64,000 bases of DNA, from NCBI GenBank assembly GCA_026225055.1, contig JAMFSA010000095.1, positions 62,001-126,000 of the forward strand, given 5' to 3'. Under the pieces are notes generated by a model, which saw only the letters and a program-made list of their open reading frames with translations, did not search any database and had not been told where the DNA came from. This DNA is from Mucilaginibacter xinganensis. GTDB lineage: Bacteria > Bacteroidota > Bacteroidia > Sphingobacteriales > Sphingobacteriaceae. Of the stretch, positions 1 to 64,000 are shown piece after piece. Within the stretch, counting starts at the first letter, position 1; the number at the start of each line of letters is the position of its first letter. The position numbers and the translations under genes were made by a program.

Positions 1-138
1 CGGTGCTTATGACTTCCGACCTATGCCGTAGTTTTTGACTCCCTAAACAAAAAAAGCCCACCTCGCAGCAGACTTCTCATTCATTGTTAAACACTTATTT
101 AAACCGGGAAGCAGTTGTGCTGTCTCCCGATCTTGCTT
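1..138. other. Intergenic stretch downstream of xylA
   Basis: No gene is visible. An imperfect hairpin lies at 105-129 (stem CGGGA/TCCCG plus AGCA/TGCT with a GTC bulge), just past the xylA stop on the minus strand. It has no good T-tract on that side, so a role as xylA terminator is only possible. A T7 run on the minus strand (A-run near 49-55) is preceded by GGTGGGC, but I could not find a matching upstream arm. Confidence 0.4.
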
Positions 139-1470
139 TTATATAAAACTATTGATGATATTCTCATAATATTCCTGTTTACCACTAATGGCCTTAGGTT
201 CGCCATTGTCAATAGCATACTGGCGCAGGTCTTCAAGGGTAAGCTTGCCGTTCTCAAAGTCCTTGCCGCTGCCGCTGTCGTAGGAGGCATAACGGTCACT
301 GCGCAGTTTTTTGTAGTCTGATTTTTGCAGGATGTTGTCCGCAGTGATCAGCGCCCGGGCAAAAACATCCATACCACCAATGTGGGCATAGAACAGGTCC
401 TCCGGATCAGTTGAGTTTCTTCGGATCTTGGCATCAAAGTTTATACCGCCGCCACCAAAGCCACCGGCTTCCAGGATGATCAGCATACCTTCGGTCACCT
501 CGTTGATATCATTCGGGAACTGGTCGGTATCCCAGCCGTTCTGGTTATCCCCACGGTTGGCATCTATCGAGCCCAGGATACCCGCGTCAACAGCTACCTG
601 CAGCTCATGCTGGAAGGTATGACCTGCCAGGGTAGCATGGTTAACCTCCAGATTCAGTTTAAAATCATTCAGCAGGTCGTATTTCTGCAAAAAGCCTAAT
701 ACGGTGGCAGCGTCATAATCATACTGGTGTTTGGTAGGCTCGCATGGTTTTGGCTCAATAAAGAAATTGCCTTTAAAGCCTTGTTTGCGGGCATAGTCTT
801 TTGCCGTATGCAGGAATTTAGCGAAGTGTTCCTGCTCGCGTTTCATGTCGGTGTTGAGTAAGGACATATAGCCTTCTCTGCCACCCCAGAATACATAGTT
901 TTCACCACCTAATGCGATGGTTGCATCCAGTGCCGCTTTCACCTGCGCGGCAGCATGGCTCAGTACATGGAAATCAGGATTGGTAGATGCACCGTTCATA
1001 TACCTGCGGTTGCTGAATAGGTTGGCAGTGCCCCAAAGCAGTTTTACACCGCTGGCGGCTTGTTTTTGTTTGGCGTAATCCACTAAAGCCTGTAAACGGC
1101 GGTCGTTCTCTTTTACATCATTGGTATAATCTACCACATCCACATCGTGGAAACAGTAGTATTCCATGCCTATTTTAGTGATGAACTCAAAGGCGGCATC
1201 CATTTTATCTTTGGCACGTTCTACGGCATCCGCCTTTTCATTCCATGCAAATACATGGGTGGGTTCGCCAAAAGGATCGGCCCCGTTACCTACAAAAGAG
1301 TGCCAGTAGGCAGTGGCAAAGCGCAGGTGGTCCTTCATGGTCTTTCCGGCCACTACTTTGTTCTCATCATACCATTTAAAGGCTAAGGGATTAGTGGATT
1401 GTGCTCCCTCATATTTTACCTGTCCTATCCCCTTGAAAAATTCTTTTTCTCCTGTTATTATGCTTCCCAT
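139..1470 (-). CDS. xylA: Xylose isomerase
   Basis: This enzyme interconverts D-xylose and D-xylulose in the cytoplasm, the first step of the isomerase route of xylose use. The 443-residue length is that of the long (group II) xylose isomerases. The family landmarks are visible: the catalytic histidine in CFHDVD near residue 107, FWGGREGY near residue 195, the metal-ligand glutamate in FIEPKP near residue 238, and INFDAKIRR towards the C-terminus. The gene is 14 bp downstream of xylB on the same strand, so the two form an xylBA operon, with xylB first. Transcription probably starts from the LacI-controlled promoter upstream of xylB. Identification is firm. Confidence 0.97.
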
Positions 1471-1484
1471 AATTGCTATATGTA

Positions 1485-2969
1485 TTAATTATTTAGTAAC
1501 TGTTTGTTTAGTAGTGATTTCCATTCCTGGTAAACCGTTTGTATTGCTTCTGTATTTGTTGGTACAATAAGCTGTACCGGGTGCATGTGTTCAAATGCTG
1601 CCTCCGGCGACGAGAATATTCCTGCGCCAATACCCGCACCAAGTGCTGCACCTACGCTGCCATCGTTTTTATAAAGCTCAACTGGTACGCCGGTTACATT
1701 CACAAAAGTTTGGGCAAAAAGGTCACTCAAGAATAGGTTATTTTTTCCGGCCCTTATAATGGTAGGGTTCATACCGTTTTCGCGCATAATATCCAATCCG
1801 TAGCGGAATGAGCAGGCAATACCTTCCTGTACAGCCCTGAGTAAATGCGCTTGTGTATGTAAATTCAAGTCGATGCCGTGTAAATGAGCGCCAACCTGCT
1901 TGTTGTTAAGCATGCGTTCAGCACCATTGCCAAATGGCAGTACCCGCAGGCCATCACTGCCAACCGGTGCTTTAGCGGCTTCGTTGTTCATTTGCTGGTA
2001 GCTCAGGCTTCCCCCAAAACTGTTTTTTGCCCAGCGGTACATACTGCCCGTGCCATTTATGCATAACAATACACCTAAACGATTTTCATCCGCCGTATAA
2101 TTAACGTGGGCAAAAGTATTTACGCGCGATTGCTGATCATAGGCCAACTGATCACTCACTCCATAAATTACCCCCGATGTGCCTGCCGTAGCCGCTACCT
2201 CGCCGGGGTTCAATACATTTAATGATAACGCGTTATTAGGCTGGTCGCCTGATTTATAGCTAACCGGGATACCCGCTTTTAATTTCAATTTTTCAGCAAC
2301 TGATGCCAGTACATGCCCATGCGGTGAGAATACCGGGTTAATAACCGGGAACAAACCCTCATCAAAACCAAAATAATCGACGATATCTTTTGATACCTGG
2401 TTGGTTTTAAAATCAAAGAAAATACCTTCGGATAGGGCCGATACCGATGTGGTAATATCGCCTGTAAGTTTCATGGCGATGAAATCACCCGGCAGCATTA
2501 TTTTGTCTATCTGCGAATATATTTCCGGCTCGTTTTCTTTTACCCATGCTAATTTTGATGCTGTGAAGTTGCCGGGTGAGTTTAACAGGTGCGACAAACA
2601 TTTTTCATGACCAATGGCATCAAATGCTTTATCGCCGATCTCTACCGCGCGGCTATCACACCAGATAATACTGTTTCGCAATACCTTTTGTTGCTTATCA
2701 ACCAAAACCAGACCGTGCATTTGGTAGGCAATACCTACAGCTGCAATGTCATCAGGGTTATAAGTGCCTGTTGCATGGCATAAAGCCAGGGCCTGCTGGG
2801 TTTGCTGCCACCACATATCCGGCGATTGCTCGGCCCAACCCGGTTTTAACGCTATAATTGGCGACTCCTCATCCGGGTATTGCGCTGACGCTATCGATTG
2901 TTGGGTATGGGTATCAACAACACTAACTTTTACCGATGAAGTACCTATATCTATTCCTAATAATAACAT
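1485..2969 (-). CDS. xylB: Xylulokinase (FGGY family)
   Basis: It phosphorylates D-xylulose to xylulose 5-phosphate, feeding the pentose phosphate pathway. The 494 residues have FGGY-kinase architecture: an N-terminal phosphate-binding loop with [12 protein letters not shown] at residues 4-15, CDSRAVEIG in the sugar-binding region, the catalytic-base aspartate in SGDQPNNAL near residue 238, AGTSGVIYG, and the C-terminal ATP-site glycine run [12 protein letters not shown]. Context settles the substrate: xylA follows 14 bp downstream. The ATG at 2969 is about 60 bp downstream of a -7 box (3032-3039) whose -33 TTG lies inside a LacI-type palindrome. Confidence 0.95.
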
Positions 2970-3031
2970 ATTAAAGCTGACGATTTTGTATAAATGACTG
3001 TAGTTTATAAATTGGTTGATAATTGCCTTTA

Positions 3032-3061
3032 CGAAATTATATTATTTTTTTTATTCTGCAA
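3032..3061 (-). promoter_or_regulatory. Predicted xylBA promoter (-33/-7)
   Basis: Read on the minus strand, TTG at 3061-3059 is followed after exactly 19 bases by TAATTTCG at 3039-3032. This matches the Bacteroidota consensus TTG-N19-TAnnTTTG with one mismatch. The TTG lies inside the palindromic operator, so a bound repressor would block polymerase at the -33 element. Confidence 0.6.
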
Positions 3062-3073
3062 TCGATTGCAGAA
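3054..3073. promoter_or_regulatory. LacI-family operator palindrome
   Basis: TTCTGCAATCGATTGCAGAA is a perfect 20-bp palindrome with a central CG, the form expected for LacI-family operators. It sits between divergent xylB and the LacI-type regulator and overlaps the predicted xylBA -33 box. It is 31 bp from the regulator's ATG, so autoregulation is also likely. Confidence 0.8.
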
Positions 3074-3103
3074 ATTATTTTTATTATCTTTCAAAAATAA
3101 ACC

Positions 3104-4132
3104 ATGAGAAAGAAAAGGACTACCATTTACGATATAGCCGAAAAGCTGAATATTACTGCTTCTTCGGTATCACGGGCATTAAATAACAGCAATTATGTTA
3201 ATGAAAATACCAAGAAGCTGATCCTTAAAACAGCTGCGGAACTTAACTATAAACGCAATACCATCGCCTCAAACCTGCGTAGTGGACAGTCAAGAACTAT
3301 AGGCATTGTTGTGCCGCGTATCAATCAGAATTTTTTCGCAAATGTGATAGCGGGCATTGAAAGCGCTACCTACGAAAAAGATTATAACCTCATCATCTGC
3401 CAATCTGATGAGTTGGAAGAAAAAGAAGTTAAATGTGTAAACACTCTGATCAACCAGCAGGTTGATTGTATTGTGATCTCTATTTCGGCAGATAGTCACG
3501 ATCATAAGCACCTTAAAAATGTATTAGATCATGGCATACAACTGATCCAGTTCGATCGTGTGGCTGATGAACTGGAAACCCTAAAGGTTATTAATGATAA
3601 TGAACAGGCATCGCTTGAGGCCGTATCCCATATGATTGAGCAGGGGTATAAACGCATCGCTTTGCTTGAAGGGCCTCAAAACCTGGATATATTTAAACAG
3701 CGGAAAGCAGGTTATCTTAAAGCGTTAAAAAAGCATAAAGTCCCTGTAGTTAATGAACTGATTATTGAAAACGCCTGGACAAAAGAATTGGGAGCAGAAG
3801 GCACACGCAAATTGCTAAGTATGCCCAACCCGCCCGATGCCATATTTGCATCTACTTCAGATTTTTCGGCGCTTGGCGTACTCGAAGTTGCTACCGATAT
3901 GGGTTTTAAAGTACCCAGCCAATTAGGTATCTGCGGTTACTCAAACGAGGCATTTACTGAAATTACCAGTCCGTCAATTACTACTATAGATCAGTTCAGC
4001 GTTTATATGGGCAAAACCATTGCAAACCTGTATTTCCAGGAGATGGAAAATAAGGAGACAGAGGTTATCCCTAAGATCATCAGCATAAAGCCCAAATTAA
4101 TTGTGCGCTCATCAACCAGCAGAAAAGGCTGA
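3104..4132 (+). CDS. LacI-family transcriptional regulator, probable xylose regulator
   Basis: This is a DNA-binding repressor with an N-terminal LacI helix-turn-helix at about residues 6-50 (IYDIAEKLNITASSVSRALN) and a hinge region. A periplasmic-binding-protein-like sensor domain runs from about residue 62 (RTIGIVVPRINQNFF) to the end. The length of 342 residues is normal for the family. It is divergent from xylBA with one 20-bp palindrome between, so control of xylose catabolism is the natural role. The effector (xylose, xylulose or a xylo-oligosaccharide) cannot be read from sequence. Confidence 0.9.
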   Translation: MRKKRTTIYDIAEKLNITASSVSRALNNSNYVNENTKKLILKTAAELNYKRNTIASNLRSGQSRTIGIVVPRINQNFFANVIAGIESATYEKDYNLIICQSDELEEKEVKCVNTLINQQVDCIVISISADSHDHKHLKNVLDHGIQLIQFDRVADELETLKVINDNEQASLEAVSHMIEQGYKRIALLEGPQNLDIFKQRKAGYLKALKKHKVPVVNELIIENAWTKELGAEGTRKLLSMPNPPDAIFASTSDFSALGVLEVATDMGFKVPSQLGICGYSNEAFTEITSPSITTIDQFSVYMGKTIANLYFQEMENKETEVIPKIISIKPKLIVRSSTSRKG

Positions 4133-4216
4133 TAATTACCCTTTGGCGATTTTATAGTATTCTGTTCATTAACGGTAAATTTGTCCGGTATCGATCACTT
4201 TTTGAAAATTTAAATC

Positions 4217-4247
4217 ACACAATTAATTGTTAATCAATTAATTGTGT
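4217..4247. promoter_or_regulatory. 13-bp inverted repeat upstream of efflux operon
   Basis: Two perfect 13-bp arms (ACACAATTAATTG at 4217-4229 and its reverse complement at 4235-4247) are separated by TTAAT. The element ends 1 bp before the sigma-54-like -24 motif. It is a candidate binding site for the NtrC-type regulator encoded at 10216-11589. The closeness to the -24 box is unusual for an enhancer, so a repressor site or an RNA-level role is not excluded. Confidence 0.55.
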
Positions 4248-4248
4248 T

Positions 4249-4264
4249 TGGTATGCCACTTGCA
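4249..4264 (+). promoter_or_regulatory. Sigma-54-type promoter of the ABC efflux operon
   Basis: TGGTATGCCACTTGCA matches the -24/-12 consensus TGGCACG-N4-TTGCW at all but two positions and has the required GG-N10-GC spacing. Transcription would start near 4275. That rules out a TTG start at 4242 for the next gene and leaves ATG 4281 (near-leaderless) or ATG 4290. The last two genes of the operon encode an NtrC-type sigma-54 activator and its kinase, which makes this reading coherent. Confidence 0.65.
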
Positions 4265-4280
4265 AAGCATTTACTCAAAA

Positions 4281-5537
4281 ATGCCCGATATGGATACCGA
4301 GATCACAGCGGAAGTAAATTTACAAAGACGAAAGAAAACACTCTTATACGCAGTGATTGCCGTTGCTGTTTTAGCATTGGGTATCTGGCTTATCCGCTTT
4401 TATTTAGGCTCGTCTATAACCCGTGAGGAGATCACTACCGCTAAAGTAGAAGTAGGCAATGTAGAGAACACCATTAATGCCAGCGGCGAGGTTTTGCCTG
4501 AATTTGAAGAGGTGATCAGCAGCCCTATCAACGCATCCATAAAAAATGTGGTTATTGATGCCGGTGGCAAGGTGAAAATGGGGCAATCAATACTCATGCT
4601 CGATAAATCTGCCGCCGAGAACGATTATACCAAAATGAAGCTCGACCTGGAAACCAAAAGGAATGAGATCAGCAAATTAAAACTCGACCTGGATAAGAGC
4701 TTTTACGATATCCAATCAAACAATGCCATTAAACAATTACGCATCGGCAACCTCACGGATGCCGTTGAAAATGCCAAACGACTTTTTAATGCCGGTGGCG
4801 GTACCCGCGAGGATATTGAGCAAGCCGAACTAAACCTTAAAGTTGCCCTGCTGGAGAAAAAACAGCTGGAAAACGAGATCAAAAATAAGCAGCAAACCAT
4901 GCTGATAGAAGAGAAGGAGGCAGAGATTGCCGCCGCTATCCAGCAAAATGATCTGAATGAATTACAGCGCAAACTGCAACTGGCCAATGTGGTGGCTACC
5001 CGCAGCGGCGTGGTTACCTATGTAAATAAAAACATAGGTGCCAACATACACGAGGGCGAAACACTTGCACGCATTGCCGATCTGAGCAGTTTTAAGGTTA
5101 CCGGCAGCTTGTCTGATAACTATCTCGACCAAATACATAACGGTATGCCAGTCATCGTTCGCATTAATGATACGCAGTTGCGGGGCAGTGTGGCAAACGT
5201 TTACCCATCAGTACAAAACAGCATCATCACCTTTGATATTCAATTGAATGAGCGTAACAATAAGCTGCTGCGCCCTAATATGAAAGTGGATGTTTTTTTG
5301 GTTACGCAAATGCACAACAATGTATTGCGTGTTGCTAATGGGCCTGCATTTAAAGGAAGTAGTCCGCAGGATGTGTTTGTGGTGAAGGATAATGAAGCCA
5401 TAAGGCACTCGGTACATACCGGTCTCAGCAATTTTGATTATGTGGAGCTGCAGGATGGGGTTAAGGCAGGAGATGTGATCATTACATCGGATATGAGTGA
5501 GTATAAAAATTCAAAAAAGCTAACCATTAAAGAGTAA
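4281..5537 (+). CDS. Periplasmic adaptor subunit (HlyD/MacA-like) of ABC efflux system
   Basis: This is a membrane-fusion protein linking an inner-membrane ABC transporter to a TolC channel. It has a short cytoplasmic head, one transmembrane helix at about residues 19-42, a biotinyl-lipoyl-like segment (NASGEVLPEFEEVISSP), a long coiled-coil hairpin (about residues 105-230, rich in K/E/Q/L), the second lipoyl half (VVATRSGVVTYVNKNIG), then beta-barrel and C-terminal domains. A TTG at 4242 is in frame, but it lies upstream of the predicted transcription start, so ATG 4281 was chosen; ATG 4290 is also possible. TolC, ATPase and two permeases follow in the same operon. The substrate is unknown. 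Confidence 0.88.
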   Translation: MPDMDTEITAEVNLQRRKKTLLYAVIAVAVLALGIWLIRFYLGSSITREEITTAKVEVGNVENTINASGEVLPEFEEVISSPINASIKNVVIDAGGKVKMGQSILMLDKSAAENDYTKMKLDLETKRNEISKLKLDLDKSFYDIQSNNAIKQLRIGNLTDAVENAKRLFNAGGGTREDIEQAELNLKVALLEKKQLENEIKNKQQTMLIEEKEAEIAAAIQQNDLNELQRKLQLANVVATRSGVVTYVNKNIGANIHEGETLARIADLSSFKVTGSLSDNYLDQIHNGMPVIVRINDTQLRGSVANVYPSVQNSIITFDIQLNERNNKLLRPNMKVDVFLVTQMHNNVLRVANGPAFKGSSPQDVFVVKDNEAIRHSVHTGLSNFDYVELQDGVKAGDVIITSDMSEYKNSKKLTIKE

Positions 5538-5541
5538 AGCC

Positions 5542-6999
5542 ATGAAATTTTTATACTTCATACTTATTTTATTATACAGCGCCAATGCTTTTTGTGCCGA
5601 TGGTGGCGATACGATCCAGCTATCGTTAAAAGATGTGGTGGAGATGGCAAAAGGCAATTCCATAGCTGCCAAACAGGCTATAACCACCCGCGAAACCAAA
5701 TACTGGCAATGGCGTAATTATAAATCAAACTATCAGCCACAGCTATCATTAAACGGTAATTTGCCCGGTTACAGTAAAACGGACATACAGGTTTTGCAGC
5801 CAAACGGAACTATATTGTTTCAGCCGGTGCATAATGATAACTCGGAGCTTACGCTTAATTTCAGCCAAAGCATTACAGCCACAGGTGCCACCATATACGG
5901 CATGACCCAGCTACAACGTTTTGATGATTTCGACCGTAATACGGTTTTATATAATGGGGTGCCCTATGCAATCGGGTTTAGTCAGCCATTGGGGCAGTAC
6001 AACAGCTTAAAATGGGACAAAAAGATCCAGCCTTTGTTATATAACGAAAGCAAACAAGCCTATATTGAAGCACAGGAGCAAATAGCTATAACGGCAACCG
6101 GGTACTTTTTTGATCTGCTACTGGCACAGGTAAACCTTAAAATATCCGAAACCAATTATGCCAATACCCAAAGCATCTTAAAAATAGCCAATACGAAGTT
6201 TGAATTGGGGAAAGTATCAAAAAATGAAATCCTGCAACTGCAATTGGAACTTTTAAATGCCAAAAAAGCGGTAGGTATTGCCAAGCGCGATAAGGAAATT
6301 GCATCGCTCACCCTGCGCAGTTATATTAGCCAGGAAGATGATAACCACATAGCCCTTGTTGTGCCCGAAACCATTAGTAACATGAGTGTTTCGGCAGATA
6401 AGGTGCTTAAAGAGGCTTACGCCAACCGTTCGGATGCAATAGCGTTTGTGCGTAGAGTGGCTGAAGCTAAGCGCGATGTTGCCATAGCGCGTGGGCAAAC
6501 AGGGCTTACGGCTTCATTGACCGCCAACCTGGGGTCGGCGAACACGGCATCTAATATACTGGGGGTATATAAATCGCCGCAAAACCAGCAGTTACTGGAG
6601 CTTACATTTTCTATACCTGTGCTGGACTGGGGAAGATCGAAATCAAAAATAAAGACTGCCGAAGCCAACGAGCAATTTACAGAATATGCCGTTGAGCAGG
6701 ATGAGCAAACATTTAAGCAGCAGATAGTAACACAGGTTACCTTATTCGATCAGATGAAGGAGCAGGTAGGCCTAACCGCCGAGGCCGACAGCATTGCAGG
6801 TGAAAAATATGAGATAGCCAAACAGCGCTACGTATTAGGCAATTTGAGCATTACTGACCTGAGCATCGCTTTCCAGGAAAATGACCAGGCCAAGCGGGAT
6901 TATGTGGCCGCACTGCGCGATTTTTGGGGAGCGTATTACCAGTTACGCTATCTTTCGCTATACGACTTTGAAAACAACGAGAAAATAAACTATAAATAA
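5542..6999 (+). CDS. TolC-family outer-membrane channel
   Basis: This is the outer-membrane efflux duct for the adjacent ABC transporter. A signal peptide covers about residues 1-18. The two repeated alpha-helical OEP domains are visible as long heptad-like stretches (around 150-260 and 365-460), including NYANTQSILKIANTKFELGKVSKNE and the repeat-like EKYEIAKQRYVLGNLSITD. Its 485 residues are typical. It starts 4 bp after the adaptor stop, so it is co-transcribed and probably translationally coupled. Confidence 0.88.
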   Translation: MKFLYFILILLYSANAFCADGGDTIQLSLKDVVEMAKGNSIAAKQAITTRETKYWQWRNYKSNYQPQLSLNGNLPGYSKTDIQVLQPNGTILFQPVHNDNSELTLNFSQSITATGATIYGMTQLQRFDDFDRNTVLYNGVPYAIGFSQPLGQYNSLKWDKKIQPLLYNESKQAYIEAQEQIAITATGYFFDLLLAQVNLKISETNYANTQSILKIANTKFELGKVSKNEILQLQLELLNAKKAVGIAKRDKEIASLTLRSYISQEDDNHIALVVPETISNMSVSADKVLKEAYANRSDAIAFVRRVAEAKRDVAIARGQTGLTASLTANLGSANTASNILGVYKSPQNQQLLELTFSIPVLDWGRSKSKIKTAEANEQFTEYAVEQDEQTFKQQIVTQVTLFDQMKEQVGLTAEADSIAGEKYEIAKQRYVLGNLSITDLSIAFQENDQAKRDYVAALRDFWGAYYQLRYLSLYDFENNEKINYK

Positions 7000-7024
7000 A
7001 ATCAACACAAATCACAAACAAGAT

Positions 7025-7690
7025 ATGATACGTTTACAAAACATTGAAAAGGTGTACCGCACCAATACGGTTGAAACACTGGCACTTAACAAAGTGAGTC
7101 TGGATATAGCCAAAGGTGAGTTTCTCTCCATTATGGGTCCATCGGGTTGTGGCAAAAGCACGCTGCTAAATATCATGGGCCTGCTGGATGAACCATCAAA
7201 AGGAGATGTTAAAATTGATGAGCAAACCACCATTAACCTTAATGATAAACAGCTGGCACAGTTTCGCAATAAAAAGATCGGCTTCATCTTCCAGAGCTAT
7301 CACCTGATCAACGACCTGCAGGTATTGGATAACGTAGAATTGCCTTTACTGTATCGCGATTCAACAGCTAAAGAACGCAAACAATTAGCTACCGAAGCGT
7401 TGGCAAAAGTAGGCTTATCAAACAGGGTAAAACACTTTCCATCACAACTATCAGGCGGACAAAAACAGCGTGTGGCCATAGCACGTGCCATTGTAGGCAG
7501 GCCTGAAATTATTTTGGCCGATGAGCCTACAGGTAACCTTGATAGCGCCATGGGCAACGAAATTATGGAGATTCTGCTGCAACTCAACCGCGATGAAGGC
7601 ACCACTATAGTAATGGTTACGCACGATGAACATATGGCCCAGAAAACACATCGCCTGGTGCGCCTTTTTGATGGTTCACAGGTTCAATAA
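7025..7690 (+). CDS. ABC transporter ATP-binding protein (MacB/LolD type)
   Basis: This is the cytoplasmic ATPase that powers the two downstream FtsX-type permeases. The 221 residues contain Walker A GPSGCGKST at 38-46, a Q-loop in FIFQSYHLI, signature LSGGQKQR near 141, Walker B ILADEPTGNLDS near 162 and the switch histidine in VTHDEH. The protein is a single nucleotide-binding domain without membrane segments, as in LolD and FtsE. It lies 25 bp after the TolC gene and 22 bp before the first permease. Confidence 0.95.
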   Translation: MIRLQNIEKVYRTNTVETLALNKVSLDIAKGEFLSIMGPSGCGKSTLLNIMGLLDEPSKGDVKIDEQTTINLNDKQLAQFRNKKIGFIFQSYHLINDLQVLDNVELPLLYRDSTAKERKQLATEALAKVGLSNRVKHFPSQLSGGQKQRVAIARAIVGRPEIILADEPTGNLDSAMGNEIMEILLQLNRDEGTTIVMVTHDEHMAQKTHRLVRLFDGSQVQ

Positions 7691-7712
7691 TAAATAATAA
7701 ACACGCAATATC

Positions 7713-8942
7713 ATGCTTAAAAATTATTTTAAAATAGCCATAGCGGTTTTAAGGCGCAGAAAGTTCTTTACGTTCATCAGCCTTTTTGGTATCAGCTTTA
7801 CGCTTACCATTTTGCTGGTTTTAACCGCTTTTATTGATAAGGTGGTGGGCGATAGCTACCCGGATGCTAAACGCGACAGATCATTATACGTTACCAATTT
7901 GCAAAAAACCAATAATACTGGTGGTATGAGTTCGGGGGCGTTATCTTTTTATTTTTTAGATCATTTCGCAGGCAGTTTAAAAACGCCTGTCAAAGTAGGT
8001 ATCTCATCCCGCTTTAGTGGTACCAATACCTATGTGAACAATAAAAAGATAGCGGTAAATTATAAATATACCAATGCAGCCTATTGGGATATAATGGAAT
8101 ATGATTTTTTGGAAGGCAAACCCTACAGCAAGCAACAAATTGATAATGCCGAAAAGGTGGCTGTGATATCGGAGGATATGAAGAATGAATATTTTGGAGA
8201 TATCCCTTCTGTTACGGGTAAATTTATTGAGGCTGATAATGTGAAATACCGTGTAATAGGCGTTGTGAAAAATGTACCTATAACCAGTTATATGACTTAT
8301 AGCGACATCTACCTGCCTTATACGGTATCAAAAATTAATTATAAAAGTAAAGGATATCAGGGTGGTTATATAGGCGTTTTGCTGGCGGCTTCATCAGCCG
8401 ATGTGCCCAAAATGCAGCAGGAATATAACCAGATGATAGCCAGGCTGCCCCTTGAAGATAAGCAGTATACCAAACAGACAAGCCGTGCCGAATCATATAT
8501 CTCTGCTTATGTAAATACGGGCGATGAAAATAAGTCTGGCGTTACATTGGTGCTTACCGTAATCGTCTTATTTGTGTTTATTTTCATGCTGCTACCTACG
8601 CTTAACCTGGTTAATATCAACATTACCCGTATTATGGAGCGGTCATCCGAGATCGGGGTACGTAAGGCCTTCGGGGCATCATCCAAAACGCTTGTTTACC
8701 AGTTTATTGTCGAAAATATCATCCTCACTTTATTGGGCGGTTTAATTGGATTGATATTGTCCTTCATAGTTATACAGCTCATTAACAGTGAAAATTTCAT
8801 TGCTAACCTTGAGCTCTCCATCAACTTTACTGTGCTGGGGATAGGGTTATTGGTATGCCTCATATTCGGGCTGATATCGGGCGTTTACCCTGCATGGCGA
8901 ATGTCGAAATTGAATGTGGTGACAGCCTTAAAGGCTCAATAG
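7713..8942 (+). CDS. FtsX/MacB-type ABC permease (first)
   Basis: This inner-membrane permease has the four-TM MacB layout. TM1 is near residues 15-42, followed by a large periplasmic MacB_PCD-like domain (about 45-270). Three C-terminal TM helices form the FtsX domain, starting near residue 282 with LVLTVIVLFVFIFMLLPTLNLVNI. The coupling motif ERSSEIGVRKAFGAS, which docks on the ATPase in this superfamily, is present. A second permease of similar layout follows, suggesting a heterodimer. MacB-type systems export without moving substrate through the membrane domain; the cargo here is not deducible. Confidence 0.9.
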   Translation: MLKNYFKIAIAVLRRRKFFTFISLFGISFTLTILLVLTAFIDKVVGDSYPDAKRDRSLYVTNLQKTNNTGGMSSGALSFYFLDHFAGSLKTPVKVGISSRFSGTNTYVNNKKIAVNYKYTNAAYWDIMEYDFLEGKPYSKQQIDNAEKVAVISEDMKNEYFGDIPSVTGKFIEADNVKYRVIGVVKNVPITSYMTYSDIYLPYTVSKINYKSKGYQGGYIGVLLAASSADVPKMQQEYNQMIARLPLEDKQYTKQTSRAESYISAYVNTGDENKSGVTLVLTVIVLFVFIFMLLPTLNLVNINITRIMERSSEIGVRKAFGASSKTLVYQFIVENIILTLLGGLIGLILSFIVIQLINSENFIANLELSINFTVLGIGLLVCLIFGLISGVYPAWRMSKLNVVTALKAQ

Positions 8943-8970
8943 AATTATAGATCATTTAATAAAAGATATT

Positions 8971-10152
8971 ATGATAAAGCACTTATTTAAACTCATCTGG
9001 AATAAAAAGAAACAAAACTTTTTATTGATGTCGGAGATGCTGGTTTCCTTCCTGGTGATATTCGCGGTATTTACATTGCTGGTGTATTATTACAACAATT
9101 ATAAAAAGCCGATGGGCTTTGCGTATAAGGATGTATGGGTTGTAAACTATGATAATGAATTGGATACCAAGAATACCGATTCATTGAATACTTATTATGA
9201 AACCTTGCGGCAAAGCTTAAAATCTATGCCCGAAATTAAGGAGCTCAGTTTTTCCAGTGATAACACACCTTTTTCTCAAAATACAAATTCGGGATCAGTC
9301 TTTATTAAAAATAAAGAGGTTGGTGGCGTAAATATGTACACTGCCGAAGATACATATAAGGACGTTTTACATATGCAACTGCTTAGTGGGCGCTGGTTTA
9401 ATAAGGCGGATGCAGTTGCGAAGTATAAGCCCATTATTATTAATAATGAACTAAAAGAAACCCTGTTTGGGCAAGGTGAGGCCGTAGGTAAATTGGTTGC
9501 TGATTACGACAAAAAGAAAATGAGAATAATAGGTGTAGTACAGGGCATTAAGGTAAAAGGCGATTATGCACCGGCAGGCTACGCGCTTTATTCACGTACT
9601 GATACAGGCTCATTCCGTTGGCTTGGTAAGATATTGATAAACGTAGCACCGAATGCCAATGCAGCTTTTGAAGGCCACTTATACAAAACGCTTGCTAATT
9701 TTATGCCATCATCCAACATAGAAATTGAGCATTTAACCCAAAAGCGTAAGGAAACCAATTATTTTGCTGTAGTGCCGATGATCGTGCTCTCCATAGTCGC
9801 ATTTTTTTTAGTGGTTAATGTAGCGCTGGGCCTGTTTGGCGTGTTATGGTATAACATCAACAAGCGCCGGGGCGAAATCGGTTTGCGCAGAGCGATAGGA
9901 GCATCGGGCCAGTCTGTTTCATCACAATTGGTTTCAGAATCACTCATACTGGCTACATTATCATTAATAGTAGGGGCATTTTTTGCCGTGCAGTTCCCAT
10001 TGCTTAATGTTTTTGACCTGTCGGCAGGCATATATTTAACCGCCATCATTTTGGCCGTGATTTTTATTTATCTGCTGGTTTTGGTTTGTTCATTGTATCC
10101 GGGTAAACAGGCAGCAGCTATTTTACCTGCTGTTGCACTGCACGAGGAATAA
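8971..10152 (+). CDS. FtsX/MacB-type ABC permease (second)
   Basis: This is the partner of the preceding permease, with the same topology. TM1 is at about residues 19-42, a periplasmic domain spans 45-260, and three TM helices follow from about residue 268 (MIVLSIVAFFLVVNVALGLFGVLW). The ATPase-docking segment NKRRGEIGLRRAIGAS is clearly recognisable. Its N-terminal periplasmic part differs strongly from the first permease, so the two are old paralogues. It lies 28 bp downstream in the operon; the regulator gene begins 63 bp after it. Confidence 0.88.
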   Translation: MIKHLFKLIWNKKKQNFLLMSEMLVSFLVIFAVFTLLVYYYNNYKKPMGFAYKDVWVVNYDNELDTKNTDSLNTYYETLRQSLKSMPEIKELSFSSDNTPFSQNTNSGSVFIKNKEVGGVNMYTAEDTYKDVLHMQLLSGRWFNKADAVAKYKPIIINNELKETLFGQGEAVGKLVADYDKKKMRIIGVVQGIKVKGDYAPAGYALYSRTDTGSFRWLGKILINVAPNANAAFEGHLYKTLANFMPSSNIEIEHLTQKRKETNYFAVVPMIVLSIVAFFLVVNVALGLFGVLWYNINKRRGEIGLRRAIGASGQSVSSQLVSESLILATLSLIVGAFFAVQFPLLNVFDLSAGIYLTAIILAVIFIYLLVLVCSLYPGKQAAAILPAVALHEE

Positions 10153-10215
10153 TTAAGTGGAATTTGAATGTTTATACTAATTTTAAAGATTGATTAAGTC
10201 GGGCTGATACTATTT

Positions 10216-11589
10216 ATGATACTTATAATTGATGATGACATTGCTGTACGTACCTCGCTGCTGTTGCTTTTTAAAAGCGAAGGCTACAATGCTATGGACA
10301 CAGGATTGCCCGGCGAAGCCTTAACAATTATCAAAAAACAATCGCCCGAGCTGATCATTCTCGACCTTAATTTTTCTATCGATACCTCAGGCGATGAGGG
10401 ACTTGATCTGTTAAGTAAAATAAAGAAGATCAACACTGGTATACCGGTTATACTTATAACAGGCTGGGGTAGTATTGAGCTTGCCGTAAAGGGAATGAAG
10501 CTTGGCGCGAATGATTTTATTAATAAGCCCTGGAGCAACGTTCATTTAATGCAATCGGTAAAAACGCTGATAGACCTGCAGGATAAAAAAGCTGAACATC
10601 GCACCCGCAAACAATTGGATAGCAAGTACAATTTTCAGCATATAATAGGCGAGGACCCTAAGATGCTGGATATACTGGAAACCATTGGCCGGGTTGCTGC
10701 TACAGATGCTTCTGTTTTGGTAATGGGGGAGAGCGGCACAGGTAAAGAATTGATAGCGGAAGCTATACATCAAAACAGTCAGCGGCGTAATAAGCCTTTT
10801 ATAAAGGTGAATTTAGGCGGTATATCAACCTCATTGTTTGAAAGTGAAATGTTTGGCCACATGCGCGGCGCATTTACCGATGCCCGTTTTGACCGTATCG
10901 GCCGTTTTGAGATGGCCAATAAAGGCACTATTTTTTTAGACGAAATAGGCGATCTGGATGCCAGCAGCCAGGTAAAGCTGCTGCGCGTATTGCAGGACAG
11001 GACTTACGAGGTATTAGGCAGCAGCCGTACCAAAACTGTTGATGTACGCGTGGTTTGCGCCACCAATAAAGATTTGAACGAAATGGTGAGTCGCACTACT
11101 TTCAGGGAGGATCTATTATATCGCATAAATCTCATTACTGTTTATCTGCCTGCGCTTCGCGAAAGGCCAAAGGATATACCCTTGCTGGTTAATTTCTTTA
11201 TCAATAACCTTAAACTTATATACAACCGGCCCCAACTTACAGTAACCAGCAGCGCTATGAAATGGCTGCAAACCCTGCCCTTGCCGGGTAACATCAGGCA
11301 ACTGAAAAACCTGGTGGAGCGCTCAATACTGGTAAGCAAAAAAGATACGTTAGATATCGAAGATTTTCGTTCGCAGCTGGAGCTATCACCGGTAAAAAAA
11401 GGTAATTTGCAATTGCCGGGGGTAGGTGCTATAACGCTGGAGGAGATGGAAGTGGAGATGATAAAACGCGCGCTCGATTATCATAAAAACAAAATAGCCA
11501 GGGCCGCAAAATCATTGGGCCTTACACGCAGCGCATTGTACCGCAGGCTCGATAAATACCAAATTCCTTACGATGAAGCTGAGGACTAA
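10216..11589 (+). CDS. NtrC-family sigma-54-dependent response regulator
   Basis: This phosphorylation-controlled activator opens sigma-54 promoters. Domains are a receiver (1-120, phospho-acceptor Asp50 in LIILDLNF, TGW and NKPW switch residues), an AAA+ domain (about 140-380; Walker A GESGTGKE at 171-178, Walker B IFLDEIGD at 239-246) and a C-terminal Fis-type helix-turn-helix (NKIARAAKSLGLTRSALYRRL). The sigma-54-contact loop reads GAFTDA at 218-223 instead of the canonical GAFTGA. The next gene, its kinase, overlaps by 17 bp. The obvious target is the sigma-54-like promoter at 4249 in front of its own operon, which would give positive feedback. Confidence 0.93.
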   Translation: MILIIDDDIAVRTSLLLLFKSEGYNAMDTGLPGEALTIIKKQSPELIILDLNFSIDTSGDEGLDLLSKIKKINTGIPVILITGWGSIELAVKGMKLGANDFINKPWSNVHLMQSVKTLIDLQDKKAEHRTRKQLDSKYNFQHIIGEDPKMLDILETIGRVAATDASVLVMGESGTGKELIAEAIHQNSQRRNKPFIKVNLGGISTSLFESEMFGHMRGAFTDARFDRIGRFEMANKGTIFLDEIGDLDASSQVKLLRVLQDRTYEVLGSSRTKTVDVRVVCATNKDLNEMVSRTTFREDLLYRINLITVYLPALRERPKDIPLLVNFFINNLKLIYNRPQLTVTSSAMKWLQTLPLPGNIRQLKNLVERSILVSKKDTLDIEDFRSQLELSPVKKGNLQLPGVGAITLEEMEVEMIKRALDYHKNKIARAAKSLGLTRSALYRRLDKYQIPYDEAED

Positions 11590-12871
11590 ATACCTTTTGT
11601 TTGTTATCATACTGCATTTAATTGCTTTGGTGCTCAGTTATTTAATTTTTGATGATAACAAGCTGCTTTTTATTTGCTCAGAGGTGTTTATCATCATTTC
11701 GATTATTATATCATGGAATTTGTATCAACAACTGATACAGCCGCTTAAAAGCCTTAGTGAAGGTGTTGATGCTATAAGGGACAGGGACTTTAATGTAAAG
11801 TTCCTGTCTACAGGTAAAAAAGAAGTAGACCAGCTCATAGACGTATATAACCAGATGATAGATCAGTTACGTACCGAACGTACTTTACAGGAGCAGCAGC
11901 ATTTTTTTCTGGAAAAGCTTATCTATACATCGCCAACGGGTATTATTATTTTGGATTATGATGGCAATATTCACCAGATTAATCCAAAAGCGGCGCAGAT
12001 ACTTTCGATTGATGAAAAAAGCCTGATTAACCAATCTGTGAATGAATTGCCGGGCAACTTTGTAAGGCATATGGAAAACCTGCGTTCCGGCGATACAAAA
12101 ACAATAAAGTTAAACGGGGCAAATACCTATAAACTACAACGTTCCTATTTTATTGACAGGGGATTCTCCCGCGATTTTATCATGATAGAGGAGCTGACCG
12201 CCGAAATACTGGCTGCTGAAAAGAATGTTTACGGTAAAGTGATCCGTATGATGGCGCATGAAGTGAATAATACTATTGGTCCTGTAAATTCTATTTTGCA
12301 AACCGCACTGAATATGGATGTGCTGTGGCTCGGGCATCATTCAGACCCATTAAAAGATGCCTTGCAGGTGGCGCTCGACCGTAATCAGAACCTAAATATA
12401 TTCATGCGCAATTTTGCTGATTTGGTACGATTACCCGAGGCCAATAAAAAGCGTATCGATCTTAATCGTGTGGTTACATCAGTATCAACCTTAATGGCTT
12501 TAAAAGCCTCGGAAAATAACATAAAACTGGAACTGGATATACCTGGTGAACCCTTTTATATCCAAGCTGATGAACAGCAAATAGAGCAGGCATTGATCAA
12601 TATTGTAAAAAACGCTATTGAAGCGATAGGTAGCAACGGACTTGTGCAATTAAGCATCAATAATAAACTCAAGCAACTTGTAATAACCGACAATGGGAAA
12701 GGCATCAGCTACCAGCAAAGTAACCAGTTGTTCTCACCTTTTTACACCACCAAAAAAGATGGGCAGGGGATAGGGCTTACACTGGTGAGAGAGATATTAA
12801 TTAATCATGGGTATGAATTTTCATTACAAACAGGAGTTGATGGTTTAACTGTTTTCAACATACAGCTTTAG
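11573..12871 (+). CDS. Membrane sensor histidine kinase (NtrB-like partner)
   Basis: This kinase is paired with the NtrC-type regulator, which it overlaps by 17 bp. Two N-terminal TM helices span roughly 5-24 and 29-50 with almost no periplasmic loop, which suggests that it senses the membrane or a partner protein. A HAMP-like segment and a PAS domain (about 118-200) follow. The phospho-acceptor is His229 in MAHEVNN, and the ATPase domain shows N-box IVKNAIEA, DNGKGIS and GQGIGLTL. HK genes in this position next to MacAB-type transporters fit envelope-stress sensing, but the signal is unknown. Confidence 0.92.
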   Translation: MKLRTKYLLFVIILHLIALVLSYLIFDDNKLLFICSEVFIIISIIISWNLYQQLIQPLKSLSEGVDAIRDRDFNVKFLSTGKKEVDQLIDVYNQMIDQLRTERTLQEQQHFFLEKLIYTSPTGIIILDYDGNIHQINPKAAQILSIDEKSLINQSVNELPGNFVRHMENLRSGDTKTIKLNGANTYKLQRSYFIDRGFSRDFIMIEELTAEILAAEKNVYGKVIRMMAHEVNNTIGPVNSILQTALNMDVLWLGHHSDPLKDALQVALDRNQNLNIFMRNFADLVRLPEANKKRIDLNRVVTSVSTLMALKASENNIKLELDIPGEPFYIQADEQQIEQALINIVKNAIEAIGSNGLVQLSINNKLKQLVITDNGKGISYQQSNQLFSPFYTTKKDGQGIGLTLVREILINHGYEFSLQTGVDGLTVFNIQL

Positions 12872-12906
12872 TGATCTCTGTGGTTAAGTTTTACCACAGA
12901 GATCAC
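12871..12906. terminator. 13-bp perfect hairpin between convergent genes
   Basis: GTGATCTCTGTGG at 12871-12883 pairs perfectly with 12894-12906 around a 10-base loop. It begins in the kinase stop codon and lies between convergent transcription units, so it could end both, although no strong T-tract follows. The sequence after it (AAGGTTTTCACAAAGAGTCACGG) resembles dispersed intergenic repeats of the CACAGAG type, so it may instead be a repeat copy. Confidence 0.5.
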
Positions 12907-12939
12907 CAAGGTTTTCACAAAGAGTCACGGAGTGAAAAA

Positions 12940-13734
12940 CTATATCAATGCCCAGGTTTTTGGCCCCACAATGCCATCGGGTACAACCCCACTTGCTAAT
13001 TGGAAAGCACGTACAGCGGCCTCTGTTTGCGGTCCGAAATCGCCATCGGGCGTTACACCAACTTTTGCCTGCACTATCTTAACCAAAGCCGGGTCATTTT
13101 GTATCCCACGGCGAAGCGTGGCCCTGCCGGGTGCTTGTCCGGGTATGGTTGGTTCTGCTACAGGTATAAGTACTGGCGGCGGTGCTGTTCCGTTTAATAT
13201 CGTGCTTACAGCAGTACGAAAAGCAACCATATCAAAATCGGGGTCGGTTTTGCGGCCTGCCGGTAATGCATATTCTTTATGACCGGCACAAAATTCAACA
13301 CCCTTGCCAATGTGTGTTAATATAGCCGCTGCGCCACGCTGATAAGCATCCAGCTGTACCGCGGGCCACGGGAAATCATCGTGACCGCCCGTGTTTTCAG
13401 CCTCGATACCTATAAAGTTTGTATTGCCGGTAACAATGCCCTGCCATGTGCCTGCGCCGGCATGGTAACACCGGCCTGCTGCAACTACATAATAAGTGCC
13501 ATCTCTGCCCAAACCGAGCTGTGCAAGGGGACCTGAAAGATCGGGCCTGCCATTGATCAGCACATCTATTGATGGCATATTTTGAGTTAGATCGGTAGTA
13601 GCGGTATGGTGGCAAAGTATACCTAATACCGTGCCCATATCGCCATGCCCGCGGGTTTCCCATCCGGGTTGTAAAGCTACTTTCAGGCCCGCGTTTGTTA
13701 AAACATCGGGTAACCAGGTTAATGAATAAGCCAT
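12940..13734 (-). CDS. N-acetylmuramoyl-L-alanine amidase, endolysin-like, with peptidoglycan-binding domain
   Basis: This protein should cut the amide bond between muramic acid and the stem peptide of peptidoglycan. The N-terminal two thirds form an Amidase_2 fold with the expected zinc-ligand residues: His in GILCHHTAT, His in FCAGHKEY and Asp in GRKTDPDFD. A PG_binding_1 repeat fills about residues 205-262 (VGVTPDGDFGPQTEAAVRAFQ). There is no signal peptide, unlike housekeeping amidases, which is the layout of phage endolysins needing a holin. Its ATG shares a base with the stop of the upstream membrane-protein gene (TAATG), and AGGAGG lies 9 bases before it, rare in this phylum. Confidence 0.88.
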   Translation of the reverse strand: MAYSLTWLPDVLTNAGLKVALQPGWETRGHGDMGTVLGILCHHTATTDLTQNMPSIDVLINGRPDLSGPLAQLGLGRDGTYYVVAAGRCYHAGAGTWQGIVTGNTNFIGIEAENTGGHDDFPWPAVQLDAYQRGAAAILTHIGKGVEFCAGHKEYALPAGRKTDPDFDMVAFRTAVSTILNGTAPPPVLIPVAEPTIPGQAPGRATLRRGIQNDPALVKIVQAKVGVTPDGDFGPQTEAAVRAFQLASGVVPDGIVGPKTWALI

Positions 13735-14378
13735 TATAACATTCCTCCTTTCGATGCCGGCAGATCAGCGTTCTGCGTTAAATTTGTAGCTGGTGTACCA
13801 CAGCCGTCCAGGTTTTCATCATCTCCATTATCTGTTGGTGGTGTAGTACTTGCTGGTGTTGTTGCAGTTGGATTAATTGGCGTGATTGGTGCCGATATAG
13901 TGGATGTACTGGTTGTTACCGGAGCCGAAGCGGCTGATGGGGTAGATGTGGTTGTTGTTTGTGTTGATTGAAGGGTTGAGGATGCTACCGCCAGTTTGCT
14001 TTCAAAGTACGACTGTGTAGCTTTTGCACCAAATGTAAAGGCTATAACACCCATCCAGTATTCGTCAAGGCCTATGGCCTTTAAATCATGCTGTTCCCAG
14101 CCAATTTTTAACAACAGCATGCAAATAACATTTATCATCATAAAAACTACAATGCGCATAGTGCTTAATCCTTTAGTAGAATCGCGCAACAGCTCAGGAA
14201 AAGCAAATGCAAAGCCGAGCATTATGGTGAAGAACACGATTGCGATACCTCCTCCGGTTATAGTGCTGAATAATTGTACGCAAAACATATAAAGTAAACC
14301 GATCAGGATCACGCTGAATCCTATGATCTGGAGATAAGAAATCTTATCTCCGGAAAAATGTAATAGTTTTCGCAGCAT
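13734..14378 (-). CDS. Small membrane protein with Thr/Ser-rich tail, holin-like by position
   Basis: I do not recognise a named family. From the ATG at 14378 the product has 214 residues: a short basic head, then about four hydrophobic helices (roughly 15-35, 42-60, 72-93 and a weaker one near 105-120), followed by a tail of about 85 residues that is mostly Thr, Ser, Ala and Pro. An in-frame start at 14441 would add 21 residues and is less likely. The stop overlaps the start of the endolysin-like amidase, so the two are made together. Holin-plus-endolysin is the simplest reading by analogy; a domesticated lysis or cell-wall-turnover pair is equally possible. Confidence 0.6.
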   Translation of the reverse strand: MLRKLLHFSGDKISYLQIIGFSVILIGLLYMFCVQLFSTITGGGIAIVFFTIMLGFAFAFPELLRDSTKGLSTMRIVVFMMINVICMLLLKIGWEQHDLKAIGLDEYWMGVIAFTFGAKATQSYFESKLAVASSTLQSTQTTTTSTPSAASAPVTTSTSTISAPITPINPTATTPASTTPPTDNGDDENLDGCGTPATNLTQNADLPASKGGML

Positions 14379-14905
14379 AAGGTTGGTTTTAATATTGGTT
14401 AATAATTGATATAAAATTAACTGTAAAAAATTAATTATCAATACGTTAAAATTATTTTTTTTAAATTTTAATGAAAATATATATTAATTGACTTCCGAAA
14501 TAACTGGCTTAAACAAAGCAGCTTTATATAGATGAGATAAAGTATTATAAATATTTATAATACTTGTAGGTAATATTAAATGGCTTTATATATCTTTAAC
14601 AATCAGTTTCTTTACATTTTTTGTAGATAGAATATAGCTATGACATTTAACATATTTGCTAAAAAACTGAACATATTTGCTATTGTTTAACCGGTAATAG
14701 CTATAATTTTATGTAACAATTATACTGCGTTTTCAAAAACGGCAGCAAAACCTATTTAATAAAAAATTAGAGAGTTCAAATGTCCCGGGGGAATTGTATT
14801 CCTGCGGATATGGTACCTAACCGTTGAATATAAAAAACGATTAGGTGCTGACTTATTTAATTTAATAAAACGTATTGATACTGTACATATAATAGATGAT
14901 TGTGT
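14379..14905. other. Long AT-rich intergenic region before the ECF sigma gene
   Basis: No coding sequence is convincing here. The region separates the divergent amidase pair from the sigma factor and must hold both promoters. Visible structure: GGAAT-TGT-ATTCC near 14790-14802 and a larger hairpin at 14815-14846 (ACCTAACCGTT pairing with AACGATTAGGT, one mismatch) about 60 bp before the sigma start, in its probable leader. Confidence 0.5.
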
Positions 14906-15511
14906 ATGATGAGAGTTATACCTTTTGATACAGAAAAGGCTGTAGTGGATGATAATCAAATTCAAAAGTTAATTTTGGGTGGTGAGGATGCGTTCAAAAA
15001 AATATATGATCAGTATGCTCAAAAAATTTACAGGCTTGCCTTCCATTACTTAAAGGATAAAGTATGGAGCGAAGAAATTGTACAGGAAACTTTTATTAAG
15101 CTATGGCTTAACCGCGAATCGCTTGATGCAGAAGGCGATATATGGTCATACCTGTCGCTTATCTCTAAAAGGCTGTCGTTAAATATGATAAGGGAGATTT
15201 CCCGGTCAACCAGCCTCACCGATAAACTGCTCTCAAATATTGAAGAAGTATATAACTCCATTGAGGAAAATATATATGCAAATGACCTGAAACAGATCAC
15301 CGAAAAATTGATCAATAAACTACCAAGACAGCAACAACTCATATACAAGTTAAGCCGGATTGAAGGTCTGTCACACAAAGAGATCGCCGATCAATTAAGC
15401 ATATCGCCCAATACTGTAAAAAATCATATGGTACAGGCGCTTAAAACTATAAAGGCTAATCTTAACTTCTCCTATCTTATTTCTATTATAATAATATTAT
15501 TTTCAAAATAA
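14906..15511 (+). CDS. ECF RNA polymerase sigma factor (FecI-like)
   Basis: It directs RNA polymerase to the downstream glycan-uptake genes. About 200 residues hold a sigma-70 region 2 (FKKIYDQYAQKIYRLAFHYLKDKVWSEE... with the VQETFIKLW core) and a region 4 helix-turn-helix near the C-terminus (GLSHKEIADQLSISPNTVKNHM). An in-frame TTG at 14900 gives two more residues; ATG 14906 (or 14909) is more likely. The C-terminus is unusually hydrophobic (FSYLISIIIILFS). The FecR-type anti-sigma factor follows 90 bp downstream, then the STN-SusC receptor, the standard cell-surface signalling order. Confidence 0.92.
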   Translation: MMRVIPFDTEKAVVDDNQIQKLILGGEDAFKKIYDQYAQKIYRLAFHYLKDKVWSEEIVQETFIKLWLNRESLDAEGDIWSYLSLISKRLSLNMIREISRSTSLTDKLLSNIEEVYNSIEENIYANDLKQITEKLINKLPRQQQLIYKLSRIEGLSHKEIADQLSISPNTVKNHMVQALKTIKANLNFSYLISIIIILFSK

Positions 15512-15601
15512 TTTATAATTCCACTAGTCCTATTCCATAGGTTTCGTGTTCTATATATAACCAGCCCTTCAAAGGGGGCCAATTATAAACACTGAATAAC
15601 C

Positions 15602-16807
15602 ATGGATGAGCATAAACTTAAGCGTTTACTGTATCAGTATTTTAATAACTCAATAGATCCTGAGGATTGTGTAGAGTTGATTAAATATATAGATGCTAAT
15701 CCTGAAAAAGTTAGTGAAATATTAGACCACCACCAGTTTAACGTTAATACCGGCCCTGTATTTGTTGATATAGCTGCAGATCAGGTATTTAAACGCATGC
15801 AATCCGATAAGAGATTTCATATCCCTCAACCTGAGTATAAACAACAATCTGCTATTATCAGGTTCTTTAAAAAGCAATGGTTCAGCGTTGCTGCCATACT
15901 TTTGGTTTGCATTTCCGTTGCTTTATTTGCAACCCATAATACTACCCACACAGGCAATAACAGGCTGGCAAATAACTTTAATAAACCCATTATAGTGCCG
16001 GGAGGCAACAGGGCTACATTAACCTTATCCAACAATAAAGTTATAGTGCTTAATAATGCGGCAAATGGTGTGCTTGCAAGTTTAGGTGTATCAAATGTTC
16101 GTAAAATACAAAATGCCCAAATCGTTTATAAAAATACTCCGGGCGATGGCACAGTACCAGTTGATGGAAATGCTATAAACACCTTAACAACCCCCAGAGG
16201 CGGCCAGTACCAGGTTGTATTATCCGATGGTACCAAGGTTTGGCTAAACTCAGCCTCTTCAATAAGTTACCCGGTTGCTTTTACCGGTAACGAACGCCGT
16301 GTTAAGCTAACCGGCGAGGCTTATTTTGAGGTTGCAAAAAATAAGGATAAGCCATTTTATGTAAGCATGAATAATGTGCAGGTGAGGGTATTAGGTACGC
16401 ACTTTAACATAGCAGCTTATAATAATGATGATGATATAACTGCTACATTATTAGAAGGATCGGTACAGGTAACTAAAAATAATTCAATGTCATTATTAAA
16501 ACCCGGCCAGCAGGCTGTTGTGCCCGATGGTAATAATGATATCCATATTATGCCTGCTGATATTGAGCAGGTTATGGCCTGGAAAAACGGTTATTTCAGC
16601 TTTAATGATGAAAATATAACCGATATTATGAAAAGAGTTTCACGCTGGTACGATGTTGAAGTGGAATATAAAGACAATATAAAAGATCAGCAGTTTGGCG
16701 GTGTTTACGATCGTTCAAAAAGTCTGACTGATCTGCTGCACTATCTGGAAAAACTGGGAAAAGTTCACTTTGAAATTGAGGGAAGGAGGGTGATAGTAAT
16801 GAAGTAA
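15602..16807 (+). CDS. FecR-type anti-sigma factor
   Basis: This inner-membrane protein holds the ECF sigma factor in check until the outer-membrane receptor signals. It has a cytoplasmic N-terminal domain (about 1-85), one TM helix near 88-106, a periplasmic FecR domain with the characteristic TPRGGQYQVVLSDGTKVWLNSAS near residue 197 and GEAYFEVAKN, and a C-terminal DUF4974-like domain ending the protein. The 401 residues are typical. Its partners are the sigma factor upstream and the STN domain of the SusC protein downstream. Confidence 0.94.
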   Translation: MDEHKLKRLLYQYFNNSIDPEDCVELIKYIDANPEKVSEILDHHQFNVNTGPVFVDIAADQVFKRMQSDKRFHIPQPEYKQQSAIIRFFKKQWFSVAAILLVCISVALFATHNTTHTGNNRLANNFNKPIIVPGGNRATLTLSNNKVIVLNNAANGVLASLGVSNVRKIQNAQIVYKNTPGDGTVPVDGNAINTLTTPRGGQYQVVLSDGTKVWLNSASSISYPVAFTGNERRVKLTGEAYFEVAKNKDKPFYVSMNNVQVRVLGTHFNIAAYNNDDDITATLLEGSVQVTKNNSMSLLKPGQQAVVPDGNNDIHIMPADIEQVMAWKNGYFSFNDENITDIMKRVSRWYDVEVEYKDNIKDQQFGGVYDRSKSLTDLLHYLEKLGKVHFEIEGRRVIVMK

Positions 16808-16841
16808 CTATACTCAAACTCTTCTTTTCTGAAAAATAAAA

Positions 16842-16866
16842 CCAGGAGCGTTCGCACCGCCCCTGG
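16842..16866 (+). other. Stem-loop between fecR and susC
   Basis: CCAGGAGCG at 16842-16850 pairs with CGCCCCTGG at 16858-16866 (one mismatch) around a 7-base loop. It is GC-rich in an AT-rich 135-bp gap and has no T-tract, so it is not a classic terminator. A role in mRNA processing or in setting the ratio of regulator to receptor transcript is an inference. Confidence 0.45.
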
Positions 16867-16942
16867 CCTACGCCAATGTCTGGCATTCAGATCGTTAATC
16901 AATTGTAGTCGAAACAATCAATAATTATTAATCTAAATTCAA

Positions 16943-19900
16943 ATGTATAAAAATTTTACTGAATTTATATGCAGCAAGCCTCGTAGCTGTATCTATAAAA
17001 CTCTGCTTGTCATGAAGATAACGCTAATTTTAATAATGACCACTTTTTTGCAGGGCTTCGCCTCAACCTATGCTCAAAAGGTAGTTTTACGCGTTAATAA
17101 TGCTTCTTTGAAAGAAGTGTTTGAAAAAATACATAAACAAACTAATTACGATTTTTTGTATAACGCTGATGACTTAAAATCAGCAAAAAGAGTAAGTCTT
17201 GATCTTAAAGACGCCTCGCTAAAACAAGCGCTGGATGAGTGTTTTACCGATCAGGCATTAACTTATGTGCTTGATAATAAAACCATTTTAATAACAAAAA
17301 AGGTAAGCGCTACAAACGAACAGCCTGTTGCTGTAGCTGTTGCAGGTAAAATAACGGATGATGGGAATATACCACTGGCAGGAGTAACTATCAGAGAAAA
17401 AGGCACCCAGAACTTTGTTACCAGTGATGCTCATGGAAGTTTTAAGATCATAGTGGCTAATGAAAATGCTATACTGGTTTTCACCTATGTAGGTTTTGCC
17501 CCGCAGGAAGCATCTGTAAATAAAAGTACCCAGCTAAACATTATACTAAAGGAAACAACTCAAAATTTAAATGATGTTGTTGTTATTGGTTACGGCCAGC
17601 AAAAAAGGGGTGATGTAAATGGTGCAGTATCAACAGTTACAGCGAAGGATATTGTAGATATACCGCAAACAAGTGCCGACCAGCTGCTACAGGGTAAGGC
17701 TGCCGGTGTTGTAGTTACTAATGGTACAGGCGCTCCTGGTAGCTCAGCCTCGGTGCACATAAGGGGCATAACATCACTAACAGGTTCAAATGAACCTTTA
17801 TACGTGGTTGATGGTGTATATATTGATGGTGCCGCCTATACTACTCAAAACCAAAATAATGGTGAGAATACAGTTAGCCCGTTGAGCTACATTAACCCCA
17901 ATGATATAGAATCATATAGTGTATTGAAGGATGCTTCCGCGACAGCTATATATGGTAGCCGTGGCTCAAACGGTGTAATTATTATTACTACCAAAAAAGG
18001 AAAGAATGGTGTTGCGCATTTAAATTACGATGGTTATTACGGATTTCAGCAGCAGGGGCACTTCCTGGATATGATGAACCTGCCGCAATATGCCAATATT
18101 GAAAATGTAATTGCAGATGTTACCGGTGTAGGCCGCAGAGGTGAATTTGCAGACCCCAGCTTACTTGGCCCGGGTACTAACTGGCAGAAAGCGGTATTTA
18201 AAACCGCGCCAATGCAAAATAATAACCTTTCTCTCACCGGCGGTAACGATAATATGAATTACTATATATCCGGTGGTTTCCTTAAACAGGATGGTACTAT
18301 TATAGGATCAAACTTTAAACGCTACTCTTTCCGTACCAATGTTGAAGGAAAGTTGAAAGATTGGTTTAAATTAGGTGCAAGCATGACGTTAAACCGTACC
18401 GACCAAAATATGGGTGCGAGTGATAACGGCGGTATTGTTTACCAGGCGCTATTAAATGCTCCTGATCAGGCAGCCACCAACCCTGATGGCAGCTATACCG
18501 TTGCTCCTGCATCATATGGTAGCGGCACTTTTATAAGCCCTGTTGCCCTGGCGATGTTGAATACTAATAACCTGGTGCGTAACAGTGTAAATGCAAATTT
18601 TTATGCTGATATACGTTTTTTTAGAGATCTGACATTGAGATCAGAGATTGGTGGTTATGATAATGCTGCAACCAGCAAGTTATTTTTCCCATCCTACACA
18701 GTAACATCGCCTACTGACCCAACGATTATATATGGTAACCCCATTGCTAGTTTAAGTGAATATTGGGATCAGGCTTTAGGTTGGAACTGGAAAGAATATT
18801 TTACCTACAATCACACTTTCGCCAAAAAACACAGCATAACCGGAACCGCAGGTTATGAATTGAATGAAGGTATGTACAACAGTATAAATGCCGGTACAAA
18901 TACATTTTTAACCAATGATTTGCCAACGCTTAACCTCGGCGGCGCTAAAATACCTACAATTGGTGAAAATAAGTCCTCAAATGTGCTGGAGTCTTTTTAT
19001 GCCCGCGCCATTTATGATTATGATAACAGGTATAGCTTAACTGCTACGATCCGGTCTGACAGGTCTTCAAATTTTGCACAGGGTCACCAAACCGGTTATT
19101 TCCCGTCAGCGGCACTCGGATGGACAATTTCAAACGAAGCATTTTTTGCAGGCCTGAAAAAAGTAGCCGACAATGTTAAATTAAGAATTGGCTATGGTGA
19201 AGTAGGAAATCAAAACGTGCCGGGTTACCAGTACGGTGCAGCGCTTAACCCCACCATTACGGGCTTAGGTACCGGTTTTAATGTTGATAAATATCCTAAT
19301 CCAAATCTTACCTGGCAAACATCTATACAAACCGATGTTGGTTTAGATTTTAATTTATTTACCAGAATTGATGGAACTATTGACTGGTACAATAAAACCT
19401 CGAAAAACTTCCTTTTCCAGGCGCCTTTGCCGCAGTTCTTAACCGGTGATGCAAATTACCTTGGCGGACTAAACCCTCCTTATGTAAATGGCGGCGAGGT
19501 TAGCAATAAAGGTATTGAGTTCAGCCTTACTTCAAAAAACATTATTTCAAAGGATTTCAACTGGAGTACTTCAGTAACCTTTACACATTATACCAATAAA
19601 GTAATTTCTACTTACAACAACAGTGTCATTAATGCGAGTGTTACTTCAGGATTTTTAACTATCCCGGTTACACAAACCCAGGTTGGCGGCCCTATTGGTG
19701 AGTTTTATGGTTATACAGTAAAGGGTATATTTAAAACTGCCGCTCAACTGCAATCCGCCCCTGTACAATTTGGGCAGCCTACAAGTACTACCCCTGGTAC
19801 TATTGGTTCTACATCTTTGGGCGATATTCAGTATGTCGATATCAATCATGATGGTAAGATCGATGCCAGCGATATGAGCCCTATTGGTAATCCTAACCCC

Positions 19901-20398
19901 AACTTTACCTATAGCTTTACCAATAATTTCAACTATAAAGCCTTTGATCTGTCTGTATTTTTTTATGGCTCATATGGCGGTAAAATACTTAACTATTTAG
20001 ATTATAGCCTTGAAGGTTTGAATGGCTTATACACAAATCAACTTGCCGCAGCTTCTAATTTCTGGACACCGTCTAACCCTAATTCAGATATACCTGCGCC
20101 AAAGGGCGGTGTTAATCCAAACCTCAACATGTCAACCAGGTTTTTGCAAAGCGCGTCATTTTTAAGGCTTCAAAACGTGCGTTTAGGGTACAGCCTGCCG
20201 TCGAAATGGGCTAAATATATAGCACTTAGTCGCCTAAAAGTGTTTTGCAGCGCGCAAAACGTGTTTGTAATAACGGGTTATAAAGGTCTTGACCCAGAAG
20301 TTGGCCAGCAAAATCAAAACGTTTTTTTAACCAATGTGGATTTGGGAAGATACCCTTCGCCAAGGGTTATCACTTTTGGAGTAAACGCAGAATTTTAA
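16943..20398 (+). CDS. SusC/RagA-family TonB-dependent receptor with STN signalling domain
   Basis: This is the outer-membrane, TonB-energised importer of an oligosaccharide. After a signal region (to about residue 45, ASTYAQ) come an STN domain (about 55-115) that talks to FecR, a CarboxypepD_reg-like domain (about 130-215), a TonB-box-like segment (DVVVIGYGQQKRGDVNGAVS), the plug (VHIRGITSLTGSNEPLYVVDG) and a long beta-barrel ending in the aromatic FGVNAEF. The 1151 residues fit the STN-bearing class. SusD follows 20 bp downstream. The ligand is not readable from this protein. Confidence 0.96.
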   Translation: MYKNFTEFICSKPRSCIYKTLLVMKITLILIMTTFLQGFASTYAQKVVLRVNNASLKEVFEKIHKQTNYDFLYNADDLKSAKRVSLDLKDASLKQALDECFTDQALTYVLDNKTILITKKVSATNEQPVAVAVAGKITDDGNIPLAGVTIREKGTQNFVTSDAHGSFKIIVANENAILVFTYVGFAPQEASVNKSTQLNIILKETTQNLNDVVVIGYGQQKRGDVNGAVSTVTAKDIVDIPQTSADQLLQGKAAGVVVTNGTGAPGSSASVHIRGITSLTGSNEPLYVVDGVYIDGAAYTTQNQNNGENTVSPLSYINPNDIESYSVLKDASATAIYGSRGSNGVIIITTKKGKNGVAHLNYDGYYGFQQQGHFLDMMNLPQYANIENVIADVTGVGRRGEFADPSLLGPGTNWQKAVFKTAPMQNNNLSLTGGNDNMNYYISGGFLKQDGTIIGSNFKRYSFRTNVEGKLKDWFKLGASMTLNRTDQNMGASDNGGIVYQALLNAPDQAATNPDGSYTVAPASYGSGTFISPVALAMLNTNNLVRNSVNANFYADIRFFRDLTLRSEIGGYDNAATSKLFFPSYTVTSPTDPTIIYGNPIASLSEYWDQALGWNWKEYFTYNHTFAKKHSITGTAGYELNEGMYNSINAGTNTFLTNDLPTLNLGGAKIPTIGENKSSNVLESFYARAIYDYDNRYSLTATIRSDRSSNFAQGHQTGYFPSAALGWTISNEAFFAGLKKVADNVKLRIGYGEVGNQNVPGYQYGAALNPTITGLGTGFNVDKYPNPNLTWQTSIQTDVGLDFNLFTRIDGTIDWYNKTSKNFLFQAPLPQFLTGDANYLGGLNPPYVNGGEVSNKGIEFSLTSKNIISKDFNWSTSVTFTHYTNKVISTYNNSVINASVTSGFLTIPVTQTQVGGPIGEFYGYTVKGIFKTAAQLQSAPVQFGQPTSTTPGTIGSTSLGDIQYVDINHDGKIDASDMSPIGNPNPNFTYSFTNNFNYKAFDLSVFFYGSYGGKILNYLDYSLEGLNGLYTNQLAAASNFWTPSNPNSDIPAPKGGVNPNLNMSTRFLQSASFLRLQNVRLGYSLPSKWAKYIALSRLKVFCSAQNVFVITGYKGLDPEVGQQNQNVFLTNVDLGRYPSPRVITFGVNAEF

Positions 20399-20418
20399 CA
20401 TAAAAAAGAAATTTTGAC

Positions 20419-22086
20419 ATGAAAACAAATATAAAATATTTAATCGGTGCCGCGGTGATGAGCATTTTTGCTGTCACAGGCTGTAAAAAGGATTTCTTTA
20501 ATCGCCCGCCCGAAAATGCGATAACAATTGATGATTTTTATAAAACAGACGCGCAGGTAGCATCAAGCACGCTTAACCTTTACAATTCGGTTTGGTTTAA
20601 CTATGTGTCAAAACCTGGTTGGGCAGTATGTGAAATGACAGGCGGTAACGGCCGTAGTTATTCATCAGATGTAAGTGACTTTGGGAACCTTAATGGGGCC
20701 GTTACAAACCTTAACGCGCAAAATGATGCTGCCTGGGTTTCATTATGGACAGTTGTAGAGCAGGCTAACGCGCTTATCAATATATTGCCCACCAAGGTAG
20801 GTTCAGCAGTAACACCAGCTGTGGAAAACAATGCTTTGGGCGAGGCTCATTTTATGCGTGCCATGGCTTATTTCCATATTGTAAGGTTATGGGGCCCGGT
20901 ACCTATTATTGAAAATGGCAGCAACTTTTTAACCAATTTCCAGGTAAATACCAACCGGATACAGGATATCTACACCTTTATGGTGAACGATATGAAATTT
21001 GCCGAAGCCAATTGCACAGCTATGATCAGAACGGGATCTATCACACAGGGCCACGTATCCAGTGGTTCAGCTTCAGCAATGCTCGCGAAATTATATCTGT
21101 ATATGCAGGATTATCCTGACGCGCTTAAGGAAGCACAGAAAGTGATCAATAGCGGTGAATTTAAATTATACGGTATAGATATTCCTAATAAAACCTATAA
21201 CGACCTGTTTAAAACCGCAAATAATAATAACGAAGAAAGCATTTGCCAGTTGCAATGGGCAGGCGGCGCTGCATATGGCCATGGAAACCCTCAGCAAGCT
21301 TCTTTAGCTATCAGTAGTACTATTACAGGTACAGGTGACGGATATGCAGTTTTGGGTCCCACTATCGACTTGCAAAATTCTTATGAAGCGGGCGATCTGA
21401 GGCTGCATGCTACCATTATGCAAGCGGGCGATTTCTATCCAGAACTTGACGCGGCAACAGGCGGTTATACAGTGCCTGCAACTGTTAATGCGCAGGGTGG
21501 GGATGCAGGTGTTAAAAAGTATGTAGTTGGTACACCTGCTGATAACGGCGGTCTTGGTGCCGCGCAATCGGCAGCTAATAACACTTATTTAATGCGTTAT
21601 GCCGAAGTTTATTTAATTGCGGCTGAAGCTATTGTGGGTGCTAACAGTACTTCGTCAGATCCTCAAGCCTTAATTTATATTAACGCCATCAGGAAACGGG
21701 CAAACTTAGCATCATTAACCGTGATAAATCGTAATCACCTTGTCCCTAACCCTAATTATGATGCCACATATAACAATACAGTGCCTACAACTATAATAAA
21801 GGATGATATCATATCTGAAAGAAGGCATGAGTTTGCTATAGAGAACGATTACTGGTTTGACCTTTGCCGCCTGGACGGATGGAACGGTATATTAACTAAC
21901 TCTCATCCACTGGCAACTCAAATGATAAGCCAGCAGGAAAGAGGTACTTATGCCAGTGACCGCAAAACGGTATACCACACAGCCGTTACGCCAAAAAGTA
22001 CCGACTTTTTGCTTCCAATCCCGATTGGTGAAACCACAAGTGATCCTAAATTATTACAACCACCTGTAGCATATACATTCAAATAA
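20419..22086 (+). CDS. SusD/RagB-family glycan-binding lipoprotein
   Basis: This surface lipoprotein forms the lid of the SusC transporter and helps capture the sugar. A lipoprotein signal ends in the lipobox at VTGC (Cys near residue 22). The SusD-like N-terminal TPR half follows (FKRPPENAITIDDFYKTDAQV-like region, ALGEAHFMRAMAYFHIVRLWGPVPI). The C-terminal RagB/SusD signature is visible in YLIAAEAIVGANS, AIRKRANLASLT and IISERRHEFAIENDYWFDLCRL. The 555 residues are typical. It is paired with the SusC gene 20 bp upstream. Confidence 0.95.
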   Translation: MKTNIKYLIGAAVMSIFAVTGCKKDFFNRPPENAITIDDFYKTDAQVASSTLNLYNSVWFNYVSKPGWAVCEMTGGNGRSYSSDVSDFGNLNGAVTNLNAQNDAAWVSLWTVVEQANALINILPTKVGSAVTPAVENNALGEAHFMRAMAYFHIVRLWGPVPIIENGSNFLTNFQVNTNRIQDIYTFMVNDMKFAEANCTAMIRTGSITQGHVSSGSASAMLAKLYLYMQDYPDALKEAQKVINSGEFKLYGIDIPNKTYNDLFKTANNNNEESICQLQWAGGAAYGHGNPQQASLAISSTITGTGDGYAVLGPTIDLQNSYEAGDLRLHATIMQAGDFYPELDAATGGYTVPATVNAQGGDAGVKKYVVGTPADNGGLGAAQSAANNTYLMRYAEVYLIAAEAIVGANSTSSDPQALIYINAIRKRANLASLTVINRNHLVPNPNYDATYNNTVPTTIIKDDIISERRHEFAIENDYWFDLCRLDGWNGILTNSHPLATQMISQQERGTYASDRKTVYHTAVTPKSTDFLLPIPIGETTSDPKLLQPPVAYTFK

Positions 22087-22094
22087 TTACAGCT

Positions 22095-23252
22095 ATGAAA
22101 AATTTAAAACCGATATTTTTTTACTGCATATTTTCATTGTTTGTGATATGCAGCATAAGTGCCTGTAAAAAGGATGGCGATCATGCCGCTCCCACTATTA
22201 CAAGAGTACGCACCGTATTCCAAAGCACCCAAACATCACAAACTGTTACGGCTTTTGATTCAACAACAACCGATGGTAAAATAGGTACCTTATATGCCAT
22301 AATAGGCAACAACCTAAGTACCGCAAAAGCTGTGTATCTTAATGGTGTACCTGTTTATTTTAATGTGGCTTACGTTTCAAATACAACTTTGCAGTTTTCG
22401 GTGCCCAACACTGTGCCTTACAGCAGCAGCAGCACAAATAATTTGCTTACCGTTGTCACCGACTATGGTAAAGTAAGTACGCCTTTTGTAATTGAACAAC
22501 CTGTACCGGGTATAACTTCAGTTGATCAGTTAGCAGGCAACCCGGGCGATATTATCACTATTACCGGTACAACGTTCAATGGCCTTACAGGAGTTTCTTT
22601 CGGTACCGTGCCTGGTAAGGTGCTTACAAACACACCTACCGTGATAACTGTTGAGGTTCCTACAGGAGTTACCTATGGCCCGATTTTAGTAACTACGGCT
22701 GCAACAAAAGGTGGTGGTGTTGGAACAGGGCCTTTACTTACTTCCGGAACAAGTGAGTTAACAACCGGAACCGCAGTGCACCAGGCAAATGGTATTTTTG
22801 GCTTCAAGACAGCGATTTTTGAAGATGCAGCTGAAAATAGCTGGGATATTCAAGGTGGTTGGGACGGAACTCCTTATACTATAGATACAAAAACGGTAAG
22901 AAGGGGTACCGCATCCATAAGTTATACTTTTAGCGGCGGTTACAATGGTTTTGTAATAAATGCGGGCACCGGAAATAGTGTTGATGCAAACACCGCTATT
23001 AAGTTTTCCATATATGGCGGAAAGGGAACCAACGGTAAAAATATACGTCTTAACCTGAACTATAATTCTAATGTGACAGTCCAGCTTACACTTTCTGAAG
23101 GTAAATGGGTTGATTATATTATTCCTGTTCAGAATTTTGTTGATTCTGCCAACCCTTTGCCTTCCAGTATCAATAATTTGGTTTTTCAAGAATTCAGTGG
23201 GAATCCTTCACAGTTTAACCTGGATGACGTTGGATTAGTTGAGCTTAAATAA
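22095..23252 (+). CDS. IPT/TIG-domain surface lipoprotein, SusE/F-position glycan-binding protein
   Basis: The product is a 385-residue lipoprotein (lipobox SISAC, Cys near residue 24). One or two IPT/TIG immunoglobulin-like folds (about 35-205; VDQLAGNPGDIITITGTTFNG) are followed by a C-terminal beta-sandwich (about 240-385) with aromatic and glycine-rich segments resembling a carbohydrate-binding module. It begins 8 bp after susD and is the last gene before a strong intrinsic terminator. By position and layout it is a surface glycan-binding protein that presents polysaccharide to the SusCD pair. The exact CBM family is not assigned. Confidence 0.8.
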   Translation: MKNLKPIFFYCIFSLFVICSISACKKDGDHAAPTITRVRTVFQSTQTSQTVTAFDSTTTDGKIGTLYAIIGNNLSTAKAVYLNGVPVYFNVAYVSNTTLQFSVPNTVPYSSSSTNNLLTVVTDYGKVSTPFVIEQPVPGITSVDQLAGNPGDIITITGTTFNGLTGVSFGTVPGKVLTNTPTVITVEVPTGVTYGPILVTTAATKGGGVGTGPLLTSGTSELTTGTAVHQANGIFGFKTAIFEDAAENSWDIQGGWDGTPYTIDTKTVRRGTASISYTFSGGYNGFVINAGTGNSVDANTAIKFSIYGGKGTNGKNIRLNLNYNSNVTVQLTLSEGKWVDYIIPVQNFVDSANPLPSSINNLVFQEFSGNPSQFNLDDVGLVELK

Positions 23253-23277
23253 TAAAGATAGTTAATGGGTAAATATG

Positions 23278-23313
23278 GCCACCATCGCGGGTTTCGGTGG
23301 TGGCTTTTTTTTT
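23278..23313 (+). terminator. Strong intrinsic terminator after the SusCD operon
   Basis: GCCACCA at 23278-23284 pairs perfectly with TGGTGGC at 23298-23304 and is followed at once by nine T residues. This marks the end of the SusC-SusD-IPT transcript. It also shows that the next gene cannot start at the in-frame ATG at 23275, which lies in front of the hairpin. Confidence 0.85.
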
Positions 23314-23334
23314 AAAAGAACAAAATATACGCAG

Positions 23335-25095
23335 ATGACGATGAGGATAATTAGTGCGGCAATGTTTATTGTGTTGATGACGACAATAGCATGCAAAAAG
23401 AGCAATAATACAGGGACAACAACAACTACTACCACAACAACCGATCAGGGCAATGGCGGGGCAACAGGGCCTATTACAACGCCTACCGATCCGTCAGTTG
23501 CAGCAACACAGGGCTTTTTTCTGAACGATTGGCAGGCCAGAACTTTTACTGCGCCATCAACACAGGCAGCGGCCAAGCCATCGGCAACAACATCCATCAC
23601 GGTGTCGGCCGATTATGCCCAGGTGGTATCAAAGGTTTCAAAATATATGTTTGGTAATAATATTAATCCCTTTACCGGGCAATATACAAGCGCGGGGGTA
23701 GTTACCGATCTAACCAATCTTTCGCCAAATATTATAAGGGCTCCCGGTGGAAGCTTATCTGATGTTTATTTTTGGAACTCACCATCAGGTGGCCACCCTG
23801 CGGATGTTCCCGCACAACTGTTAAATGCAGATGGAACAGTTAGTACCAATACCGGATATTGGAGCGGACAGGTTACCGATAGCTGGTCACTCAGTTTGGA
23901 TAATTATTACAGCTTGTTACAAAAAACAAAAAGCACCGGTATAATTACGGTTAACTATGCTTATGCACGTTATGGTACCGGGCCAACCCCTGTACAAACT
24001 GCCGCGCATTTGGCAGCGCAATGGGTTAGGTATGATAAAGGCCGTACCAAGTTTTGGGAAATTGGCAACGAGTGCTATGGCAACTGGGAAGCATGCTACC
24101 GTATTGATGTAACCAAAAATCAGGATGGCCAGCCAGCCATACTTACAGGAGCATTATATGGGCAGCAATTTTTAGTTTTTGCAGACTCGATGCGTAATGC
24201 TGCGGCCCAGATAGGTGCAACCATACAAATAGGAGCGGTATTACACGAAACTGCCGATGCGAATAATGGACAGGGCGTAAGCAACTGGAACGCCGGAGTA
24301 CTTGGCGCGATTAGTAACTCGGCTGATTTTTTTATTGTGCATAATTATTATACAAACTATAATGAAAACTCAACCGCGTCAACTATTTTTAATACAGCGG
24401 CAACTTCATCCTTTACGTTAATGAATTATGTGAAGGCCTCCATACAAACTGCCGGGGTAACGCAAAAACCAATAGCTTTAACGGAATGGAACATTTTTTC
24501 GACCGGATCGCAGCAGCAAATATCAAATGTTGCCGGTGTACACGCGGTAATGGTTTTGGGTGAAACAATTAAAGACCAGTATGGCGAGGCAAGTCGGTGG
24601 GACTTGGCAAACGCCTGGAGTACCACATCTCCGGGTGATGATCAGGGTCTGTTCAGCTACGGGCAGCCAAATGTTACTGATTTTACGCCACGCCCGGCAT
24701 TTTACTACATGTACTATTTTCAAAAATTCTTTGGCGATAGGATGATCAGTTCATCGGTTACTGGCAGTTCAAGTATAGTTAGTTATGCCTCATCTTTCAG
24801 CTCAGGGCAGGCGGGAGTAGTGGTAGTAAATACCGGCGAAAGCGACGCGACTGTAAACGTGAGCTTTAAAAACTATTACACAGGCAGCAACTACTATTAT
24901 TACACGCTGCACGGTGGTACCGATAATGGCGATTTCTCCGGCAAGGTATTAGTTAATGGTACCGGCCCATCAATTGATTATGGTGGCCCAAGTACTTATG
25001 CGTCACTGGCTGCATCGTCAACAAGCACCAGCGGCGGCATAAAAGTTACTGTACCGGCAAGGGGTGTAGTGTTTTTAGTTGTAGATAAAAAATAA
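23335..25095 (+). CDS. Clan GH-A-like glycoside hydrolase lipoprotein
   Basis: This is a predicted surface or periplasmic glycosidase serving the SusCD locus. From ATG 23335 (or 23341) it has a clear lipoprotein signal ending in TTIAC, then a Thr-rich linker. The catalytic domain (about 80-490) shows the two hallmarks of retaining clan GH-A enzymes: WEIGNE with the acid/base Glu near residue 246, and LTEWN with the nucleophile Glu near residue 384. A C-terminal beta-sandwich ends the protein. The pattern is closest to the arabinofuranosidase/xylanase-type families (GH51, GH30, GH39), but I cannot choose between them. An upstream ATG at 23275 lies ahead of a terminator and is rejected. Confidence 0.75.
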   Translation: MTMRIISAAMFIVLMTTIACKKSNNTGTTTTTTTTTDQGNGGATGPITTPTDPSVAATQGFFLNDWQARTFTAPSTQAAAKPSATTSITVSADYAQVVSKVSKYMFGNNINPFTGQYTSAGVVTDLTNLSPNIIRAPGGSLSDVYFWNSPSGGHPADVPAQLLNADGTVSTNTGYWSGQVTDSWSLSLDNYYSLLQKTKSTGIITVNYAYARYGTGPTPVQTAAHLAAQWVRYDKGRTKFWEIGNECYGNWEACYRIDVTKNQDGQPAILTGALYGQQFLVFADSMRNAAAQIGATIQIGAVLHETADANNGQGVSNWNAGVLGAISNSADFFIVHNYYTNYNENSTASTIFNTAATSSFTLMNYVKASIQTAGVTQKPIALTEWNIFSTGSQQQISNVAGVHAVMVLGETIKDQYGEASRWDLANAWSTTSPGDDQGLFSYGQPNVTDFTPRPAFYYMYYFQKFFGDRMISSSVTGSSSIVSYASSFSSGQAGVVVVNTGESDATVNVSFKNYYTGSNYYYYTLHGGTDNGDFSGKVLVNGTGPSIDYGGPSTYASLAASSTSTSGGIKVTVPARGVVFLVVDKK

Positions 25096-25125
25096 TGAGT
25101 TAAATAATCGATGTGTATTATCATG

Positions 25126-25157
25126 AAGGGCGGTTAGTAAAATAGCTGCCCTTTTTT
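25126..25157 (+). terminator. Intrinsic terminator after the glycosidase gene
   Basis: AAGGGCGG at 25126-25133 pairs with CTGCCCTT at 25146-25153 (one G-T pair), ending in a T6 run from 25152 to 25157. It closes the glycosidase transcript 30 bp after the stop codon. Confidence 0.75.
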
Positions 25158-25256
25158 ATGCTAATATTTCTGAACTATCAGCTAAAAATTGAACAGCCAA
25201 ATGCATCGTTTTAATAAATAGCAGTTTATATATTTACAGCTTTCTTATTCATTAAC

Positions 25257-26084
25257 ATGATAATAGTTATTCAATGTAAAGACCAGGTTGGCCTGGTTGC
25301 ATCCATATCGGCAATATTAGCGAAACATCAGCTTAATATTATTTCCATGCGTGAGCATGTGGATAAAGTAGAGAACCTGTTTTTTATGCGCCTTAATATT
25401 GATGATGGCAAAGATGAACTGTTGCTTGAAAATTATATTAAAGAAGTATTACCGGCCGGTGCAATCGTATCCATAAACCCTAAACCCAGCAAAAAGGTGG
25501 TGGTTATGGTAAGTAAAGAATATCATTGCCTTGCCGATATATTGATCCGTAATTATTTCGGCACATTTGGCGCTACCGTGCAATGTGTGATAGGCAACCA
25601 TGCTGTATTACAGGGTATATGCGAGCGTTTTGATATGCCATACTACACCGTTTCGCACGAAAATATAAGTAAGCCCGAATTTGAAGAAAAGGTGGCTGAG
25701 ATCATTGAGCAATATAACCCGGACTATATCGTGCTGGCAAAATTCATGCGTATACTTTCGCCTGCAATAGTTGCTAAGTTCTCTATGCGGATCATTAATA
25801 TTCATCATTCGTTTTTGCCTGCGTTTATAGGTTCAAACCCATACAGGCAGGCCTTTGAGCGTGGTGTTAAACTGATAGGGGCAACGGCGCATTTTGTTTC
25901 AGATGAACTGGACGAGGGCCCTATCATCGCGCAACAGATCATCCCGGTAAACCATTCCTTTACCGCGGCAGATATGGTGCAGGCGGGCAAGGAAATTGAG
26001 ACCTCCGTATTAGCCAAAGCGCTGAAACTTGTGTTTGAAGACAGGGTATTTGTTTACAAAAACAAAACGGTAGTGTTTGAATAG
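25257..26084 (+). CDS. purU: Formyltetrahydrofolate deformylase
   Basis: It hydrolyses 10-formyl-THF to THF and formate, balancing one-carbon pools. The 275 residues have an N-terminal ACT domain (about 1-78, IQCKDQVGLVASISAILAKH) and a formyltransferase-fold catalytic domain (about 84-275). Diagnostic segments are VIGNHAVL, LAKFMRILSP, the catalytic INIHHSFLPAFIGSNPYRQAF, and the essential Asp in SDELDEGPIIAQ. No purine genes are adjacent, so it appears to be a single-gene unit with its own promoter in the AT-rich gap upstream. Confidence 0.96.
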   Translation: MIIVIQCKDQVGLVASISAILAKHQLNIISMREHVDKVENLFFMRLNIDDGKDELLLENYIKEVLPAGAIVSINPKPSKKVVVMVSKEYHCLADILIRNYFGTFGATVQCVIGNHAVLQGICERFDMPYYTVSHENISKPEFEEKVAEIIEQYNPDYIVLAKFMRILSPAIVAKFSMRIINIHHSFLPAFIGSNPYRQAFERGVKLIGATAHFVSDELDEGPIIAQQIIPVNHSFTAADMVQAGKEIETSVLAKALKLVFEDRVFVYKNKTVVFE

Positions 26085-26214
26085 CAGGATCATACTTTAA
26101 ATCTTGTAGCATCCACATTGTAACAGATAGGTTTCGTAACTTTATACTAATACCGCTTTTTTATTATTGCAATTGATATTGCTGTAAAATGCGGGCACTT
26201 TACAACCTAATAAA

Positions 26215-27006
26215 ATGTTACAACAAGTTTTATCATACCAGGTAGCCGATAGTATTGATATAAGATTACTGAAGCCTGCTTTTAAATCGGAATTATATTT
26301 TAGTGATACGGATGAGTTGTTTTACATTACCGGTGAGGGGCAATACATTTATGTGTTTAAATATGGCGTTGTTTGTTTCTTAAATTATGACGCGGTTAAG
26401 ATCTCAGAGTTTTTACAGCTGATATCGCCTTACTGCAGAAATAAATTTGAGCAGAGCCTGGAAGAGGAGTTTAAGATATTGACCAATGCGGGCAGAAATA
26501 AGATAGGGTTTAACTCGATAGAGATCATCGGGCACGACATTGAAGTGTTGCGTTTAATTATGCTCAATGTTTCCCAATCCGTAGCGCTGGATTATTACCA
26601 TGAGCAAACCACCAAACTTATGGAAGAAACCAACCTTCACACGCAGCAACTGGAAACAAATGGGCGTTTAAACATATCAGGCACCAACCTTAAAAAATAC
26701 ATCGGGCGAACACTCTTGTTAAAAAACCGCATTGCCGAAAACCTTTATATATTTGATTCGCCGCCCGAAACATGGGAGGATGAGAACCTGAATAAAATTC
26801 ATAACGACCTGAAGCGCACCTTCGACCTTAAAGAAAGATTCCGGAACATACAAGAGGGGTTAAATATTATAAGGGATAACTATGAGCTTTTCAGGGATCT
26901 GTTGCAATACAGGAACAGTTATCGGCTCGAGCTGATTGTTATCATCCTGATACTAATGGAGGTACTTAATATTTTCACCCAAAAAGTTTTTCATTTATTT
27001 TTTTAG
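26215..27006 (+). CDS. RMD1/DUF155-family protein with C-terminal membrane anchor
   Basis: The protein belongs to the RMD1 family (DUF155), known from yeast Rmd1 and widespread in bacteria; no biochemical role is established. The 263 residues show the family pattern: a mixed N-terminal domain with GEGQYIYVFKYGVVCFLNY, long charged helices (about 120-225), the conserved LLQYRNSYRLELIVIILILME near the end, and a single C-terminal TM helix. It stands alone between purU and the hybrid kinase, 91 bp ahead of the likely start of the kinase. Confidence 0.85.
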   Translation: MLQQVLSYQVADSIDIRLLKPAFKSELYFSDTDELFYITGEGQYIYVFKYGVVCFLNYDAVKISEFLQLISPYCRNKFEQSLEEEFKILTNAGRNKIGFNSIEIIGHDIEVLRLIMLNVSQSVALDYYHEQTTKLMEETNLHTQQLETNGRLNISGTNLKKYIGRTLLLKNRIAENLYIFDSPPETWEDENLNKIHNDLKRTFDLKERFRNIQEGLNIIRDNYELFRDLLQYRNSYRLELIVIILILMEVLNIFTQKVFHLFF

Positions 27007-27096
27007 TTTGGAATAGATATACCGCTTAATACAACGGTAGTTTAATTGCTCATCTGTTTAATTTACATTAAATTTGATATCAAAGTTCAAACTAAA

Positions 27097-30000
27097 TTGA
27101 GTAAGTATCCTGTCCCGGTTAATGAAAAAGAACGCCTTCTGGCGCTGGAAAACTATGGGATTTTAAATTCACTTAGCGAGGACGAATATGACCGTATAAC
27201 CGAGCTGGCATCGCTGATTTGCGATGTGCCTATATCACTTGTTTCTCTTGTTGATGAAAAGCGACAGTGGTTTAAATCAAAGGTTGGGTTAAAAGTAAAT
27301 GAAACGTCGCGCGATTTGGCCTTTTGTCAATATGCTATTATGGGCACTGAAAGGTTCGATGTGGAAGATGCTATGTTAGATGAACGTTTTAAAGAAAATG
27401 CACTGGTAACAGGAGATCCTAATATCCGTTTCTATTCAGGACAGCCATTGATCGACCCTAATGGCTATGCATTAGGCACCTTGTGTGTTATAGATAGCAA
27501 ACCAAGGGTGTTAAGCCCAAAACAACAACGAGCCCTTAAAATATTAGCAGATGAGGTGATGGCGCTTATCACCGAGCGCAGGCAAAAAGAGGAGTTCAGG
27601 TATTTTGAAAAGCTATTCCAGTTTTCGAACGACCTGATCTGTATAGTAGGAACTGATGGCTACTTTAAAAAGATCAATTCGGCTTTTTCGAAAATATTGG
27701 GTTGGAATGAGGAATATATCTTAAATACATCGTGCTATGAGTTTGTTCATCCTGATGATCATGAGATTACACGCACTGAATTAAGGAAGGTAGGCTCTGG
27801 AGTACAGGATACTACGTTTTTACAGCGCTTGTTAACCAAGAATGGTGAGTATCGTACTATACAATGGATGGGTACGCCCAAATCCATTACCGGTAATATT
27901 TTTGGTATAGGCAGGGATATAACTGAGGAGAGAGAGAAAGAACAGCAGTTGGCGGTAAATGAACGAAAATTAAGAGCGTTTTTTGAAAACTCGCAGGGGT
28001 TTATGTGCACGCATGACCTGGAAGGGAATTTTATATCGGTTAACAATGCCAGCGTATATGTGCTGGGTTACAGTATTGAAGAAATGCTGCATATGAGTTT
28101 GTACGATATTGTGCCTGAATCCCGCCATACTTTTATTAAAGCTTACCTGGAGAAGATCAAAGAAACCGGAAAGGCAAGCGGGCAAATGGCAACCCTGCAC
28201 CGGGATGGCTCGCACAGGGTGTGGATGTATAATAATATTCTGGAAGTTGGGCCCGATGGTCAGGATTATATAATAGGAAACGGGATAGATGTTACCGACC
28301 GCTATAACCTGCAAATAGACCTGGAACGTACCAAAGCCATGCTGGAGCAAACCAATAAGGTTGCCCGTGTAGGTGGCTGGGAAGTGAATATGGAGAGCAG
28401 AAAAGTTTACTGGACATCGGAAACCAAGTCTATTCATGGTGTTGAACCTGATTTTAAACCTGAAATGGCTACAGGTATTGAATTTTATAAAGAGGGTGAA
28501 AACAGGGATAAAATTCAGGAAGCCGTAAATAATGGAATAAACAATGGAACAGCCTGGGACCTGGAACTACAGATCATTAATGGAAAAGGTAAAGAGTTAT
28601 GGGTAAGGGTGCTCGGCAATGCTGATTTTGAAGAAGGCAAATGCAAAAGGATATATGGCACTTTTCAGGATATTGATGACAAAAAGAGAACTGAGCTTGA
28701 AGTAACTGCCTCCCGTAAATTTTTAAAAGACCTGTTACACGCGGCAAGAGAGGTAAGCATAGTAGCCACAGATACAGAAGGTTTGATAACCGTTTTTAAC
28801 AGTGGTGCCGAAAAAATACTGGGTTATACAGCCGAAGAAATGGTAGGCAAGCAAACTACCGATATATTCAGATCTCCTGAGGAAGTAGCTGCTAAGGGGA
28901 AAGCACTTTCAGATGAATTAGGTTACGAAGTTAAAGGTTTCAGGATAATTGCTGAAAAGTCGGAACTAAACGGCTCAGACCAAAGCGAATGGACCGCTAT
29001 TAAAAAGGACGGTACAAAAATTACTATTTCTTCAGTTGTAATGCCTATCAGGGATGATAAAAATAAAACCATCGGCTATCTCAGTATAGCTACAGATGTT
29101 ACAGCTAAAAACGAGATCGAAAAGGCATTGATCACCGAAAAAGCAAGACTAAGCGCTTTTGTTGAACATGCACCCGCAGCCGTAGCCATGATGGATAACG
29201 ATATGAAGTATGTTGCCGTAAGTAACTTTTGGCGGGAAAATTTCCACATCAAAGGCAATGTTATCGGCAAATCCTATTATGATACATTTCAGAACCTGGA
29301 TGAAGAAAGGAAAGCAAGGCATAGCAGGGTGTTAAAAGGGGCTGTGGAAAAGACCAATGAAGATGTATTCCATTTGGATGGCGTTGAAGAAGATATGTTT
29401 ATATCATGGGAGATGCGCCCTTGGTATCAGTACGATGGAAGCATTGGCGGTATGATGATCTCTACACAGGACATCACCACATCCGTTAAGCATCGCGAAG
29501 AATTAAAGACCGCTAAATTATTAGCCGAGCAAGCCAGTAACGCCAAATCTGAATTTTTGGCCAACATGAGCCACGAGATCAGAACGCCCCTTAACGGCGT
29601 GATAGGTTTTACAGATCTTTTACTAAAAACCCATTTAAACGAAACCCAGCAGCAATACCTTAATATTGTTAACCAGTCTGCAAATGCTTTACTTAGCATT
29701 ATTAATGATATCCTTGATTTTTCAAAAATTGAAGCGGGCAAGCTGGAACTGGATGTTGAAAAATGTGATCTGTACGAAATAGGGAGCCAGGCAACGGATA
29801 TTATTACCTACCAGGTACAAGCAAAAGGGTTGGAAATGCTGCTGAATATTTCACCTGATCTGCCCCGGTTTATTTGGGCTGATGAGCTGCGGCTTAAACA
29901 GATACTAATAAATTTATTGGGTAATGCTACCAAATTTACCGAAACCGGCGAAATTGAATTAAAGATAGAAGTATTATCTACACAAGAAGATCATACCAGC

Positions 30001-31440
30001 ATACGGTTTGCCGTGCGGGATACCGGCATTGGTATAAAGCCCGAACAGCAATCAAAAATATTTCAGGCTTTTTCACAGGAAGATCCATCCACAACAAAAA
30101 AATATGGTGGTACCGGGCTTGGGCTTACCATATCAAACAGGTTGCTGGAACTGATGGACAGTAAGTTGCAATTACAAAGCGCGCCAGGTCAGGGCAGTAC
30201 CTTTTATTTCGATCTGAACTTTAAGACAGAGCAGGGTGATCCGATAAATTGGGAAAATATCGACCTGATTAAAAGAGTATTGGTTGTTGACGATAATGAA
30301 AACAATCGCATCATTCTGCGGCAAATGCTTTTGCTGAAACAGATAAGTACAGTTGAGGCAAGCAATGGGTATGAAGCTTTACAGCTGTTGGCTAAAGGCG
30401 AAAAATTTGATGCCATTATTATGGATTACCATATGCCATATATGGATGGGCTGGAGGTAATTAAAAAGATTAGGGGGGTATTTGATGCAGCGGGTGGAGA
30501 AGTGGTGCCTGCCGTATTACTATATAGCTCATCAGATGACGGAGAAATAATTAAGGCCTGCGATGAATTGAATGTACAGCACCGGCTGGTAAAGCCTGTT
30601 AAAACACAGGATGTTTATCATACTTTATCAAGGTTATATATAAAAGAAAATAATATAGCGTTTAGTGGGACAGTTAAAGAGCAAACCCCAGCAACTGAGA
30701 ACCTGAACATATTAATTGCGGAAGATAACTCGGTAAACATGCTGCTCGCAAAAACCATATTGAAACGGATAGCACCTAACGCAGTTGTTGCCGAGGCTAA
30801 TACAGGAATAGAAGCTCTGGAACAGTGCAAATTACGCTGGCCCGATATGATCTTTATGGACGTGCAAATGCCTGAAATGAATGGCTACGATGCTACCCGG
30901 GCGATAAGGGCTATACAAGGGAAAAGACAGGTGCCTATCATTGCACTTACCGCCGGTAATGTAAAAGGCGAAAAAGAAAAGTGCCTGGCTGCAGGTATGG
31001 ATGATTTTTTGGTTAAACCTATTGTGGAGGATACATTAGCACAAGTGTTTAACAAATGGATGCCTGCTGATCAAAATTCAGCCACAAATGAGCCTGCTGC
31101 TGCAATTGATCCATCAGCGCATTTTGATAGTAATACGATCAGGGTCTATGTAGGTGATGATGAGGAGACGATCAATGAGATAATCTGTTTAACAAAGGTT
31201 GAGTTGTCGGGGTCATTGGCTGTATTAACGGAGCATATTAGTAATAAAGATCTGAAAGGGCTTAATGCGGCAGGTCATAAGTTATATGGTACTGCTGTTT
31301 CTGCCGGGTTACCTGTTTTGGCAGAGCTGGCGCACCAGTTTGAATATTTGGCTGATTTTAAAGAAAGTGACATTAAGGAATTACTTGCAAAAACAAAACA
31401 GGAGATAGATTTGATCCTGGATATTATCAGTGCTTATTAA
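27097..31440 (+). CDS. Hybrid sensor histidine kinase with GAF, multiple PAS, two receivers and HPt
   Basis: This is a soluble multi-sensor phosphorelay kinase of about 1447 residues with no TM helix. Domains in order: GAF (about 12-165), about five PAS/PAC repeats (roughly 175-805; for example [21 protein letters not shown]), HisKA with His826 in MSHEIRTP, HATPase ([16 protein letters not shown]), receiver 1 (Asp1110 in IIMDYHMP), receiver 2 (Asp1255 in IFMDVQMP) and a C-terminal HPt with His1394. No ATG fits; the GAF homology begins right after TTG 27097, so a TTG start is chosen over 27046. No cognate output regulator is adjacent. It ends 3 bp from the convergent carbamoyltransferase. Confidence 0.9.
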
Positions 31441-31443
31441 GTC

Positions 31444-33222
31444 TTACTTACGGACAATATAATTTTCAATTATCAGAACATCTATACCCGTATTTATAAA
31501 GCATTTAATCGCATCTTCCGGCGTGCATACAATGGGCTCGTCCATACGGTTAAACGAAGTATTGATCACCATGGGGCACCCGGTTAGATTATAAAAGGCA
31601 TTGATCAAATCATAAAAATCAGGGTGCTGTTCCCGGTTCACTGTTTGTAACCTTGCTGAATAATCAACATGTGTAACCGCCGGTATGGTTGATCTTATTT
31701 GCTTGAATTTTTCAAAACCCTCTGCCTCATCAGTAGGTTGATCTAATCGTTTTCCCTGCTTTACTTCGGCAACTAAAAGCATATACGGACTTGGCGTATC
31801 AAGATCAAAAAATTCAGCGGTATATTCTTCCAAAACAGCAGGGGCGAAGGGCCTGAACGACTCCCTGAACTTAATTTTCATATTCAACACTGACTGCATC
31901 TCAGGATTGCGTGGATCCGCGATTATACTGCGTGCGCCTAAAGCTCGCGGGCCAAATTCCATCCTGCCCTTAAAATAACCTATTACTTTTGCAGCTGCTA
32001 ATGCTTTGGCAATTTCCTGATTTAATTCATCTGTAGGCAATTCTTCAAATGCCAGTCCATGCTGTTCCATAGCGTCTATTATTTGAGCTGAATTATAAGC
32101 CGGGCCCAAAAGAGCGTTGTGCATCTGGTCGGTTTTGTTATCAGCTATACGTTCGTTATTGAGGTATTCATAATGCACGGCAAGGGCTGCGCCAAATGCT
32201 CCGCCAGCATCACCTGCTGCCGGCTGTATCCATATGTTTTTAAAGCCGGATTGCTTTAATATTTTGCCATTAGCTACACAATTTAATGCGACACCACCTG
32301 CAAGGCACAAATTATCTATTTGATGTTGCTGATATAAGCTTATGGTTGTCCGCAGCATTACCTGTTCGGTAACTTGCTGTACAGAGCTTGCCATATCCAT
32401 GTGAAAGGCTGAAATATCACCTCCCGGCTTGCGCGGCGGATTTTTAAAAAGCTGGTTAAAGCGATTGCCCGTCATAGTTAAACCGGTTCCATAATTAAAA
32501 TAATCCATGTTCAGCCGAAACGAACCATCTGCTTTAACATCTATCAATTCTTTAAATATCAGGTCGGCGTAAACGGGTTTGCCATAGGGGGCAAGGCCCA
32601 TCACCTTATACTCATCGCAATTAACCTTAAAACCAAGATAATATGTAAATGCCGAATACAGTAAACCCAGCGAATGCGGAAAGTTAATATGGCTGATCTT
32701 TTTGACTGTATTTTGCTTACCTATACTTACCGAGGCCGTTTCCCACTCCCCAACACCATCAACGGTTAAGACTACAGCCTCATTAAATGGCGATGGATAG
32801 AATGCCGAAGCCGCATGGGACTGGTGATGTGTTGTAAAAAGAAGATTGGTACCGTTATATTCCCAACTGCCGTCAATGAGTTTTAGACTTTTGATAAGCA
32901 TCCGCTTAAAAAAGAGCTTCTCCTTTAACCATATGGGCATTGCCTTTAAAAAAGAGTTGATGCCTTTAGGCGCAAAGGCCATATGGCTTTCAAGCAGCCG
33001 CTCAAACTTTAAAAAAGGCTTTTCGTAGTAAGCTATATGATCGACCTGATTTAGTGTGATACCAGCATATTCAAGGCAATATTTAATGCTGTTGGCAGGG
33101 AAAGCCGCATCATTTTTTATTCGGGTAAGACGCTCTTCCTGTACTGCCGCCAATATTTCACCATCCTTAAGCAAACAGGCCGCGCTGTCGTGATAATAGG
33201 CGGATATACCCAAAATGTACAT
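31444..33222 (-). CDS. Carbamoyltransferase (NodU/CmcH family)
   Basis: It transfers a carbamoyl group from carbamoyl phosphate to a hydroxyl of a sugar, polyketide or related molecule through an adenylated intermediate. The 592 residues have the two family domains: an N-terminal Kae1-like ASKHA domain with ISAYYHDSAACLL, the metal-binding HHQSHAASAFYPSPF and DGVGEW, LAGGVALNCVANG and FKGRMEFGPRALGARSI; and a C-terminal domain ending in NTSFNRMDEPIVCTPEDA. It lies 7 bp after the DUF5989 gene and after an SxtJ-like gene, a recurring three-gene module. The acceptor substrate is unknown. Confidence 0.93.
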   Translation of the reverse strand: MYILGISAYYHDSAACLLKDGEILAAVQEERLTRIKNDAAFPANSIKYCLEYAGITLNQVDHIAYYEKPFLKFERLLESHMAFAPKGINSFLKAMPIWLKEKLFFKRMLIKSLKLIDGSWEYNGTNLLFTTHHQSHAASAFYPSPFNEAVVLTVDGVGEWETASVSIGKQNTVKKISHINFPHSLGLLYSAFTYYLGFKVNCDEYKVMGLAPYGKPVYADLIFKELIDVKADGSFRLNMDYFNYGTGLTMTGNRFNQLFKNPPRKPGGDISAFHMDMASSVQQVTEQVMLRTTISLYQQHQIDNLCLAGGVALNCVANGKILKQSGFKNIWIQPAAGDAGGAFGAALAVHYEYLNNERIADNKTDQMHNALLGPAYNSAQIIDAMEQHGLAFEELPTDELNQEIAKALAAAKVIGYFKGRMEFGPRALGARSIIADPRNPEMQSVLNMKIKFRESFRPFAPAVLEEYTAEFFDLDTPSPYMLLVAEVKQGKRLDQPTDEAEGFEKFKQIRSTIPAVTHVDYSARLQTVNREQHPDFYDLINAFYNLTGCPMVINTSFNRMDEPIVCTPEDAIKCFINTGIDVLIIENYIVRK

Positions 33223-33229
33223 ATGCCCT

Positions 33230-33379
33230 TTAAAAAAGGGAATAGATAAAAGGCGCCAACGCAGAACCCTGTGCCACTACTAAAAATACCGCTAGTAATA
33301 TCAATATCATGCATAAGGGCCAAAGCCAGTAACGTTTGCGCTGTTTCAGAAATTGGAAAAATTCTGCCAGTAGGTCCAT
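33230..33379 (-). CDS. DUF5989-like small membrane protein (49 aa)
   Basis: This is a very short gene, easily missed. The ATG at 33379 opens 49 codons beginning MDLLAEFFQFLKQRKRYWLW and ending in AQGSALAPFIYSLF, with one strongly hydrophobic helix (about residues 20-36). Both the amphipathic, basic head and the GSALAPFIY tail match the small DUF5989 proteins that accompany NodU-type carbamoyltransferases and SxtJ. It sits 9 bp after sxtJ and 7 bp before the carbamoyltransferase, so position strongly supports it. The function is unknown; a membrane-anchoring helper for the transferase is a guess. Confidence 0.85.
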   Translation of the reverse strand: MDLLAEFFQFLKQRKRYWLWPLCMILILLAVFLVVAQGSALAPFIYSLF

Positions 33380-33388
33380 GCTTATAGT

Positions 33389-33778
33389 TTAAAATTGATT
33401 TTCCATTTTGCTTTCCTCAGTGACTGGGCTTATTTCCCAATAACTGATTTGGCTGTTTGATCTTTTTAGCTTTAATATATCCTTACCCAACAAGCGCATT
33501 ATCAGGCCCAGCGGGGTTAGTATCACACCGTAAAATAAACTTAATAATATATAAGTATTTATGATGCCCAGCACATGGCCAAGCTTGTCCCAACATAAGC
33601 GTAAAGGAGTGAGCCAGTAAGGTATCAACAAGGTAATTGCCAATAACATTACGGCTATTATGCCGATTACGTTATCCTGTTTATGTTTTAATAGTAAATG
33701 ATAAGCCGTAATAACCAGCAAAGCGATGGATACGGTGTACCCAAACTTTCTATTAAGTTTTATGGCTTCTTTATGCAT
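33389..33778 (-). CDS. SxtJ-family membrane protein
   Basis: The product has 129 residues with three to four hydrophobic helices (about 13-30, 36-52 and 68-92), including the family segment PLRLCWDKLGHVLGIINTYILLSLFYGVILTPLGL, and a short polar C-terminus. It resembles SxtJ, a small membrane protein named from saxitoxin clusters and found widely beside carbamoyltransferases. It leads the SxtJ / DUF5989 / carbamoyltransferase trio and lies 74 bp after the metallophosphoesterase gene, so the trio may have its own promoter. Function unknown. Confidence 0.8.
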   Translation of the reverse strand: MHKEAIKLNRKFGYTVSIALLVITAYHLLLKHKQDNVIGIIAVMLLAITLLIPYWLTPLRLCWDKLGHVLGIINTYILLSLFYGVILTPLGLIMRLLGKDILKLKRSNSQISYWEISPVTEESKMENQF

Positions 33779-33852
33779 TATAATCCAGGCTATTGGTGTG
33801 TCAACAAAAACCTAAATTAATAAAAATTAAGAAGGATTATAAAAATAAGTGT

Positions 33853-35130
33853 TTATTTAACAATATTAATCCATGGTTTATTGTCCACAGTTTTTAAACC
33901 GCTTGAATCGGGTACATCTATTGATCCTTTAATCTCTCCGGTTGTGGTATCTGCGGTCCATGATTCTGAAAAGAGTTTTCCGTTCACATCATAATAATCG
34001 ATCTCCAATTGTTCGTTTTTTAATGATGCGACGCAATACCCGTTATAACCTAAAGGATAATCATTAGTGCCCGGCTGTGGCCTTGTATCAACCATTACCA
34101 ATTTTGAATTACCATGACTGTTACTATTACGCTCAAAGGTATTCAGCTCTATGGGCATCCCGCCATGGCCTATACATCTTCCATACGCAGTAATGCCATC
34201 GTTTACCTGTACCTTTTCATATACGGAGAATTTATGTTCATGTCCCCAAATCCATAGCACAGGGCGGGTTTTACCAATGAGTTGGGCTAATTGTGTTGCC
34301 GGTACCAGGTATTCGCCTTCATCTTTAAAGGCAGTAACATATTGCTGATGTGTGAGGATGAGCAATCCCCGTTTGTCATTAGCATCATTAAGTTTCACAT
34401 CATCATAAAGCCATTGGATCAATTTTTTATCGAAATGAGAATCCGGCCCACATCCCGGCAGGAGCTCTATGATCGGAATTTTACCTATTGAATAATAGCC
34501 GGTATCTAAACCCAATATCCGCCAATGTTCATTCTCGAGACAGAAAAAGCCCGCTTTCTGGCCTGCATAATTACCGGTTTCATCTTTTAAACCTAAAGTG
34601 GGCAGTAGTCTTTTGAAAAAGGCAATCCCACGGGCATACATTTCATGGTTACCTAAAAGCGCGAAGCTACCCTTGCTACCTCTTATCCATGGTGAGCCGG
34701 GTTTGGTGAAATTTTGTTCGATCTCGTGAGGTGCGCCTACATAATAGGTATCACCCAAATGAATGGTATAGTCGGGGTTATGCTCCTCCATTTTGTTTGC
34801 TACCTCAAATGATTCAGTAGTATCTGTACCCCAGTCAGCTGCAATAGCGATGGTTACCGTATCCGTATCTGTGGGTTTGATATTGTAAATGCCTTTATCC
34901 GTGCCTGTATAAGTTGGGTATGGATAATTGCGCCCCAACCTGCTCGAAAAATAATAATAAAACCAGGTCCAAAGCCTTTTGGAAAGGAAATCGCCGATCT
35001 TATTAGCAGGTGTTTCATATTTTGATTTTTTAGTTTCGGTACGCAGGTGGTTCAACAGCGGACTATGCGTCATATCGAAATAATCATCCTGCGTTCGGTT
35101 GGGCTGTTTGTTTATATCTTGCTGGTCCAT
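33853..35130 (-). CDS. Calcineurin-like metallophosphoesterase
   Basis: This is a predicted dinuclear-metal phosphoesterase of 425 residues. Core motifs are present in order: IAADWGTD (the first Asp; the usual following His is replaced by Gly), HLGDTYY, LLGNHEMYARG, LLILTHQQYV and WIWGHEHKF. The C-terminal 110 residues form an extra beta-rich part. There is no signal peptide. It is the sixth gene of a compact minus-strand run, 12 bp after the GMC oxidoreductase. Family members cleave phosphomono- or diesters; the company of a patatin and a lipase-like hydrolase suggests a phospholipid or lipid-phosphate substrate, by inference only. Confidence 0.88.
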   Translation of the reverse strand: MDQQDINKQPNRTQDDYFDMTHSPLLNHLRTETKKSKYETPANKIGDFLSKRLWTWFYYYFSSRLGRNYPYPTYTGTDKGIYNIKPTDTDTVTIAIAADWGTDTTESFEVANKMEEHNPDYTIHLGDTYYVGAPHEIEQNFTKPGSPWIRGSKGSFALLGNHEMYARGIAFFKRLLPTLGLKDETGNYAGQKAGFFCLENEHWRILGLDTGYYSIGKIPIIELLPGCGPDSHFDKKLIQWLYDDVKLNDANDKRGLLILTHQQYVTAFKDEGEYLVPATQLAQLIGKTRPVLWIWGHEHKFSVYEKVQVNDGITAYGRCIGHGGMPIELNTFERNSNSHGNSKLVMVDTRPQPGTNDYPLGYNGYCVASLKNEQLEIDYYDVNGKLFSESWTADTTTGEIKGSIDVPDSSGLKTVDNKPWINIVK

Positions 35131-35142
35131 TAATAGTTACGA

Positions 35143-37476
35143 TTAAAAGAATTTCTTAAAATAAGTATCGATAAGTTCCTCGCTAAAGAACTTGGAGAAC
35201 GGCTCCATTGCCTTTATGGTTTCCATCATGCTGCTGGTATTCACTGTTTTCATGGTTGTCATTTGTGTGGCGAAATCCTGTGCTGCTATTTTTAAAATGC
35301 CCATTCCCAGTACATTGTTTTTGGTCGCATCTTCATAAATGGTTGTATAAAGTACCGTGGTATCATTCCACAGGTCAAATGGTGAATTGCCATCAACCTT
35401 TTTATACCCGTAGAAATAGAATTGTTTACCATCATGGGTATTAAGCGTCATGTTATATTTCATTTTCAGGTGATCGGGATTGTCGGCATCTTTTACAAAA
35501 AGATTAAACAGGCCATCGCTTACGGTTAAGGGCTTATCTGATAAAGCCGGGGCAACCACCGTTCCGCTCATATAACCTTTATGTTCAGGATCAGCAACAA
35601 AAATGTCCATGTCTTCGGTTTGAATAGTCAGCGTGAACAGGATAGGGGAGCAATGTTGTTCGCCTGCTGCATAACCGGCTTCAAAGTCCTCTTTTTCGCC
35701 CATGCTGAAATAACCTTTCATGGTTTCTGTAAACTGAACGGCGGGTGCAGGAGTAGTTAAATTGGAAACCACCGGAGGGAAATCATACGTTGTTTCAAGT
35801 CCCATATTTTTTATAATGATGTTACAGGCGCGTTCGGCAACTGCTGAGATGGTGAACAACGGATTGGTTCCTAATGGCAGCGGAACTATAGAGCCGTCCA
35901 GCACATATAAACCGGGATATGTGACCTGCCCGTCAGTGCCCGAGAATACATTGCCGATATCATTAGTTACGCCCAACGTAGCGTCCTCGCCCATGCTACA
36001 GCCGCCGAGGGGGTGTACAGTAACTAACTCATAATCTAATGTCTTTTCCCAAACCAGGTCTTTTATAAAAACGCCTCCTAAAGCAGCGGTGGCATCGGTC
36101 ATGGCTTGGTTTGCTTTTTGAAAAATAGCCTCTTTGCCAACGCCGGACCAATTAATAGAAAAATATCCATTATTTAAACTCATTACGCCGCTGCCATCAT
36201 CATGCGTCATAATTAAATAGGTTTGCGTATGGCTGGTAGCACCGTGATATGGCCCGCTGATCAAGCTTTTAGCTTCTTCACCGCAATCCCGTAACCAGTT
36301 GGAGAAGGTGCCGTTGGTGTTATGACCAATGGTCGCCGATAACGACATCAATGCCAGATTAAGTGCGGAAACAATAGGGGCAGGCACGCTTCCTTCTTCA
36401 AAAGTAAACCCATCATCCAGCACAGGCTGATTACGCATATCAATTACACTGGTAATGCAGGGGCCAACGGGTTCGTATTTGTCGTCGTTCCACAGTGTAC
36501 CTAATCCCATGCCATTAATGGGTTCTTCACAGTTATAGGCGAAGCCTAAAACATCCCCATTGCCAGTAAAATGATCGCCCAGTTTTGATGAAACTGATAA
36601 GCCATTTTGTTGTGATCGTAACAAAATCTCTGTACTGCCCAGCGCGCCTCCGGCAATTATTACATTGGCTGATCGTACAAACATTAACGGCGCCTTAAAT
36701 TTATCCCTGTCGTTACCAAAAACATCAAAATAGGTTATCCACTTATCGTCCGACTGCTCCACATGATCGACATTAATATTGCAGAATATCTCGGCCCCGT
36801 TGTTTACCGCATCGGGTAAGTAATTCATAATTAGGGTATTCTTGGCAAAGTGATTGCAGCCCGTAACGCAATCACCACAATTAACGCATTGATTTTGTTG
36901 AACCCCAACATGATTAATGCCTGTTTTAAATGATACATTGATATCCGTATAATAAAAAGGCTGGTTCATTTTCTCGGCAGAAAGTTGCATGGCTTTTGTT
37001 TTAGCCAGTTCAGGGTAACCGGGAGTGTTTGCCGGGTATTTTGCCGGTTTAAGCATATCCCAGGCTTTATCATAGCCATCCTGCAGGCTCGCTATATCAT
37101 TTCTTATAGCCGATGGCCATCTATCATCCAGAAATACGCGGTCCTCGGGTTTTATAGCAACGCCCGCATTAACCTGTGATGTGCCACCTAAGCCGCAACC
37201 TTTAAAAACGGAAATTCCTTGCCCCACATGGATATCATACAGCCCATTTTTATCAGCTTTACTAATGTCAGTGTTCAATTGCATTTCGGCTTCGGCTTCC
37301 ATTAAGGTAACCGGGTATTCACCGGGTTGAAATTCCTTACCTTTTTCAAGTAGGCAAACCTTTAGTCCTGCGCGTGAAAAACGACTGGCCGCAATGCTTC
37401 CGCCATAGCCGCTGCCTATAATTACTACATCATAAAAGGGTTTAAGATCAGTGATGGATTTTGATAATTTTCTCAT
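35143..37476 (-). CDS. GMC-family FAD oxidoreductase with Cys-cluster motif and C-terminal extension
   Basis: This is a flavoenzyme of the cholesterol-oxidase-like branch of GMC oxidoreductases. The FAD-binding GSGYGGSIAASRFSRAG lies near residues 21-37. VFKGCGLGGTSQVNAGV matches the GMC signature region, and HPLGGCSMG near residue 487 carries the active-site His. Residues about 195-210 contain C-x2-C-x2-C-x3-C (QCVNCGDCVTGCNHFAK), an iron-sulfur-like pattern. After the GMC core (about 560 residues) comes an extra domain of roughly 210 residues that I do not recognise. At 777 residues it is far longer than a plain GMC enzyme. It lies in an operon between a patatin (14 bp) and a metallophosphoesterase (12 bp). 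Confidence 0.88.
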   Translation of the reverse strand: MRKLSKSITDLKPFYDVVIIGSGYGGSIAASRFSRAGLKVCLLEKGKEFQPGEYPVTLMEAEAEMQLNTDISKADKNGLYDIHVGQGISVFKGCGLGGTSQVNAGVAIKPEDRVFLDDRWPSAIRNDIASLQDGYDKAWDMLKPAKYPANTPGYPELAKTKAMQLSAEKMNQPFYYTDINVSFKTGINHVGVQQNQCVNCGDCVTGCNHFAKNTLIMNYLPDAVNNGAEIFCNINVDHVEQSDDKWITYFDVFGNDRDKFKAPLMFVRSANVIIAGGALGSTEILLRSQQNGLSVSSKLGDHFTGNGDVLGFAYNCEEPINGMGLGTLWNDDKYEPVGPCITSVIDMRNQPVLDDGFTFEEGSVPAPIVSALNLALMSLSATIGHNTNGTFSNWLRDCGEEAKSLISGPYHGATSHTQTYLIMTHDDGSGVMSLNNGYFSINWSGVGKEAIFQKANQAMTDATAALGGVFIKDLVWEKTLDYELVTVHPLGGCSMGEDATLGVTNDIGNVFSGTDGQVTYPGLYVLDGSIVPLPLGTNPLFTISAVAERACNIIIKNMGLETTYDFPPVVSNLTTPAPAVQFTETMKGYFSMGEKEDFEAGYAAGEQHCSPILFTLTIQTEDMDIFVADPEHKGYMSGTVVAPALSDKPLTVSDGLFNLFVKDADNPDHLKMKYNMTLNTHDGKQFYFYGYKKVDGNSPFDLWNDTTVLYTTIYEDATKNNVLGMGILKIAAQDFATQMTTMKTVNTSSMMETIKAMEPFSKFFSEELIDTYFKKFF

Positions 37477-37490
37477 ATTAATTGTTTTTA

Positions 37491-38900
37491 TCAGGATAGT
37501 CCATTTAATAATTTCATTAATAATTTGTGTTTTAGCTTTATTTTTCCGTACCAGTTTGCCTGGGTGTTCACATTCAGGTAGTATGCATTTTTTATACGGT
37601 TTATTGCAGGTTGGCTCAACCGGGAGTCATCACCCGGCACTTCATTTGTGCCGATGCTTACAAGCGCTGTCTTGTTATCGATACCTATCAGCAGATCAAT
37701 AACCCCATGTAATTGCATGGTTATGTTTACCTGTTGGTTTATGCTGTCGCGATAAAATTCAAAGCTGGATGATAGTTTTCCTCCGTTATCAGCTCGGATA
37801 GTATTATTATAGCCGGAAATAAAATCACCCTGATCTATTGAAACAGATGAAAATTGCTGCAGGATATATTGATCGCCAATTTGCCGTATAAAAAATGATA
37901 GCTGTATAATAACCTCGCATACCTTGTTGCCAATAATTAGTTTACCCATAAACTGCTGCCTGAAATGCAGGCTCGCATCAACGGTAGTCATAGCTGTCGA
38001 TTTATATACCTCCTCGCTGCTATCGAATTTTTTATCAGTAGCTAAGTATTTTTTGGTATCAGCGTAGCCTATATTAATTAGCGTATCCGCATTTATCTTA
38101 TTGAACAGGAAATCAGGATCTAATGGCAGCGGATATTCAGGTTTAACAATATGCAGATCAATGGCTTTTAATCCTTTTTTTACTCTTTCTGCATTAATGT
38201 TCCTCAGCCATTCAATTTCATTATATACACCGCCATTCGAGCTGATTTCAATCATGTGTACATATTGATTAAAGGAGCCATCCAGGTATTTGCGGGTATT
38301 TCCTATAGCCCATATCAGCCATATTTCTTCAGCGCCTTTGCTTATCGCACCCAGCATATTGCAGTCTTTTATCCATACCGCGTCGGTATACCAGTTGTTG
38401 TTGATCTGTATGGCGGGCATAAGAATAGGGAGGGACATACCGGCAATCAAATGATCCTCCGTAACATCCTGCCCGGTAATAGATTCAATGGTTTTATTTG
38501 AAAAGTTACATAGGTTAAAAGTTGATTCCAGAATAGTATTCGCGTTTATTTTGCTTACATCGATACCCAGTGAAGGGAATATTTTTTTCCGGATGCCATC
38601 CGCGCTTCCTAATGAGGGCAGATCATTTGGATTACTGTAAGCCTTTAAGGGCATGGCGGTCATGAAACCTTTCAGATCCAGATTTCGCCACCTTACAGCA
38701 GTTTCTTTTGGGCTAATGCCCGATGCCAGCATAGCTGTGCCAAAAATACCCCCCGATGTGCCATCAACATGATTAAAATACAATCCAGCCTCTTCCAAAG
38801 CGATCAATACACCAGCATGGTAAGCCAACCGTACACCACCGCCCGCCAATATAAGAGAACGCTTAAGACTTGGGTTTGGTGATTGTATTTCCATTGGCAA
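37491..38900 (-). CDS. Patatin-like phospholipase
   Basis: This is a predicted Ser/Asp lipid acyl hydrolase. The oxyanion motif AGGGVRLAYHAG lies at residues 18-29, and the nucleophile serine is in GTSGGIFG (GxSxG) near residue 50. The catalytic-Asp region reads WYTDAVWIKD near 172 instead of the usual DGG/DGA, so the Asp is kept but its surroundings are altered. The patatin domain ends around 270; the remaining 200 residues are beta-rich and unassigned. There is no signal peptide. It lies in an operon with GMC oxidoreductase, ADC-like protein and alpha/beta hydrolase. Confidence 0.88.
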   Translation of the reverse strand: MPMEIQSPNPSLKRSLILAGGGVRLAYHAGVLIALEEAGLYFNHVDGTSGGIFGTAMLASGISPKETAVRWRNLDLKGFMTAMPLKAYSNPNDLPSLGSADGIRKKIFPSLGIDVSKINANTILESTFNLCNFSNKTIESITGQDVTEDHLIAGMSLPILMPAIQINNNWYTDAVWIKDCNMLGAISKGAEEIWLIWAIGNTRKYLDGSFNQYVHMIEISSNGGVYNEIEWLRNINAERVKKGLKAIDLHIVKPEYPLPLDPDFLFNKINADTLINIGYADTKKYLATDKKFDSSEEVYKSTAMTTVDASLHFRQQFMGKLIIGNKVCEVIIQLSFFIRQIGDQYILQQFSSVSIDQGDFISGYNNTIRADNGGKLSSSFEFYRDSINQQVNITMQLHGVIDLLIGIDNKTALVSIGTNEVPGDDSRLSQPAINRIKNAYYLNVNTQANWYGKIKLKHKLLMKLLNGLS

Positions 38901-38933
38901 TATTTCTGTTAATTATTTGGCCGGATATAATGA

Positions 38934-39323
38934 TTAGCTATAAGTTTCATCGGTTTTGAGGCATTTATAATAATAGATAATGAACACGCCCGAAAAGAAA
39001 TCGGTTAATGCAATACCGATGCTCAAATGATTAAAAATGCCGTGCAGTATGCCTATGCTAACCGCTGCGGCCGATGCGAATTTTTGTAAACCTGCCCATA
39101 ACATCAACACACTATTATCAGCAGCGCTGTATATGCCGTTGATAATTAAACCGCCAAAACAAACCATATACATGCCGATAGTTGCAAAAAGCTGGACAGT
39201 GGCAGGCGTACTCCCGATACCCACATTTTTTAATGCAAAAGCTGTGAAAACTAAGGGTATCACCCCTGAAAAAGTTGTGATAAACCCGATAATGAGCACA
39301 ATTAGCCTGATATGTTTTTTCAT
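38934..39323 (-). CDS. Four-TM small membrane protein
   Basis: I do not assign a family. From ATG 39323 the product has 129 residues and four hydrophobic helices (about 5-28, 43-62, 70-90 and 98-118), with short loops and a small polar tail. A longer reading frame from 39389 adds 22 polar residues overlapping the upstream gene and is less likely. It sits 33 bp before the patatin and 11 bp after the ADC-like gene. It could be a membrane tether or transport helper for the pathway; this is a guess from position. Confidence 0.7.
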   Translation of the reverse strand: MKKHIRLIVLIIGFITTFSGVIPLVFTAFALKNVGIGSTPATVQLFATIGMYMVCFGGLIINGIYSAADNSVLMLWAGLQKFASAAAVSIGILHGIFNHLSIGIALTDFFSGVFIIYYYKCLKTDETYS

Positions 39324-39333
39324 TGGAGTGGGT

Positions 39334-40224
39334 TTATATTTTAAATTGTTGGTAATCGGTAATACTTGGCGCCGGTAGCCAGTCTTCACCCAAGCCGAGG
39401 TTAATTACGCTTGCAAAGCCTTCGGGGGTCACCTTTTCGGGCTTGTCTTTATAGGTCATAAACCAACATTCAAAATGATCGTCCAATATCCCGTTGGCGT
39501 TAGGCATAAATGCGGTAAAAAGTGGTTTGCTTTCAATCTCCAGATCGCGCATATAGCCGGTACGTTTATGATCGCCAATGAATAAGCTGCCTTTAGCCTT
39601 TTTACCCAGGTTTATACCTGCTTTGGCCTTAAAATAAATATTGGATGCCATCAGCATGTTACGGAAATGACTGTAATTTACCGTGCCCACATTAAGCGGA
39701 AAATTGCTTTTAGCCGGTTTATCAATTTCTATCCTGAAAGCAAAATGCCCATCCAGTTCATATTGGGCTGATACTTTATCATCGGTGATAATAAAATCGA
39801 GATTGGCTTTATGCTTGGGCATTCCCCAGATGCCTTTGCCGCCTTTAACTGATATTTCAGAACTCACGGGCAATTCAAGTATATACTGGCCGGTATGGTA
39901 ATAGTTCATGAATACGGCGGGCAACATCCTCGGTGCGGGTTTTGCTCCCCGGGTACAGGCTATGGCAATGCTATATTCAATATACTTGCCAATATTGGTG
40001 TGCAGGTAATTGATAACGGTAACCATAAATATGGCTTTGCCATTCAGGTATTTTACCGCATGCAGTTCGTTACCGGGCAGTAGTGCGTTAGCTTTATCAT
40101 AATCGCATAAAAAAGCTGCCATTAACGCCGGGGAGTTTTCGGTAGCTACCGGCATGGTGAACGGTACATTATCAACCAAAGCATAGCGCCCGGTATAATT
40201 TTTAATTCGTTGAGGTATGCCCAT
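39334..40224 (-). CDS. Acetoacetate decarboxylase-like protein
   Basis: The 296 residues have the ADC fold signature: VNYLHTNIGKYIEYSIAIAC, the beta-cone region, and GIWGMPKHKANLDF near residue 130-143. In acetoacetate decarboxylase the Schiff-base Lys is followed by a second Lys (PKK); here the pair reads PKHK, so the first Lys is kept and the second is His. The gene lies 11 bp after the alpha/beta hydrolase and 11 bp before the 4-TM gene. Many ADC-superfamily proteins are not decarboxylases but hydrolase- or aldolase-dehydratase-like, so the reaction is uncertain. Confidence 0.8.
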   Translation of the reverse strand: MGIPQRIKNYTGRYALVDNVPFTMPVATENSPALMAAFLCDYDKANALLPGNELHAVKYLNGKAIFMVTVINYLHTNIGKYIEYSIAIACTRGAKPAPRMLPAVFMNYYHTGQYILELPVSSEISVKGGKGIWGMPKHKANLDFIITDDKVSAQYELDGHFAFRIEIDKPAKSNFPLNVGTVNYSHFRNMLMASNIYFKAKAGINLGKKAKGSLFIGDHKRTGYMRDLEIESKPLFTAFMPNANGILDDHFECWFMTYKDKPEKVTPEGFASVINLGLGEDWLPAPSITDYQQFKI

Positions 40225-40234
40225 AGTAATTGGT

Positions 40235-41242
40235 TTAGTTGTTTAATTCATAAATCATTGCCGGGAAAATATCGGTGTATGCATCCTTTCCCATAAAAAT
40301 ATCCAGGTGACTGTACGTGTCAAAAACATATAGCTTATGGTAATCAGGACGATAGGAGTTGAAATAATTGTAAGTGTTTACCTGGCTTTCGTAGGAAAAG
40401 CATTTATTAAGCCTTCCGGCGAAAAATGCGAAGCGGGCCTGTGTTGCCGGTTTATCAGCAGCGTAATTGGTTTTACCATCTGCTGATACCAGCGTACCAG
40501 CGGCGATACATTTGATGATATGATCAAAAAACGACATCGGCACATAACCAAACTCTCCCCGTATCCAGTTTTTAGTTTCATCGGATAAATTATCCAGTTC
40601 CCACAAAGCCGGGTGACCAACGCCATAGGTGAAACTTACAAACTTGCCTACGTCGGTATCATTTTCCCAATGTGTTAATTTCACAAGCGAGCGGAATAGT
40701 TTTGCCTTAAAGTCGGGCGCGTCATCTCCCCAATGCGGGTTGAGATAGCTCGTTATCAATTTAACCACCGGAACCAAGCTCCTTAATTTAAACCCTGATG
40801 CACCCGATACCACAGGATGCAGCGAAACCGCGTTACTTACAATAGTGGTAACCTGCGGCACCAATCCTTTTAAAACCGAGATCATAAAACTTGTTGAGCC
40901 CTGGCAATGGATAACAGCCTTTATAGTTTCATGACCGGTAAGCCTACATATTTCCTGTACAGCGGCCGGGTGATCGTTATCCGCAACTACGTCGAGGTTC
41001 CATTCGTTAGGGGTGCAGAGCATGCTGCCGCGCCAGTTTTCGAGCCAGACATCATAGCCATCTTCGGATAGGGAATCCAGTATGTTTTTGTCATTAGGTG
41101 CATTAAATACATTGCTTTTTACACCTGCCCCATGCACAAGCAACACAGGCCCTTTTGGTGTTGGCCTGTCGGTTTTTAATCGCCATAAGTTGCATTTAAA
41201 ACCGTCGAATGAAGTAAATGGGTATAGGTCGAACTGATGCAC
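40235..41242 (-). CDS. Alpha/beta-fold hydrolase with Cys at the nucleophile elbow
   Basis: This is the first gene of the minus-strand lipid-type operon. The 335 residues show a lipase-like N-terminal half: LLVHGAGVKSNVF near 35-47 (oxyanion HG), YDVWLENWRGS, and the nucleophile elbow IHCQGS at 111-116. The elbow places Cys113 where Ser is usual (GxSxG). A plausible catalytic His is in DTYSHLDIFMG near the C-terminus. There is no signal peptide. Cys nucleophiles are known in dienelactone hydrolase, but the rest resembles lipid/sterol-ester-type hydrolases. The promoter should lie in the AT-rich stretch upstream. Confidence 0.83.
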   Translation of the reverse strand: MHQFDLYPFTSFDGFKCNLWRLKTDRPTPKGPVLLVHGAGVKSNVFNAPNDKNILDSLSEDGYDVWLENWRGSMLCTPNEWNLDVVADNDHPAAVQEICRLTGHETIKAVIHCQGSTSFMISVLKGLVPQVTTIVSNAVSLHPVVSGASGFKLRSLVPVVKLITSYLNPHWGDDAPDFKAKLFRSLVKLTHWENDTDVGKFVSFTYGVGHPALWELDNLSDETKNWIRGEFGYVPMSFFDHIIKCIAAGTLVSADGKTNYAADKPATQARFAFFAGRLNKCFSYESQVNTYNYFNSYRPDYHKLYVFDTYSHLDIFMGKDAYTDIFPAMIYELNN

Positions 41243-41725
41243 GGTAAAATAATTTAAAATCAGTAAATAATTTCAATTCTTTAAAAAACAGTACAGCAAA
41301 TTATAGTATAAGGTAGTTTATAGTTAAGGTTGTGATGGTGCGGTAAATAACAGATATAGATGTAAGATGCTTATTACTAATCTGTTTTATTTAAAAGTAT
41401 ATATTATTTGGTAAAATATCAACAATGTAAATTAAATAATAATTAAAAGTGGGGTAATTGGCAGGAAAGTGTTCTTTTTTAGAGCGAAAAGGTGCTTTTA
41501 GACAGTAGCATGTCGACGAGCTTGACTCACCCCGACTTCGCTACGCTGGTCGTCCCTCTCTACGCTAAAGCGTAAAGAGGGATGAAAAAATAAATAAATG
41601 AAATGAGCTTCGCCCCCTTTGCCGCTTGCGGCAGAGAGGGCGGGTCGAGCGGCTGAGCGATGACCGGGTGAGTCAACTATGGAAGCGGTGATTGTAATAA
41701 TTGCAAGCGTCGATAAATATTAACC
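41243..41725. other. Intergenic region with BIME/MITE-like doublet
   Basis: No gene is visible in this 483-bp gap. The part near 41243-41460 is very AT-rich and should carry the promoter of the minus-strand operon. The part from 41520 to 41680 is GC-richer and highly structured, and is described separately as a repeat element. Confidence 0.6.
41522..41676. repeat. Palindromic repeat doublet (BIME/MITE-like)
   Basis: The element is bounded by perfect 11-bp inverted ends, TTGACTCACCC (41522-41532) and GGGTGAGTCAA (41666-41676). Inside are two hairpins: 41554-41581 (CCCTCTCTACGC-TAAA-GCGTAAAGAGGG, one mismatch) and 41613-41640 (CCCCCTTTGCCGC-TT-GCGGCAGAGAGGG, two mismatches). Read in opposite directions, the two halves are diverged copies of one unit: TTGACTCACCC, about 20 bases, then a CCCTCTCT hairpin. 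This is the layout of REP doublets or of a small non-coding transposable element. Its GC content contrasts with the flanks. No second copy is in the window. Confidence 0.7.
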
Positions 41726-42616
41726 CTACACATCACATATCAGCACCCCTTGCTTTAAGGATGCCAGTTTATCCGCACGTTTAGGAACGAACTCCTGGGC
41801 GACATATCCTTTAAAGCCTGTGGCAACAATGGCCTTCATTATAGCAGGGTAGTATAGTTCCTGGGTTTCATCAATCTCGTTCCTGCCGGGTACACCGCCG
41901 GTATGGTAATGCGCGATGTATTGATGATTTTCATTAATGGTGCGGATCACATCGCCCTCGTCGATCTGCATGTGGTATATATCATAAAGCAATCTGAAAT
42001 TGTCCGAGCCCACACGTTTTACCAGTTCAACGCCCCACGCGGTCCTGTCGCATTGGTAATCTTTGTGGTTTACTTTACTGTTCAGCAGTTCCATCACCAA
42101 TACCACACCGTGCTTTTCAGCTAATGGCGTTAATTGTTTCAAGCCTTCTGTGCAGTTGTTCCAGCCGGTTTCATCGCTCTTGCCACGGCGGCTGCCACTA
42201 AAACATATCAGGTTTTTATAACCTGCCTTAGCCACCAGCGGAATCATTTCCGAATAATTTTTTATCAGTGTTTCGTGGAAGGCCTTATCGTTAAAACCAT
42301 CAGTCAGGTTTATTTCAGCGCCATTGCACATAGCCGAATAAAGGCCGTATTGCTGCAGCGTAGGCCATTCTTTCGGCCCAACAAGGTCGATGGATTTAAT
42401 GCCCATTTCTTTGGATGCAGCGCAAAGCTGGTCGAGCGGGATATCGGCATAGCACCATCGGCATACAGAGTGGTTTATATTGCCTTTTAGCTTATCATTC
42501 ATTATATCGTGTTTTGCAGGCTCAGCAAAGGAAGACAGCACACCCGATGCGCCTATTGCCGCTGTACCTGCAATCATATTCCGTATAGCCGACCGGCGGC
42601 CTTGATTTGTAGCCAT
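41726..42616 (-). CDS. Exported hydroxypyruvate isomerase-like TIM-barrel protein
   Basis: This is a sugar-isomerase-type (xylose isomerase-like) TIM barrel of the Hyi/hydroxypyruvate-isomerase group. The N-terminus has a Tat-like signal: GRRSAIRNMIAG at about 6-17 followed by a hydrophobic, Ala-rich stretch up to about residue 32. The barrel carries SVCRWCY, the metal ligands in VLVMELLNSKVNHKDYQ, LLYDIYHMQIDEGD and YHTGGVPGRNEID, and ends with GYVAQEFVPKR. Export is unusual for a hydroxypyruvate isomerase, so the natural substrate may be another small ketose or lactone. It is a single gene, divergent from the metal-resistance island. Confidence 0.83.
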   Translation of the reverse strand: MATNQGRRSAIRNMIAGTAAIGASGVLSSFAEPAKHDIMNDKLKGNINHSVCRWCYADIPLDQLCAASKEMGIKSIDLVGPKEWPTLQQYGLYSAMCNGAEINLTDGFNDKAFHETLIKNYSEMIPLVAKAGYKNLICFSGSRRGKSDETGWNNCTEGLKQLTPLAEKHGVVLVMELLNSKVNHKDYQCDRTAWGVELVKRVGSDNFRLLYDIYHMQIDEGDVIRTINENHQYIAHYHTGGVPGRNEIDETQELYYPAIMKAIVATGFKGYVAQEFVPKRADKLASLKQGVLICDV

Positions 42617-42814
42617 TGTTGAATTTTGTTAAATGTCCTTATTTTATCATGAGCGTAACTGAAATTCCAGCAGAAAGTTCAAATACATATCCCGCAAGTA
42701 ATCATTGTATAGCTATAACTGGTACTGAAATAACAAATCTAATGAAACTATTATAATATCATAATCCTATAAATTAAATACGTTAAACTGTAAATTTAAA
42801 AAGCAGGGTCGGGG

Positions 42815-42822
42815 TAAATTTG
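42815..42822 (+). promoter_or_regulatory. -7 box of the permease / metal island promoter
   Basis: TAAATTTG is a perfect match to the Bacteroidota -7 consensus TAnnTTTG and lies 21 bp before the permease ATG. No clean TTG is found 19 bp upstream, which is common for regulated promoters. Confidence 0.45.
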
Positions 42823-42843
42823 TATTATAATAAATGAATTAAT

Positions 42844-43371
42844 ATGAGCGTAATGACAAAAATTTTAACCGAGCTGGCTTTTATGGTTTGGGATATATAT
42901 TGGGGGCTTGCTCTGGGGTTTATACTATCGTCATTAATAAGGGCATTTGTATCTACTGAAAGTATTTCAGCACGTTTGGGGAAGGATTCAATAGCTGCAG
43001 TTGGCCTTTCAACCCTTTTTGGCGCTATATCTTCTTCCTGTTCTTATGCTGCGGCATCAATGGCGCGCACGCTGATGATTAAAGGTTCTACATGGTCAAA
43101 CGCGGTTGCTTTTATGGTGGCCAGCACTAATTTGGTGTTCGAAATATTTGTCGTAATTGTATCCCTGTTAGGCTGGGCATTTTTTGGTGGCGAAGTTATT
43201 GGCGGATTGTTTTTTATTATCATTTCAGCTATCCTCATCAGCAGGTTCTTTCCATCAAAAGTAAAGGAGGAAGCCAAAGAGAATATCTCGAAATCAGAAG
43301 GAAAAATGTCAGATGATCCGCATGCGCATCATCACATGGAACTAAAAGCTCTTGTTGCCATCATAATATGA
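42844..43371 (+). CDS. Permease, N-terminal half (UPF0718/YraQ-like), split frame
   Basis: The product has 175 residues holding the first half of a predicted permease of the YraQ/ArsP type: helices near 8-30, 52-75, 85-110 and 112-138, with the conserved LFGAISSSCSYAAASMARTL and FMVASTNLVFE. It ends in a His-rich linker (DDPHAHHHME) and then abruptly in ALVAIII and a TGA. The stop overlaps the start of the second half by ATGA. Single-chain homologues are about 380-400 residues, equal to the two halves combined. One extra base in the AAAA run at 43344-43347 would join the frames and extend the linker with KSSCCHHN, a plausible metal-binding stretch. Confidence 0.8.
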   Translation: MSVMTKILTELAFMVWDIYWGLALGFILSSLIRAFVSTESISARLGKDSIAAVGLSTLFGAISSSCSYAAASMARTLMIKGSTWSNAVAFMVASTNLVFEIFVVIVSLLGWAFFGGEVIGGLFFIIISAILISRFFPSKVKEEAKENISKSEGKMSDDPHAHHHMELKALVAIII

Positions 43372-43988
43372 AAATGGATAATAATGATGATAAAAAGTTA
43401 AGCTTATCAGCAAAATTAAAAACCGCCAGCGGCCATTATTATATGGATGTGACTATGGTGGGTAAGGATATTTTGATCGGCTTAGTTGTAGCTGCCATTT
43501 TAATGGTTTTAGTGCCCGATACTTTTTGGAGAGGTTTGTTCCTTACAGGGAACAGCGCATTACCACATTTTGCGGTATTAAGCTGGAATGCCATAGTTGG
43601 TATCCTTATAGCCATTTTTGCCTTTGTATGTTCGGTAGGTAATATTGTATTAGCTGCTGTTTTGTGGAAAGGTGGTATATCCTTTGGCGGCGTTATCGCT
43701 TTCATATTGTCTGACCTGGTTACCATCCCCATGCTGATGGTATTCCGCAAATATTATGGCAATAAAACCATGTGGTATTTATTAGGGATACTGGTGGTTA
43801 GTATTTTCTCTACTTCATTGTTTTTGGATTATTCATTTGCTGCTTTGCATTGGATACCAAAACCGTCTGCCAGTGGAATGCAAATGACTGCTGAACATTT
43901 TGAATGTAACTATCAAACCTGGCTAAACCTGTTCTTTATACCTGTTTCTGTCATCTATTTTTATTGGGGACGCAAAAGCATGAAATAA
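43368..43988 (+). CDS. Permease, C-terminal half (UPF0718/YraQ-like), split frame
   Basis: The product has 206 residues with the second half of the permease. After a polar start (MKMDNNDDKK) and the conserved TASGHYYMDVTMVGKDILIGLVVAA come helices near 32-50, 62-92 (NAIVGILIAIFAFVCSVGNIVLAAVLW), 100-118, 128-146 and a last one near 182-200. The two halves of YraQ-type permeases repeat the same motif, here SVGNIVLAA against SSCSYAAAS. The ATG overlaps the stop of the first half, so reinitiation could produce it as a separate chain. Either this is a real two-chain transporter or a one-base frameshift (natural or from sequencing). Confidence 0.8.
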   Translation: MKMDNNDDKKLSLSAKLKTASGHYYMDVTMVGKDILIGLVVAAILMVLVPDTFWRGLFLTGNSALPHFAVLSWNAIVGILIAIFAFVCSVGNIVLAAVLWKGGISFGGVIAFILSDLVTIPMLMVFRKYYGNKTMWYLLGILVVSIFSTSLFLDYSFAALHWIPKPSASGMQMTAEHFECNYQTWLNLFFIPVSVIYFYWGRKSMK

Positions 43989-43992
43989 GCGC

Positions 43993-44000
43993 TAATTTTG
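43993..44000 (+). promoter_or_regulatory. -7 box for the AraC-type regulator
   Basis: TAATTTTG fits TAnnTTTG exactly and lies 16 bp before the chosen ATG at 44017. It is flanked by GCGC on both sides (GCGCTAATTTTGCGC), a small dyad that could bind a regulator. There is no clear -33 TTG. Confidence 0.4.
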
Positions 44001-44016
44001 CGCCAAACATTTGCTA

Positions 44017-44580
44017 ATGCTGATACATATAAAAAACATGGTGTGCGACCGCTGTAAAATGATTGTAGGGCAGCAGTTGGAAAGCCTGGGGTTCACTATC
44101 AAAATGGTTTCACTGGGCCAGGCGGAAATTACTCCGGAACCAACAGATGAGCAGTTGCAATTGATTGCCGCTAACTTGAAAGTTTCGGGCTTTGAGCTCA
44201 TCAGCAAGGAGATGGATAAGACGGTTGAAACTATTAAAAATGTGGTGATCGAACTGGTGCATCATTCAGATCTGTCGGAAGTTAAGATTTCTTATTCAGA
44301 TCTGATCGCGGGTAAATTAGGGAAGGATTATGCGCATTTGAGCCGTCTATTCTCCAATTCGCAGGATACAACTATTGAGCGGTTTATAATTGGGCAAAAG
44401 GTAGAAAAGATCAAGGAGCTATTGGAGTATGGTGAGCTAAACCTGAATGAGATAGCCTACCAGATGGGCTACAGCAGCAGTGCGCATTTATCGGCGCAGT
44501 TTAAAAGTATAACTGGGTTAACGCCCAGCCAGTACAAAACAAATGAATTTAAGAGCCGTAAATCGCTCGACAGACTATAA
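44017..44580 (+). CDS. AraC-family regulator with N-terminal HMA-like CxxC domain
   Basis: This is a predicted metal-responsive transcription factor of 187 residues. The N-terminus (1-70) resembles a heavy-metal-associated ferredoxin-like fold with MVCDRCKMIV (CxxC at about 9-12) and the pattern betaalphabeta-betaalphabeta. The C-terminal half is an AraC double helix-turn-helix (about 85-180) with LNEIAYQMGYSSSAHLSAQFKSITGLTPSQYK. It lacks the usual AraC sugar-binding domain. An in-frame TTG at 44011 adds two residues; ATG 44017 is preferred. Sitting between the permease and the CusA-type pump genes, it is the likely copper/silver sensor of the island. Confidence 0.82.
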   Translation: MLIHIKNMVCDRCKMIVGQQLESLGFTIKMVSLGQAEITPEPTDEQLQLIAANLKVSGFELISKEMDKTVETIKNVVIELVHHSDLSEVKISYSDLIAGKLGKDYAHLSRLFSNSQDTTIERFIIGQKVEKIKELLEYGELNLNEIAYQMGYSSSAHLSAQFKSITGLTPSQYKTNEFKSRKSLDRL

Positions 44581-44611
44581 ATTAATAATACCCGTTAAAT
44601 AATTAAAACGC

Positions 44612-45127
44612 ATGAAAACTACCAGATCCATATTTGTTATTCTTCTATTATTGATACCCTTTTCAACATTATTAGCGCAGGGCGTAACCGCAAACACTGC
44701 CATTAATAATGTACTTACAGCCTATTATGGGGTTAAAAACGCGTTGGCTGGCGACAATAGCAGCGCCGCGCAAAGCAAAGCTAAAGAACTATTTGCAGCG
44801 ATTAACGCTGTGCCAATGGACAAGCTAACCCCCGATCAGCATAAAATATGGATGGCTTATACAGATAAACTCCAGTTTGATAGCAGGCATATTAGCGAAA
44901 GTACTGCCATTGACCATCAGCGCGAGCACTTTACCAGCCTGTCGAAAAATATTTACGAGGTAATAAAAGGTTTAAAAGTGAACAACACGGTGGTTTATGA
45001 ACAATATTGCCCAATGAAGAAAGCTACCTGGTTAAGTGAAACATCTGCTATTAAAAATCCATATTTAGGTAAAAAAATGCTGGATTGTGGCAGAACTACA
45101 GCTACTTTAAACCCTGCGGGCAAATAA
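44612..45127 (+). CDS. DUF3347-domain exported protein
   Basis: The product has 171 residues with a signal peptide (about 1-22, cleavage after LLAQ). DUF3347 fills most of the mature protein: NAAINNVLTAYYGVKNALAGDN-like start, AKELFAAINAVP, and the conserved YEQYCPMKKATWLSE with a Cys-x-Met pair, then NPYLGKKMLDCGR. The family is common next to copper efflux and is thought to bind metal through the Cys/Met/His residues. It lies 31 bp after the AraC-type gene. Confidence 0.88.
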   Translation: MKTTRSIFVILLLLIPFSTLLAQGVTANTAINNVLTAYYGVKNALAGDNSSAAQSKAKELFAAINAVPMDKLTPDQHKIWMAYTDKLQFDSRHISESTAIDHQREHFTSLSKNIYEVIKGLKVNNTVVYEQYCPMKKATWLSETSAIKNPYLGKKMLDCGRTTATLNPAGK

Positions 45128-45172
45128 ATAGCTATTTGTAATTTAAAAATTCAATATCTTCGTATTTATTAT

Positions 45173-45550
45173 ATGAAACGTACCACACTCATTTTATTAA
45201 CGGCTTTTTATCTTTTATCCTGCGTGGGTATGGGTATCAACCGTTTTTATTGCTGTGGTAAGCTGGCTTCAGTTACGTTAACTTATGGCGAGGATAACTC
45301 CAGCAAACAAGTTGATAAGAACAACTGCTGCCGCCACGAAAAACAAAGTTTAAAGATAAACGACAACCACTTTAACACCACCGCGTTATCTTTAAGCCAT
45401 CCTGCACCCGCTATAGTTCCATCTTTTATCAGCCTGAACAATGAAGCCATTGTTAGCCTGTTACACACCAAAATAGTATACAAGGGAAATGCCCCGCCCG
45501 GGCATTCAATTATACCCGCTTATACCCTCAATTGTACCTACAGAATCTGA
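45173..45550 (+). CDS. HYC_CC_PP-family small protein
   Basis: The product has 125 residues with an N-terminal signal or anchor helix (about 4-22). The motifs that name the family are visible in variant form: FYCCGKL (Tyr-Cys), NNCCRHE (double Cys) and APPGHS (double Pro). These Bacteroidota-only proteins occur in heavy-metal efflux loci, and the Cys/His content suggests metal binding. The function is not established. It lies between DUF3347 and the small metal-binding protein. Confidence 0.8.
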   Translation: MKRTTLILLTAFYLLSCVGMGINRFYCCGKLASVTLTYGEDNSSKQVDKNNCCRHEKQSLKINDNHFNTTALSLSHPAPAIVPSFISLNNEAIVSLLHTKIVYKGNAPPGHSIIPAYTLNCTYRI

Positions 45551-45568
45551 TCTGTACTTTCCTGCATT

Positions 45569-45592
45569 AGCCTTTACGGTCTGTAAACGGCT
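45569..45592 (+). other. Hairpin after the HYC_CC_PP gene
   Basis: AGCC-TTTAC at 45569-45577 pairs with GTAAA-C-GGCT at 45583-45592 with one bulged C. It lies 19 bp after the stop codon. No T-tract follows, so a terminator or RNA-stability role is only possible. Confidence 0.35.
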
Positions 45593-45690
45593 ATCCTTCA
45601 AGTTAAATTATTCATCTTAATTTATAACCAAAGCATAGGGCTTTTTATGGCCTGATGCTATTTTGTCGATTCCTTAATTTTTCAAGAAAC

Positions 45691-45942
45691 ATGAAAAAAG
45701 TAACGTTAATGGCTTTAGCCATCCTTTTCGCGAGTACAACCGTGTTCGCTGCTCATTCAACAAATTTGGTAACCGATACCGCTAAAACTAAAAAAGCAAA
45801 AGTTGCAAAGTTGCAATATACCTGCCCTATGCACCATGATGTTTTGAGCGATAAACCCGGCAAATGCCCTAAACCAAATTGCGGCATGACCTTAGTAAAG
45901 GTTGATCCTGCTAAGAAAAAACCAGCAGCAATGAAAATTTAA
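45691..45942 (+). CDS. Small exported heavy-metal-binding-domain protein
   Basis: The product has 83 residues from ATG 45691, with a signal peptide (about 1-20, VFAAHS). The mature part is a single heavy-metal-binding domain: YTCPMHHDVLSDKPGKCPKPNCGMTL, that is, YTCPMH plus a C-x4-C-GM pair. The same module, with the typical CPICGM, opens the two CusB-like adaptors downstream; here CPKPNCGM has one extra residue between the Cys pair. It could act as a periplasmic metal chaperone for the pump. A start at 45655 would bury the signal peptide and is rejected. Confidence 0.87.
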   Translation: MKKVTLMALAILFASTTVFAAHSTNLVTDTAKTKKAKVAKLQYTCPMHHDVLSDKPGKCPKPNCGMTLVKVDPAKKKPAAMKI

Positions 45943-45950
45943 AATCATTT

Positions 45951-45981
45951 AAGTCCGCTTGGCAATTGGCGGAGCGGACTT
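45951..45981 (+). other. 9-bp perfect stem-loop between metal chaperone and cusA-type genes
   Basis: AAGTCCGCT at 45951-45959 pairs perfectly with AGCGGACTT at 45973-45981 around a 13-base loop. It occupies nearly the whole 54-bp gap and is followed by TAATAAAACC rather than a T-run. It may be a leaky terminator or processing site that lets the small metal-binding protein be made in excess over the pump. Confidence 0.5.
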
Positions 45982-45996
45982 AATAAAACCATTAAG

Positions 45997-47271
45997 ATGA
46001 TTAATCAACTTATTACCCTGTCGTTAAAAAACAGGTATATCGTTTTGCTGATCGCGGCTGCCCTGTTTGGATGGGGCGCTTACGCGGTTAAGGAAAACCC
46101 CATTGATGCTATACCCGACCTGTCGGACAACCAGGTGATCGTTTTTACCGAGTGGCAGGGCCGCAGTCCGCAGATAATGGAAGACCAGGTGACTTACCCT
46201 TTGGTGAGCAACCTGCAGGGCATCCCCAAGGTAAAAGCCATCAGGGCCACATCCATGTTTGGGATGAGCTTTGTTTATATTGTTTTTGAGGATAATACCG
46301 ACGTATACTGGGCGCGCAGCCGTGTATTGGAGCGCCTTAACTATGCCCAGCGCTTATTACCCGAAGGTATTACCCCAACTTTAGGGCCCGATGGTACAGG
46401 CGTAGGCCACATCCTGTGGTACACGCTAAATGCCAAAGGGATAGACTTGGGAGAACAGCGCGCCATACAGGATTGGTATGTGAAGCTTGGCCTGCAAACC
46501 GTGCCCGGCGTGAGCGAGGTGGCCTCTTTCGGTGGTTTTGAAAAACAATACCAGATCAATGTTGATCCGCATAAGCTCAATTATTATAATATACCCTTGT
46601 CGCAGGTTTTAAAGGCGGTGAAAAGTAATAACAATGATGTAGGCGGCCGCAAGTTTGAGATGAACGGCACGGGTTATATCGTGCGCGGCTTGGGTTATAT
46701 CAAATCTTTACAGGATGTAGAGAATATCCCCATCGGCGTAAATAATACCATACCGGTAACTATAAAAGATATCGGAACTGTGCAAATGGGCGGCGATGAA
46801 CGCCTGGGTATTTTCGATCAGAACGGCGAAGGAGAAGCGGTAGGCGGAATTGTAGTAATGCGCTATGGCGAGAACGCTGATAAAGTGATCCATGCCGTAA
46901 AAGACAAGATGAACGATATCCAAAAAGGCTTGCCGCAGGGAGTTACCTTTAAAATAGCCTACGATCGAAGTGAACTGATTGAAAGCGCGGTGAACTCCGT
47001 AGAGCATACGCTGATTGAGGAAATGATAACGGTATCCATTATTGTTATTCTGTTCCTGTTCAGCTGGCGCAGCGCTTTGAGCATCATTATCCAGATCCCT
47101 ATTACCATCGCCGCCAGCTTTATACTGTTGAATGCCTTTGGTATCAGCTCAAATATTATGTCATTAACCGGTATCGCTTTAGCCATTGGGGTTATTGTAG
47201 ATAACGGTATAGTGATGGTTGAAAACTCGCACCGGAACTTATCCATCGCGCAACAAAAAGAACAATCATGA
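45997..47271 (+). CDS. CusA/CzcA-type RND heavy-metal pump, N-terminal part (split)
   Basis: The product has 424 residues forming the first 40% of a metal-efflux RND pump: TM1 (about 13-30), the porter region with PDLSDNQVIVFTEWQGRSP, GPDGTGVGHILWYTL and FEKQYQINVDPHKL, then TM2-TM4 (about 335-412) with the proton-relay VDNGIVMVEN. It stops at TGA in the loop just after TM4. The missing part follows in the -1 frame from 47268 with an ATGA overlap, and the two together (1054 residues) equal one normal CusA. One extra base in the A5 run at 47255-47259 would restore a single frame. Confidence 0.88.
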   Translation: MINQLITLSLKNRYIVLLIAAALFGWGAYAVKENPIDAIPDLSDNQVIVFTEWQGRSPQIMEDQVTYPLVSNLQGIPKVKAIRATSMFGMSFVYIVFEDNTDVYWARSRVLERLNYAQRLLPEGITPTLGPDGTGVGHILWYTLNAKGIDLGEQRAIQDWYVKLGLQTVPGVSEVASFGGFEKQYQINVDPHKLNYYNIPLSQVLKAVKSNNNDVGGRKFEMNGTGYIVRGLGYIKSLQDVENIPIGVNNTIPVTIKDIGTVQMGGDERLGIFDQNGEGEAVGGIVVMRYGENADKVIHAVKDKMNDIQKGLPQGVTFKIAYDRSELIESAVNSVEHTLIEEMITVSIIVILFLFSWRSALSIIIQIPITIAASFILLNAFGISSNIMSLTGIALAIGVIVDNGIVMVENSHRNLSIAQQKEQS

Positions 47272-49160
47272 CCACAGCAGAAAGAATAAAAATTATAGAA
47301 GCATCGTGCAAGCAGGTTGGCCGTGGCGTATTTTTCTCAACGCTCATTATTGTGGCCTCATTCCTCCCTGTATTTTTACTGGAAGGGCAGGAGGGCAAAC
47401 TATTCGGCCCGCTGGCGTGGACAAAAACATTCATCCTTGCCATTGATGCCATTTTAGCCGTAACATTGGCCCCGGTATTGATCTCCTTTTTTCTGAAAGG
47501 AAAACTGCGGACAGATGACCGTAACCCATTAACCCGCGGACTGGAAAGAATCTATCGCCCTATACTTAACTGGTGTGTTACCTGGCGCAAAACAACGCTT
47601 GCTATTAATATCATTGCCTTGCTCATCAGCATACCGCTCTTACTAAGTTTAGGCAGCGAGTTTATGCCGCCATTGGATGAAGGCACCATCCTGTTTATGC
47701 CGGTTACTTTACCCGATATTTCCAATTCCGAAGCCAAACAATTGCTGCAGGTGCAGGACAGAATCATTAAAAGTGTTCCCGAAGTAGCCAATGTTTTAGG
47801 GAAGGCCGGCCGGGCAAATACGGCTACCGATAATTCGCCCATCAGCATGGTGGAAACAATCATCCTGCTGAAACCACACAGCGAATGGCGCAAAGGACTT
47901 AAAAAGGAAGATATTGTTAACGAACTCAATGCCAAACTGCAAATACCCGGCGTGGTAAACGGCTGGACACAGCCTATTATTAACCGCATCAATATGCTTT
48001 CAACAGGTATCCGTACCGATGTGGGGCTGAAGATATATGGACAGAACCTGGATACTATTTACGCGCTATCCAATCAAATGAAACAGGCTTTGCAGGGTGT
48101 AAATGGAGTGAAGGATCTGTATGTCGACCCGATAACAGGCGGCAAATACCTGGATATACAGGTGAATAAAGATGCTATTGGCCGTTACGGTTTAAGTGTG
48201 GATGATGTAAATGAAGTAGTTGAAAGCGCCTTAGGAGGCATGAACCTAACCACCACCATTGAGGGCCGCAGGCGCTTCAGCGTAAACCTGCGTTTAGCCC
48301 AGGATTACCGCAATAACCTGGATGAGATCAAACGAACCTTGGTGCAAACGCCAAATAATGGGCCTGTTCCGTTGTCATCTGTCGCGGATATTAAAATAAG
48401 CGACGGCCCTGCCATGATACAATCAGAAAACGCCTTGTTGCGTGGTACGGTACTCTTCAATGTACGCGACCGGGATTTGGGCAGCACAGTGAAGGAAGCC
48501 CAGGATAGGTTAAACACCATGGTAAAAACGCTGCCCAAAGGTTATTATGTGGAATGGAGCGGCCAGTATGAAAACCTGATCCGCGCGCAGCATACCTTAA
48601 AGCTGATTTTACCGATTGTATTGGTCATTATATTCACCTGCCTGTATTTTGCTTTTAAATCTATTAGGGAAGCATTCTTTAGCCTGATATCTATCCCTTT
48701 CGCACTCATCGGCGGGGCTTACATGGTATATTTCTTTGGGGTGCATTTATCGGTTGCAGTAGCGGTTGGGTTTATCGCTTTGTTTGGCATAGCGGTGGAA
48801 ACTGGTATTGTAATGGTGATCTATTTGAACGATGCCATGCAGCAGTTAGTCGCCCTGAAAGGGAACTCAAAAGAAACCATTACCCGTGAAGACCTGCGTG
48901 TTTATGTAATGAACGGCGCTGTAAAACGCCTGCGCCCAAAACTGATGACCGTGTGCGTAGCCCTGTTTGGCTTGGTGCCGGTGCTATGGTCTACAGGTAC
49001 AGGCAGCGATGTTATGCTGCCGATAGTACTGCCGATGATTGGCGGGGTATTAACTTCTTCAACCCATATTTTACTGGTTACACCGCTCATTTTTTTAATG
49101 GTGAAGGAATATGAGCTAAAGAAATACGGCAAGCTGGAAGTATTGGACGTAAAGGAATAA
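47268..49160 (+). CDS. CusA/CzcA-type RND heavy-metal pump, C-terminal part (split)
   Basis: The product has 630 residues continuing the pump: ERIKIIEASCKQVGRGVFFSTLIIVASFLPVFLLEGQEGKLFGPLAWTKTF (TM5/TM6 region), the second porter half with NMLSTGIRTDVGLKIYG (a Met-bearing segment typical of copper/silver pumps) and VVESALGGMNLTTTIEGRRRF, then TM7-TM12 to the end. It starts at the ATG overlapping the stop of the first part. Whether the cell makes one chain or two, this half alone lacks TM1-TM4 and the proton relay. Its neighbours TolC and the two adaptors complete a Cus-like tripartite system. Confidence 0.88.
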   Translation: MTTAERIKIIEASCKQVGRGVFFSTLIIVASFLPVFLLEGQEGKLFGPLAWTKTFILAIDAILAVTLAPVLISFFLKGKLRTDDRNPLTRGLERIYRPILNWCVTWRKTTLAINIIALLISIPLLLSLGSEFMPPLDEGTILFMPVTLPDISNSEAKQLLQVQDRIIKSVPEVANVLGKAGRANTATDNSPISMVETIILLKPHSEWRKGLKKEDIVNELNAKLQIPGVVNGWTQPIINRINMLSTGIRTDVGLKIYGQNLDTIYALSNQMKQALQGVNGVKDLYVDPITGGKYLDIQVNKDAIGRYGLSVDDVNEVVESALGGMNLTTTIEGRRRFSVNLRLAQDYRNNLDEIKRTLVQTPNNGPVPLSSVADIKISDGPAMIQSENALLRGTVLFNVRDRDLGSTVKEAQDRLNTMVKTLPKGYYVEWSGQYENLIRAQHTLKLILPIVLVIIFTCLYFAFKSIREAFFSLISIPFALIGGAYMVYFFGVHLSVAVAVGFIALFGIAVETGIVMVIYLNDAMQQLVALKGNSKETITREDLRVYVMNGAVKRLRPKLMTVCVALFGLVPVLWSTGTGSDVMLPIVLPMIGGVLTSSTHILLVTPLIFLMVKEYELKKYGKLEVLDVKE

Positions 49161-49164
49161 GAAC

Positions 49165-50397
49165 ATGAAAACGAAATATCAATTTATATATATAGCACTC
49201 ATTAGTATTGGTTTTGTAACAAATGTAAGTGCGCAACGCCTGTCATTAGATAGCGTTATAGCCCGTGTTATCGCTAATCCGGCGTTACAGGCTTATGATG
49301 CCCGCATCAGCGCGCAGGATGCTTATGCAACCGGTGCAAAAAATTTGGATGCACCCAAGATCAGCGCGGGGCAATACATGGTGCCCTATCAGTTTAGTCC
49401 GAATGCGGGCTCGTTTATGATCAGCGGGGAGCAAATGTTTACCAACCCTGCAAAGCTTAAAGCAAAGCAGGATTATATGCAGGGGGTATCCAAAGTAACT
49501 TCGGAAGATAAAAATTATCAGAAAAACCAACTCATCGCGCAAGCCAAACAGTATTATTATGAGCAGGTGGTGCTGGAAAAGAAAATGGCTTTACTGCAAA
49601 ACACACAAAGCCTGCTTGAATATATGCTGAAGGATGCCAATATCCGCCTTACTTATGGCAAGGAAAAACTCAGCAATATTTATAAAGCCAAAGCCGAGTT
49701 GTATGAACTGGATAACAGTCGCGAACAGCTGAATAATGAGATCAGCCAGAAAAATATTATGCTTAATACGCTGATGAACCAGGATAAGCAAACGGCTTTT
49801 ATGGTTGATACCAATTATGTTTTAAAGGATTATGAGATAGCCATAACCGATACGGCAGCACTGGCCAACCAGCGTAGTGATGTTAAAGGCATCAACCGTA
49901 ACATTGAGTTACAACAGCTCAACGCCCAAATGGAATACAGCAAGCGCAAGCCCGATTTTGGCATACAGGCGGCGCACATGATCAGTTATGGCGGCTATGC
50001 CAACCAATATGTGTTAATGGCCTCGGTTACTATTCCTATTGTTCCCTGGGCGTCAAAAGAATACAAGGCCAACCTGAAAGGTATCCGTTACGAGGTGGAA
50101 GAATTACAGCAGAAAAGGATGGATGTGCTTAACCAGGCTGAAGGTCAGCTGGCGGGTTTACGAACGGATATGAATAGCAAGAAAAGGCAGATCAATAACT
50201 ATCAGCATAATATAATACCGGCCTTACAAAACGGCTATAAAACGGCATTGCTGGCTTACGACCAAAATACCGGCGACCTGCCATCGGTATTGGATGGCAT
50301 TAAAGACCTGCAAACCGCCCGCATGGAAGCATTAGACCGTTTACAGGAAATATTAACTCTACAAGTAGCTTATGAAAAAGAAAATGAAAAGTATTAA
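49165..50397 (+). CDS. TolC-family outer-membrane protein of the metal-efflux system
   Basis: This is the outer-membrane duct for the CusA-type pump. A signal peptide covers about 1-23 (NVSAQR). The 410-residue product has two OEP helical-hairpin blocks: about 110-210 (YYYEQVVLEKKMALLQNTQSLLEYMLKDANIRLTYGKE) and 300-405. Strand segments rich in aromatic residues (DFGIQAAHMISYGGYANQYVLMASVTIPIVPWA) form the barrel. It starts 4 bp after the pump gene, and its end overlaps the first adaptor by 26 bp. Confidence 0.87.
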   Translation: MKTKYQFIYIALISIGFVTNVSAQRLSLDSVIARVIANPALQAYDARISAQDAYATGAKNLDAPKISAGQYMVPYQFSPNAGSFMISGEQMFTNPAKLKAKQDYMQGVSKVTSEDKNYQKNQLIAQAKQYYYEQVVLEKKMALLQNTQSLLEYMLKDANIRLTYGKEKLSNIYKAKAELYELDNSREQLNNEISQKNIMLNTLMNQDKQTAFMVDTNYVLKDYEIAITDTAALANQRSDVKGINRNIELQQLNAQMEYSKRKPDFGIQAAHMISYGGYANQYVLMASVTIPIVPWASKEYKANLKGIRYEVEELQQKRMDVLNQAEGQLAGLRTDMNSKKRQINNYQHNIIPALQNGYKTALLAYDQNTGDLPSVLDGIKDLQTARMEALDRLQEILTLQVAYEKENEKY

Positions 50398-51643
50398 AGG
50401 TATTTCGATAGCGCTTTTCGTTGTTGCTATACTAATAAGCGCTTGTAATAACCATAAACAGGCAACTGTTGCATCGGCAAAAACAAATACCGATGCTAAA
50501 TATACCTGCCCAATGCACCCGCAGATATTAGAAGATCACCCGGGTAGTTGCCCCATTTGTGGGATGACACTGGTTAAAAAATCAGGCCAGGCCAGCGAGG
50601 GTTCGGGCATTAGTTTAAATACGGTTTTGCAGCCGGTTAATTCGTCCGTAATATCGTCGGTTAATACCATTATACCTGAGCAAAAGGAGGTTCCAACTTC
50701 AATATCAGCCCTGGGTTATCTGGATTTTGATACACGTACATTTAATAATATCGCATCACGTTTTTCGGGGCGGATTGAAAAGCTGTATGTTAAATATGCT
50801 TTTCAGGAGATCCACAAGGGGCAACGGATCTTTGATATTTATAGTCCGGATATGGTTACTGCCCAGCAGGATCTGATCTATCTTACCAAAAACTCCCCGC
50901 AGGAAACAGGATTGGTTAATGCCGCGCGACAAAAACTATTGTTACTGGGCATGACACAGGCGCAAGTAACCCAAGTAATAAAAACAGGTAATGCCTATTA
51001 TAGTTTACCGGTTTATAGTCCGTACGAAGGCCATGTGCATGATATGCCGCATAGCCAGATGGCAGGAGCAGCAACTGAACCAGCACCATCAGATCTATCC
51101 AACAATTTGCCATTAACCATTAAAGAAGGCATGTATGTGCAGCAGGGACAAACGCTGTTTAATGTGGTTGATCCGCATATGCTTTGGGCTGTTATTAAGG
51201 TTGACAGGTCGATTATTTCAACCTTAAAATTAAATCAGCCGGTTACAATCACGCTCCCTGATATGCCGGGCAAAGAGATCAATGGAAAAGTGAACTTTAT
51301 TGAACCAACCCTACGTGATGGTGATAAAACAACCACGATCAGGGTTTATGTCGATAATATGGATCATGAACTAAAAGTGAACAGCCTTGTAAAGGCCGAC
51401 ATACAAACCGGGCAAACAAATGGCTTATGGATACCCCGTTCGGCGGTAATTGATCTGGGGCGAACACAAATTGTATGGCTTAAAAATGGGCCTGTATTTC
51501 ATGCGCAGCAGGTAGGTATAGGTGTTATTAATGGAGATGAAATACAGGTAACTAAAGGATTAACGGCTACAGATAGCCTCGCCTCAAACGCCCAATATTT
51601 AACGGATAGCGAAAGCTTTATTAAAACCAAAGGCAATGAATAA
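50372..51643 (+). CDS. CusB-like efflux adaptor with N-terminal metal-binding domain (first)
   Basis: This periplasmic adaptor links the RND pump to TolC. A lipoprotein signal (LISAC, Cys near 24) is followed by a heavy-metal-binding domain at about 42-70: YTCPMHPQILEDHPGSCPICGMTLVKK. Then come the beta-barrel, lipoyl and helical hairpin parts of CusB (RFSGRIEKLYVKYAFQEIHKGQRIFDIYSPDMVTAQQD; VYSPYEGHVHDMPHSQM, rich in His/Met). ATG 50372 overlaps tolC by 26 bp; ATG 50384 is also possible. A second, similar adaptor follows with an 8-bp overlap. Confidence 0.88.
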   Translation: MKKKMKSIKGISIALFVVAILISACNNHKQATVASAKTNTDAKYTCPMHPQILEDHPGSCPICGMTLVKKSGQASEGSGISLNTVLQPVNSSVISSVNTIIPEQKEVPTSISALGYLDFDTRTFNNIASRFSGRIEKLYVKYAFQEIHKGQRIFDIYSPDMVTAQQDLIYLTKNSPQETGLVNAARQKLLLLGMTQAQVTQVIKTGNAYYSLPVYSPYEGHVHDMPHSQMAGAATEPAPSDLSNNLPLTIKEGMYVQQGQTLFNVVDPHMLWAVIKVDRSIISTLKLNQPVTITLPDMPGKEINGKVNFIEPTLRDGDKTTTIRVYVDNMDHELKVNSLVKADIQTGQTNGLWIPRSAVIDLGRTQIVWLKNGPVFHAQQVGIGVINGDEIQVTKGLTATDSLASNAQYLTDSESFIKTKGNE

Positions 51644-52853
51644 GATAAAGATATTAGCCTTACTGTTGCTGCTTGGCTTTGCAGCATGTAAGCAAAAGCC
51701 ACAAATTGTAGCAGTGGCTAAAACTCAAAACAAGTTTTACTATACCTGTTCCATGCATCCGCAGATACATGAAGATCACCCCGGCAATTGCCCAATCTGT
51801 GGGATGAAGCTCATTAAGGTTGAACTAACCGGCATGAGCAATATGGCTGCTAACAAGATCACGCTAACAGCCACGCAATTACAATTAGCCGGTATCCAAA
51901 CAGATACAGTTCGGGAGGAAAATATCGGCACTGAAAAAACACTTACGGGAACGGTTACCACAGATGAAAACAGCGCGCAGGAACTGAGTGCGAGAATAGC
52001 AGGGCGCATACAGCAATTATTTGTTCGTACTGTAGGTGAAAAAATATCAATCGGCCAACCTGTTTATTCTATTTATAGCGAAGACCTGCAGGAAGCGGAA
52101 AAGGAATATCTGTTAGCAAAACAACAGCAAAAAGATCTTCACAACCAGGATGTAGATTACCAGCAATTGATCAGCTCTGCAGAGCATAAATTGCAGTTAT
52201 GGGGTTTATCGCCGGTACAAATAAAGGCTCTGTCAGTTTCAGGAAAGGTGTCTGCTACAACAACTGTATTGAGTAAATTATCAGGTACAGTTAGCGAAAT
52301 AGCAGTTCATGAAGGGGATTATGTTACGGAAGGCATGTCGATTCTGAAAACACAAGGATTGAATAGTTTATGGGTTGAAGCTCAGTTATATGCAAATGAA
52401 ACAGCCAATTACAAGGAAAATGACCGTGTAAGTGTTTCCTTTCCCGATTTAGGTAATCGGGTTATAAATGGCAAAGTAGAATTTATTAATCCCGAACTGT
52501 CTGAGGCTTCCAAAGTAAATTTAATAAGGATCAGTATTCCCAATCCGCAGGGATTGATTCAGCCGGGCATGCTGGCTTATATCTCCATCAATAATAGTGG
52601 TAATCATGCTTTGGCGGTACCTGCTTCGGCTATTTTAACCGGTGGTAATGGCAGCGTGGTATGGGTGAAAAATACGGATGGTAGTTTTTCACCGCGAATG
52701 ATAAAAGCAGGCAATGGTAATCAAACTTATGTGCCTGTTATTTTGGGTTTAAACAGAGGGGATATTGTAGTTACTAACGGAGCTTACCTGTTAAATAGTG
52801 AGGCTATTTTTAAAAATGGGAATGATAATAGTATGAGTGGAATGAAGATGTAA
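51636..52853 (+). CDS. CusB-like efflux adaptor with N-terminal metal-binding domain (second)
   Basis: This is the second adaptor of the tripartite pump, 405 residues. It is also a lipoprotein (FAAC, Cys near 18) with the metal-binding module YYTCSMHPQIHEDHPGNCPICGMKL at about 31-56, then the CusB core (ARIAGRIQQLFVRTVGEKISIGQPVYSIYSEDLQEAEKEYL) and the membrane-proximal domain. Pairing of two different adaptors with one pump suggests a mixed hexamer or metal-dependent exchange. It overlaps the first adaptor by 8 bp and ends the operon. Confidence 0.88.
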   Translation: MNKIKILALLLLLGFAACKQKPQIVAVAKTQNKFYYTCSMHPQIHEDHPGNCPICGMKLIKVELTGMSNMAANKITLTATQLQLAGIQTDTVREENIGTEKTLTGTVTTDENSAQELSARIAGRIQQLFVRTVGEKISIGQPVYSIYSEDLQEAEKEYLLAKQQQKDLHNQDVDYQQLISSAEHKLQLWGLSPVQIKALSVSGKVSATTTVLSKLSGTVSEIAVHEGDYVTEGMSILKTQGLNSLWVEAQLYANETANYKENDRVSVSFPDLGNRVINGKVEFINPELSEASKVNLIRISIPNPQGLIQPGMLAYISINNSGNHALAVPASAILTGGNGSVVWVKNTDGSFSPRMIKAGNGNQTYVPVILGLNRGDIVVTNGAYLLNSEAIFKNGNDNSMSGMKM

Positions 52854-52878
52854 AAGTAGATAAAACATTTTATTATGA

Positions 52879-53424
52879 TTAGAACCAGTTATCTGTTGGT
52901 TTGCCGTTATGATGTTTATTAAATGTTTTATATAAATTAATTATGACGAATGGTATCCAGTAACCGTAAATCCACAAATTGTGATCGATAATCCTTATCC
53001 TGGAATTGCGTTGAAAATCATATTTTGTTAATTCTTTTCCTCCGCTTGATGTGTACAGCTTAGTGAAAAAATCTTTTGTGTGATCAGCTCCAATATCATA
53101 TGCCATGTAGCTTAATACACAAATAAATATGGTTACCCAAATGATGTTAAAGCTTTTATTAGAGAAAATGTTGTCAAAACGAAGATTATAAATGTAGAAA
53201 ACGAACAATATTGCTGTTGCAACCTTTAGCACATCGCTTAATAAATTCTCATTTTCATCAGTTAGTAAAATGCGATCCCAAAAACCATTTGGCTTAACCT
53301 TTATATTAAATATCTCTACTGAAAAAGGTTCTCTTTTATAGCCTTGTATATAGGCGTCAGAGTCGGTATAAGTTCTCTTATAAACTGTAATAGTTTGGGT
53401 GTGGAATAATTGAAACCAATTCAA
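52879..53424 (-). CDS. Hypothetical membrane protein, apparently frameshifted at its N-terminus
   Basis: I do not recognise a family. The open frame gives 181 residues with two TM helices (about 65-83 and 92-112) and a polar C-terminal domain, but it lacks an ATG and opens only with a TTG. In the neighbouring frame an ATG at 53476 gives MTSFKYLTYFVTGLYIFF..., a good first TM helix, which stops at 53378 just where the main frame continues with YKRTYTDSDAY. Adding one base near 53378-53381 joins both into a coherent protein of about 199 residues with three TM helices. It is probably a recent frameshift or a sequence error. Confidence 0.6.
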   Translation of the reverse strand: MNWFQLFHTQTITVYKRTYTDSDAYIQGYKREPFSVEIFNIKVKPNGFWDRILLTDENENLLSDVLKVATAILFVFYIYNLRFDNIFSNKSFNIIWVTIFICVLSYMAYDIGADHTKDFFTKLYTSSGGKELTKYDFQRNSRIRIIDHNLWIYGYWIPFVIINLYKTFNKHHNGKPTDNWF

Positions 53425-53674
53425 AAAAGATGTATAAACCTGTTACGAAGTAGGTAAGATATTTAAAGGAAGTCATAAGGTTATTTTTTGGAATATTACT
53501 GTTATAAATATATAAAAACAAGTTATCAATACAAGCAATAGTATCACGGTTGCTCTAAGGCTGATTGCCTTTAAAGTGGTAAATGTATATCGTGTTCCGC
53601 ATAGAAATCACCATCAATTTGGCACATAACAGATAAATTTAATAGCTTCGGCGCTAATAAAATGTTTTTTACTA

Positions 53675-55051
53675 ATGCTAACAGTTGAGAAAATAGGCGG
53701 CACTTCGATGAGTGCATTGCAAGAAGTTATCGATAATATTATCTTGTTTGAAAGAAGCGGTAACGCCATATATAACCGTGTTTTGGTGGTATCTGCATTT
53801 TCGGGTGTGACCAATCTTTTACTCGAAAATAAAAAAACAGGTGAGCCGGGCGTGTATCACCGCATTGCCAAATACCAGGATTTTCATGATTCATTGTATG
53901 ACCTGGTGGTTAAATTAAAAGAGATCAACATAAAATATGAAGCACTCGGGCTTGATCTGGCTGTGGCCGACGCGTTTATTGAAAAGCACATTGCCCGTGC
54001 GCAAACCTACCTGGAAAATCTGGTGAATATACTGGCATCAGGCTATGTCAGCAAGGAAGGTATCCTACAGGCTGCCCGTGAAATCCTGGCATCCATAGGC
54101 GAAACACATTCGGCCTTTAACCTTACTCAAATACTACAGCATAAAGGTATTAACGCCCGTTTGGTTGATCTGAGCGGATTTGATGATCAGCGTGCTTTTA
54201 CAATTGATCAGCGCATAAAGGAAGCATTTTCTACTATCGAACTAAAAGATTGCATTTGCATTGTTACCGGATATGCTAAAGGAACCGAGGGTATTATGCG
54301 TGAGTTCGACCGTGGTTACTCTGAGGTTACTTTCAGTAAGATTGCTGAAGTACTAAAACCACAGGAAGCTATCATCCATAAAGAGTATCACTTGTCAACA
54401 GCCGATCCTGCAATGGTAGGATTGGAGAGCTGCAAACCGGTGGGCTATACCAATTATGATATTGCCGACCAATTGGCTGATGTTGGTATGGAAGCCATTC
54501 ACCCTAAAGCTTCAAAACCATTGGAGATAAACGGTATCCATTTACGTATAAAAAACACTTTTGAGCCGGCGCATCCGGGCACGCTGATCACCCGTGAGTA
54601 CATCTCGGCGTTGAAAAGGGTAGAGGTGATCACCGGGACGGATAAGCTCCTGATGATCGATATTTACGACCCTTTAATGGTAGGTAACGTAGGCAGCGAT
54701 TTGCAGATCATGCAATTGTTTGCTAAACATAACATTAGCTATACGTTTAAAGCTACCAGCGCAAACAGCATATCCATAGTAATATGGGAACAGGATTTCG
54801 ATCAACAATTAATTACCGACCTGGAAGAAGCGTTTGAAAAGGTTACTGTTGAAAAGGTAGCAATGGTTTGTTTACTGGGTACTAACATGGATCAGCCGGG
54901 TTTACTGGCTAAAAGCGCTGCAGCATTAGCGAAGCAGGAAATCAACATTAAAAGCGCGGGCTTTGCGTTGCGTAAGGTAAATATTCAGTTTTTAATAGAC
55001 CGGGAAGATTTTAAGACGGCCATAGTAGCACTGAATAAAGCAGTAGGATAA
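53675..55051 (+). CDS. Aspartate kinase
   Basis: It phosphorylates L-aspartate, the entry to Lys, Thr, Met and diaminopimelate synthesis. The 458 residues begin with VEKIGGTSMSAL (the substrate-binding KFGGTS, here KIGGTS). Other landmarks of the amino-acid kinase fold are VVSAFSGVTN, IGETHSAFNL and VTGYAKGTEGIMREFDRGYSEVTF. Two ACT domains fill about residues 310-455 (VEVITGTDKLLMIDI; LLGTNMDQPGLLAKSAAALA), so feedback control is expected. It is a single-gene unit that faces the LytTR operon; a hairpin at 55069 separates them. Confidence 0.93.
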   Translation: MLTVEKIGGTSMSALQEVIDNIILFERSGNAIYNRVLVVSAFSGVTNLLLENKKTGEPGVYHRIAKYQDFHDSLYDLVVKLKEINIKYEALGLDLAVADAFIEKHIARAQTYLENLVNILASGYVSKEGILQAAREILASIGETHSAFNLTQILQHKGINARLVDLSGFDDQRAFTIDQRIKEAFSTIELKDCICIVTGYAKGTEGIMREFDRGYSEVTFSKIAEVLKPQEAIIHKEYHLSTADPAMVGLESCKPVGYTNYDIADQLADVGMEAIHPKASKPLEINGIHLRIKNTFEPAHPGTLITREYISALKRVEVITGTDKLLMIDIYDPLMVGNVGSDLQIMQLFAKHNISYTFKATSANSISIVIWEQDFDQQLITDLEEAFEKVTVEKVAMVCLLGTNMDQPGLLAKSAAALAKQEINIKSAGFALRKVNIQFLIDREDFKTAIVALNKAVG

Positions 55052-55068
55052 AAAAGGTTTAAAAAATA

Positions 55069-55101
55069 AAGGCATCCTTACACTCGCTGTTCGGATGCCT
55101 T
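55069..55101. terminator. Bidirectional intrinsic terminator between convergent units
   Basis: AAGGCATCC at 55069-55077 pairs perfectly with GGATGCCTT at 55093-55101. It lies 17 bp after the aspartate kinase stop. On the minus strand it is followed by TATTTTTT, giving a proper T-tract for transcripts of the LytTR operon. Confidence 0.7.
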
Positions 55102-55255
55102 AAACCTAAACCTTATCATTATAAACAAATAGGATATTTGTCATATGAGACTGCAATAATAGTTCATTTCTTACCTAAACGAAGACGTGTATCGATGAAT
55201 GGGGTGATTGAATAGACGAAGAGCGATAATCACTCATTTTATCCGGCCATTTGGC

Positions 55256-56005
55256 CTAATTCCACTTACTTACAAACTGGTTAAAGACATCTTTGTACTG
55301 ATCGCCTACAGCTATGTTCAGTTTGTTTATCTGTACAGAATTACGGGTAATTGCGCTAATCTTTTCAAGCGATACGATATACGAACGGTGGATGCGCATA
55401 AAACGCTTCGCGGGTAATTTTTCTTCTAATGATTTAAGGCTGGTAAGCGATAGTATTGCTTTCTCACTGCCTTGCAGCCAAACTTTAACATAGTCTTTTA
55501 ATGATTCTATGTACACAATATCATTAAGTGCAATGCGTACCAGTTGGTATTCTACCTTTAAAAATAAATAATCGTTTTCAATGCCATCGCCTTCTGCAAC
55601 AGGAGCAGCAGCAGGGGCTGGTTTGTTCACCAGTTCGGCATAAGCCATTCCTTTATGTGCAGCCCGTAAAAATTCTTCGTAATTAAATGGTTTCAACAGG
55701 TAATCCAGCGCATCAACCTTGTAACCTTCCAGGGCAAACTGATTGTAGGCAGTAGTGAATATAATACGGGGTCTGTTTAAGTTATTGCCATGGTCGAGTA
55801 TGCGGGCCAGTTCCAGTCCGTTAAGATCTGGCATCTGTATGTCCAGGAATATAAGATCAATCTTTTGCTGATGAATGATCTTTAAAGCTTCAACCGCGCT
55901 CGAAAATCGGCCAATAAGTTTTAAGAAAGGAGTTTGTTCAACAAAAGCGCAAACCAGCCCCAGGGCCAGTGGCTCATCATCTACAGCTATGCAATTTAAT
56001 ATCAT
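55256..56005 (-). CDS. LytTR-family response regulator
   Basis: The product has 249 residues with a receiver domain (about 2-120; DDEP at 8-11, phospho-acceptor Asp in LIFLDIQMPD near 55, TTAYNQF, and LKPF) and a C-terminal LytTR DNA-binding domain (about 150-248; IVYIESLKDYVKVWL, RIHRSYIVSLEKI). The two domains are joined by an Ala/Pro-rich linker. Its start overlaps the stop of the kinase gene by 4 bp (ATGA), so the pair is coupled. The divergent outer-membrane barrel gene at 57284 is a candidate target. Confidence 0.93.
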   Translation of the reverse strand: MILNCIAVDDEPLALGLVCAFVEQTPFLKLIGRFSSAVEALKIIHQQKIDLIFLDIQMPDLNGLELARILDHGNNLNRPRIIFTTAYNQFALEGYKVDALDYLLKPFNYEEFLRAAHKGMAYAELVNKPAPAAAPVAEGDGIENDYLFLKVEYQLVRIALNDIVYIESLKDYVKVWLQGSEKAILSLTSLKSLEEKLPAKRFMRIHRSYIVSLEKISAITRNSVQINKLNIAVGDQYKDVFNQFVSKWN

Positions 56006-57075
56006 GACAGATCAAGCATTAAATGAACATTATATTCATTGGTTTTGTTTAGTTGGGTTATTACCAGCTTATGTTTACCTGGGTACAGTAAATGCAGTCT
56101 TCGCCTGGTATTATTAAGCCCTATGCCGCCATATTCATCAACGTTAGAGTTTTGATTGGTAATAATGGTATTGGTTACCGATAGTTCAAGTTTTTTATCC
56201 TGCTGCTTTATATTTATGTAGATATGGCTGGGCTCCGTTGCGCTAACGCCATGTTTAAAAGCGTTTTCAACAAAGGGCAAAAATAGCATGGATGCAACGG
56301 GCAGGTCATTCAGGTGTTCGGGCGCCTCGAAGTTTATCTGCATCGTATTTGTCAGCCGTAGTTGCATTAAACTGATATAGTCTTTTATAAAAGTCACTTC
56401 CTGACTTAAAAGCGAATGGCCCTGTGGTGTATCATAAAGCAAATAACGCATCATACGCGACAGTTGGTGGATTGCTTTTCGCGAAGTCTCCGCATCCGCA
56501 TAAGTAAGGGCGTAAATATTATTGAGTGTGTTGAAAAAGAAATGCGGGTTTATCTGCGCCTTTAAAAAGGAAAGCTCGGATGATGTTTTTTCCTGCTGCA
56601 AAATCATGTGCGATTGTTTATCGGCCTGCCATTTTTGTATTGCGGTAATACTTGTGCCAATGCCCAATACCAGGGCCACCATAATAGCGCTTACTATATC
56701 AAAATGCGAATGGTCCTCATGGTTTTTAGGAGGCCCGTGGCGCCTGAAAGCAGCTTCGATCAACTCATGCAAATTAAGCCATTTATCAGTATATGTATTA
56801 ATGAGTAAAAATGCCGCGATAATGAGCGCTAAAAAAAGTAAATAATAGCCTGTATGATTTTTTAGCAGGAAACGAGGCATTAACACCAATGAGTTTGTAT
56901 AATATGCTGCTGCGAGCATTAATAAAACAATTGCCTGCTTTATCCATAATTGGTAGGGAAAAGCAATGTCACTTGTAAAAGGTTGATAAAATAATATAGC
57001 CAATCCCAGTACCAGCCATACCAGTATTTGTATAAGTATAGCAACTAAACGACTGTTTGATTTTTGAAATAACAT
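56002..57075 (-). CDS. LytS-type sensor histidine kinase (His_kinase family)
   Basis: The product has 357 residues with four TM helices (about 10-29, 42-60, 73-92 and 128-145) and a short His-rich loop between TM3 and TM4 (RRHGPPKNHEDHSHFD). The His_kinase domain follows with FLKAQINPHFFFNTLNNIYAL (phospho-acceptor His near 193), then an ATPase domain with LPFVENAFKHG and GGIGLNNTRRRL. It is the partner of the LytTR regulator, with a 4-bp overlap. The His-rich extracytoplasmic loop could sense metal or pH, which is an inference. Confidence 0.93.
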   Translation of the reverse strand: MLFQKSNSRLVAILIQILVWLVLGLAILFYQPFTSDIAFPYQLWIKQAIVLLMLAAAYYTNSLVLMPRFLLKNHTGYYLLFLALIIAAFLLINTYTDKWLNLHELIEAAFRRHGPPKNHEDHSHFDIVSAIMVALVLGIGTSITAIQKWQADKQSHMILQQEKTSSELSFLKAQINPHFFFNTLNNIYALTYADAETSRKAIHQLSRMMRYLLYDTPQGHSLLSQEVTFIKDYISLMQLRLTNTMQINFEAPEHLNDLPVASMLFLPFVENAFKHGVSATEPSHIYINIKQQDKKLELSVTNTIITNQNSNVDEYGGIGLNNTRRRLHLLYPGKHKLVITQLNKTNEYNVHLMLDLS

Positions 57076-57283
57076 ACTGGCAATATTACAAATGATAATA
57101 GCTTACATCAACCGAAACCGTTCAGTAGTACATTTTTACCGATGAAAGGATAAGCTTGATCTATAAAAAGTTTTATAACTAAATGTAAACTTTTAAACGG
57201 ATAAAAAGGAGGCTCTGTCTATGTTTTAAAGGTATCTGTCTATTGCGTTTTTTACTATATAGGCTAATGGCTTGCTTTGATGT

Positions 57284-60118
57284 ATGAAACTTAAACATTG
57301 CTTTGCTGTATTAGCATTGATCTTAACAATAACAGTGCATGGCTATGCCCAAACTGGCCGCTTAATTAAAGGGACGGTTACTGATTCAACCAAACAAACC
57401 ATACCCGGTGCTACGGTTAAATTACTAACTGGTGCCGATAGCCTGTTAACCGGTACCGACGCGAATGGGGCCTTTGTTTTCCCATCTGTAAAAGCCACAC
57501 AGATCAGTTTGGTTATTACCTCCATAGGTTATGATCCTATTCGCCGACGTATTATGCTTGATAATGCAACTACCCCGGTGATACTTAAACCAATCATACT
57601 TAAAAATTCGAGCACTACATTAAATACTGTTAATATTACTTCGGTTAACCCGGTTAAGATTAAGGAAGATACTGTTGAATTTAACGCTGCCGCATACAAG
57701 GTGCGTGATGGGGCAATGGTTGAGGATGTAATAAAGAAGTTGCCCGGTGCCGACGTAGATAATAATGGCAACGTTACCTTTCAGGGTAAAACAGTGAGTA
57801 AAGTGCGGGTGAACGGGAAAGACTTTTTTGGTGGCGATATAAAAACAGCCACACAAAACTTGCCCGCCAACGCGGTTTCAACTGTGCAAATGATCAACGA
57901 TTATGGTGATCAGGCTAATTTAACCGGTATTAAATCGGGAGAGCCTCAAACGGTGCTGAACATTAATGTAAAACCAAGCCTTAATAATGGATATTTTGGC
58001 CAGTTAAGTGCAGGCGAGGGGCGGGATGCGATCCCGCAGGTCGACGGTACAACAGACCAGAACCGGTTTGTAGGTCAGGCTAATTTATTCAGTTTCAGCG
58101 GCGACAGGCAGATTGCTGTATTAGGCAACCTTAACAACACCAATACCAGCCTGTTCAACTTTGGCCCTCCGGGGAGTCAAAAGCCTGCGGACGGAATTAC
58201 AACAGCACGTTCTATCGGATTTAACTATCGTGATTCATGGAGTAAAAAGTTAACTGTGTATGGCAGTTACAGTTTTGCGTCGAATTCTGTAAACCTTACC
58301 AGTTCAACCTTACAAAACAATATCTCGGTTGATAATCCAAGCACAAACACATTGAAGAGCACGGAGTACGATACCAAGATCAACCACAGGTTTACCTTCA
58401 ATATGGAGTATAAGCCGGATACGGTTAACTACTTTAAAATAAGCCCTTCATTTTCATATGCCGGGGTTAATACTTCGGTAATAGGCTCAAACTTACTGGC
58501 AAATGATACCGCGACGCTTTCAAACTATAACTACAAAACATTAAGCAATTCATCAGCTCCTAATTATGGCATAAACGTACTATACAATCACCGTTTTAAC
58601 AGTCATGGCCGCAACTTCAGCGTGAACTTTGGCGTTGGCCGGTCAACAAGCAGGGCTTACGATAACCCGGTATATACCTACATAAATACTGCTGCGACTG
58701 CCCCATTAGATCAGTTTATTAATACCAACAGCCATACCGATACCGTTGGCGCGTCGTTTTCATACATTGAGCCTTTAAGCCTGAGATCATATTTTCAGGT
58801 GAATTATATTTATCACCGTGCCTACAGCGTGGCTGATAAAGTAACGGATACACTGGCTACTGATGGTTCAACAAACAACTATCCTTTACTAAGTAATAAC
58901 TATAATTTTACGCTTACTACCAATCGTATTGGGATCAATTATCGTTTTATCGAAAAAAAATATAATTACGTAATAGGTGTGGTTGCACAACCAACTTCAC
59001 TCGATGGTTATTCGCCAACAACCGGAATCGCAACCCAACGAAACAGCTTTAATTTTACCCCCGATGCACATTTCGTTTACAATTTTTCCAGATCACAAAC
59101 ATTAAGCGCTAACTACACGGGTACTACCAACTCACCTACATTTTCTGAGTTGCAGCCGGTAACCGATTTTTCCAATGCTTCATACCCAATAACGGGTAAC
59201 CCGGACTTGAAGCCGGAATTCAACAATACCTTTTCGTTACGGTATAACAAGTTTGATTTCGCAAGTGGTAACGTGTTTTTCAGTAACCTGTCTTTCACAC
59301 AAACCGATAATAAAATTGTAGCCAATACCATTACTTATCCGGCTAATTATACGCCTAACACTAAATTGTCAAATACCATTGCCACGCAATATTTAAATGC
59401 TGATGGTTATTATTCAGCATCGGGCTTTTATGTGTTTGCTAAGCCCTTTGATAATCGCAGGTATAACCTATTTTTTATTGGCAATATATCCTATAATAAC
59501 AATATCTCCTACATCAGTAATGTGGATGCCACTACTTTGGATATGACCACGGAGAAGAACATCGCCAAGACATTGGTATATACACAAGGCCTGCGTTTCA
59601 GGGTTGATATAACTGATGTGATTGATGCAGAGCCAAATACAAGTTACAGTATTAATTCATCAAAAAACTCACTGGAACAGTCGGGTATCAATGATAATTT
59701 TAGAACGTGGAACCTGGGTGTCACCGGTAAAAATTATGTGTGGAAGGATTGGACACTAAGCTATGATTATACAAAGACCTTCTATTATAACTATAAAGGG
59801 TCAACAAACCCTAACATACTCAACACTTATATAGAGCGCAGGTTTTTAAAGAGCAAACTGGCTACGTTCAGGCTATCAGCATTTGATTTATTTAACCAAA
59901 ATACAGGCTATAGCAGCACACAAAATGGCAATTACGTTACCCAAACAAATGTTAACCGTTTAGGCAGGTATTATATGCTTACGTTTACCCTGCGTTTGCA
60001 AAAAAATGCGGGCAAAGGTCAGGGCGATCATGGTCCGGGCGGCCCGGGTGGTCCTGGAGGTGGCGGCCCTCCGCCCGGTGGTGGTGGCGGTCCCGGTGGT
60101 GGCCCTTCAATATATTAA
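57284..60118 (+). CDS. Outer-membrane beta-barrel protein (TonB-receptor-like) with Gly/Pro-rich tail
   Basis: The product has 944 residues with a signal peptide (about 1-22, HGYAQ), a CarboxypepD_reg-like domain (about 27-105, IKGTVTDSTKQTIPGATVKL), a plug-like region (VEDVIKKLPGADVDNNGNVTFQGKTVSKVRVNGKDFF) and a 14905-type outer-membrane barrel to about residue 905. After the barrel comes a tail of about 30 residues, almost only Gly and Pro with a few Asp/Gln/His, ending in SIY. The class lacks the full SusC signature and has no SusD partner here. It is divergent from the LytTR/LytS pair, so that pair may control it. The ligand is unknown. Confidence 0.88.
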   Translation: MKLKHCFAVLALILTITVHGYAQTGRLIKGTVTDSTKQTIPGATVKLLTGADSLLTGTDANGAFVFPSVKATQISLVITSIGYDPIRRRIMLDNATTPVILKPIILKNSSTTLNTVNITSVNPVKIKEDTVEFNAAAYKVRDGAMVEDVIKKLPGADVDNNGNVTFQGKTVSKVRVNGKDFFGGDIKTATQNLPANAVSTVQMINDYGDQANLTGIKSGEPQTVLNINVKPSLNNGYFGQLSAGEGRDAIPQVDGTTDQNRFVGQANLFSFSGDRQIAVLGNLNNTNTSLFNFGPPGSQKPADGITTARSIGFNYRDSWSKKLTVYGSYSFASNSVNLTSSTLQNNISVDNPSTNTLKSTEYDTKINHRFTFNMEYKPDTVNYFKISPSFSYAGVNTSVIGSNLLANDTATLSNYNYKTLSNSSAPNYGINVLYNHRFNSHGRNFSVNFGVGRSTSRAYDNPVYTYINTAATAPLDQFINTNSHTDTVGASFSYIEPLSLRSYFQVNYIYHRAYSVADKVTDTLATDGSTNNYPLLSNNYNFTLTTNRIGINYRFIEKKYNYVIGVVAQPTSLDGYSPTTGIATQRNSFNFTPDAHFVYNFSRSQTLSANYTGTTNSPTFSELQPVTDFSNASYPITGNPDLKPEFNNTFSLRYNKFDFASGNVFFSNLSFTQTDNKIVANTITYPANYTPNTKLSNTIATQYLNADGYYSASGFYVFAKPFDNRRYNLFFIGNISYNNNISYISNVDATTLDMTTEKNIAKTLVYTQGLRFRVDITDVIDAEPNTSYSINSSKNSLEQSGINDNFRTWNLGVTGKNYVWKDWTLSYDYTKTFYYNYKGSTNPNILNTYIERRFLKSKLATFRLSAFDLFNQNTGYSSTQNGNYVTQTNVNRLGRYYMLTFTLRLQKNAGKGQGDHGPGGPGGPGGGGPPPGGGGGPGGGPSIY

Positions 60119-60626
60119 CCCCTGTTGCCTGTTGTCTGGGAAACCGGACTTTTGGTTTTAATATAGTTTGATTAATAAACAAGAAAGCCTTTAAGTACCC
60201 TTAAAGGCTTTCTTGTTGTTGTCGCATATGGTTACTGATTTTTTTGACGGTGAATTTATAGCTAAAAACAACAAGAAATTAGTTATAGGTGTTGTTATTA
60301 CAATTATTTATTTTTTTTTGAAAAAAAATCTTTTAGATTAGCGTTGATTATAACCTAACGAGCATTGATGAATGCGCGTAGAATTCAATTTTGAATATTT
60401 ATGAAATATTAAGTAGGCTGACCTTAGAAATTGAAGGTATTAGATAGCTGTTAATTACTAATTATCAGCCTAAAAAATCCTCAATTATTAAGATGGTTTT
60501 TATAATAATTATATAGTGTAATTTAATTGTTTATGCGACAGTTAAATTATTATTAAAGTATTTAGAAAATTTAAGCATGTTGTTTTTGCTGACGGGCATT
60601 TGAACAATAATTTCAGTTCATATAAA
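60119..60626. other. AT-rich intergenic region before the second ECF sigma gene
   Basis: This 508-bp gap holds the terminator of the barrel gene (60180-60215) and then very AT-rich DNA. A 37-codon open frame with ATG at 60228 and stop at 60341 encodes a basic peptide with one hydrophobic stretch; it has no supporting motif and is not called as a gene. The promoter of the sigma factor should lie in the last 150 bp; I cannot fix it. Confidence 0.5.
60180..60215. terminator. 16-bp perfect terminator hairpin
   Basis: CAAGAAAGCCTTTAAG at 60180-60195 pairs perfectly with 60200-60215 around the loop TACC. It lies 61 bp after the barrel gene stop. The downstream side is TTGTTG rather than a pure T-run, but the stem itself is long and ends in T-rich sequence. 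Confidence 0.75.
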
Positions 60627-61205
60627 ATGATGAAATTGCATGATCTTCCGGATGAAAAATTACTCGAACTTTTCGAGCTGGATGATATTGCAGCTTTTGA
60701 GGAGATTTATAAAAGGTACTGGCTTAAACTTTATTCAGCAGCATATAACCGGTTAAAAGAAAGGGAAGCCGCGCAGGAGGTGGTGCAGGATCTCTTTACC
60801 AGTTTCTGGGTCAACAGGGCTCAGCTTAAAATACATTCCTCGCTGCAGGGTTACTTGTTTTCCGCAATTAAATATTCGGTGCTAAACTATAAGCGGGCAG
60901 AAAATGTAAGGGCTGACTATTGTGAATTATTATTGATGGCCAACAATAACTCGCACAATCCAACCGAAGAATATGTTACTTATAAAGAGTTAATAGAAAG
61001 TATTAATAGCGGCGTTAATCAGTTGCCGCCCAAATGCCGCTCTGTTTTTGAGCTTAGCCGTAATCAATACAAATCAAATAAGGAGATAGCAAAATTGCTT
61101 GATATCTCCGAAAAAACAGTAGAAAATCATTTGACCAAAGCGCTCAGATATTTAAGAGTAAATATCAATACATCTATTATTTTGCTGTTCTTTTTCTTTC
61201 GATAG
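60627..61205 (+). CDS. ECF RNA polymerase sigma factor without adjacent FecR
   Basis: The product has 192 residues from ATG 60627, with sigma-70 region 2 (AFEEIYKRYWLKLYSAAYNRLKEREAAQEVVQDLFTSFW) and region 4 (QLPPKCRSVFELSRNQYKSNKEIAKLLDISEKTVENHLTKAL). An in-frame TTG at 60600 would add nine residues and is less likely. As in the other ECF sigma of this window, the C-terminus ends in a hydrophobic stretch (TSIILLFFFF). No anti-sigma gene follows; the next gene is convergent. The partner, if any, is elsewhere. Confidence 0.9.
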   Translation: MMKLHDLPDEKLLELFELDDIAAFEEIYKRYWLKLYSAAYNRLKEREAAQEVVQDLFTSFWVNRAQLKIHSSLQGYLFSAIKYSVLNYKRAENVRADYCELLLMANNNSHNPTEEYVTYKELIESINSGVNQLPPKCRSVFELSRNQYKSNKEIAKLLDISEKTVENHLTKALRYLRVNINTSIILLFFFFR

Positions 61206-61292
61206 TTGTGGGTTAAATAACTGTTAGCATATCATTAAGAGCATAAATGTCGGCTGTTAATTAAATATTGCCGCGAATTTTTGACCAAATCA

Positions 61293-63929
61293 TCAGTACA
61301 ATATCGTTACCGGGCCGCTAAATGTTTGCGAATTGTTTTTTGCATTAATAAGGTAATAATAGGTTCCGGCAGGTAATTTCTGATTATGGTAAGTCCCATC
61401 CCATGCCACTGCATAACCTTTGTTATGGTAAACCATTGTTCCATACCTGTTAAATATGCTTACTGACGCAGTAGCATCCAGTCCCTGTATATTCCAAACA
61501 TCATTAATGCCGTCACCGTTAGGGGTAAAAGTATTAGGCATAAATACTTCAGCACATTGCTCGGTTATGTGTATTTGCCGGGTAGCCTGGCATCCGTTCA
61601 CATCCGTTACGGTTAAGGTTACGGTTTGTGGGGAAGTGACATTAAAAGTATGATTGCCGGGAATATTGTTCCAGGCGTATTGAGAAAAACCCTCAGGAGC
61701 GGTAAGCGTTACCGTTACATGCTGATAGGGGCAGATGGTCGCGTCACTGACATTTAACTGCGGATTGTTTACAAAAGTAACCTTAGTGTTTGCATTTGCG
61801 GTGCAGCCGCTTGTTGTGGTAAGGGCAACCGTATAAGTGCCCGATTCTGATACATTGATATAGTCGGAAGTTTCACCCGTCGACCATTTAATTGTGCCGT
61901 CTGAATGAATCGCTTTCAGGGTAACCGTTTGCCCTTCGCACAAAGTAGTATTAATTTGCTGTTGTATAGTTAGCGTTGGCTGCGCGTTAAAGGAAATAGG
62001 TACAATTGCAGAGGTTTGTGCGCATATGCTGCCATCTGTAGCCGCGGTATTGCTTGTTACAACTGCGGTGTAATTACCTGCAATATTGGTTGTTATCGCT
62101 GTTTTGTCTGTATCATCCGATAATAAAACATTATCTCTATACCAATTAACGGTAAAAAGGGTACTTGGGGCAATGCTCAAACTTAGCGTGGCATTATCGC
62201 CATTGCAATAAGCTGGTTTATCGGTTGTTATTACCGGCTGTGGTATCTGTATAAAATTAACCTGTACTTCTTTTGATGGCACCCAACTGTTAGTACAAGC
62301 GCTTACCTCAATATGGTAACTGCCCGATTGTGTAGCTGTAAATTTTGATGTCGTATCCCCGTTAAGTGTGCCATTGGTGTACCATCTGTAATGATAGGCC
62401 GGGCTATAAGTAACATTCAGGGTGGTAGATGCACTGCCACAGTATTTAAGTGTATCCGGGTAATTGAATGTAAAAACGGGGGCTGATACAAAATTTACTT
62501 TTAAATGGTTGGTTTCAAGATGAATATTTTCACAAGCACCGTACATTACGGCATTGTAGTCACCAGGGAGCGTAATTGCCAAAGTATCCTTACTGGCACC
62601 CGGGAGTTCCACACCATCTTTATACCAAATTACCGCGTTATTTAATCTGTTATTAACCCAGGCCGAAACCGGATTGCCGCTGCAAACCTGTAATTGCGAA
62701 GTTGTATCGGGTTGATTAACAAACTTAACTGCATTATTTAATTGCTGGCTATTTATGAAAGCAGCATAATCAGGTTTTATTAAATATAAGCCATCGTTAG
62801 CGCCAATCCAAACACCGTCTTCGCAAATAGGCTTACTATTAAGCACATGGTTTACACAGATATCGTTAATCGGGTCATTACCCAATTCGTCATAATGAAA
62901 CATACGTGTTAGCGGAAGATAACCGTAGTTTTCCGTATAAATTGAGCTGCTGAAATACAGGCCCTGATCAGTTCCAACCAGAAGGTTTTGTTTTGAAACG
63001 AATCCATTGTTATAATAACCTTGAAATGCCATAAGCCCATAAATATCGGCGATCTTATTAACCTTAATGCCATCAAGATAATGAAATGGACTTTCAAAAA
63101 CAGACCAATAACTATCATCACCATAGTTTTCAAATAATCCGCGATTTGTACCCCAAAAGTGATTTACAGAAATCTCGTTATAACTATTGCTATAAATGCC
63201 GGTTGCCGTATTGATCGGACTGCCAAAAAATTTGCTTTCTTCCCAAAGGAATTCAACATAGGTTGTGACATTGGTTATGTCTATAACTGGCTGATATTTA
63301 ATGGTGTCCGTCGTGTTGGAATAACCTGTAGTGGAGGATGTACTATCCTTAAAAACTTGCGTACGGTAAGTGGCCTCATAAACCTTACTATCGCCATAAA
63401 AATTGCCGGTGGGATCGTTATCAGTCTTTGTTTTTTCAGTTTTTACATCATACCAGATAAAGCCATTTTTACTGGCGATCATTAATGAAGTCCCGCTTAA
63501 ACCAAGATAACTTTGTGGTTCTGTGCTCATTCCGATAGAATTTACAATACCCGGAACTCCGTCTGCCGAGCCAATATCTTTAATAATACCCTTTTTATAT
63601 TCAATAACACTAGCAGAATTTGTTGCCACAAATACGGTATCCTGACTACGGCCGGCTATGTCAATAAACTGGAGATTATTATAAGCTGCAAATGCCGAGC
63701 TATAATCATCAATTGCCTGTGTTTGGCTATTGACACGGTAAACATGATTGTTGGCGGTAAGTACCCATAAGTAGATATCATTAAAATCACATTTAACTTT
63801 AAGTACTTTTTGGCCGGTGAGTAAATGTGAATTTAAATGAAACTCTACATCCTGCTGTTGCCCGCGGGCGTTATTGCAAAAAAAGGATAAGGTGATCAAT
63901 ATTGTCAGTAAGACAGCCTGCTTAATCAT
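61293..63929 (-). CDS. T9SS type B-sorted surface protein with Ig-like repeats
   Basis: This secreted adhesin-like protein has 878 residues and a signal peptide (about 1-23, NNARG). The first 390 residues look like a two-component-regulator or WD-type propeller (repeated short blades such as IWIGANDGLYLIKPDYAAF). Several Ig-like/PKD-type repeats follow (about 410-790), each with a Cys pair and a conserved YR/WY-x3-G turn. The C-terminal 85 residues are the gliding-motility-associated type B sorting domain: MPNTFTPNGDGINDVWNI ... ISIFNRYGTMVYH-like core, WDGTYHNQKLPAGTYYYLI. It is exported by the type IX secretion system and attached to the cell surface. Confidence 0.9.
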   Translation of the reverse strand: MIKQAVLLTILITLSFFCNNARGQQQDVEFHLNSHLLTGQKVLKVKCDFNDIYLWVLTANNHVYRVNSQTQAIDDYSSAFAAYNNLQFIDIAGRSQDTVFVATNSASVIEYKKGIIKDIGSADGVPGIVNSIGMSTEPQSYLGLSGTSLMIASKNGFIWYDVKTEKTKTDNDPTGNFYGDSKVYEATYRTQVFKDSTSSTTGYSNTTDTIKYQPVIDITNVTTYVEFLWEESKFFGSPINTATGIYSNSYNEISVNHFWGTNRGLFENYGDDSYWSVFESPFHYLDGIKVNKIADIYGLMAFQGYYNNGFVSKQNLLVGTDQGLYFSSSIYTENYGYLPLTRMFHYDELGNDPINDICVNHVLNSKPICEDGVWIGANDGLYLIKPDYAAFINSQQLNNAVKFVNQPDTTSQLQVCSGNPVSAWVNNRLNNAVIWYKDGVELPGASKDTLAITLPGDYNAVMYGACENIHLETNHLKVNFVSAPVFTFNYPDTLKYCGSASTTLNVTYSPAYHYRWYTNGTLNGDTTSKFTATQSGSYHIEVSACTNSWVPSKEVQVNFIQIPQPVITTDKPAYCNGDNATLSLSIAPSTLFTVNWYRDNVLLSDDTDKTAITTNIAGNYTAVVTSNTAATDGSICAQTSAIVPISFNAQPTLTIQQQINTTLCEGQTVTLKAIHSDGTIKWSTGETSDYINVSESGTYTVALTTTSGCTANANTKVTFVNNPQLNVSDATICPYQHVTVTLTAPEGFSQYAWNNIPGNHTFNVTSPQTVTLTVTDVNGCQATRQIHITEQCAEVFMPNTFTPNGDGINDVWNIQGLDATASVSIFNRYGTMVYHNKGYAVAWDGTYHNQKLPAGTYYYLINAKNNSQTFSGPVTILY

Positions 63930-63946
63930 GTCAAATTTTAGGTGTG

Positions 63947-63954
63947 CAAATATA
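63947..63954 (-). promoter_or_regulatory. -7 box of the T9SS surface protein gene
   Basis: Read on the minus strand, TATATTTG matches TAnnTTTG exactly and lies 17 bp before the ATG at 63929. No TTG is present at the ideal -33 spacing. Confidence 0.5.
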
Positions 63955-64000
63955 ATTAAAAACCATTGCGATAAATGGATAGTTTACTGTTGCGACACAT

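Follow-up and report, generated by a model that had tools for sequence, protein, structure and literature searches.

The window, that is, the whole stretch of 64,000 nucleotides of Mucilaginibacter xinganensis analysed here, carries a run of six closely packed genes on its minus strand (Table 1), which raises the question of whether their products serve a single pathway and, in that case, what they would act on. The original prediction placed six open reading frames here and described their spacing as tight. All six were found at their places, and the gaps measured on the sequence are 10 to 39 nt, depending on the start codon chosen: 10 nt for ABH-ADC, 14 nt for PAT-GMC and 12 nt for GMC-MPE. 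Read from the ATG at 39323, TM4 begins 10 nt after ADC (with the listed GTG at 39389 the two genes would overlap), and the TM4-PAT gap is 33 nt to a TTG at 38900 or 39 nt to an ATG at 38894. None of the six terminator-like sites that a consensus scan marked on the minus strand lies in these gaps, although the scan is noisy (it marked 16 sites on the two strands where 8.0 were expected). Among the window proteins, the Pfam cut-offs of Abhydrolase_1, ADC, Patatin, GMC_oxred_N/C and Metallophos are passed.

Table 1. Position and nature of the operon features in the window
Feature	Position	Strand	Description
Six-gene operon	33853..41242	minus	Order ABH-ADC-TM4-PAT-GMC-MPE
ABH	40235..41242	minus	Alpha/beta hydrolase whose nucleophile position is taken by Cys113; profile acid-lipase-like
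ADC	39334..40224	minus	Acetoacetate-decarboxylase-fold protein; Lys137 in GMPKH
TM4	38934..39323	minus	Small membrane protein of 129 aa (start ATG 39323), unmatched in Pfam
PAT	37491..38900	minus	Patatin-like acyl hydrolase; Ser49 in GTSGG, Asp173
GMC	35143..37476	minus	Cholesterol-oxidase-type FAD enzyme; core 1-565 and predicted beta-barrel tail 566-777
GMC tail domain	35146..35781	minus	Predicted beta-barrel of 212 aa, without a Pfam family
MPE	33853..35130	minus	Calcineurin-like metallophosphoesterase; motifs DWG, GDTYY, GNHE, H, GHEH

Protein families encoded by the operon

The best PDB relatives of the GMC protein are GMC-type cholesterol oxidases (4u2l/1b4v), which share its FAD fold by sequence match and its active-site pair: the alignment places His488 at HPLGG and Asn538 at NPF of 4u2l. 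Nevertheless, these enzymes are distant (4e-19), the protein reaches 151 bits against the cut-off of 850 of the NCBIfam cholesterol oxidase equivalog (NF058674), and it has a predicted beta-barrel tail as well as a run of four cysteines (Cys197/200/203/207) absent from the aligned cholesterol oxidases. Judged by sequence, it is only distantly like cholesterol oxidase. The four cysteines, His488 and Asn538 are all present in 117/117 aligned family sequences, a count that used 116 of the 120 listed proteins and left out four of under 740 residues; the Arthrobacter protein discussed below lacks one of the four cysteines. The enzyme had been predicted to be an Fe-S oxidoreductase. The invariance of the cysteines would fit this label, but every Fer4 profile stays below its cut-off (the best, Fer4_6, at 17.5 bits against 25).

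ABH has Cys113 (in HCQGS) at its nucleophile elbow and His312 as putative catalytic histidine, and both are kept in 14/14 aligned sequences. A profile search retrieved gastric lipase (8.7e-13) and lysosomal acid lipase/cholesteryl ester hydrolase (1.3e-10) as its best PDB relatives, with a likeness over the region of the elbow and the catalytic histidine. Yet these lipases use a serine nucleophile, which is present in none of the 14 ABH sequences, all of them with cysteine, and ABH is often fused to GMC. PHA synthase (PhaC) also has a cysteine nucleophile in an alpha/beta hydrolase fold, but its profile match to ABH is weak (4.7e-5), and ABH lies far under the NCBIfam cut-offs of the class I and class III models (13.9 and 20 bits against 622.65 and 365.3).

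ADC passes PF06314 (51.6 bits, cut-off 29.8), and structure modelling assigns it the acetoacetate decarboxylase fold. Its Lys137, which may be the equivalent of K115 of the clostridial acetoacetate decarboxylase, is kept in 120/120 of the matches listed and in a Moraxella protein of the ADC family (the matches H56 and H57 were examined solely as outside members of that family). In classical acetoacetate decarboxylases the Schiff-base lysine is followed by a second lysine, whereas the residue after Lys137, where the model is weakest, is a histidine; the reaction may therefore not be a decarboxylation. Besides this histidine, a C-terminal extension of ~40 residues outside the match distinguishes the window protein from acetoacetate decarboxylase and the aldolase-dehydratases, and its identity to acetoacetate decarboxylase, MppR and the aldolase-dehydratase of Streptomyces bingchenggensis is only 12 to 17% in structural alignments.

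PAT passes PF01734 (69 bits, cut-off 27.7) and has the GGGxR motif, the GxSGG serine and the aspartate of the dyad; across 13 aligned rows, Gly20-22, Ser49 and Asp173 do not vary. MPE passes Metallophos (PF00149; 39.5 bits, cut-off 21.5), and its metal-site motifs are kept in the loci L031, L058 and L056 (4 aligned sequences), with DWA for DWG in L056. TM4 matched no Pfam family.

Conservation of the gene neighbourhood

Twenty loci (the window and 19 others) were annotated by means of profiles built on the six proteins and on extra genes of the relatives. Nine of them contain ADC: the window, Mucilaginibacter sp. X5P1 (L031), L058 (genome G672), Pedobacter sp. L105 (L032), L039 (G122), L059 (G528), L040 (G266), L041 (G179) and L045. 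The last is a 1.35-Mb plasmid of Arthrobacter sp. StoSoilB13 (Actinomycetota); the other eight belong to Bacteroidota. In all nine, ABH adjoins ADC in the same orientation and the cluster includes a GMC gene, while PAT and relatives of TM4 occur in seven, the window included. A metallophosphoesterase gene is likewise present in 9/9 clusters: three have the kind found in the window, five a larger kind, and L041 a third kind that is recognised by its motifs only (DLH, GD, GNHD, GHTH) and lies below the Pfam cut-offs. The phosphoesterases associated with the cassette thus come in at least four forms when the fusions described below are considered. The larger-kind gene of the Arthrobacter plasmid record is split between two reading frames (L045:18025-20128), either a damaged gene or a sequencing error.

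Two further membrane proteins, both missing from the window's cluster, accompany the ADC loci: TMa in 6/9, with the Pfam family Anthrone_oxy passed in two of the three tested (2.2e-6, 3.7e-6), and TMb in 4/9, with DUF4345 passed in both of the two tested. The order ABH-ADC-TMa-TM4-PAT is the same in Arthrobacter and Pedobacter, the latter with TMb inserted, and GMC and the phosphoesterase stand at one end or the other of this block. According to their coordinates, the genes of the nine clusters are packed end to end, with no space between them for a synthase, ligase or carrier gene. Near the GMC genes of L039 and L056, proteins of 383 aa (L039:6763-7914) and 360 aa (L056:3365-4447) look similar by eye (PAF.ML..SPS...PSTP); neither matched a Pfam family.

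The original prediction that the six genes form one unit was to stand or fall with synteny in other genomes, and synteny was found in two phyla; the natural fusions for which it proposed a search also exist, among GMC, hydrolase and phosphoesterase (see below). The cassette is very probably one functional unit, as judged from gene order and fusions. The notion of six genes as a conserved set does not hold, since the two closest relatives (L031 and L058, 91% identical to each other in DNA) both lack TM4 and PAT, and other clusters include one or two additional membrane genes and another kind of phosphoesterase. The nearest named locus to the window is that of Mucilaginibacter sp. X5P1, with a GMC 94% identical. 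Its DNA aligns with the window in two blocks, one of 3660 bases at 84.8% (33870-37526) and one of 2343 bases at 83.6% (39333-41651); between them, 5 bases of X5P1 take the place of 1806 in the window, which hold TM4 and all of PAT except its last 36 bases. A stub of the 3' end of PAT that retains the stop codon is found between ADC and GMC in X5P1 (L031:9951-10000) and also ahead of the GMC of L058, and in both loci the 50 bases that lead up to the start codon of GMC resemble those of the window (38/50 identical). As Pedobacter and others possess TM4 and PAT, a deletion that left the stub would be the simpler reading.

The genes are rare. ADC was detected in 4/395 genomes of the phylum at E <= 1e-100 and in 6/395 at E <= 1e-3, the two additional matches (8.2e-6 and 5.6e-4) being ones that we take for remote family members; within the host's family it is present in 4/301 genomes at E <= 1e-20. 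The patatin type occurs in 4/296 phylum genomes (E <= 1e-30) and GMC in 7/395 (E <= 1e-60). In plain counts that ignore kinship, the four genomes with ADC are the four with the patatin (G000, G122, G179 and G266, from three families), and all are among the seven with GMC. Added to this rarity, a copy in Arthrobacter and fusions carried on plasmids suggest that the cassette spread laterally.

A tail domain common to three enzyme classes

The modelled tail of GMC (pLDDT 93.1) is rich in beta strands, and its fold matches are weak, showing a general likeness to small beta-barrels only. Three database searches gave 5873, 193 and 2568 matches, with 120 listed from each; the second was made with the tail region. 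A Patatin domain is present in 108 of its 120 listed matches, and the other contexts are one GMC domain (P0231), one Abhydrolase domain (P0163) and ten proteins without a Pfam domain, one of which (P0200) reads as a hydrolase followed by the tail. Named sources of tail-bearing patatins among the matches listed are Balneolaceae, Xenococcus, Chloroflexota, Nitrospiria and Paraglaciecola. By eye, the Chloroflexota patatin P0148 seems to carry two tails. The sequence of P0215 of Paraglaciecola arctica starts like ABH and continues as a patatin with a tail, which looks like the result of a deletion joining two neighbouring genes.

In the ADC loci themselves, the C-terminal 200 residues of the L040 patatin match GMC residues 566-772 (30% identity, 6e-26). 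The tail is clear in two of the seven patatins (L040 and L041), partial in Arthrobacter (1e-4) and unrecognised in four; these include that of the window, whose C-terminus fails in hhalign against the tail. No tail was recognised in the GMC of L041. This domain, which has no name in Pfam, connects three classes of enzyme, and annotators would be able to use it to find more members.

Fusions and loci lacking ADC

At the remaining 11 loci a GMC relative is present, but this type of ADC is not. Plasmids were covered as well: 89 plasmid records matched GMC, 40 were listed and nine examined (NZ_AP024648, H15, H16, H17, H18, H20, H21, H24 and H25), with H19, H23 and H26 to H31 left out as near copies or members of the same genus and the rest as lower-scoring. 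In 7 of the 11 loci without this ADC, GMC, tail and ABH form one open reading frame of 1134 to 1251 residues: G092 (L042), Bernardetia (L046), Leptospira borgpetersenii (L047), Azospirillum oryzae (L048), Rhizobium leguminosarum (L049), Variovorax paradoxus (L051) and Persicobacter (L052). A larger-kind phosphoesterase lies directly upstream of the fusion in G092 and Azospirillum, neither phosphoesterase profile matched in the stretch examined at the other five, and ADC and patatin are missing from all seven. Since ADC and patatin are absent and a phosphoesterase of the profiled kinds accompanies only 2/7 fusions, the core reaction may do without ADC and patatin and, in part of the cases, without a phosphoesterase nearby. 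On the Leptospira plasmid, fragments of another GMC gene come after the fusion (L047:8956-10523).

In Ensifer (L053), a single reading frame of 1918 residues (annotated as 1908) comprises GMC, ABH and a PhoD-type phosphoesterase, with no tail recognised; it was matched over at least 99% of its length in seven Ensifer plasmid records, its own included and one in two pieces. Pseudonocardia (L050) has GMC, tail and ABH in separate reading frames, three in all. The two other loci, both from Bacteroidota, have a tail-less GMC beside a gene resembling D-arabinono-1,4-lactone oxidase (L056:10908-12446 and L057:286-1923), possibly a second conserved pair, so that some GMC relatives would serve another setting. 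L056 also contains a phosphoesterase of the window type and L057 a weakly matching hydrolase.

Possible pathway and alternative explanations

Synteny in two phyla, fusions and a shared tail together argue that the members serve one pathway, and a single polypeptide such as the Ensifer or the GMC-ABH fusion could therefore reveal the function of the whole set, whose members are annotated singly in the records ('cholesterol oxidase', 'alpha/beta fold hydrolase'). The core of the cassette is, by family assignment, a cholesterol-oxidase-type flavoenzyme, a lipase-like Cys-hydrolase, an ADC-fold protein and a metallophosphoesterase, for which a lipid or terpenoid is a plausible substrate. Hydrolases, an alcohol-oxidising flavoenzyme and a decarboxylase fold, with no room for a synthase or ligase between them, make breakdown or remodelling likelier than synthesis.

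Our main reading, to which we give a probability of about 0.35, is that this rare conserved cassette dismantles a hydroxylated lipid stepwise to a ketone, by reactions and in an order that we infer, as we do the substrate. The phosphoesterase would remove a phosphate or head group. The patatin, where present, and the Cys-hydrolase would cleave acyl esters or thioesters, or else transfer the acyl group. GMC would use its His/Asn pair to oxidise a secondary alcohol to a ketone, the electrons passing on through the four-cysteine site, which would hold an Fe-S cluster, and the ADC-fold protein would decarboxylate the resulting beta-keto acid via a likely Schiff base on Lys137. If the secondary alcohol lay beta to an ester or thioester, its oxidation to a ketone would make the freed acid a beta-keto acid; as this is the classical ADC substrate, GMC, ABH and ADC would join in one line, the patatin and the phosphoesterase acting on the remainder of the lipid. 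The beta-barrel tail on GMC and on related patatins and hydrolases would hold a common lipid or keep the enzymes together. The proposed chain resembles the methyl ketone synthase pair MKS1/MKS2 of tomato, in which thioester cleavage is followed by decarboxylation of a beta-keto acid, but the decarboxylase of that pair is of an unrelated family and no GMC, patatin or phosphoesterase is known to take part. A more specific version, a laterally spread lipid-oxidation metabolon in which three enzymes bear the lipid-holding barrel, GMC, Cys-hydrolase and phosphoesterase act as a unit, at least four kinds of phosphoesterase serve the same step and the ADC-fold enzyme yields a ketone from a phospholipid-borne hydroxy-acyl group, seems doubtful.

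Several other scenarios may be considered. The cholesterol oxidases and the lysosomal cholesteryl ester hydrolase and gastric lipase that are the best PDB relatives of GMC and ABH, the former with the same His/Asn pair, could point to a sterol or triterpenoid module: the Cys-lipase would free a steryl or terpenyl ester, GMC would oxidise the 3-hydroxyl and the ADC-fold protein would remove a carboxylate beta to the ketone. Yet GMC is far below the cholesterol oxidase cut-off, such a module leaves the phosphoesterase unaccounted for, and hopene cyclase and 3-oxosteroid dehydrogenase, the two sterol/hopanoid markers tried, exceeded their cut-offs in 0/9 genomes, hopene cyclase giving a partial match below cut-off in three of them; we regard this explanation as rather unlikely. 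Alternatively, the genes could tailor a lipid-like natural product, with the extra membrane proteins acting on an aromatic or quinone intermediate. The Anthrone_oxy match of TMa, the biosynthetic aldolase-dehydratases among the ADC-fold relatives and the patchy distribution would fit a biosynthetic cluster, but the end-to-end packing of the nine ADC clusters excludes a synthase or carrier gene between the members and the window does without TMa and TMb, so that this seems quite improbable. The patchy distribution and the plasmid-borne relatives would also suit a cassette that travels because the patatin and its partners degrade the membrane lipids of competitors or of an infected cell. The patatin has a weak match to 'Effector' in PADLOC (8.4e-3); nevertheless, this is the only match at E <= 0.01 among the six proteins scanned, and the patatin is dispensable in L031 and L058, which leaves such a role in attack or defence very improbable.

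The claim that no pathway has been described for this set agrees with the literature: searches of the open-access literature with combinations of the family names (subscription papers and preprints being outside their scope) found no paper on it. PMC12542777 presents a Collimonas GMC oxidoreductase as a glucose-to-gluconate enzyme and mentions a patatin apart from it.

Surroundings of the operon

On the same strand, 74 nt beyond the operon, genes for a NodU-like carbamoyltransferase and an SxtJ-family membrane protein were recognised by Pfam (31444-33778). They are unmatched in L031 and not apparent in the ORF list of L058, and therefore seem to be chance neighbours. A 12/12 match to TTGACA-16-TATAAT reaches up to the start codon of the SxtJ-like gene (33777-33804, minus strand); Bacteroidota normally use another type of promoter. 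Upstream of the operon, a REP-like element (41515-41685) has imperfect inverted arms of 40 nt (41522-41561 and 41637-41676, 75% complementary). The region 41500-41700 gave no match in the plasmid collection, while the element has 69 matches within the host genome, itself counted.
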